DNA of 64,000 bases from Tubiluchus corallicola (Eukaryota; Priapulida; Priapulimorpha; Priapulimorphida; Tubiluchidae), in the NCBI GenBank assembly GCA_030141605.1, contig JAQGDQ010000022.1:496001-560000 (forward strand), given 5' to 3'. This document shows positions 1 through 64,000 of this stretch, piece by piece (the first letter of the stretch is position 1; every line of letters starts with the position of its first letter). The translations under genes and the position numbers were made by a program. The notes under the pieces were generated by a model. That model ran no database searches and was not told the DNA's origin. It worked only from the letters and a program-made list of their open reading frames with translations.

Positions 1-1708
1 TTGTATTGAAAAACACTAACTTTCACGACTCACAGCTTGTGTTCAGGCTCTCAGGGTGTAAAAAACGAATTCTTCTTGTTAACATAACAGTGCAGTTAGT
101 TAAAATACACCAGTGGTTGTTTTTGTTTGTGAATAAGGATCGGTCGTGCTGCAAGCCCAAGCACATAAAAATGATAAAGAGAATTAGCTATAAACTGTTA
201 ATTCAACTGTTTTATAAATTCTCTAAAACAGATATTTGTCCTGATAGACTGCAAAGATCTGCTTTCATCATATCATCATCATACGCCCGTCACGTCTATT
301 GTAGATATTGGGCAGGCAGAATTCTAAAATAAAAGAATAAATAAAATAATTTTAACGGAAGTGGTGCTGACAAGCCACTGGCGTAGCAGTGTCTAGTTTT
401 TCTGCTGGATTACTGCTACGTTTACCTGTCTGAAAGCAGAAAGATCTGCTTTGTATACTTTGGAATAGGTATCAATATGATGAATCTTCTAATAATAAGT
501 ACAAACTTTCAGTCAAAGCATACTCATATTGCCAGTCTCAAAGAAAATAAAATGAGAAATTAATGTAGAACTTTTTCAATCACGATAATGAACGTTAAAC
601 GCGGAAATTATGGTAACGATTGTAATTTATTGTCAGATAATTGTACATTTTATATTTCCGTCTTCAAACATTCTGTTACCGTTACCGTCGAAGGATAGAG
701 GTTAAGCATACATAGCTGATAAACCTCTCCATTCTTCCTTGTTTACTTTATCACTATTTAACAATTCTGTAGCGATCATAGACATAGAACATTTATTTTC
801 TCTAGTTAGTTTAACATCAAAAGTTTTTTAAATATTAAGTAATTATAATCATGGAGTAGGGCAGGGAAGGACCATAGGGTCATCCAGTCTCCTGCCCTTT
901 CTTATAAATAGATTGGTATATTAAAAATTAACGGTGATGCTGCAGATAACAAAAACGAATAAGAAAAAATAATAAAAACAGTATAAATGATACAAATTAT
1001 CCAAAAAGAACTGAAAACAAAAAATAATAAAGTTAGATACCTAAAGCTAAACAAAACAATACAATTATTCGGTAATTAGGATTATTATATGTAGTAGTTT
1101 CAAATGGGGTCTTATTAAGGTTAGTGAGTAAAGTTAAAAACTGAGAGTATGGAAAGAAAAAAATAAGCATCAAAAGTGTATTATAGAAAATTTATGAGAA
1201 AAAGTAAGTATGAGAAAGAGCAACAATTACTTAGGAGATGAGGAGAAAAAAAGAAAAGAAAGAAAAACTTGCTAGCTTGCTTATTAGTCTTACAAGTTAT
1301 GTACTACTGGTATATCCATTTAGTAAGATTTTTGTGTATTTTTTGGAAGCAGAAAATAAGCTATCTTCAACGGTATCTTTTGGCAACGAATTCTATAATT
1401 TAACTCCTCGTGATTTTAAGCTATTGAAACCATTAGAAGCAGCTCTTGTGAAGTAGGAATGTATATCAGAAACATTAGTGAAATAATAAACCAACATTGA
1501 ATTTATACATAAATTTGAACAACTCAAGATTGTAAATATCTCTTACCTTTAAAATTTGTAATTTTATGAACGATGGTGTGGCATGATCATATTTGCGAGC
1601 AAAAGTTATTAATTTTACTATTTTGTTTTGTTGTGTCTGTATTAATTTTTGAATTGATGCAAAAGCCGTACCCCATGTTAAGATGGAATATTGTAAATAA
1701 GGGAAAAT
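1..1708. other. Gene-free left edge
   Basis: No coding region is supported. The open frames here are short and have neither family resemblance nor splice context. The block lies 3' of the minus-strand LINE fragment at 1709-2400, so part of it may be the decayed 3' end of that element. A short repeat shared with 9157-9210 lies at 357-412. Confidence 0.6.
357..412 (+). repeat. Short dispersed repeat shared with 9157-9210
   Basis: The block starts with GAAGTGGTGCTGACAAG and continues with a GTAGCAGTGTCT-like segment. The same order recurs at 9157-9210 with mostly transition differences. The second copy sits directly upstream of a LINE RT fragment, so the repeat could be LINE-associated or an independent short element. 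It is too short to classify. Confidence 0.55.
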
Positions 1709-2400
1709 TCATGAATTATATAGAAGTTTCAGAATATATTGGTCAACGTAGTGCCTGATTTTTAAAATTATTCCGGTAATTCGACTTAATTTGTATGTCA
1801 TGTGTTTTACATGTGGTTCCCATGATAATTTGTTATCAATAAGTAGGCCCAAGTATTTGATGTTGTCTGTTTCTTCAATTTTGTGTTTGTTTATTATAAT
1901 ATGAAATTTTGGATTATTAGCACTGTTAATTTGCTTGTTGTTGATTATCATAAATTTGGTTTTTTTGTAGTTAATTGATAGCTGGTTTGCCCTCATCCAC
2001 AGGTCTATTTTCTTCATTTCTTCATTAACAGTTTTTTGCAGATTATTTATATTGGAGTCAGACATGAACAAATTAGTGTCATCGGCAAATAATCAGATTC
2101 AAAAGTTGCTGCATGTGGGGATAAATTAAGAATAGAAGAGGTCCTAAATTAGAGCCTTGTGGCACTCCACACGATATGTGTTTATAGTCTGATGATACAT
2201 GTTAATAGATATGAATTGTTTTCTGTTAGTTAGATATGACTGAATTAGTTGCAAAGGTAGACTTCTGATGCCGTAATGGTTTAATTTGGCTATTAGTATA
2301 GTATGCTATACGGTATCAAAAGCTTTTGATAAGACTAAAAATATTCCACAATTCAGTAATTTTTTGTCAGTGTCTAGATCAGTGTTAGTTTAAACAATAT
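1709..2400 (-). mobile_element. Non-LTR retrotransposon RT fragment, decayed
   Basis: Read on the minus strand, the right half gives, in shifting frames, a D-L-S-K-A-F-like segment, the RT signature G-V-P-Q-G-S-N-L-G-P and a degraded F-A-D-D-T block. The left half (1709-2071) is an open stretch with the post-RT pattern L-W-M-R-A-N-Q-L-S-I-N followed by K-Y-L-G-L-L-I-D. These are RT and thumb-region hallmarks of Jockey/CR1-superfamily LINEs. Frameshifts and stops break the frame, so it is a dead copy. The exact clade is not resolved. Confidence 0.85.
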
Positions 2401-2467
2401 TTTTATTTGGCAAGGAACATTACAATCATAAGTACAATAAATACAATAGCCAATAAATCAAACACTG

Positions 2468-2610
2468 ATTGGCTAATATGTATGTTTACTTATGTTGTCT
2501 TAAGGGATCGTTGTTCACACCATTCACAAAAACCTCATTGGCAGCAACTACTCCGATCCCCAGGGAAGAAGAAAGCAGTATTACTGCAGCAGACTTCTGC
2601 CTTTCAGAGA
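2468..2610 (+). repeat. Dispersed repeat family A, copy 1 (5' part)
   Basis: It aligns with 3721-3840 and with the reverse complement of about 5430-5505. The shared core is GAAAGCAGTATTACTGCAGC followed by AGACTTCT, preceded in all three by a GTTCACA or GGCAACAAC-type lead. Only the 5' third of the unit is present here. Identity is by eye. Confidence 0.65.
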
Positions 2611-3032
2611 GTAGATACGTCATTTATAACACACATGATTACAAGAACTATTACTGTTAGTTACAAAGCAGAACGAGACTGAGAAAGTTAAGTAAAGTTT
2701 TCAGTAGTGGTGTGCGAAAGGGTGGAACAAGTTGGTTATGATGTGTTTGATGTTGATGTTCAGCTATGATGTTCAAAAATAGAATGAATGATAATGAAGC
2801 TAATGCAAGAAAAATGAAATTATTGGGGTTACGGGAATGCAAAAGTATAAATAATTTGCTCTGTCAGGTAGAATTCAGAGATTTTAATGTACTATAGATT
2901 TAATTTTATTAATGAAAGCACCCACTTTGTATGATAAGCGAAATAAAAGCAGCTACATAGCATTGCTAGAATCACTAGAAAGTGAGATATGGCCGTATAG
3001 TAGTACTTAGATTTTATTCCGAGTGAGTACAT

Positions 3033-3440
3033 TTATAGGATAGATATACTGGGTACGGATTTGTTGGTAGAGTGGATAGTGCAATAGAAAATTACGTGGT
3101 TAGGATCTTCATAGGGAGCGCCACAGGAGCACTGCGGAGAAGGGCAAATGAAATTAAAATATGTGTGTGCTTTTAGCAAACTGCAATTCATTCTTATCCG
3201 TGGCATATGAACCTGCCCAAACCTAGCACCAGCAGTAAAATGAAGTGGTGAGTTACTAACTTTAAAATCACCTACGTTGTCTAGCTTACGTTTAAACTGA
3301 GTAAGCGAGTGGGCATTTCTAATGTGAAGGGGCAAATTGTTTCAAACTTGGGTTGTCACACTTATAAAAGAACTTTGGCAAAGACTAGTTCTATGATATT
3401 CATTATAAAATTGGTCGCTATTACAAAGTGCATAATTCCC
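3033..3440 (-). mobile_element. LINE 3' end with C-terminal CCHC-like motif
   Basis: The minus strand encodes the usual tail of an invertebrate LINE ORF2. It contains W-N-N-L-P-L-H-I-R-N-A-H-S (with one frame change), then R-I-R-M-N-C-S-L-L, then a C-x-C-G-A-P-x-E-x3-H-x4-C cluster typical of the post-RT zinc-knuckle region. The open part spans 3033-3335. It may belong to the same insertion as 1709-2400, but order and spacing do not prove it. Confidence 0.8.
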
Positions 3441-3720
3441 TGTAATCATTCTTACTGTGGGTATTTTCTAGGTTTGAAGTAGTAGTAGTAATGATAATAT
3501 TCTAATTAGTTTTTAGTCGTGTTGTGTAGGTGAAGGAGTTGTGAATGAATGTATACTATCGATGTAGCCCCTCCCATTCACTGCTTAGAACCTTTTGTAA
3601 TAACAAAGTCATCAGTCAAAGCTTGTTACTCTGATTAGACTAAACAAACAAAGTAATGAGACTGAGGAAAAAGTTGGGTTTTGTAACTATTAAGGTAGAA
3701 ATACAGCGTTTAATAAAAAA

Positions 3721-4110
3721 ATTGGCTTGCTTACATATGTTGGCTTCGGGGATCTTTGTTCACATCGGTGCACTAAATCGTTACCTTCTTTGATCTACGT
3801 AAAGACGAAAGCAGTATTACTGCAGCAGACTTCTCTTGAAAAAGTGTTCAGGATTTGTGTTTTTAAGACGGTGGCGGAAAGCAGTAGTAGAATTGCAACC
3901 GATAATGATAGGGTAGAAACGACACAAATAGTTCCAAACCAGCACTACTCTAACTGCAAAACTAGCTTGGTGAAGTTAAGTCTGGCACAGTCATTGAAAT
4001 GTTTGTAGTTTCCCCTAGTGTATAGCTTAACATGTCGCAGCTGAAGAATTCATCGAAACTGAATATGACAAGCTGCCGTGAATGATATTATATACCATAG
4101 CTAAATAACA
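3721..4110 (+). repeat. Dispersed repeat family A, copy 2 (longest plus-strand copy)
   Basis: This 390-bp copy matches the reverse complement of 5150-5505 over most of its length. Both contain the GAAAGCAGTATTA core, an ACCGATAA-GATGGGTA-like block, GACACAAATAGTT, AACTGCAAAACTAG and ATCGAAACTGA. A weak frame is shared (T-Q-I-V-x-N...K-T-x-L-x-K-L), which could be a relic of coding sequence. No TIR, poly(A) tail or RT homology was seen. Confidence 0.7.
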
Positions 4111-5149
4111 TGTAAACGTCTTTCCTCCAATACTGTTATGTAGAGTTCTTGCAATTGCTGGGGTTAAGTAAGACTCTCCATAACTGCATCTCCACTTATA
4201 AATCTTTTCTGTACTGATTCCAGCACATTAGTGTCTTACAAATAACAACGGTCACACACTGATCTTGCATGCTCGAGATATTACAAACGAACAAAACAAC
4301 CAAAGTCTGAAATCTTAAACTCAGGCTTAGAAATTGACATTAATCATTCTCAACAAGCCGTTAGCTTTCTTGGCGATAATATTAACTATAGTGAATGTGA
4401 TTTGGGGGTGATCACAACTTTGCATTTTAATGAGTGCTTTTGTTTATAATGATAATTGCTGGCTATATACAATGGTCTAAACTATGGGCAAAAATTCAAA
4501 TTTGCAAAAATTGTGGTCCACATTTAATAGAAATACACAGTTCGTATCTTCCAAGTTTCAGCATGTTTTCTCGGCTGCATCGAAACAACTAGTATAGTAC
4601 CTGTTTGCCGAAAATAAAAAAAGTTGTGTGCAATATGCAAAATTTCCTTCTCTGGGCATATTGCAAAAAATTACATTACACTCTTTTCAGATTCTTGCGA
4701 CAAAGGAATTCCTTTCGCCTTGCTTGTTCGGTTATAGACAAACTCTGTCATGTAGTTTTACAAGTTACCTAGGTTACCTAAAATGATGTACAGAGCCTAT
4801 AGGTTTTCCTTGACAAATGTCTGCATTTGTTTGCACAGGACGCATATGCCAGCTAACAACTTTTCTAACAAAATAGTAAGGACAAAATAGTAATAGTAAG
4901 GACAGCATAATTGTGCTGTCTAATAGCTCTTACGTGTTAAGCCAACGTTAGATAAAATGTATGTGTATGAACACGTGAGTCCAGTTTTGGAACTCATATT
5001 ATTTGAAAGACATTGATGTGTTGGAATAAGTACAGAGAAGCTTTACATGTGGAGTTTCAGGTATGGGGACTCTTACTTTCCCTCTTTCTCTCTTCCCTTT
5101 CCCTCACCAATTGCAAAAACTCCACATAAATTATCATCACTGAAAGAAA
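4111..5149. other. Spacer between inverted family A repeats
   Basis: No gene, RNA or recognisable mobile element was found. The block is the loop of a large inverted pair formed by repeat copies 2 and 3. Confidence 0.5.
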
Positions 5150-5505
5150 AATATTTACAAGCTTATTTAGATATAATATGTAATGCCATTCGTGGCAATA
5201 TTATGCTCAGTTTCGATGATTTTTTCAGCTCTGCCATATTAAGCCATGCACGAGGGGAAATTACAGACTTTTCAATGACCCTGCTAGACTCAAGCTTCGC
5301 CAATCTAGTTTTGCTGTTAAAAGACTGCCAATTTGAAACTATTTGTGTCATTTTTACCCATCGTTATCGGTGCCAAGTCTACCAATGTTTTCTGCCACCA
5401 TGTCAAAAATTCAAATCTTGAGCACCTTTTGAAGTGCACAAGTCTGCTGTAATAATACTGCTTTCTTTTCTGGGAATTGAAGTTGTTGCCAACATGGATT
5501 CCTTG
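5150..5505 (-). repeat. Dispersed repeat family A, copy 3 (inverted)
   Basis: The reverse complement of this block aligns with 3721-4110, forming an inverted pair about 1 kb apart upstream of the TTC24-like gene. Its minus strand holds a 62-codon open frame that aligns with a broken frame in copy 2. The family may therefore have carried a short ORF, or the match may simply reflect nucleotide identity. Confidence 0.7.
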
Positions 5506-5796
5506 CAGTGATGCGAATTTCCAAAGCCAGTAAATATAAGTAAAAGTAGTTATGAACTATGTGTAGATGATACTTTCTTGTTGTTTAAAGATGAAGCACA
5601 CATCTCGCCCGTTTGTTTAATAGTTGAATAAGCAACACTTGAGCATATAGTTTTCCAATGTTCTTGAAAATAAAACCTTGCCATTTTTGGATGTCTCAAT
5701 TACACAGTCTGGCAGTGGAGTATGATTTTTCTAAAGTATGCTAAAGCCTAATTATGTTAATTTTTACTTTTGTTTATATAAGCTTTCTTAATTTTC

Positions 5797-5815
5797 TCTT
5801 TTATTTATTTTCCAG
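5797..5815 (+). promoter_or_regulatory. Probable 3' splice site in TTC24-like 5' UTR
   Basis: A long pyrimidine-rich tract ends in TTTTCCAG at 5815, 24 bases before the start codon. This suggests that the coding exon is preceded by at least one non-coding exon. The upstream exon was not located. Confidence 0.55.
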
Positions 5816-5839
5816 GTTCTATGAAAATAAGGTGAAAAG

Positions 5840-7762
5840 ATGGACAGTGACAATGATGATATCTTGTCCTTAGTGGAGCAGTACACAGCTACTGGTCACT
5901 CATTCGTTGAGAAGGGTATAATGAAAGAAGCTCTGACGGCTTTCCAAACGGCATTCAAGTTAGCTGTTCAATCAGAAGACGAAGTTGTAGAAAGATCTTG
6001 CGCCTTTAACTTGGGTGCTGTGTACATTGCATTGAAGGATCCTATTAAGGGATTAGATTATTTGCATCAAGCTCTTCCTCCAGAAAGTTCTTCGGAGCAT
6101 CATGCAAGTACTGCTGTAAATGACGATGATGATAGTGATGCCGATTCTGGTGATCTATTTTTTAACTTTGCATTGGCACACGAAACATTGGAGGACTATG
6201 AAGAAGCGCTGCGTTACTATGGAAAAGCACTTTCAGCGTACCATCAATACACTCCCAAAAATTCGTTCATGGAGGGTGAGGTGTGTATCAAGCAGGGAAT
6301 GATGTACAGTAAACTGCTAAAGCCAATACAGGCAGCAGAGCATTTCTGCAATGCTGGTAAGGCATATGCGCAAGTGAATGCTCATCGACGACAGGCTACT
6401 GCTTTACTTTACCAAGCTAATCAGCTTTTGGGTGGTGCAAAACAGGATGAATGTGTTTCCGCTTTAGAAACATGTGTAGGCGTGTGTCAAAAACTTCCAC
6501 AGACAAAAGAGCTAGGAAAGCTGTTAAATGAGATTGGTTTGACATTTATGTTAAGTAAGCAGTACTATCGTGCAGCTACTTCTTTTGAATCTGCACTTCC
6601 GGTTATTCGATCTTGCAAGCTAAAAAATCCAAAACATGAAGGAGTAATTTTGCAAAATTTAGGAGCTTCATATAATGCACTGGGGGAATATCAACGTGCA
6701 CTGCCTGTTCATAAAGCAGCTACGGTTTTGCATGGTGAATTAGGCAATAGAAGTTCACAAGGTCAGAGTTACTGTAACCTTGCATATGCTTATGCTCAGC
6801 TCGAAAAGTATGATAATGCTGGTGAAGCTTATTTGCTTGGTTTGCAGGCCTTTAGAGATACAGGTGACAGGCACAGTCAATGGCAGGCATTAGAAGGCCT
6901 AGGTTCTGTAAGCTTCCATCAATGCAGATATGATAAAGCAGTACAGTTCTTTGAATTAGCATTGAATGTCATATCTACTTCAGAATTCAACACCAGTGCA
7001 CAGTCACGTATAGTTACCAAATTATCTGATGCTCTGCAGCATCAACTGGAACAGCAGTTGACTCTACAGGGTGCACTAAGAGGCTTTACACCCATGGCTT
7101 ACCATAGAGGATACGAAAGTGACATAGGCTTTGGAAAGACCTACGTATCAAATCCCATTTCTAGACATATTTCCCATGCTGGGCACGTTCAACCATTTGT
7201 AGTTCCACAGAGCATGTCTGCTGGAAATGTTTGTAATGCATCTGCGGCACATGGCTCATCTGTGTCACGGAAGCAACAAAAGGAAACCAGTGAAACTGCA
7301 GAGTGTACAGGTCGTGTTACTATTTCTCAACAGCAGAAGGCAACAGCATTAACTAATGGAGATTTGACTGTAAAATTTTCTTCTGCTTCTTCTGTAGAAT
7401 CATTGAACAGTTCTGTGTTAGAGCCAACACCAGTGACGAGTGAAATAACTCCTATCGAAGAAATGAATGAAGAGGCCTCAAATGAAGTTACAGTAAACAA
7501 TAAATTAACAAAAGTTCCTAAAATGAGGAAAAAAGAACCTAGTACGTTAAGAAAAGTAATGCAGCCACAGCTTTCTGCTGACTTCTTATTTGATAGAAGT
7601 GATTTAGCTTTGCCAGAACGAGGCCGTATGAATGCTGACGAATATCACAGACATGTAGCTGAACAAAATGACTTTGAAAAGCATTTGCGACAAAATAATA
7701 TGCGACATCACTCAAAAAAGATTAGGCTAAAATGGGGTTCTAAAGTTTGTGGTGTGATGTAA
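5840..7762 (+). CDS. TTC24: TTC24-like tetratricopeptide repeat protein with C-terminal CaaX box
   Basis: A 640-residue TPR protein encoded without introns. Roughly nine TPR-like helical pairs run from about residue 13 to 382. They include the recognisable TTC24 blocks C-A-F-N-L-G-A near 54, L-x-N-L-G-A-S-Y-N-A-L-G-E-Y near 271 and Q-W-Q-A-L-E-G-L-G near 347. An acidic insert (N-D-D-D-D-S-D) lies near 94. Residues about 410-565 are Ser/Thr/Gln-rich and probably disordered. The last residues are K-K-I-R-L-K-W-G-S-K-V-C-G-V-M: a polybasic stretch followed by C-G-V-M, a CaaX box whose terminal Met would favour farnesylation. TPR domains bind peptides or proteins, so a membrane-anchored adaptor is the inferred role; TTC24 function itself is poorly known. 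The start follows a probable splice acceptor, and homology begins at once after it. The single-exon structure contrasts with the intron-rich TUT1 gene nearby. Confidence 0.88.
   Translation: MDSDNDDILSLVEQYTATGHSFVEKGIMKEALTAFQTAFKLAVQSEDEVVERSCAFNLGAVYIALKDPIKGLDYLHQALPPESSSEHHASTAVNDDDDSDADSGDLFFNFALAHETLEDYEEALRYYGKALSAYHQYTPKNSFMEGEVCIKQGMMYSKLLKPIQAAEHFCNAGKAYAQVNAHRRQATALLYQANQLLGGAKQDECVSALETCVGVCQKLPQTKELGKLLNEIGLTFMLSKQYYRAATSFESALPVIRSCKLKNPKHEGVILQNLGASYNALGEYQRALPVHKAATVLHGELGNRSSQGQSYCNLAYAYAQLEKYDNAGEAYLLGLQAFRDTGDRHSQWQALEGLGSVSFHQCRYDKAVQFFELALNVISTSEFNTSAQSRIVTKLSDALQHQLEQQLTLQGALRGFTPMAYHRGYESDIGFGKTYVSNPISRHISHAGHVQPFVVPQSMSAGNVCNASAAHGSSVSRKQQKETSETAECTGRVTISQQQKATALTNGDLTVKFSSASSVESLNSSVLEPTPVTSEITPIEEMNEEASNEVTVNNKLTKVPKMRKKEPSTLRKVMQPQLSADFLFDRSDLALPERGRMNADEYHRHVAEQNDFEKHLRQNNMRHHSKKIRLKWGSKVCGVM
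7550..7561 (+). other. Candidate internal 5' splice site in the TTC24-like gene
   Basis: AAAA|GTAATG puts a possible donor after base 7555, at a codon boundary (after residue 572). It lies 15 bases before the start of the block (7571) that is paralogous to the exon at 11008-11364, whose acceptor is also phase 0. Splicing here would swap one CaaX tail for the other. The donor is only moderately strong and is an inference. Confidence 0.35.
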
Positions 7763-8010
7763 ATAATATACACATGTGTAACAATTATGTGCGCATGTCA
7801 ATTTTTATGAAAATAATTAATGAAAATGTGAATATTTGGAGGTATTTCATGTTATGATGATGTAGCAAATCTATATATACAATAATTAAAGTGTCTAATA
7901 GAACAAAATGTTGTAGCAAAGTATTGTAATTTTGTTATTAGCTGCAATGAGGCAATTTTTAATATTACAGTAACGAGTTCTTGGAACCACTGCTTGTGAA
8001 GTCAGATGTG

Positions 8011-8066
<56 letters not shown>

Positions 8067-9156
8067 GTATATGATCAGCCTAATCACATTGATTGCAAAT
8101 ATATAAGTATTTCTTTACGTATGGATGTAACGAAATCCCGGCTGTTATGTACATTTTATGATGATCGGCAAGTGCTGCATGCCATTATAGTATTGTATCT
8201 GTATCTTACAACCACAGATGATTAAATGTCATGTTCAGATTCTCTAACTTTTTTTACTTGTTGCCCTTAATCATTCAGTACTAATGCAGAAGTTGTCATT
8301 AATAGCTATTCATTTTCCACGTTTATGTTTGCTCATTTTCTTGTGCAAATGCGGCTCGCATCTATATGGCTTTGCACCTGTTTTGGTATCTCAGTTTTTT
8401 CATTGTGCTAGGACTATGTTTCAAGAAAAAACGTTTTATTGTGTGTTGATAATTATTTATGTTTCGTGAATCTGTTTAGATGTTCTAATGACATTCTTAT
8501 GATTGAATTTTGATCTTTTTCAATGGCAGTTATGTATTAAAAGTGCAATAATTAGCACTTCCATGGCATTATTTAAAATAAAAATTTTAATGTTTAAGTG
8601 CATTTGTGGCAAATTGCTTTATAATAGCAGACATTCTTTAATAATAATCATTTTGTCAAATCACCATGTTGGCTTGTGTAGAACAAATGTTTTTGGTAAG
8701 TTTTATGTTTGTGCACACTAATTCTAATAATATTTTTGTTGTTTAAGTTAAATTTGAATTATTCAAATTATTAACTGTATCTTTAGCTATTAATGCGATG
8801 CAGTCGTGCGATTTTTACAAACAATTGCTATTGTAACTCATAAGCTTCCAAGTAAAAAATCAAGAAGGCAAATAAGTTGGAAAACTGCTTTTGCAATCAA
8901 TGCATTTGGCTGATCGTAATAATCAAAAGTGCAGGGAATTCGTTATCTTAATCATCATTGTTTAGCCTGTTGTTGCTTTTGACCTATCGATAGTTAGTAC
9001 TTTTCAAAATCAATATTAATGACTCCTGAGCGAGAGTTCTCTTTCTCAACAGATTGGTCGCGGGTAACAACTTATATTACCTAACAACTTTAAAGCCTAA
9101 TCTAGAGGTCTCCCGTATTGTGAAAATGCAGCAATCTGCACAAGAGGACTTTTTCA
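7763..9156. other. 3' flank of the TTC24-like gene
   Basis: This is AT-rich DNA and probably includes the 3' UTR. AATAAA/ATTAAA-like hexamers occur (ATTAAA near 7885, AATAAA near 8577), but none is clearly the used signal. No further coding region is supported. Confidence 0.5.
8012..8060. repeat. (TA)n microsatellite
   Basis: About 24 uninterrupted TA dinucleotides, in the probable 3' UTR or flank of the TTC24-like gene. Confidence 0.97.
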
Positions 9157-9740
9157 GAAGTGGTGCTGACAAGTCATTGGTATAGCAATGTCTTGTTTTG
9201 TTGGGCAACTGTTAATGTTATTCTGCATGAATCATCAAAACCATCCGGGCAGCATGCTTTTTCATATATTTTAGTGTCGTTTTATTGCGAATTAATAAAA
9301 ATCAATGACTGGATGTTAGCCAACAGACTGTCCGTAAATTTAACAAAAACCAGGTACATGCTAATTGGAAGGAACGTATCACAAAAGGGGAATTCACTGT
9401 TTAATTTAAAAATAGGTAACCATGGTTAATTTTAAGCCAACTGCATTAAGTACCTTGGGCTCCAAATTGATAGTCAATATTAATACTATAGTATAGCAAC
9501 AAAACTAAGTAAGACTGCACGTATATTTGCAAAACTACATTACTTTATATGGCAACCCTCAAAATGACATATTTCACTTTAGTGTATCCTGACTTACAGT
9601 ACTGTGTGGTATGCTGGGAAAAACAAAGCAATATATATTACAACCATTTTATAAAACAAAATTGTTAAATTAATTACGTTCTCTCATTACACAGCACTAC
9701 ACATTTTTATAACCAGCTAAATGTACTAAAAGTTTTTGAT
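9157..9740 (+). mobile_element. LINE RT-thumb fragment, decayed
   Basis: The plus strand reads I-N-D-W-M-L-A-N-R-L-S-V-N-L-T-K-T, the conserved block after the RT catalytic region in Jockey/CR1-type LINEs. In other frames it continues with K-Y-L-G-L-Q-I-D and a degraded Y-S-T-V-W-Y-A-G segment. Frameshifts and stops are frequent. The 5' boundary is marked by the short repeat also seen at 357-412. Confidence 0.8.
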
Positions 9741-9754
9741 ATATATATTTATAA

Positions 9755-10085
9755 GATTCGAGGCTGCAGCTTATGCGGCGATCTATATATCAAACAAAAG
9801 GTCTCAATCTAGTGACGTGCCATTGGGGAATTACTTTTCGAATCAGGCCCATCGTGACGAACGGGGGGGGGGACGAAAAACCTCTTATTTCTGAAGAACA
9901 GGATAGGGTGGTGCTGGTTATGGATAGATAGCCCGTTCAGCGGTGGGTGTAGTAGGCGTATTTAGAATTCGCGAGAGGGCCATGGCGTCCCATAACGGAA
10001 GTTTTCCCGGACCCAACTCCTGATTTTTTCAAAATTTTGACCAAACAACATGCGGAACAAACATCCTAGCGGAGCCTGGTGGAAC
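9755..10085 (+). repeat. GC-richer dispersed repeat family B, copy 1
   Basis: It begins GATTCGAGGCT and shares with 10453-10772, in the same order, GGCGATCTATATATCAAAC, AAGGTCTC, CCTCTTATTTCTG, GATAGCCCGTTCAGCGGTGG, GTGTAGTAGGC, GGCCATGGCGTCCC and CTGATTTTTTCAAAATTTT. Both copies are in direct orientation and follow a (TA)n-like stretch. No coding capacity or RT homology was found. A non-autonomous element or a small satellite is possible. Confidence 0.85.
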
Positions 10086-10452
10086 TCCCGAACAGAGATA
10101 TATAGCTCCTTAGAAAGAGGAGGAATAGGGCTACACAATGGTGTAGGCTGTATTTTAGGACACGTCCACCAAGAGGAGTGATGACGAGTTAATTAGATGT
10201 TCCATTTTTGGCAGTTTTCACTTGGAAAACTGCTGACGCAAAGCCATTGTTCTGACGTCATCCATTATACTCTGTCTGTAACCTTATAACTTTAATTCAG
10301 TAAAACTGCTGCTGGCTTTGCATTACAAATGAGGACTATGTGGGATGTTCGTGTATTATTGATTGTAAGCGTACTTATTATGTGCAAAACTTTTTGCGGG
10401 GGCCTTTGCTAGTCTATACATTAATTTCGGTGGTATATATGTGTATATATTA

Positions 10453-10772
10453 GATTCGAGGCTACGCTTTCAACGGCGGCACCATTTACGGCGATCTATA
10501 TATCAAACGAAAGGTCTCGAAACCTCCAAAATTTTTCGGCCATCTTTTGCAAAACTTATACCTCTTATTTCTGGAGAATGGGAACGTCCCGGGGGCGGTG
10601 TCAGTAATGGTTAGATAGCCCGTTCAGCGGTGGGTGTAGTAGGCATATTTAGAATTTGTGAGAAGGCCATGGCGTCCCGTAATGGACGTTTTCCTGGACC
10701 TAATGCCTGATTTTTTCAAAATTTTTACCAAACAGCCTTCAGAAGAAACGTTCTAGCGGTTCCTGGTTGGAC
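10453..10772 (+). repeat. GC-richer dispersed repeat family B, copy 2
   Basis: Direct-repeat partner of 9755-10085. The two differ by substitutions and by a replaced segment after the AAGGTCTC block. It lies in the putative intron that would precede the alternative TTC24-like tail exon. Confidence 0.85.
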
Positions 10773-11007
10773 TTATTATTCAGTTTAATATGATAAAAAA
10801 GTTTTGTAGGTTCACATATCGGATATACAGGTAACGCCAGATACCCATTGCCTTTTTCCCTTTAGGCTCTTTAGTAAGTTTGTTGTTTAGTAAGTTTGCT
10901 TTAAAACAAATTTATAATAATCACCTAAAATAACTTTAGTTAAAAAAGCAATTTTTTTGTTTACCTATTTAATCTCATTAGTGTTATTTTGTTTTTCCCT
11001 GACTCAG

Positions 11008-11364
11008 GAAAAGAGCTCCATGTCAAGTTCAGCAACACTTCCTGGAGAAGCTGACCTCTTAAATGACATAAATGAGAATGATACTGGCAGTGAGTTGATG
11101 GATACCCAAACTACCCAAGGTGGTGAAAAAGATGGTGAATTGATGGTCAGAGAATTGGTGCAAAATTTAACTCTTTCTCATGACTTTCTGCTGTGCTCTG
11201 CCAACTTATCTGCATTATCTCGAGGACAGAGAGATGCTGCAATGTTTGAAAAGCATGTTGCTATGCAAGATGACTTCAAAGACAAGCGGCGGCAAAGCAA
11301 TATGCCACAATCTCGGAAAAAACGTAGACAGAAAAGGGGCTCTAAGGTTTGTGCTGTGATGTAG
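11008..11364 (+). CDS. Second CaaX-tail exon, probable alternative last exon of the TTC24-like gene
   Basis: An acceptor (TTTTCCCTGACTCAG, ending 11007) opens a 118-codon frame with a stop at 11362-11364. The last 63 residues align without gaps to the last 63 residues of the TTC24-like protein, with about 30 identities. Shared points include L-S-x-D-F-L, R-G, H-V-A-x-Q-x-D-F, R-Q-x-N-M, K-K and G-S-K-V-C-x-V-M. The end reads R-K-K-R-R-Q-K-R-G-S-K-V-C-A-V-M, a stronger polybasic region than the upstream tail plus a C-A-V-M CaaX box. Many codon differences in conserved positions are third-base changes, suggesting selection on the protein. The first 55 residues are acidic and Ser/Thr-rich, with no family match. 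It could be an alternative last exon, the 3' exon of a separate gene, or a fading duplicate. Confidence 0.72.
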   Translation, partial: EKSSMSSSATLPGEADLLNDINENDTGSELMDTQTTQGGEKDGELMVRELVQNLTLSHDFLLCSANLSALSRGQRDAAMFEKHVAMQDDFKDKRRQSNMPQSRKKRRQKRGSKVCAVM

Positions 11365-14130
11365 ATGAGTTTTGCCGAAAACAACAATTTGTGCTGTGAT
11401 CTGATTAACTACCTAAAATACTTCGATTTTCTGTCTAGCTTTGCTTATGAACTGTGATATTGTATGATGCAAAAAATGTAATATTTCTTAAAATATACAT
11501 GGCCTAATGCATTTGTATAATTGTTGTACTTTGTGACCAGTATTAGTTTTAAACTAGTGGCTGTAGTGACCATAGTGAAATAGGAATCTATCTATAATGG
11601 TTAATATTGACTGGTATTGTTATTGCAGATGTTTGCCAAGCATTGTGTGTGCACCTTGATTGCTTAATGGTTGAAAAAATGGAAGAGTAATTTAATTCAT
11701 TTGGAATTATGATACTGGCCATATTTAATAAGCGCATTAGATCGTATTTTGTATTACTTCACAACACATTAAATTAATGTTCCATTGTTGAGTTTAATAA
11801 TGTTAGAATGCTGTTTTGCCTAGTTTTCTTAAAGAGGGACAGGACACAATTTTAAAGCACAACGCAAAGTGATCTAGCTTATAGAATATTGAACAAGAAC
11901 ATAATTGCTTTTTTATAGTGACTTGCATGAAAGAATTATTATCGTGGAAGTTTAATTTCATGTCCGCACCTGTTACGTGCATTTTGCCATTTGCTAGTTA
12001 GATGGGCAACAGCTCCTGCATCTTGGAAACACATCGCACAAAAAACAGGCACTGTACCTCTCAGTTCAGTTATGACACTTGTCGAGAAATTGCATGATGA
12101 CATGGCAATATGCTTGGAATTTAGATTTTTAAACCCGGTTTTTGTGCATCATGGTGAATGTTGTACAGCGGCACTGTATTTCAATTTTCACTTTTGCTAA
12201 CATGCACAACACGGTCGTGGAATGTTTGTGCTCTTACAAAATTATGTTCACTTCTAACGCCATCACCTACTGTGCTCCCCGGCCCTTAGTTTAGTTTTTA
12301 AAAGAAAAGCCAAGTTTTTAAGGAAGTTGAGCTTATTTTAATATTTGAGAAAATGTTAGAAAGTTTAAGCAATGAAACTGTGATAAACATCTTGTGTAAT
12401 TAGTAAAAAACAATTATAGCCACAATAACTGCACAATTGGGCATGCTCATTTTGAATGAAAAATGGCACCGGTTAGTGTACAATATAAACGTTTATCCTC
12501 CCTGGTTGTGCAAACTTTTTTGCAACTATTGTAAACTATAAACTGTGCATAATGTTAAATAAGAGAATATTAATATTATTTTTTAGCTTTTTGATGAACC
12601 GTGTTGCCCAGTATAATAATAATGCTCACTGTGCAATGAAAACCATTACCGACGATAATATGATAACATCCAACTCCGCTAGTTATGACGATAAAGTAAC
12701 AGAATGATAATTTTAACAGGTTAAAAGTGAACTCTAAGCTAAGTAAACTGCCGTTTCCTTAACTCACCTACTGTATGCTCGGGGCCTCACAGACTTCCAT
12801 GCTTATCCTTAATTATTATTAAGTGTAGTACTTATGAGGTCAATCCTGAAAATTAAAGCTATGCAAGCACTTTTGAGGTGTTGCTAATTGATCTCCTGAC
12901 TAGTTTTTGCAAAAATACGGTTATTAGTCAGCTAGAATAGCAGAATTTCTAAGTGAGCTACGAAAGTTTTCTTTTGCGTGTTTTCGTGCTGTCCACCAAT
13001 TTACGTCTTTCTTTCAAATATGACTGCAGCAAAGTTTGTTTGGTGAGGGGTACGAATTACATAAATTTCTTTTGCATTTTCAAGCTAGTCATTTTATCTG
13101 CGTAAATTGCAGTAATTTTAATATTTCTAAGTGTTTGAAAAGACAATGAATGTTGTCCTAGGGCTGGTTTTCTTCTTTAAGCTATTTTTTAATTGTCAGA
13201 AATGCTTTGATATTAGTATAGTGTTTTGCATAATTTTTATAAAGTGTACTTACCCATAGTATTATGTGGTTAACTAGTGGTGCAAGTCCAGGTTTTTTAT
13301 GAAATTTGTTATTTTAGGAGATTCATACTTGGCATTATTTTTGTGCAAACATCATATCATTTTTCTTCATGTCCTTGCATGTATGTAAATTGTTTCCAAA
13401 TTTTACGGCCAGTAAACTTAGCTAAATCAATTTGACTGTAATTTGCTTGTTGATAACATGATTGATGATGATAAATTTTATTTTGCATATTTAAATGTAC
13501 ATTAAAGTTTTAATTATGATGAAGTCATACAGTTGCTCTTTTTGTATTTTTTGTTGGGAAAGGAGGTTTGCATAGGTCTGTCCATATTTTACATGGTACA
13601 ATATGCTAGGTTGTTGCACGCCTTGATACGATGCAGCGACAAATTTTTATAATGATTTAATACTATGATTTTGATTAAAAATTGTCATGTTTGTGTTATA
13701 ATTACCCATGTAGCCAATAATTTAAGTTTTTTGCTATGTTTTTAATATTTGTCTGGAACTAAGATGGTATGTCTGCTGCAACAACATCATCTATTGATTA
13801 CATGTGGTGGTCTTTGCGTTCCCCTTCCTCTTGTTTTGTAGCCTTTTATTTTGAATCTCCAAACTTTTTAATGGTAGTGTATCAGTGTTTTTCAAGGAAA
13901 ATTTAGCCATAAATATGCAAGTTCATTCAAAAAGCAACCTTATGTGATCTCTGTGAAAAACCTGTTGCTTAACACAAATGTACTTGATTCAGGTAATTGT
14001 TTCATTTTCTTTACCCAAAAACAACATTACAGCCCCTGATTAGTCAACAAAATAAAATAGTGTAGATACTTACATTAAATTTTGTCAAATTCAGAGATCA
14101 CGCCACTCCGTCTTACTCAGCCTGCTCAAA
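11365..14130. other. Gene-free stretch
   Basis: AT-rich DNA with only short, featureless open frames. The left part may be 3' UTR of the exon ending at 11364. No structured RNA or repeat was recognised. Confidence 0.5.
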
Positions 14131-14358
14131 CTAACTGATATACATAAATTAGAACTGGCCAGACTTACGTACAGATTTGAACGTCAACTGCTTCCTAGCT
14201 TGTATTACACAAATTATTACACCCCTGTTTCTGACGTTCATTCTTATTATGCAAGATCTGCTGTAAATAATTCTTTCTATAGTAGACGTTTTAATACTAC
14301 ACTGGGACAAAAATCATTAAAATACCAGGGTGGGAAATTCTTAAATCATAACCTCTAG
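14131..14358 (+). mobile_element. LINE 3'-terminal fragment
   Basis: An open stretch of 75 codons plus stop reads H-K-L-E-L-A-R-L-T-Y-R-F, then S-Y-Y-A-R-S-A-V-N-N, then T-T-L-G-Q-K-S-L-K-Y-Q-G. This is the very common C-terminal pattern of LINE ORF2 proteins, just before the W-N-x-L-P block. A stop replaces that block here. The fragment is 5'-truncated, and T-rich DNA follows. Confidence 0.8.
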
Positions 14359-16108
14359 CACTCTTAACATATTAAGTAAAAGATATAAAAAGGAAATGCT
14401 GTTAACCTACAGTACTTGATGTAAGCATAAATATTTTCAAAAATTTATTTCGCTTATGAGTGTTTTATGTTCTTTTACTTTTGTTTTTTAATTTTTTTTA
14501 TATTTTTGAGTCATTGTTGATTTTTTTGTTTCAATGGTTATTTTGAGTTGTTTCATTTAATAAATTATTATTTCGTTTTGTTTCATGGTTTATTGCACAT
14601 TTATGAACTTTCACGGATGTAATGATTTCCATAATTATAAATGTAAATTTGAATGATGCTTTACTTGCTTAAAATTATATTACGTCAATTAATTCTGATT
14701 TTGCATTAATTTTGTTAATTTTTAAAAATGTGCTTTTGTTTGTTATTCAGTTATCCTATTGTGAAACTATCATTATGTTACCGTGCTCAAGTGTTCAGCA
14801 TCTTTATGAATTTTAAAGAATGAATTTCACAACCATTAGCTTATCCAGCCTGTATGAAAACTACAGAATTTCTAAAATAAGGGTGACTGATTTAATACGG
14901 TCGTTCGCCATCCTTTCTCCACACTACATTGTAATTGTATTTCTTCTACACTACAAAATATTTTTCATTTTACTGCTTTAAAAAATATCTGAATGTTTCT
15001 GTGCACTGTTAAACTTGCAGGAGATAAATACAGATATCTTGTCCTTTCATAAATTTCTAAATATGCATGTGAATAATCCTGGTAGAATGAAGCTATTTAC
15101 CTGTAGCAATTTTCCTTGCTGAATCAGTTGATTAGTCTCTTGTTGTCACAATTTTACAATTATTGTGACTTGCATCCAGATGCTATGTAATCTCTCAACC
15201 AGCAATGGTAAAATGAAGTTTTACAAGTGGGGTCTAATTGTGCAAGCTGAATTGTTCATGTGAAATATGTTTATAAGATATTCGTGTAAATACAGTGTCT
15301 GTTTTTCATGACAGTATAATAGTTACCGAGTTTACTGTTAAAAATATTTGGAACAAACTAGGCTGAATCGAATTAATATATAAAGTTCAAGATGGATCAT
15401 ACTGCGACTATGTTGGGCGCCATTTACCGTACTAAATCGTCTATCTGACACGAAGAACAGTGAGGGACTTTGGTGGTCTTGGGGACTACAAAGTACTATA
15501 GATATCTATGGTCTTGGTCTACTCAGTATACCAATGCGCTTTCTTAGAACGTATAACAAAATAAAAAATAAATCATAAATAAGAACAAAAATAAATTAAA
15601 TAACTCGCCAAACTACTGTAATATTATACAACTAAAATAGATACTTCATCAAGGCCACAGCTAAACCGGCAATAAGTTATTTCTAAAAAGCACGTTTTTG
15701 TCACATAAAACAAACATTTGTTCGTTTTTGGTAAACATCGCCCCAAAAAACGCAAATAATTATTACTAATAATACAATAGACCAAGAAAAAGGCATAAAT
15801 GGCTTCAATATAGTGCAGACAAAAGTATATAAACCCTCTAAATTGTCTCATTTATCACCTTTCAAAATTAAATTTAGGTGCGTCAGTATTGTCAGTTACA
15901 TACCTTCATATTAATTATTGCATAAAAATGATTACAGTCTTACTGTAATTAAGCAAATTGTTACAATGCAAAATAATTATTAAACCAAAGCTTATGAATT
16001 GCTACTATACGTACGTAGTAGTACAAGATGCTTCTTATTTCTGAACTCATGAGTGTAAAAAAATAGTTAAAAGTGAGCGAATGCGGTATTGTAGAAATTC
16101 TAGGATGT
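14359..16108. other. Gene-free stretch
   Basis: No supported gene. A 75-codon minus-strand frame at 15624-15851 is Cys/Phe/Tyr-rich and lacks any recognisable domain; it is most likely spurious. GC content rises briefly near 15400-15540 without a clear feature. Confidence 0.5.
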
Positions 16109-16976
16109 GTAGTGTCAAATAAGTTCCCGTGTCAGATAAGTCCTCTTTTCGATTGTCTTATTAATTGTCTTCAATTATTAATAATTAATTATCTTCAGCT
16201 TACACAATATGGCTGTTTCGTTAATTTGTTATTAAATATACTTCTTTTACAGTACTGACAAGACTGACTTACATGTAATTCTTTCTTTATTTTTAATCTG
16301 TTCACGCTATTAATTTCAGGTGAATTATTAGTGTTATTTGTTTATCAATGCTGCAAAAATATGGCTCATTTCGAATTTTAACTACAATAAAGTCCAATCT
16401 AAGTCTTTGAACCTAAGAATCGATGAAGTCCTGCCAACATTAAAATAAAATATTTTTACAGTATTTATGGCATCAATGATTGTTATTCTTTTACCAGATC
16501 AAATTTTTCAAATGTTATGATTTACAGGGTTGGAATGTACCAAGGTCATAAAAGCATAGAAATAATCACGGTTAAAGTTTTAATTCGGACAAACGTTTGT
16601 GAGAAAAAATAAAAACTATGAAATTATTAGGTAAGAATTACTGCTATTATACATATTTTGTGGTGGAAAAAGTAATAAAAAATTGGCTTATAATAATAAA
16701 TTGCTTCCATTATTTTTGTGAACACGTTAAATGAATTACCTCCATGTAGTCCTACATGAAATGTATAGTAGTCACTGAACGGGAAATGCTTCCACGCGAC
16801 GTAATAATTTTAAAGTTCCTTTATGGCTGGTTTAAATGTGGTTCTAAGTTGCAAATTAGACAATTTTCGTAATAATGAACATGAGCAGTTTGCTCGAAGC
16901 ACAAATCTAATGCTCATCTTTACATTTGGCCCCTGCGCATGTGCACACCGCACAGTCGCAAAGAGCCGGGGAGGTT

Positions 16977-17956
16977 GGGCGCCGAGTAATCTACTAGCCG
17001 ACAATTGGCGTACATGGGCTAGCCCAAGTATTACGTGTAGTACATTTCAATATTTGTTTAAGGTATATCATTTTTTATTTTGTCGCGTTTCACAGACCGG
17101 TGATCCATTTCACTACCTCTTGGACAAATAATTTTTTTCTCTTAAGTAAACATTCTAAAGATCTATGTGCCCTACATGGGCTTGCGAGCCATGTAGGACA
17201 ATGCCCTGCATGTTACAATAACTATTGAATATTATTAAAACTAATTGTCTTTGCTTTTCCTCAAATAATGTTAAAAATTACTTTTTTCTGTTGTGAAGGC
17301 TTAGCAGCATCTGTCTCATTTTTAAACTTGCAATTATTTCTGTAATAACTGTGTGCATAGTTTCTCTCGGTAAAACATTTGATACTTAGTTTAACGTTAT
17401 GATGATTTTAATGGAGCTAATAATACTGATGATACTATTGTAAATAAGTAGAAGAATGAAACTGGCTGGACATATTCTCCGTCTATCAGAAAGTCGCTAC
17501 GCCAAAACAGCAGTACAGTGGGAACCACCTGGTGGGAAACGAAAAAGAGGTCGGCCAAAAACAACGTGGCGCAGATCCTTCAAAGAAGACCTTCGAGCTG
17601 TCAACAGACGTTGGGAAAACGTAGAGAACGAAGCCGCCGATAGAACTCAGTGGAAAATGCTGTCTGCCCAATGTGCATCAATGCACAGGAAGGACTAAGG
17701 TCTAAGGTAAGGACTATTGTAAAAAATACATTAATTTTGTAAATTGTCAAGGACTAGCCATTATTATTATAAAGTGACTTTTTTCTAAAACAAATTTAGT
17801 TTTATGTTTTATCATGTCATCATAATTCTCCATTCTCGTCAAAAATCGCCAGTGCCCTTACTTGGGCTGCCCATGTACGACACTGCTTTCCCGCAAATTT
17901 AGCACATGCGTTTTACCGGAAGTGTCCTACTTCGGCTAGTGGTTTACTCGGCGCCC
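16977..17956. repeat. Inner inverted-repeat pair within the TIR element
   Basis: GGGCGCCGAGTAATCTACTA (from 16977) pairs with the sequence ending at 17956, whose reverse complement starts GGGCGCCGAGTAAACCACTA. A second pair, GTACATGGGCTAGCCCAAGT near 17010 and ACTTGGGCTGCCCATGTAC near 17860, lies just inside. The left arm is about 870 bp from the left TIR and the right arm only about 5 bp from the right TIR. This suggests a nested insertion or internal rearrangement. Confidence 0.6.
17456..17698 (+). mobile_element. LINE ORF2 C-terminal fragment with TAAGG-type 3' tail
   Basis: The 80-codon frame reads L-A-G-H-I-L-R-L, then G-K-R-K-R-G-R-P-K-T-T-W-R-R, then A-x-D-R-T-Q-W. This is the classic tail of RTE/CR1-like endonuclease-reverse transcriptases, often mis-annotated as craniofacial development protein 2. 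Just past the stop is GGACTAAGGTCTAAGGTAAG, a short tandem tail as often terminates CR1/L2-type LINEs. It is 5'-truncated. Confidence 0.85.
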
Positions 17957-17986
17957 TACAGGGGACTTATTTGACACTACTTCTTT

Positions 17987-19500
17987 TTCTTCAAAATCTC
18001 ACTCCACCTATTGTAGGCATTGAGGTATCAACATTTATCAGAGTATTCCATTTACTTTTATCTGCAGCTAACAGCGTAAGTTCTTCTACACTTAAAGATA
18101 GATTTGGTTGAAGTTGTTGAACATCCTTATTTATCTTAGCTATCCAAGTTGTTTTAGGTTTGCCAAGTGGTTTTTTGCAAGGGTTTAAGGCGATTCTCAC
18201 CGATGCTTCATTTGGTAATCTTAGAAGATGTCCTAGCCATCATCTTAGTATCTTGGCTTTTGAACTCATAGAAATTTCTTTCGTTCTGGTGTATAAATCT
18301 TCATTTTTGATTATGTATGGCCATCTTATCTTTAAGAATAAGACTTTCCTAAGAAGACTTATGAAATGTGTCAATCTGGTTTTCTTGAGTAATCGTTAAA
18401 CCCCAAGTTTCGCTGTTTGTACATAAATATGCTGGTAACGTAAGCAGTAAATAATCGAAGTCTTACATTAAGACTTCATTTCTTGCTAGTTAATACATTC
18501 TTATGCTGAAGAAAAGCATGCATTGCTTGTTGCCTTCTACTTTTAATATCATCTGCAGTGCTTAGAAAAGTGCCCATGTACTTGCACTTTTTCCAAGACT
18601 GATTACCATCTCTTGTAATAATATATTCTTCTGTCTTTGACTGGTTGACTTGAAGATTTCTTTTCTCTAGTTTCTTTGGAAAATCCCTTTTTACTGTGTT
18701 AGTTCAAAAATTTGATACACTAATCCATCCAATAAAGAGTGGTTCATAGAATTCCAAAGTAGGATAGGAGTTATTCAGAATACTTTGAGAAAGGTTATCA
18801 CAGACAGTGGTAACGTTATCATGATCATCATTTGGAGGACTTGGGATCTTAAGTGCATGGTTGAGCATGAAAAGTATTGGACTAAGACGTGCTTATTCGT
18901 GCTAAAAGTTTTTCTTAAAGTATTCCCAACTTTTACAGTAAGTTTAACATTCTTTTATTTGTAATAATGTGCATTTCATCTGGTTGTAGTACCGTCTGTA
19001 GGTCATCAAACAGAATTCCTCTCTCATATCGAGTAACAAGATTTTGATTTGATAAGAACTGGATGTGACTGCTTTTTCTGCTAGTATATTTGCTGATATT
19101 ACTAGTTCAGTAGTGCTTCGTCCCTCGCTATATGCAGCTTGACTTGGTGGAATGGTGCCAATTTAATCTGTCATGTCTGCATCTAATCACTCATATAGCC
19201 AAGATTTTCCTTAATAAACTCAGCAGTATAAATTTTTACTGGCCATTTCTTCTTTTTAGGTTTTGGAATAGGCACTAATACATGTATTCCCTGCTTAACT
19301 TCTTTTGGATAGTTTCTTGTTTCTGCAATAGTGTTTAGAAAATTTGATACTCCAATGTTAATGATCTTTGGCCCATGCTTTAGCTGTTCTGCTACAAGAT
19401 TATCTATACCTAGGCTTTATCCATTCTTTAAAGATTTTATTACCTTTAAAACTTCTTCAGGACCAAAAGGTGATTCCATTGCCATTGGTTTGATCTCAGG
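17987..19500 (-). mobile_element. RTE/CR1-like LINE, decayed, minus strand
   Basis: On the minus strand the order is 5' to 3' of an RT ORF. Near 19400-19470 it reads S-L-K-N-G...G-I-D-N-L-V-A-E-Q-L-K-H-G. This is followed by N-T-I-A-E-T-R-N-Y-P-K-E-V near 19330. Near 18490-18650 come K-T-E-E-Y-I-I and W-K-K-C-K-Y-M-G-T...D-D-I-K-S-R-R. At 17991-18200 the tail reads G-K-P-K-T-T-W, then A-A-D-K-S-K-W-N-T-L-I. Stops and frameshifts intervene. Its 3' end abuts the right TIR of the 16109-17980 element within 10 bp. Confidence 0.8.
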
Positions 19501-19734
19501 AATGTTTTTTGCATTATTGTTCTTATAAGCCCTGTTAAAAATGTAGTTATAATTCTAGTTCATTGGCAGTAACCCATCATCAGTTTCAACTAATATCCTG
19601 CCTTTTGGTTTTCTTCTATTGATTTTCCGGACTACTTTATTTGAGGCTACAGTTGCCCATATGCTGCACTAGTTCTTCACAAATGTGATATGTGGGCTAG
19701 TGCGATAAATAGAGCCGAAGAGTAAACATTTGTA

Positions 19735-19870
19735 CTGTAAACGAAAGCCGAGGTGTTTCATATTAAAGACAAGGATGATGAAGCGTGAAAGAAATTTAAA
19801 TATCTAGGTAGTCTCTTGTGTACCAATGAAGATATCAAAAGAAGAAAATACTGACTGTAGCGGTTGAATA
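19735..19870 (+). mobile_element. Small RT fragment, plus strand
   Basis: The frame reads K-F-K-Y-L-G-S-L-L-C-T-N-E-D-I-K-R-R, which matches the thumb-region block of the same LINE type found on the minus strand next to it. It is short, so this rests on that one motif. Confidence 0.5.
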
Positions 19871-20089
19871 TTTTCAGTAAAACTAACAGCCTAACCCTAA
19901 AGCAAAGGTCTGAGTTATGGAATTTCTAGGATTTTCAACACGTTGTATCTTCTAGTTCTATTTCTGTTGTTGTACATTGATGTAATATTAATATAATATA
20001 ATATTCACCATTGGCAGAATTAACAATTTACAGAAGTAATAGTGTAGGTATAGTGATCTTATTTGTTTATGTGAAACATGGTTTGATGA

Positions 20090-22510
20090 AGTTACTGATA
20101 GTTCCATTTGTCCTGCTGGTTATAAAATTTGCCAGGTGTGATTGCGTATTTCCTTTTGTTAGTCAAGGTGGGTAGCCATTATCTATAAAACCACATTAAA
20201 CGCTACTTTACTCGATATTAATGTTACTGCCGAGGTTGTCAGTATTCGACTTCATTCGTCGTGTCAGCAAAAGTTGAATATTCTATGTGTTCGTGTAACC
20301 CTGATTATATTGCTACATTTGGTGTTTCTAATACTGATGTTCTTTGTGAAATTGGAAAAGCAATTGATTTATGTTTTAATAAAGATATTGTGATTTGTGA
20401 TGATTTCATTATGCCTAACTTAGTTTGGCCTGACCCTTTGCCCCATAGCGTTTGACATTTTGTTTTTGGAAATCAGTAATGAAAATTTGTTGACCTAACA
20501 CGTTAACTTCCCTACCCGTCATAAGAACTATTTAGAACGCCTATTATCCAATTGTCCTGAAAAGATCAACTTTTGCATTGCTAACCCTGGTTTTTCAACT
20601 AGTGACCATGATACTACCATCAAATTTTCTTTTGATTTCTCTTACTCGTATGAAAATTTAGACCATGGAGAGACTATCGAAAAGCTTCACTACCTCAGTT
20701 GCATGATTTTTTTTGCAAACATTGACTGGCGTAATGAGATGCGTAATTGTGATGTTATAAATACCTGGAACTTTTTCCTCCACTCCTACAACTCCTGCAG
20801 TTGATAATTTTGTCCCTCTAAGGGGAACCTCTAGGTCTCAGTGTGAAAAGTTATGTGCACCCTGGAAAAATGATAAATGTGTCTGTCAAGCTAAATCTAA
20901 GAAGCTTAAACTTTGGAAGCTGTGGAACCGTACTAATCTGTGAAGCACTCTTGCTGGGTATACCAGACAATCCCAGCAGTTAAGGCTGTCTATTCGCCAT
21001 GCAAGGATGAGGTATGAAAATAGACTTGCAAGTAGGTTGAGCAAAAATGGCAAGGAATTTTTCAGGTATAGTAAATACTCCTTGAAGCCTTCCCACCATA
21101 TTAGTTGCATTAAAAATTGTAATAATGGTGTTATTATTTTTCCTAAAAAGGTCGCTTCTACAATAAATGGTGCTTTCTGTTCTTTTTTCACCCATCAGCC
21201 TGATGATAATGTCTTGCCTATTCCTTCTCCTGGCTGGAATGCTGATTCTCTAAATGGCATTAATTTCAGTATTAACAATGTATATGCTAAGCTTATTAAA
21301 TAAACACCATTTAAGGCTACAGCGCCCGCTGAAGTTCATGGCTTTATTTTGAAATCCTGTGCTCTCCAGCTTGCTCTCCCGTTTTTCCTTTTGTTCCGTA
21401 AGTCTCCTGATTCTGGTGTCCTCCCCCAATGTTGGCTTTACTGTAATGTTAACCCCATCCCTAAACAGTCAAATGCATGTCCTTTGTGTGATGATCTTTG
21501 CTCCATATCATCTGTAGTTGTCAAATGCTTGAATCCGTATTGTAGGACCAGATTCTAACCATTCTTATTCAAACTGAACGAATATGTAAGTCCCAACATG
21601 GTTGTTTTCCTCTTCGTTCAGTCGTCTCTAATCTATTGTCGTGTTTAAATTAGTGGACTTGCTTCTTCGATGATCCTACTTTGTCTGGTATTGATGTGCT
21701 TTTTCTTGATTTCAAAAAGGCATTTGATTCTGTCTCCCACCAATGTCTCTTATTTAAGATGGAATATTGTGGTATAAGAAGGTAAGTTTCTTAAGTGGTT
21801 CAGTTACTTTTCTTACTCGTCATTTCCAACGTGTTATTCTTAACGGTTTAACCACTGAATGGCACCCCGTTATAAGTGGTATCCCTCAGGGAACAGAGTT
21901 GTATCATAGACTTGTGAGTAATGATTTCTAATGACCTTAAATAGAATTCCCATGCGAATCATATCATTTCTAAAGCAAACCGTCATATTGGCATGGTTAA
22001 GCGGTGTGTGATATCGAGAAATGCAGCAGTAATTATTCCTCTGTATAAAGCTGTTGTTCGACCCATTCTGGAATACGCGTCGGTTGTATGGTCACCCCAG
22101 TGTGCTACTCTCAAGAAAGCTCTCGAAAAAACTCAGGATAGATGTACTCATCTTGCTATTGATTTGGATCCAGCTTCAATTGCTACTCTTGAGCAAAGGC
22201 GTGAGAATGTAGACCTTGTGAACTGCTTCAAAATAATTAGTGGAAATACTGTTCTGACTGAGGCAGACTTTTTCCCAGGCCTCACAGAGTTCTTCGTGGT
22301 CATGAGTCTAAGTTATTTGTGCAACCAGCTAGAACCAACATCAGGTTACACTTTTTTGGGCATCGTGTAGTTCAACCACGGAATCATCTTTCATCATCAA
22401 CCATCAGTGCTTCGTCAGTTGACAGTGTCAAAATACATAGGAAAAAGGACCGTTTATAGATAGTTACCGTGTAGGTCCTTATTTCTTTGGATAAGGTAAG
22501 GTAAGGTATA
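20090..22510 (+). mobile_element. L2/CR1-like LINE, nearly full ORF2, decayed
   Basis: Domains appear in the expected order across shifting frames. APE endonuclease remnants are I-V-I-C-D-D-F-I-M-P-N near 20390 and S-T-S-D-H-D near 20600. The linker reads L-S-I-R-H-A-R-M-R-Y-E-N-R-L, then K-E-F-F-R-Y (21000-21070). RT core pieces follow, with a V-D-F-K-K-A-F-D-like block near 21710 and S-G-I-P-Q-G-T-E-L near 21880. The C-terminal block at 21993-22260 is I-I-P-L-Y-K-A-V-V-R-P-I-L-E-Y-A-S-V-V-W-S-P. The 3' end is GATAAGGTAAGGTAAGGT, a microsatellite-like tail of the kind seen in the L2/CR1 group. Stops and frameshifts show it is inactive. Confidence 0.85.
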
Positions 22511-23376
22511 GTTGTACATTGCAAATCAGTCATCGTCATCTAGGTATTGAACTATACGCAAAAAATGTTACAGGATAGTAAACATTACTACATATGATAG
22601 TAATTTATCAGCAAAAAGTAGTTGCTGCATGGTGAGTGAGAAGCTGTGCTTCTAAAACCACCATGAAAAGTAGGCAACAACTAAAAACTAATAAATCGCC
22701 AAGAGAAAATTCAAAGAAAAAGGACTAAAAGAGTGCAAGAAAGAGGTGGAAAAGAGAAAGAAGAAAGAATGAAAAAGCAGTTCAACAAAAATAACTTGAG
22801 ACTGAATGCCATTTAACAGATGCTAATTTTACTTTCAACAGTAGGAGAGTGAAATAATACATGCTATGGTTACGGACTCAAGAGCTTCCTCGCTCTGACT
22901 GAAGTGCTTTTACTTAAAAATTACAACTCTTGCAATATACGAATCCGTTTTTGTTATCTGTGCATCAAAAATGTGACTTTGGAAGTCTGCCTTCTTACAT
23001 CTTAACAATCTTGAAGAATCTTTTATGCCATAAGTGATGTTTTAAGTTTATTTCTTTCCATTTCTTTGTTTGTTTTTTAACTCTTGATAGTATGACCATT
23101 GTGTCTTTTGAAACTTGGGTTTTCTGAATAACCATTTCCTTACCATTAGCTCTTGGTGAATTGCCTAACTTTGTCCATTTTTGCAAAATACACATCGTGT
23201 ATTGTGCTACTAACTTACTATGTACATTTTGAAAACTTTATAGGGTTCTTTGTTGCAGTTAAGCTATCGATAGAACTATTGATAAACAATGTGCAATATT
23301 ACCCTCACATATAAACTTTTAAATTAGTTAACGTTAAATAGTAGCATTTTTAATGACTTTGTTTCATTTTTTGTTT
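22511..23376. other. Gene-free stretch upstream of TUT1
   Basis: No repeat or RNA gene was recognised. The region should contain the TUT1 promoter, but no distinctive motif was identified. Confidence 0.45.
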
Positions 23377-23476
23377 CATGAACATGCCTTTGTTGAATTC
23401 ATGGCATTTTTCATGGCCAGAAGGTTTTCATAAGTATGGTTTTGATGCAACTGACATACAACATTTTGTAGGCAAG

Positions 23477-45723
<22,247 letters not shown>

Positions 45724-46636
45724 ACATTGCTCTGCCTACGATAGATTGCTCAGCAAGTACACTATTGTGGAAGCACTGAATCTTCACTGGCTTGATGCTT
45801 GTATAAGTTGAGGATGTCCTTGTTGACTTATTTTTAGTTTTTTTTCATAATAAGGCTCTAGGTAGTAAGCTACCTTCGCTGTAAATGCAGCGTACATTTG
45901 TCTTTAGCTAGAGTTTGAAAAAAATTGGTTAAATAGTTTCAAAGTTGAATGTTACCTGCTTTACTTTAATCATGAGTTTATTCATTTACATTTTTTTATT
46001 TTTGACTATGACAGGTTTTTACATGTATTATTATAATTATTTTATCTTATCAAACTTTATTCATAGTTTGTTGTTTAGACAAAAACTTCACTCAAGAGCA
46101 GCAAACTAATGAATGCACGATTTGTTAATCAAAATCAAGTAATTAGATGCTTAATCAGTCATTCCGTTAAACACTCCGTAGTACCTGGAGGATGCATTGG
46201 TTTATAATATTATGTCTTAGTCAAAAATGAATTTTCAATTTTTCCCAAAAATATTACATTTGCATTGCTTGAGTGGTTGCATCCTGCATCAGTTACAACT
46301 GTATGACAAATACTGATGTTGTATCAACATTGCATCAAAAATTGTCAATAATTCGTTTTATAAGCTTTTTTATGTCATGTATGTAATCGGATATGTGTGT
46401 ATATTTATTGAAAATTATTTTCTGTACTTGCAAATATTGCAAACAGTTTAACTACTATGCTTTTCACATGTACATTAGCTTTTTCAAATGTTAACTGTAC
46501 ATGTAGTTAGAAGAAAAAAGTGCAGTATATTTTTGTTGAATTTCATAGCCCGTGTATCACTTAATTAAATTTGTTGAATTTCAAAAGTTGTGTTATTGTT
46601 TACTGTTATAATGTTTATGTTGTGAATAAGTACTGC

Positions 46637-46642
46637 AATAAA
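46637..46642 (+). terminator. Candidate TUT1 poly(A) signal AATAAA
   Basis: AATAAA, about 0.9 kb after the TUT1 stop, followed by T-rich sequence (TTTCATTTTTATTACT). It is the best signal before the next candidate gene, but other weaker hexamers lie nearer. Confidence 0.5.
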
Positions 46643-48174
46643 GAAATTATCACCTGTTAAATTTCATTTTTATTACTCCTTGAGATCACAAAACTGGCCT
46701 GTCTTTCAATTTTGCTTCATGTTTTGCTCTTTGTTGCGCTCCAGTGACAATTTTGGATCGTTTACTTTCTAATGTAGACAATTATTATCAAAGTTACCCG
46801 GTTTCATGTACCACAAACACAAACTAAAATTGTGAAAAGCAAAGAGTGTCATGATTGTCTCTCTGATGTGAACTGAATTGAATAATAATTTATTTTTCTC
46901 CAGAACACAACAATTACTATAACAAAATTAAGAACTTGTGAAACGAAGAAGGGACAGTGAAGGGAGGATCATCAAGTCAACTACCCATATAACAATAATT
47001 AATAGCTTGGTGCAGCAAAATTTTGTTATTTTACAGCGAATTTATACAGTTCATGTTGTGAAAACATAAAAATAGTAGCAAAAAATATTTATTATAAAAA
47101 TACAAACAAAAAAACCAAGTCATCCAAACAAGGTCATTAATGCATTAAGGTCGTCATCACATAATGATAGTGTCATGAGTTCAAATCAACTTATTTATTA
47201 AATAAATGTCGCATGGTACCATTCACAGTGACATTAATTTTTGCCTGTCTAACCAGATAGAGTGGACAATGCAGAAAGAACGCATACAAAATAATATGTA
47301 AGCAAAATGGCCAATATACAAATGTAAATCGTAAGGTGAAAGTGTGTGAGATTAACAAAAAATCTAATAATAGTTATGTAGGTCTGCATTCAAATAATTT
47401 TTATATAAAATCCCGCGTAACCAAAACCAGAATATATTTCTCTTTAAAAATCGCGTTTCCACTGATCTAATGATTTAAAAATTTTGCTGCTGTTCATTTC
47501 ATTTGCATTTAACACCGTAACACGCAAATGTCCCACATTTAGGCCTAATAAGTAATATTACAAATTCTGAGATACTTCTATAACGATGAAAATTACAAAT
47601 AAATTTTTGAAAATTATCACAGTGACAAATCTTCAAAAAAATTATGATTCTAAGTGCATGCGCTGTACAAGCTAATTAGCTATTAATGACTAGCTGAGGC
47701 TATAAATTCATGCTAAAAGTTTTAGTTTTATTAGAAAAATACCATTTATCACAATATAACGTATAAGAGATGCAAAAGTATGCATGAATATTGTCTATAA
47801 TGTGTGTATCACCCGTACCCGTACCCGTACGTAGCATCCAATGTAATTATAAATATAAAAGCAAAAATACAGCAAGTACAGTGAACTGACTTTTATTATA
47901 CGTTACTTGCATGATTATTTTCTATTGTCTGTCATTTCCTTCGTAGGCCTAAGTGTTAGAATGTTAGAAATACTTATAATGTTAGAAATACCGAAAAATT
48001 TGTGTGAACCCGGGACTGCTAACTTGAGAATTTTTAAGTTTTTAGTAAGCTTCTTACCATACAATCGATCAGCTGTTTTCTTCTTTTACGCATGTTCATG
48101 ACTTCTGCAGGAAAGCAGCTGAATGGTAGAAGATACGTTGTGGGCGGAGCTTGCATTGTGACACGCTGTTTCGA
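46643..48174. other. Intergenic region between TUT1 and the 48.2-kb candidate gene
   Basis: No coding sequence is supported. A short CCCGTA tandem lies near 47816-47831. A GC box-like GGGCGG at 48142-48147 and locally higher CG content just upstream of 48175 would fit a promoter or 5' UTR. Confidence 0.45.
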
Positions 48175-48342
48175 ATGCGTGCGCTACAGCTTATTGGCAT
48201 AACCTGCGCAGGAGTAACTTTTTGCTTAGAAAAAATGGGATATTCGATGGCGTTGGATGCATTGCAGACGAGTGGAGCAAAATTAGAAAACTTCAAGTTC
48301 AGCTTGATTAACGAAGACGATCAAAATAACTCTTTTCAGAAG
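48175..48342 (+). CDS. Candidate first exon of a small protein with N-terminal hydrophobic segment
   Basis: ATG at 48175 opens 56 codons ending at a strong donor, CAGAAG|GTAAGG. The N-terminus M-R-A-L-Q-L-I-G-I-T-C-A-G-V-T-F-C-L could be a membrane anchor or mitochondrial signal. Joined in phase 0 to 52528-52635 it gives a 91-residue protein. The family is not recognised with confidence. The size, the hydrophobic start and the second exon's F-P-x-x-D-P...E-T-K-R-R pattern vaguely recall UQCC3, a complex III assembly factor, but this is only a suggestion. Confidence 0.45.
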
Positions 48343-48624
48343 GTAAGGTCTGCTAATACATTATTTTAGAGTGTAATTTGCATGTACCTGGAGATACACA
48401 AGTAGGTACAGTAACTGATTAAACTTACCAACATTATTTGTATGTCACTGAACGTAGAATCACAGGGTTAAGATATCTTGTCTCGAGTTTGATTGTCTGA
48501 GTAACACATAGACTCGTTTTATTATAATAAAATATGACATTATTACCATGAGCACTAAAAATTCACTAGTAAGATCGCAAATGTATATTGCTTACTGTGC
48601 AAATTTCGCAATGATACATTATGT

Positions 48625-48735
48625 CGGAGGAAATAGCTGTCTTGATGTGTGCTTGGGTATAAAGTTAAATAACACTTGATGTGTTTAGTAACCGAATGGA
48701 TAACCGTTGGGAAACTGCTTTTATCTGGTTTCATC
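48625..48735 (+). mobile_element. 5S rRNA-derived SINE, copy B
   Basis: AAAGTTAAATAACACTTGAT, then GTGTTTAGTAACCGAATGGA, then TAACCGTTGGGAAACTGC track the 5S core in the same order as copies A and C. The upstream GGAGGAAATAGCTGT also matches copy C. The 3' end is unclear. Confidence 0.55.
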
Positions 48736-49927
48736 ACCAATATTTGCTTCAGCTATTTCCGTACCGAGTCCAAACGTAAAACTATTGGAGCGTAGTAAAA
48801 AACTCAGCCGATTCAGTGCTTCGTCTTAAAGAATTTATTCTTGCTATGTTTCAGTTATGTTGTAACGATTCAGTTATAGTAGGCCCTGCCGTCGGGTGTT
48901 TGATTTTGGCTTGCAGTGAGTCCTACTCTAGGTTAGATAAAAACTATTCATCGCTGCATGTTTTTCAATGACACAATACCTTAGTGATCTATGTTAGACT
49001 TGGTAGAGCAGAATAGATCGAATCCATTGTTTTTGTAATAATATTTTCCGTATTTGTCAGTCTTGAGTCACCTGCTCTCATTACATTGGGTTTAAGTATA
49101 CACTAGGACTTTGATGAGGGAGGGTAATTTATGAAATCATGAATGTGTCGCAGGTTCCGGTTTCACGTTAGTGAAATATTTGCTGACGGTGCTTGCTTCA
49201 TTGCTCCACGAGTTTAATTTGAGTATCTGGTGATCTCCATAGCTGCCCGTTGACTGCACTGAGATTTTAATATCTTCTAGTTTATATTAAATACTATATG
49301 CACAGAATTAGAGATCTATATTCAATCTATTTGCCTAGCTCCCAGAGTGAACAGTTAAGTCTTGAATTCCCCCTATTTAGTATAGCGCACGTGACAGTGA
49401 CTTCAGTCGTAAGTCTCTGTCAGTCAAACATTAATACTGAAAAGTAGCTTAGATCTAAGGTCTGTTAGGGACAATGTTTCGAGCTTGTAAGTAAAACAAC
49501 AGAGAAGCCTAATAAATAAACACTCACCTATTAACAAACTGCCAGCGTGTGACAACTTCTTTATTTGTTCATCTAAAAGCTACCATGTATTTTTAAACTT
49601 ACTTGAGATCTTGACAGATATGTTTTTCAGGGTATAATTTAGTGAATCTAGGGATAGTCCTGGAGACAATGTTGAATGATAGGCAAAATATTGACAACTT
49701 TAAATTAAGAACTGAAGTAACAAGTGCATGAGGTTGTAGAGTAAGAAACAGCGTACAAATACATATAAAAAATTTGTTTGGTTTGTCAATTCATACATCA
49801 TAACAAACTAGGCTACTTTTCAATAGTTTCCATATTGGACTTTTTGGTTAGGTTCGTTTCGAATCGCTACTTATCGGAATATTGTTGTTGGGGAAGGGGG
49901 TGTCCAAGGTTTGTGAAATTGTAAGAG

Positions 49928-50560
49928 ATCATTTTGAAACTTCGCAGGAATATACGAGAACGAATTCTACATCGACTGATGGAGTCCGGATTTTTGATTC
50001 GTCATTTTAAATTTCGAGATATCATTTCCGAAAAAAGCCCAAGGCTCTGTCAATTTTAACGGATCGTCATGAAACATTACGGGAATATAACAGAAAGAAT
50101 TCCGAATCGACTGATGGAGCTCGATCTTCCCTCCGCTATTTTGAATTCAAGATTACGACAATAACATCATTTTCAAAAAAAACCCTAAGGGTCCTCAATT
50201 CCCAATGGACCGTCATGAAGTCTTATAGAAATGTACTAGAATGAATTACACACCGATTGACCGAGCCAGATTTTTCATCATTTTCCGCGCTATATTCAAA
50301 ATCCCGTGACTTCCACTAATTCACAATAGAGTGTCGTGAAGCTTTATAGGAATACACTAGAATGAATTCTGCATCGATTGATGGATTAGATTTTCGATCC
50401 ACTGTTTTGAATTCAAGATGGCAACGATAACATAATTTTCACTGGATCGTCATGAAACTTTGCAGGAACATACTAGAATGAAATTTGCATTGATAGAGTC
50501 GAATCTTCAATTTGCCCTTACGAATTTAAGATGGTGGCATCGACGTCGTTTTCTAAAAAA
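49928..50560 (+). repeat. Decayed tandem array, five units of about 115-145 bp
   Basis: Unit starts lie near 49928, 50062, 50208, 50331 and 50445. Each carries GATCGTCATGAAAC, then GGAATATACTAGAATGAATT, then TGCATCGATTGATGGA-like sequence, then TTTTGAATTCAAGAT. CATCATTTTC and CCTAAGG-like blocks recur in some units. Divergence between units is high, so the array is old. It lies in the putative intron of the small gene. Confidence 0.82.
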
Positions 50561-51284
50561 GCCTGAAAGCCTTTATATTAAATGTAAACCTAAACCTATG
50601 AATGAATATAATAACACAAATTTCGCATGTATTTTTGATCCACAACCTCGAGTTCGGTGAGTTTCTCGACCAGTAGTTCGAGTCGAACTTGTTATGATCA
50701 AGATGTGGTTATAGTCTTAGGGCCTAACAGAATGAACTGCAGTCTTGGACAGTCAGAACCTACGGTGCTTGAAGATATCTTGAAAAAAAACAGGAAAAAC
50801 GTTTTGGCAAATGTCCCACGTTATCGGAATTGGACACGTTTTCTTCTGTTTTTTGTTACTCAAACTCTGCGTGCGGCCCTTCTTTGCTGATTGGATTATC
50901 ACAACGTAATAGTTTTTGTTTGCAAAAGTGCGGTAGCTTGCTTATGATGTCTTTAATTACATGTATTATATAACCTTCACAATCTTACAAAATTTTCACT
51001 AGGAGGTCAGAATTCTCGAAAGGCTAAATGGAAACTAAAAGCATGGAATCGTACGACATTCGCTGAGAAATTGTCTTGAAACTTTTGAAATTACTATTCA
51101 AACGTGAAGTAACAACTTGGAGTGATAGATTTTTACGTCCTGGTTGCCGAAAGACGGTAAGGTAGATGCTCCAAATTCCATGGCAGTCGTCGAAGCATTA
51201 GTACAAGGATAGTTTACTTTTTGAACTGGTGTAATAAAAGTTACTATTTATTTGTGTATTGCGTTAGAATGTATTAAATTCTAT

Positions 51285-51370
51285 GTTTTGTATTGTATTG
51301 TATTGCATTGCATTGTTTATTTATTACGTGCTCGAATTGTATTTGTATTTTATTGTATTGTACAAATTTG
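51285..51370. repeat. (TTGTA)/(TTGCA)n pentanucleotide repeat
   Basis: Repeated TTGTA and TTGCA units between 51285 and 51315, with a second cluster near 51340-51365. Confidence 0.8.
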
Positions 51371-51504
51371 TACTACACAGGATTGCATTGACATGCATTG
51401 CATTCATGAATATTTGTCGGCTAGTATGATACGCACAAAATGCACCCATGCACGGGTTAAACTTCAGTTCGGTTTGCCAACTCGGGCTTCTTTTGTTAAC
51501 CAAG

Positions 51505-51506
<2 letters not shown>

Positions 51507-51540
<34 letters not shown>
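51507..51540. repeat. (TA)n microsatellite
   Basis: About 17 uninterrupted TA units. Confidence 0.95.
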
Positions 51541-51543
<3 letters not shown>

Positions 51544-51621
51544 TTTTCACTTTTTTAATACTTGTTTTCCAAAATTTTTCCAAAGAACATGGCAAGAAAT
51601 TCGCGTTATGTACAGAGTATA

Positions 51622-51730
51622 TTATTATGATTATTATTAGTATTGTTATTATTATAATAATTGTTGTTGTTGGTATCATGATGATGATTTGTGATGATGA
51701 TGATGATGTCGATAATGATGATTATGATTG
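51622..51730. repeat. (ATT)/(GAT) trinucleotide-rich tract
   Basis: ATTATT runs pass into GTTGTT and then GATGATGAT runs. The Ile- and Asp-rich frame across it is an artefact. Confidence 0.85.
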
Positions 51731-52527
51731 TTCGTGTACTTAAACCTAAAGTTATACATGTATAATAGATTGACGTATATCACGTGCGTGAGTTACGATT
51801 TACGGCTGTGAATGTACTTTTCATCTGCAAATATGTGCATATGCTGCTCTGAGAAAATAGATAAACACCAGAATGTAAGGCCAGAATTCCGGGCATCATC
51901 CCGCTTCCTGTTATAATGGTTATTGCGACGTCTCCTCGTAAAAACACAAGACATTTAAAATTTAAAGGTTCATGATAACTTGGTCAAATTTGTAAGCCTT
52001 CTGTTTTGCCTTTTTTGAGCGCTGATGATCGGCCAGACATTTAACATTATACAACGAAGTGCAATCGTTTTCATTTAATTTATTGTATACAACATACTCT
52101 ATTTGCAGTAGCATATTTTGCTTGGTTCTTCTTTGTTGATAAGCTGTCAGTGGCACTCGGGTGAAGCGAAGTTCATAACCGCCTCTGTTTGCTAGCACAG
52201 GATGTTCACCGCGAGCTGCACTGCATTTGTGGAAAATGGAAACCTGTTGCAGTCACATGGTTGCTTCCAGGCTGACGCAGGGATAAATCTGGGACTTGCA
52301 TGACGGGTTCTGTTTTGCGCTCGCCTCATCTGGCTCTTATCCAGTTTGCAGTGCACACACGCGCTATCACTTGCATGTTTCTGGAGAGATCGCAGAACTT
52401 TGTTAAGGTGAATGCCATTATTCAAGGTCCCAAGACACAAGAGAGTCGCTGTGCTGCCGCCGAGTGCTCTATTTGTTTCATTCTTGGCTCATGTCTTGTT
52501 TGCTAATTTTGGATTTTTTCCCCCTAG

Positions 52528-52635
52528 ATCAGGTTCCCACTAAACGACCCAGAAGCTTTATTTGAAGAAAATGCAAAATCCGAAACAAAGCGCCGTGAAT
52601 CAGCAATAATTATTGCACAGTGTGTGCTAACTTGA
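52528..52635 (+). CDS. Candidate second exon of the small protein gene
   Basis: Acceptor TTTTTTCCCCCTAG ends at 52527. The phase 0 frame gives 35 codons with a TGA at 52633-52635: F-P-L-N-D-P-E-A-L-F-E-E-N, then S-E-T-K-R-R-E-S-A. It is charged and helical in character. Another acceptor-led frame near 53599 (V-G-H-E-L-R-Q-W-K-Y) could be an alternative end. The link to 48175-48342 rests on phase and good splice sites only. Confidence 0.4.
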   Translation: MRFPLNDPEALFEENAKSETKRRESAIIIAQCVLT

Positions 52636-55600
52636 GAGTTATTCTGGGTGTTGGTTTATTTTTCTGTAAATTTAGCCCTAAGAGTTACCATCTGACGGTA
52701 GGATTTTGTTATTATAAAAGCACTTTAAATTGAACAGAAACTGTTGTAGGCAGTCAGTATTTATTAGAAAAACAACTGTAAATATAAACGTGTATGAAAA
52801 AGACCCTCGCTACTTCCGAAAGGTTAGTAACTTTGCGTTCCTGTATCTTCCCACAAAAAACGTTAATTAGAAATTTTGCTTCGTCACTGTGACGGCAAAA
52901 TTAAGCTAAGTTCTGGAGATGCTTTACCTCAGTTATCCTCATAAGCTCTTAAAAGGACGTTAACCGAGTTTTGACAGTGGTTTAGTGAAGTTTTTAATTT
53001 TATTTTGTTTCTAATTGAAAGGTTCTGAAAAATTCTGACAGATTTCTTGTTTTTTAAGTTACTCGTTAGTGCTCTGTTAAAATGTTGAATTATAGATTAT
53101 AGATTATTATAGCTTAGCAAAGCTTAATGATGAGTGGGCCAAGCAACACAAAATACAATCGATCGATTCCACGTGCGTTTTTACACAATGTACGTGTACA
53201 ATGTACTGTACTTGCAAATGCTGTACCTACAGTTAATCGTGTACGGTTGAGAATATTTGCGAAAAAAATTATCAAGCTTGTGCAAACAATCAGACTGATG
53301 AGGTCATGGAAAAAATAGATCATAATGTAGTCCAGAATTTAGTTATTTAGGGCAATACTCACTTAGCTTTGTACGTACTATTACGTCTGTCAAGTTAGAC
53401 GGTCTTTCCTTGTTCTACAAGTCAAGACTTATTCACGATTTGAATTAAAGTTGATAAGATTAAACGTGAATTTGAAGTTTTAATATTTTGCTGTTTATTT
53501 GATGCCAAGTGACTTGTTTAATGTGATCGTCAACCATTTGCAGTCCGTAGAACTAGCAAACCATTCCCTTGTTTAAGTTGTTTTATCCCCTTTCATAGGT
53601 TGGTCATGAACTTCGTCAATGGAAATATTCACCCATTAGCATTTAGATTTCATTATTTGTTAGTTGCTTGACATTCACATTAGTCGACGACCTATAGAAG
53701 GTTTGTGACACTAGTTTCTTTGTTCTTGGTGCTCATTGCCCTTATGCATTATTGTGGGAAAACTTGTTTTAAACAACCCGAGGATAACCAGGGGCCAACT
53801 AGTTATCGAAGAGATACCTAAGCTTTTGAAAAACATCTCTAACGCAGTGTTAACCGAATCAACAGGTGGAACTGCAGCCAGAGTTCATGGAATGTTAAGC
53901 AATCTACAAGTAATATAATTGCACCCGAGGCTCTGTCAACAGGGGTCACTCGCATTGGCCTAATACTTACTGCTTAAATCGTTTAATTGTTATTGTCCTG
54001 CGAAGTTATTGAAATAAATCATAACTTTACAAGACGGTCAGAGGCGTTTAGTATTTTCATTCAAAATGCGACCTTTTAATTACCTTGTAGAGTCGTAAAT
54101 GATGCGAGTGCATACAGTAGACTGAAGATAGCTGTGGTTGCATAAAGGCATGCAGGTGGTTGGCACAGTTTTGCCGCATTGTTAAACTAAGCGTGGAGCT
54201 CGTGTTGTTGACCTGTGTAACTAGTCATTGAAGAAGCAGGTTTACTAGCATTGAAAACCGGAAAATCGCAAAAAAGAAACGTTTGTTAAAGCACATGTAA
54301 TTTTCTTGACGAATATCGTGGGATGAGTGTGGCGTTTTGTCAATGACATTGGCGAGTTTATTGACACGAGAACTTTGTGAGTTGTTGTTTGCGAGTATCA
54401 TAATGTCATAAGTTATCCATAATTTCTGTCTATAACTGTATATTGGTAAAGTTTTCATGCACTGTAGACTAGTGCTAATGACGTTGTAAAAAATACTTGA
54501 CAGAAGACAAAAACGGTGCTTAATGGTGAGTTTGCCATTAACTGTTCTTAAATTCTCTCTTTAAATTGGTAGATTGGTTGTAGACTTGTTCTGTCATGTA
54601 TCTGTGTCAACTAACTGTATTTATTTTGTGCTACTCACGCTATGCGCAATTTCTGTGAAATTTATTTGAGATAGGCAGTTTTTGTACTGCTATGTTTTTA
54701 GGTGCCATTTATTTTAGATAGGCAGTTTCCTGCTATGTTTTAAGGCGTCAATTATTTTTCCTTTTTCATCTTGTCTCCGCTTGTTTTTCGCTTTTCTTGT
54801 TGCTGCTGTTTGGTGGGTACAGAGATTTTCAGAGGCTTGGGTACAATATTCCTCTTACGATCTCTGTTTTGTTAATTCTTAAGCCGTTCTGAATTATGCA
54901 AATATAATCTAATAGCTTTTTCACCAGTATCCATTGGTTAAGATTAAAACAGTTTATGAAGCTAAAATTTTTTTAGTTACAATCAAATTATTAAAAAGAT
55001 ACTCTCATTTCAGTGTATCATAAAACTTGTCTTTGATTTTCAGGGCCCGCTCGCCTTTATAGAGAAAAACTAGAGCTTACTCAAAATGGCTAAAGAAAAT
55101 AAAGTGACTAAATTATTGTTGGCGAATGAATACCTCTGCAAACTGTGACACTAATAACACAAAAATGGCTAAAAATTTCCCGTGGCTATAATTTCGGCTA
55201 ACAAAAATTCGGTGGATGAGCTGGCCTTGCATTACCCAAATATTGCAAAAGCACTTTATTAAATCCATGAAAAGAAAAGAACACAATAACGAAGTCCTCG
55301 CAACACAAAACATGGGCTTGAGTTTTCATGATGTCCAGTTTGTCCTGCATGCAGCGCATACACACGAAACTAACTTGTGTGTACTTCATTTGCATAAATG
55401 TACTGTGTCCTTTTAGTTTGTGTGAACCACTGTTGATTAAATACGTACCTTTATTTGGGCTTGTAATGCACTTTTGGAAGATTTCCGAAAGAGATGTTTA
55501 GTCGTTTATAAAGTAAAACTGCTAGAATATATAATAAAAGTGCTCTTTAAAGAAGTTTTCACGTGATGTTTTGTTATGGATTGCATCAGCCATATGCAAG

Positions 55601-58600
55601 CTGTGCTCCAGTTATTTGTTAATGGTTTTTGGAAGCTGAACGTCTAATAAGTTTACTAGCTCAAGCTATTCGCAGAATCTGGTTTATGAGTGTTACGCAG
55701 CATATACTAGACGAAAACAAGCTGAAGTGTTTCGTGAGATGCTACGCATTTACATTTGCTGCATAATCACATAACAATCACATTATGAAGGCATCGTCTT
55801 GTTTGAATGAGCGCTTGATAATTGACATTAATAGTAGGTACTGACTTTCTGAGTGTAAGCAGTTTGGGCTAACCCTTTCGATTTCTGAATTTCAAGCTTT
55901 AAATGAATGTCTGCAGCAATAGTTCACTAAGGTTATTACGTTTCAAATACAATGTTTGATGCCAAAAAGATGTTTGGCGATCATGAATAAGTTGGATAAG
56001 GCACAAATTCTTTATTTATATCGTTTTTTGGGGTGATGTTACACCTGTGCTATTTGAGCATTTAAAATAAATGTCTATTGTAGGCTACATTATGTATAAT
56101 AAACTTGTATTAATTTTGGTTTTGGGTACCTGGGGCGGGGGAGTCGTGACACCGGATAAAACTAATTAATCCTTCATGCCTATTATTAATTTAGCTCTCT
56201 TAATAGCCATTTTATTTGTATTGTAATTTGGGGCATGAAAGTCAGAAAATGGCTGTGTTGAGTTTTTATTTCGCAAATTACTCTGCTGCAGTATCTGAAT
56301 GACCACAACTTGACCGTGGCTTCCCGTTTCCAGACAGTAGATTTGTCACGCTTGTACATTAAGCTTTAGCTGTTGTAGCTTGTTACGTCTGGGAATGGAT
56401 AAGGCACGCAAGAGGTCATGCAAGAGACTACAGACGCAACACAAAGAAGCCATGTGTGGTTAGGAAAGTGATGAAGCGTTCAGTACTTTTATAAAGCTTA
56501 CTATGTGTAAAATAAAGGTCATCATTCCAGTTGTTTTCTTGCCCTTTCAAGGAACAACTAAAAGATAATTAGTTGGTCTGATGTGTCTGTTTGTGAAAAC
56601 TGAAAAGTCTTTAGATTGAGTGCTGAAGTTTACCAGACTGAAACTTCAGTGATCCTGGTAGGTTGGGAACATAGTCCCTCTTTGGAACAATTACATTTCG
56701 GGGTAGACTCTTCAAAAAAAATCTGCTATAGGTCAAAAATCACTTGTAAGATGTCTGAAATTTTACTTGTAAAATGGTTGTGGTCTTTTCTCAGAATATC
56801 TTTCCTGCTAGATGTCGCAGGTTACATTTTCAAAATTTCTGTATACAATATATACATGTACCTTTAAACTGGCGCAAGATAGACAAATGTTTTATATATA
56901 CAGTGTAATAAGTTGTACATAGGAAATGATGTTTAGGTTTTTCCATTGATATTGCCCCAGAGAGACCACTGTATGAAATCTGTATATATATGCCTCTATT
57001 GTAGTGTATGTTTATTAAATAAATATATTGTTTTGCATAATTGTATGTAAACCTTTATTATAGTCCTCCTGCAGTTTCGAATTTTATGTTTAAAACGTTA
57101 AGTACAATATGTCATCCTTAATGCCAAAGCACGTAAAAACCTGTGTCTAATTGATTTGACTGGAAATGCTAATAACAGTCTTACAACCAACTTAGAAGTT
57201 CTGTAGCTCATATAATAACGTACTAACTATAATTAATCATAATTGCTGGTTTTCTAGCTTCTAAGGTCTCTGTTTGCATCACTACCAATCGAGACTTGCT
57301 TCAAGACTTTATCGTGGTCAGTGGTCTGCTCTTGCTGACTCTCTCGATTACCTCATTTATCGAGCATCGATTTGTGCTTTTGGCGACCTACATGGATCAG
57401 TAACATCGCGAGACAACACGCTATACAGCTCCTGTGAACCTATTTGCCGTGTTTAACACTTTCCGATGACCCAGAGACCTCAAAGCCTTCGCTGTGCGAG
57501 ACAGAAAAAATACGCATGTCGGCATTTGTAATTGTTAGCACGTGGCAGTTATATCAGCATGCCAGATCTCTGGATGATAGTAGCTTTAAAAGAAAGATTG
57601 AAGCTCCGTGCTATGACCGGCCTTAGTTGAATGTTCTTTCTCCCTAGTCAAGGTTAAAGCTGTATGTGTAACCAATGAAAGCTGGCTTCTGTGCTGAACT
57701 CTGTTGAACTGGTTTCTATGGCAGCAAATAGAAAACTGATCGATAATGGAGAACTTGTGCAGCTCTTCTACGCACTTCAAGTAGCCGCCCGCCACATCTT
57801 TGATGATATGCCTCGTAATTCGCTTGTCTATCGACCAATTTATGTTTATTAAGGACACTAATTTGTTTGTGTGGTTTGACTCTGTTTAGACTGTTGCTAA
57901 GACGTCCGATTGAAGCTGCCCTGACAAGAATCGATAGCACAGGGGGGTGTAAAACTGGGCGATTATAAATTCAATCAGAATTTGTTTAAAGGATCTTACT
58001 TGTGTAAACTCTACAGTGATTTGCTAATTTATTTATTTATTTTATTTTTATTTTAACTCGCCAACCAATGCACATAGCACCATATTAGAAACATTTACAA
58101 CGCTCATAAAATTATTGATAAGACAGATTAAAAATGCAAACTGAAATACATATTAAAATACCATAGTCTAAAAATTTACCATTAAAAATCATTACATAAT
58201 ATCTTTTGCCAGTTTTGAAGAAACAGTGACTCATATAACAGATAATTTATACATTCACCAGTTACGCCATGCATAATAAGCAGCCCTTCCTTATTAAAAC
58301 TTTGAAGTGTGGAACATTATTATGCGCACGTGTATAAGACACTCTCGTACCTAATTCATAATGTTTAAAAAAAATTATTAAGAGCAACATTATACGCCAA
58401 TCTGAGCTTTGCAATATTTTACTTTCTATAGTTACCTCATCCAGACTATCCATATATAGCTACGATAAATTCCACGGCAGTACGATTTGAATACGTTACG
58501 TTTAACTTCCTTTGAATAAAAATAAAATTTACTACATTAGCCGAATACTATTACTTCTGTTCAATCATTCAGTTCATACTTCCATCTACTGTTGGTTTTC

Positions 58601-61600
58601 TAACTTTCTGAAAAGCTTAATTCTTTTATTCTTGTGATAAATGTTCCATTACTCATACAGTGCTACATTCAAAAGCATATTTAATTTTTTTTCTGGCACT
58701 TAATGTAATAAATTGTAATTTTGTTCAATTAAACATTCGTTTATCAACCCATCTTTAGTACGATACTGTAACTTTGTGTATGCTAGGTACGCCAGTTAAC
58801 TGAAGTTAAAATTAATTTATTTTGCCTGAGTACATCAGTGCTGCCTGTGATTATTTGCCATTCCATTTATATTGAAATAGTAGCTGAACGAGATTACTTC
58901 TTAGTCGGCTTGCTACCTCTCTACCCTTCGCTTGCATTAGTAGCGATTAGGCCATATTTATCTATATATACCATCGTATACTTACTTTGCTATCTTTGTT
59001 AATCGTAAAGTAGTTACCTATTACATATTACACATTACATGTTACATATTAAGAAAATAATTTCCTTTATGCACTGTTATTCCTGCGTAGATAACACACC
59101 CAGCACTCACCCAGATGGCTAGCGAATTCCGGATGACTGCCGTGTTCAATACTGACACTGTGCAGTTTCATTTGACTCTAGCTATTTGCCTTGTTGAGGA
59201 GGAAGATGTATTCACATACAAACGCGGGTAAAACACCTCTGTTCGTTCAGCGTTTCATCCTATACTTGATCACGAGCAAGGTTCAGATATTGCCACACCC
59301 TATCCGAATTGAATAGACCAAGTTATTGAGCGCCGAGCCGAGCTGTATGTATGTTTGTTTGTGAATTCCATAATCGGCCTAATCCTTACTGGTGCTTTAT
59401 GCTAGCCTTGTGCTCGTAAAATATTCTTGCTATCTTCAGAAAATTACTTTAGGATTTTTCTTTATTTGCTTTACTCGCTAATTACTTTACTCGTAACACT
59501 AGTATGTACATATTTGATACCAGAGATAAAACATACGTTTGACTAATTCTGCAGATGCATAAATCATGAAGACCATAATACATATTTGTTTGTTAAGCAC
59601 AGTTTGACAGTATTTACTGAAGGGAATCTGTGCTACAGACGTCTCAAGCGAAACTTTTACCTGGCCTACCTTAGTAAATTACAGTGCACTGACCTCAGGT
59701 GCGCGTCAACTTCTATCATTCATTGTGTACATTACCTATCTTCAGGGCGTGTTACCTGCTTTAAAGGTCCACGAAACTTTCTCGATGTTTACACTTAAAA
59801 CTTGAAGGCAGGTACAAAGCTTAATTTACATTTGGAGATTAAACTATTGTCTTTTATGGGCCAACATTGAAATATTTTTGCTAATTTATGAAGAAAATTA
59901 TCTTGGTCCACGAAGAGTTTGTGTTTTAAATTTCGCTACATTGTTAACAGTTACTCGTAATTCGATTGTGATAATTTATACTATAATTGATAGTATAAAA
60001 ACAATTCTACTATCATGTATTACCGTATCCACGGGTTTTCGTTTCGAGGGTTATAGTTGAATACAATCACAGATCTGTTGTATTATGTGCGTGATTAGTG
60101 TTTGCTGTTTACACTCCTTGTTTTTAATAAGATCGACATTTTCTGGAATTCAATTTTGGAATCTAATTATAAATTTGTTTGGCTGGACTTTGCGCCATAT
60201 CTTGCAATATTGCAATGTAGTCATTCAAGACCTAACAAGTGTTTGATGTTACGTCAGGAAAGTGCGCACTCTTCACTTGCAATCATAAATCAACATTGAG
60301 CCATCTGGAGAGAGATTGTCTATTTATGTACTAAATTTGCCACAGTGAAGTGCCTTTCTGTTTGTTCACATAATTCATCTGTGTATTAACAACCACATGA
60401 TTGTTCACCTCTGATAGGCCTGGGCGTATTAGAACTGGAGCTGCCAAGTTTGCGAACAAAACGTGTGTCACGTAGAGGTGAGCACAAAAGCGTGGAGTGT
60501 ATTTTTGCAGTGGCCTGCCTGCACCCTGAACTAAATGATGCGCTCAGCAAGTTCAATGTACTGATCACGTAATCACTCACCCTTAGAACCATCAAGTAAT
60601 CATATCCTTTTTCAACTAACTCAGCTTTTATTTGCTGTGGTGCAACTGTGCAGTGAACGTGTGTTGTTAAACACTCTGTCAGCAGTTTGGATGACGAAAT
60701 TATATATTGCGTATAGTGCTTAAAACAGATATTTGCGCTGACTGCTGAGGTATAGATACAGTATTAATCGCCTACTTTCGCATTGTTTGTGGACATTGTT
60801 ATTATCTACAATTTTTTCTATCGTGCAATGCACATTTTCAAGTTCCTTAAACTCTGATATTTTATTTACACGTTATTAGGTTGTTTTTAATTTAACAGTA
60901 AATTTTCAGTAAGTATTTAAATGCTTTTTTTACCATTCCAATCTGCAATTTCCGTGCTTTCAGCAATAACCTAAGCAAGCATTTCCTATTACAAGTATCA
61001 GACTAAAAATGTAGAATTTACTGCCCTATTTACTACCGGCGGATTGCAGGTGTTACTGGAATTGATGCTCTAAGTTGGAAAGGCACTAGCAAGCTCCAGC
61101 GTTCATTGAGTTTTTATACAGATCATTGTTTCTGTTTAATGGTGTGATGATTTCACTTTGATCTGTCTAATAATTTGTTGCTTAACAACTCTTTATTTTC
61201 TTTGCAAGCAGTGGTTTAGATTTGGCGTGTTTTTATGCATAACTTATGCAAAATAACTTCAGCGCACGAGTTCAGCATGCGCCACAGCAAGCTTGAATGT
61301 AAACTTCATGTGAAGAAGCAAAGCTAGACGGGAGTTCAGATTCAGTGCAGATCTTATCGATCCGTTGTCAGCTGTTTTCTGTGCATCTTTCTGTCTCACG
61401 TTTTCGACATGATTTCTACTAGTTCTAACCAACCTACCGTCTAGGGTCTGCCATATGTGACCCACATCATTCCTTCAGACTGTTTTCTTGCCAAGTTTTT
61501 CATGCGAATACTTGCGTAACAGTTGCCGCAAAGATGTACACAACACATTTTGTTTATGTTGTGGGAGTAATGTTTATTTGCTGTTTCGAGTTGCGCAGTG

Positions 61601-62320
61601 GTTGCCGTACGTGCGACTCGCCTCATTAATGTCAGATTGTCAGGTACATTTGCTTTACGGTAGGAGTCTTCATCGATGAGAGAATTTGCACGCGTATCAT
61701 TATTGTTATACATACTGAATAAACGTTATTCTGGAATCGTCATCATATTGTTCTTATCCTTTTACGCGAGTCTTCGATACTAAAGTTTTATGTTATTTCG
61801 ACGTAGAACTTGAGCTTTCTCATTGTGCATACCTCTGTCTCTGCGAAGTGTGAACTCTTTCGCCAAAGCCACGGGCGATCCTAATAATATTGAATTGTTT
61901 ATCGCAAAGGGTCATCGACTTTCTGCGCCCTGTTATTGGTAACTAAAGGTATTGCTCGTTGCTCGAACGTTAAATTGCCGTGTAACAATTGATGTACAGC
62001 CTACATACTATTATAGTTTCATCCTGTCATGTCTATGTGTTTATCTTACATCAACTAAGTATAAGTTCATCATCACTGATTGTTGAGCTGCATTCTGTGG
62101 TGGCTAGCTAGAGTACTTACACTAACTGTTGCAGCCAGCTGATCTATATGTAATGTTTGTTGCTTGGCAACTGCCATAAGATGAAGCCTTGGCTGTGTCA
62201 ATAATGTTATTATTTATGTATTCATACTTTATAAACAGTCAATAATGAAATGGCAATTGAGTCGTGTTTGTGTACCATGGATTAATCTTTGTTGTCTGAT
62301 TGCGGTTTAATTTATTACAG
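52636..62320. other. Gene-poor region
   Basis: No firmly supported gene over 9.7 kb. A perfect-looking small palindrome lies near 52872-52902. A candidate exon is listed at 53736-53909. An acceptor-led short frame with a stop follows a TTTGATTTTCAG near 55043. AATAAA at 57018-57023 might end a transcript. No LINE or TIR element was recognised. The region could hold 5' exons and introns of the gene visible from 62321. Confidence 0.4.
53736..53909 (+). CDS. Candidate exon, unidentified
   Basis: The open frame has protein-like composition (V-I-E-E-I-P-K-L-L-K-N, then L-T-E-S-T-G-G-T-A-A-R-V-H-G-M-L) and ends at a possible CAA|GTAATA donor. The acceptor is not clear: CCAG at about 53791, or one upstream of 53736. 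No family is recognised, and it may be chance. Confidence 0.25.
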
Positions 62321-62513
62321 ATGAGACAGGAAAACTCGTCACATATGCATACAGGTATACCAGATTACTCATTATGGGCAAAGAAAGGGATACCGTCTCC
62401 GAAGACGGGACGCCATGTATCTGTAAGCTCCAACCGCCATAGCAAGGACTATGCGGATGCAGGATTTGGAGACTTTGAAACAGAGATTGATCAGGACATT
62501 GCGGGAATAAACG
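62321..62513 (+). CDS. Exon of an unrecognised gene
   Basis: Acceptor TTTAATTTATTACAG ends at 62320 and the exon begins ATGAGACAGG. It encodes 64 codons plus one base, with a donor ACG|GTACTG. The product is polar: G-I-P-D-Y-S-L-W-A-K-K-G-I-P, then a basic Ser-rich part, then an acidic G-F-G-D-F-E-T-E-I-D-Q-D-I. The first ATG could be the start codon if upstream exons are non-coding. I do not recognise the family. Phase agreement with the exon at 63920 supports a real gene. Confidence 0.7.
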
Positions 62514-62799
62514 GTACTGTCTTACAGTGTGCTATTTTTGTCTATTTGTACTAAGTCTCACTTCAACTTGTTTTTGAGAAGCAGTCTGTTATAGTTAGGC
62601 AACACTGGCATCGTAAACTGGATAGATAGTTTGGATAATGGGTAACATAAGTAAATGTGCACAAACTGCATAACGGGTTGGCAAATATATTGGCACTGCT
62701 GACTGCAATCTTATTTAACTTCGTATTGAAAGGCCAAAACATTACGTCATTGTTTCACTGTGCGAAATCATTATAATTGTATAGTTTAGAGCTGAATAT

Positions 62800-62930
62800 T
62801 TCCGAAGGAAAGGGGAATAGCTATCAATGTGTCGTTAGCTGTGACTGTTAAGCAGAGCCGAACCTGGTTAGTAAGTGGATGGATGACCCACGGGAAAACT
62901 GCTTCAAGGCTGTTTCATTTGAAGTGCTTT
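62800..62930 (+). mobile_element. 5S rRNA-derived SINE, copy C (best match)
   Basis: TTAAGCAGAGCCGAACCTGG, then TTAGTAAGTGGATGGATGAC, then CCACGGGAAAACTGC follow metazoan 5S rRNA from the AAGCAGGG block through the GGTTAGTACTTGGATGGG stem to CTGGGAA. It lies in the intron between 62513 and 63920. The body beyond about 62930 is unrecognised. Confidence 0.7.
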
Positions 62931-63919
62931 TCTCATGGATCATTCCATTGTGTCCCTGGTTATTTCTCTCATTAAGGACGATATATACACAACGTAAGGT
63001 AATTATCTCTGTCAGTTCAATGTCTCATTTTAGAGGATTGTCTTTGGTAAATGATAATGAGCTAGATTTCAGTCCTGCTACAGCCATTACTGTTAATTTT
63101 TGTTGTATAGTGCCATTTTAATAATCTGAGAAATACAGCTATTTTAATGCCTGTCAAATTATTAACAATTTTGTGAATCAGTTTAGGATTAGAGCAGAAT
63201 ATATTTACTACTTGAGTAGTACACTTGATAAATAACATTGGCAATTTATGCAAGGCGGCTGCAATTTCATTATTCTACATTATTTGAAAACATTTTATTT
63301 TTAATTATCTTCCCAGAATCGCTGAAGCCAAGCACTTCGTCTTAAATCTGCCTATTCCTGTACTCGTTTATGGCCATTTTAACGATTTGGCGTTTTTCAC
63401 GAGGCACTTCCTCTCATAGATAAGGAAAGAGTAACTCAAAGAGTTAATTTTCCCCCGTGCAACGACCCTGTTTTTTCCTCATTCTCTATGCGTTTCGGTC
63501 TTTGTCACGTCAGGCTGTACATAGCCATTTGCCATGAAGACAATGACTCATTAACTTGATACGATTTTGGAGAAAATCGCGTTTCCATTAGTGGTGTGAT
63601 TTTATTTCCGAGACTCATAATTTCTTGTTTTGAAATGCGCACATTAATTATTTATAATGAAATCAGGAATGGATGGTTGGTCGTGCTGATAGTGAATTAT
63701 TGCGGAGTTTAGTGGTGCTATGATCTCGTTGAATCAAAATTATTGTATAGAGGCTAATAGAGCGCATGCTTGAAGACAGAGAAACAATTAAGTTTTTTGC
63801 TGTGTAGTAGTTATTACTATAAATTAAAATGTGAACTTGTGTCACTAGCGGTCGTATTTTGACATCTTTGAGCAGAAGGACATTCATTGTTTTTTACGAT
63901 TTTTATATATTTTTTACAG

Positions 63920-64000
63920 GTTACACATTAAACGGGAGTGATATGGTGTCAAAGTTGATTGAAGAGCCAGGATTTGATTTGCGAGTAGGAAGCTCACTCC
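63920..64000 (+). CDS. Next exon of the unrecognised gene, cut by the window edge
   Basis: Acceptor TTTTTTACAG ends at 63919. The frame continues from the 62513 donor in phase 1 to give I-N-G-Y-T-L-N-G-S-D-M-V-S-K-L-I, then E-E-P-G-F-D-L-R-V-G-S-S. It stays open to the end of the window. Confidence 0.68.

Follow-up and report, generated by a model that had tools for sequence, protein, structure and literature searches.

The 64,000-nucleotide stretch of Tubiluchus corallicola DNA analysed here (the window) carries, in tandem and on the same strand, two C-terminal coding segments that are homologous to each other. The downstream copy lies in positions 11008-11364 (+), which appear to form a functional terminal coding exon derived from an old tail duplication. 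The exon is most likely an alternative last exon of the upstream TPR protein gene, a reading to which we assign a probability of roughly 0.4.

The upstream gene is an animal-like TPR protein gene. Its coding sequence (5840-7762, +) is one uninterrupted, intronless ORF for 640 aa within a coding exon at 5816-7762. The start codon has A at -3 and G at +4 and follows a putative 5'UTR acceptor at 5815/5816 (score 5.93) by 24 nt. The protein has Pfam TPR matches, led by TPR_12 (E 1.5e-22, 80 bits against a curated cut-off of 30.1), and the best PDB match of the TPR region is the GPSM2 TPR domain (E 8.6e-12). In TPR layout and motifs it is presumably like human TTC24; a literature search found no paper that mentions CaaX along with either TTC24 or the full name of that protein. 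An alignment-free AlphaFold model was of low quality (pLDDT 41). The protein terminates in CGVM, with Cys four residues from the end, as part of a 63-residue C-terminal block (7571-7759, +) that combines a basic stretch with the CaaX box. A search of bacterial and archaeal genomes and viral contigs, from which near records were possibly left out, confirmed no relatives, as expected for an animal-like gene. No Rfam family matched at gathering scores.

The exon at 11008-11364 encodes 118 aa plus a stop and ends in CAVM, again with Cys four residues from the C-terminus. Its last 63 codons (11173-11361, +) are homologous to the upstream block and contain the more basic stretch RKKRRQKR; the tail charges of the two copies are HSKKIRLKWGSKVCGVM and SRKKRRQKRGSKVCAVM. 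It is preceded by a phase-0 acceptor, TTTGTTTTTCCCTGACTCAG/GAAAAG, that scores 7.03 and ranks fifth of 3478 AGs on the + strand in a simple weight matrix. The strand of the TPR gene has here a second CaaX tail ORF, apparently preserved, with a good acceptor in front of it. The hexamers ATTAAA (7885) and AATAAA (8577) occur 3' of the TPR coding sequence, and another ATTAAA (11768) occurs 3' of the tail exon. The coordinates, frames and phases of both ORFs, the acceptor and the tail charges are as the first-pass annotation had described them.

That annotation had also pointed to a gap-free alignment of the two tails with about 30 identities. BLASTP recovers it with 30 of 63 residues identical (E 2e-15), and the gapless BLOSUM62 score of 134 far exceeds that of 20,000 shuffles (mean -47, sd 16, maximum 21). 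Over 64 codons including the stop, identities at the three codon positions number 40, 42 and 32. The dN/dS comparison it had proposed for the tail blocks gives 0.456/1.598 (NG86), 0.436/0.974 (LWL85), 0.522/1.478 (YN00) and 0.483/1.423 (ML), values that describe the pair jointly and, without an outgroup, are not divisible between the copies. Amino-acid constraint has acted between the two tails. Neutral drift to equal DNA identity, simulated with substitutions but no insertions or deletions, left 19.2±2.7 amino acid identities (maximum 29), and 30 were reached in none of 6000 runs.

An untranscribed, decaying copy of the 3' end of the TPR gene is very improbable. The copy is truncated and the spacer holds mobile-element debris, for example the repeated stretches 9917-10083 and 10604-10771, as such decay would have it, but all 118 codons have stayed open and the CaaX box has been retained at a dS of about 1-1.6. 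In simulations that include no insertions or deletions, neutral copies this similar and still open arose rarely from about half that distance upwards: 6/4000 and 13/4000 from two starts at 0.5 substitutions per site, and 0/4000 from each start at 0.8 and 1.0. They do arise fairly often at 0.3 substitutions per site (295/4000 and 398/4000), so the downstream copy may have passed through an unconstrained spell.

What was duplicated appears to be the tail segment and not a whole exon, since the upstream tail forms the 3' end of a single large coding exon and is no discrete last exon. The proposal of a duplicated last exon therefore holds for the tail segment. Duplication of the whole gene followed by loss of the TPR part was rejected. 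The N-terminal 55 residues of the downstream exon are unlike any of the four TPR protein sections compared (339, 377, 346 and 171 of 500 shuffles reach the score), and the 3' flanks align no better than chance (131/300). The same applies to the stretches preceding the two tails (70/300) and to the two acceptor regions (61/300). The longer flanks 5400-5900 and 10600-11100 seemed more alike (8/300 shuffles reach the score), but real segments of the window equal them in 25/344 and 21/344 cases, and in 5/67 when anchored on acceptors. Database searches gave no tail homologue elsewhere. The downstream block has no PDB match up to E 10; the upstream block matches one designed helix bundle (E 1.5e-5 over 25 residues), which we attribute to composition because no stretch passes alone; and an ORC5_C match of the tail exon (E 0.009, 16.7 bits against a cut-off of 28.2) is put down to chance.

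Splicing from the TPR gene to 11008 would require a phase-0 donor inside the large exon. Splice sites were scored with general weight matrices not trained on this organism. The donor proposed in the first-pass annotation, AAA/GTAATG (7553-7561, +; last exon base 7555), exists and is in phase 0, but it has A at -1 and its score of 3.22 is at chance level: it ranks 22nd among the 109 GTs of the coding sequence and fifth among the 38 in phase 0, of which 5.0 would be expected to score as well. The best phase-0 GT 3' of the TPR region is a likewise weak CCA/GTGACG (7430-7438, +; last exon base 7432; score 3.77), and the 15 phase-0 GTs that lie from the TPRs to the tail (7083-7571) all lack G at -1. 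GC donors, listed without scores, include one AAG/GC, at 7339. The strongest phase-0 donor-like site in the coding sequence is GAG/GTGTGT (6278-6286, +; last exon base 6280), whose score of 9.27 is expected 0.19 times among the 38 phase-0 GTs; its use would truncate the TPR array after residue 147. The proposal of alternative last-exon use is partly supported: it has a constrained tail ORF and a good acceptor in its favour, and the specific junction 7555 to 11008 is not supported by the sequence.

Splice sites of a neighbouring gene provide a yardstick. All six of its scored putative donors have G at -1, with scores of 5.14-12.32; they were picked by eye, of their exons just the one that ends at 31183 matches Pfam, and the set leaves out a possible seventh near 37579 and the donor of the exon at 27.6 kb. 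Eight acceptors were sought and seven located, all of which score below the 11008 acceptor. Five of these seven score 2.6 or less, one of them -4.46, so some boundaries may be wrong or the acceptor matrix may be ill-suited to this genome.

A coding scan ranks the tail exon second in the window at 27.2 bits, in a segment that starts at 10999, 9 nt 5' of the exon; training mostly on the TPR coding sequence, including the homologous tail, inflates this score. The part of the exon outside the homologous block reaches 13.6 bits in a smaller model (background 95th percentile 7.6, 99th 14.0; 415 stop-free windows), and the whole exon reaches 28.3 (99th percentile 23.1; 49 stop-free background windows). 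No segment of comparable score occurs in the spacer 7763-11007 (best 8.2 bits) or on the + strand of 1-5839, which makes the TPR exon the only strong coding partner in the window.

The same scan bears on an improbable alternative, in which the tail exon closes a different gene with several exons, perhaps a TPR paralogue whose other exons are to the left of the window, and the single-exon TPR gene sits within its last intron or between its exons. The phase-0 acceptor and the lack of an obvious start of its own would suit such a gene, and we infer that the intronless TPR coding sequence could be a retrocopy. Short exons can also escape the scan, which gave two of six neighbouring training stretches less than 9 bits. 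Against this arrangement, the + strand holds no strong coding segment in 1-5839 or 7763-11007, and tblastn of the window with the TPR protein found no second TPR-coding stretch at E below 4; beyond the tail and the TPR gene, matches had E 4.6 or worse.

The exon could instead encode a short CaaX protein of some 114-133 aa, either separate or lacking the TPRs, with a non-coding 5' exon spliced to 11008; we consider this rather unlikely, though less so than a link to another gene. The 5' exon could be its own or belong to the TPR gene too, such as one that ends at 5060, and translation could start in that exon or at ATG 11020, the first inside the tail exon. The TPR gene seems alike in build, with an acceptor-like site shortly before the ATG of a single coding exon, and ATG 11020 lies only 12 nt downstream of the acceptor. 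The coding sequence lacks a good donor after the TPRs, and the strong donor-like CAG/GTATGG (5058-5066, +; last exon base 5060; score 9.51), itself possibly a chance site, leaves an open phase-0 frame that begins with ATG (MCWNKYREALHVEFQ). That frame may equally be due to chance, the context of ATG 11020 is weak (T at -3, T at +4), and neither the N-terminal 55 residues nor the 3' flank show detectable similarity to the TPR gene, with 5' flanks at chance level, so a whole-gene copy is not visible. A short protein of this kind would be in competition with the TPR protein, over membrane sites or over partners.

In the reading as an alternative last exon of the TPR gene, the sequence shows the tail homology, the constraint, the acceptor-like site and the phases, and we infer transcription, the junction, the lipid attachment and any differential targeting. 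The CaaX-tail segment would have been duplicated long ago to give a downstream terminal coding exon, and the large TPR exon would serve as a composite terminal exon: read-through would yield the CGVM tail, and a phase-0 donor within it, if spliced to 11008, the CAVM tail, which is the more basic of the two. CGVM and CAVM are permissive CaaX motifs by the general rule, under which X = Met directs farnesylation. The two isoforms would then be farnesylated and would differ in how strongly electrostatic attraction holds them at membranes. We tentatively picture a TPR scaffold with switchable membrane anchors, in which the composite terminal exon, along with the tail exon that arose by duplication, provides isoforms with weak and strong electrostatic-lipid anchors, perhaps alongside a competing TPR-less tail protein.

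Tail homology, constraint, the strong phase-0 acceptor, the sole strong coding partner and the weak ATG 11020 count for a tail switch. The chance-level 7555 donor counts against it, as do the only strong phase-0 donor, 6280, which would truncate the TPR array, and the intronless upstream coding sequence, hence the lack of a duplicated discrete exon.

By sequence, the closest solved structures to the TPR region are the TPR scaffolds GPSM2/LGN and Pins. Unlike these, the protein has a CaaX tail, and no GoLoco model appears among its Pfam matches at E up to 1. Tail switching through alternative last exons is best known for small GTPases. KRAS4A and KRAS4B each terminate in a CaaX box, have basic stretches that differ, and are spliced from one upstream donor. 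The KRAS locus has two homologous last coding exons in alternative use, the separate exons 4A and 4B are spliced in a mutually exclusive manner, and exon 4A possibly derives from an exon of another RAS gene, NRAS exon 4 (PMC9882654). The likeness lies in two homologous C-terminal coding segments in one locus, and the comparison drawn in the first-pass annotation is apt only by way of analogy. The first tail in the present locus belongs to a large coding exon and an in-exon donor is needed, of which none convincing was found; a strong acceptor directly precedes the downstream copy only, the protein is no GTPase, and the source of the copy is traced only to the resemblance of the two tails. For CDC42, v1 and v2 have alternative C-termini (CVLL and CCIF tails) that alter lipidation and membrane partitioning (PMC4745753). 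Those tails differ in lipid type, whereas both tails here are C-x-V-M, have no second cysteine next to the first, and are distinguished mainly by their basic charge. If the reading as an alternative last exon is true, an old tail duplication has been kept under selection and tail switching extends to adaptor proteins such as a TPR scaffold, adding a further case of the kind known from KRAS4A/4B and CDC42 in an unusual protein class.

The window contains introns, microsatellites and a fragment of a LINE-like reverse transcriptase (1712-2092, - strand; RVT_1, E 7.1e-6, under its cut-off), all of which point to eukaryotic, animal-like DNA. ARAGORN, run with the bacterial code, found no tRNA in it, and no Rfam family reached gathering scores. 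Positions 5840-7762 (+) form one unbroken ORF encoding a 640 aa protein with TPR repeats (best Pfam model TPR_12, E 1.5e-22). A sequence search placed the TPR domains of GPSM2/LGN and Pins as the nearest solved structures, and the protein presumably resembles TTC24. A putative acceptor at 5815/5816, 24 nt upstream of the ATG (score 5.93), is plausible as a 5'UTR acceptor of this gene. The 3' flank carries a (TA)n array (8012-8072).

The last 63 residues of the protein (7571-7759), a tail ending in a CaaX box, align gap-free with those of a putative terminal exon downstream (11173-11361), with 30 identities (E 2e-15), much as the first-pass annotation had read them. Aligned without gaps, the two tails score 134, where the highest of 20000 shuffles scored 21. 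The homology stops at the borders of this block: over the 55 N-terminal residues of the tail exon, and in the flanks on its 5' and 3' sides, similarity to the TPR gene is at chance level. The tails share 112/189 nucleotides, and codon-position identity (40, 42 and 32 of 64) is lowest at the third position. The comparison of substitution rates that had also been proposed gave dN of 0.44-0.52 and dS of 0.97-1.60 across four estimators. Neutral simulation to the same DNA identity left 19.2 (sd 2.7) amino-acid identities, with at least 30 in 0/6000 runs. An unconstrained copy kept both its open frame and 30 or more identities in 6/4000 (upstream tail as start) and 13/4000 (downstream) runs at 0.5 substitutions/site, and in 0/4000 from each tail at 0.8 and 1.0. 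We infer from the divergence and simulations that the duplication is old and that both copies were probably retained as protein during much of the time since. At 0.3 substitutions/site such survival is not rare (295/4000 and 398/4000), so a brief spell without constraint is possible.

The duplicated tail is real and shows constraint, and it has a good acceptor-like site. The predicted phase-0 acceptor of the tail exon (11008-11364, +) is strong, ranking 5th of 3478 + strand AGs on a general splice-site weight matrix. Only frame 0 is open across the exon (0 stops, versus 6 and 12 in the others), and the coding segment 10999-11358 (27.2 bits) is outscored in the window only by the TPR CDS, which was used in training. 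Upstream of the acceptor, no in-frame ATG occurs as far back as 10921; the exon's first, at 11020, lies in weak context. In the spacer ahead, 9917-10083 and 10604-10771 are alike, and for each of them BLASTN finds a single copy within the window; they are probably a mobile-element relic.

The donor named for the switch, 7555, is in phase 0 as claimed and scores 3.22, ranking 22nd of the 109 GTs in the TPR CDS and 5th of its 38 phase-0 GTs. Across both strands of the window, 13.2% of GTs score at least as high, so that 5.0 of 38 are expected by that rate, which leaves 7555 without support as a donor. The top phase-0 GT downstream of the TPR region, 7432, scores 3.77, and all 15 phase-0 GTs in 7083-7571 lack a G at -1, a base that six of six donors in the neighbouring multi-exon gene (27600-37600, described below) carry. 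The phase-0 site 6280 is far better (9.27; 0.19 expected), and splicing from it would sever the TPR array after residue 147. Weak donors are frequent in composite terminal exons, so the poor donors lower the likelihood of a choice between two CaaX tails and still leave it plausible, at roughly 40%. The second tail and its acceptor argue for alternative last-exon use; the proposed donor does not.

The best + strand coding segments reach 8.2 bits both in 7763-11007 and in 1-5839, in a scan that can overlook short exons (2/6 neighbouring training stretches score below 9 bits), and tblastn found no further TPR-protein match in the window at E below 4 besides the gene itself and the tail. Within the window, the tail exon's likely partner is therefore the exon that encodes the TPR protein, or else a 5' exon that is short or non-coding. 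Such a 5' exon may end at 5060 (+), where a strong donor-like site (score 9.51), which may have arisen by chance, follows a short ATG-opened phase-0 frame (5007-5060). Joined to 11008, it would yield a TPR-less protein; spliced to 5816, it would create a short upstream ORF ahead of the TPR start codon.

Further along, 27600-37600 (+) holds a multi-exon gene. One exon (about 30927-31183, in ORF 30864-31184) matches the Pfam model for the central palm domain of mitochondrial poly(A) polymerase-like proteins (MTPAP-like_central, PF22600, E 6.9e-8); the remaining exons were picked out by eye, as were six donors (scores 5.14-12.32, G at -1 in 6/6). A near-pure (CA)n microsatellite of about 330 bp occupies 34613-34945, unbroken over 34613-34798. 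A 259-codon ORF (42735-43511, +) contains an imperfectly repeated unit of about 27 aa (of the type [27 protein letters not shown]). Pfam gave no hit for it up to E 0.1, and its segment 42921-43412 ranks third among coding segments in the window.

Among the open-access matches listed for the terms used, judged from titles and abstract openings, none deals with alternative CaaX tails, two in number, on a single TPR protein. KRAS4A/4B (PMC9882654) and CDC42 (PMC4745753) represent the mechanism class where the tail switch would belong. Unlike in those genes, the first tail of the TPR gene would sit in a composite exon.
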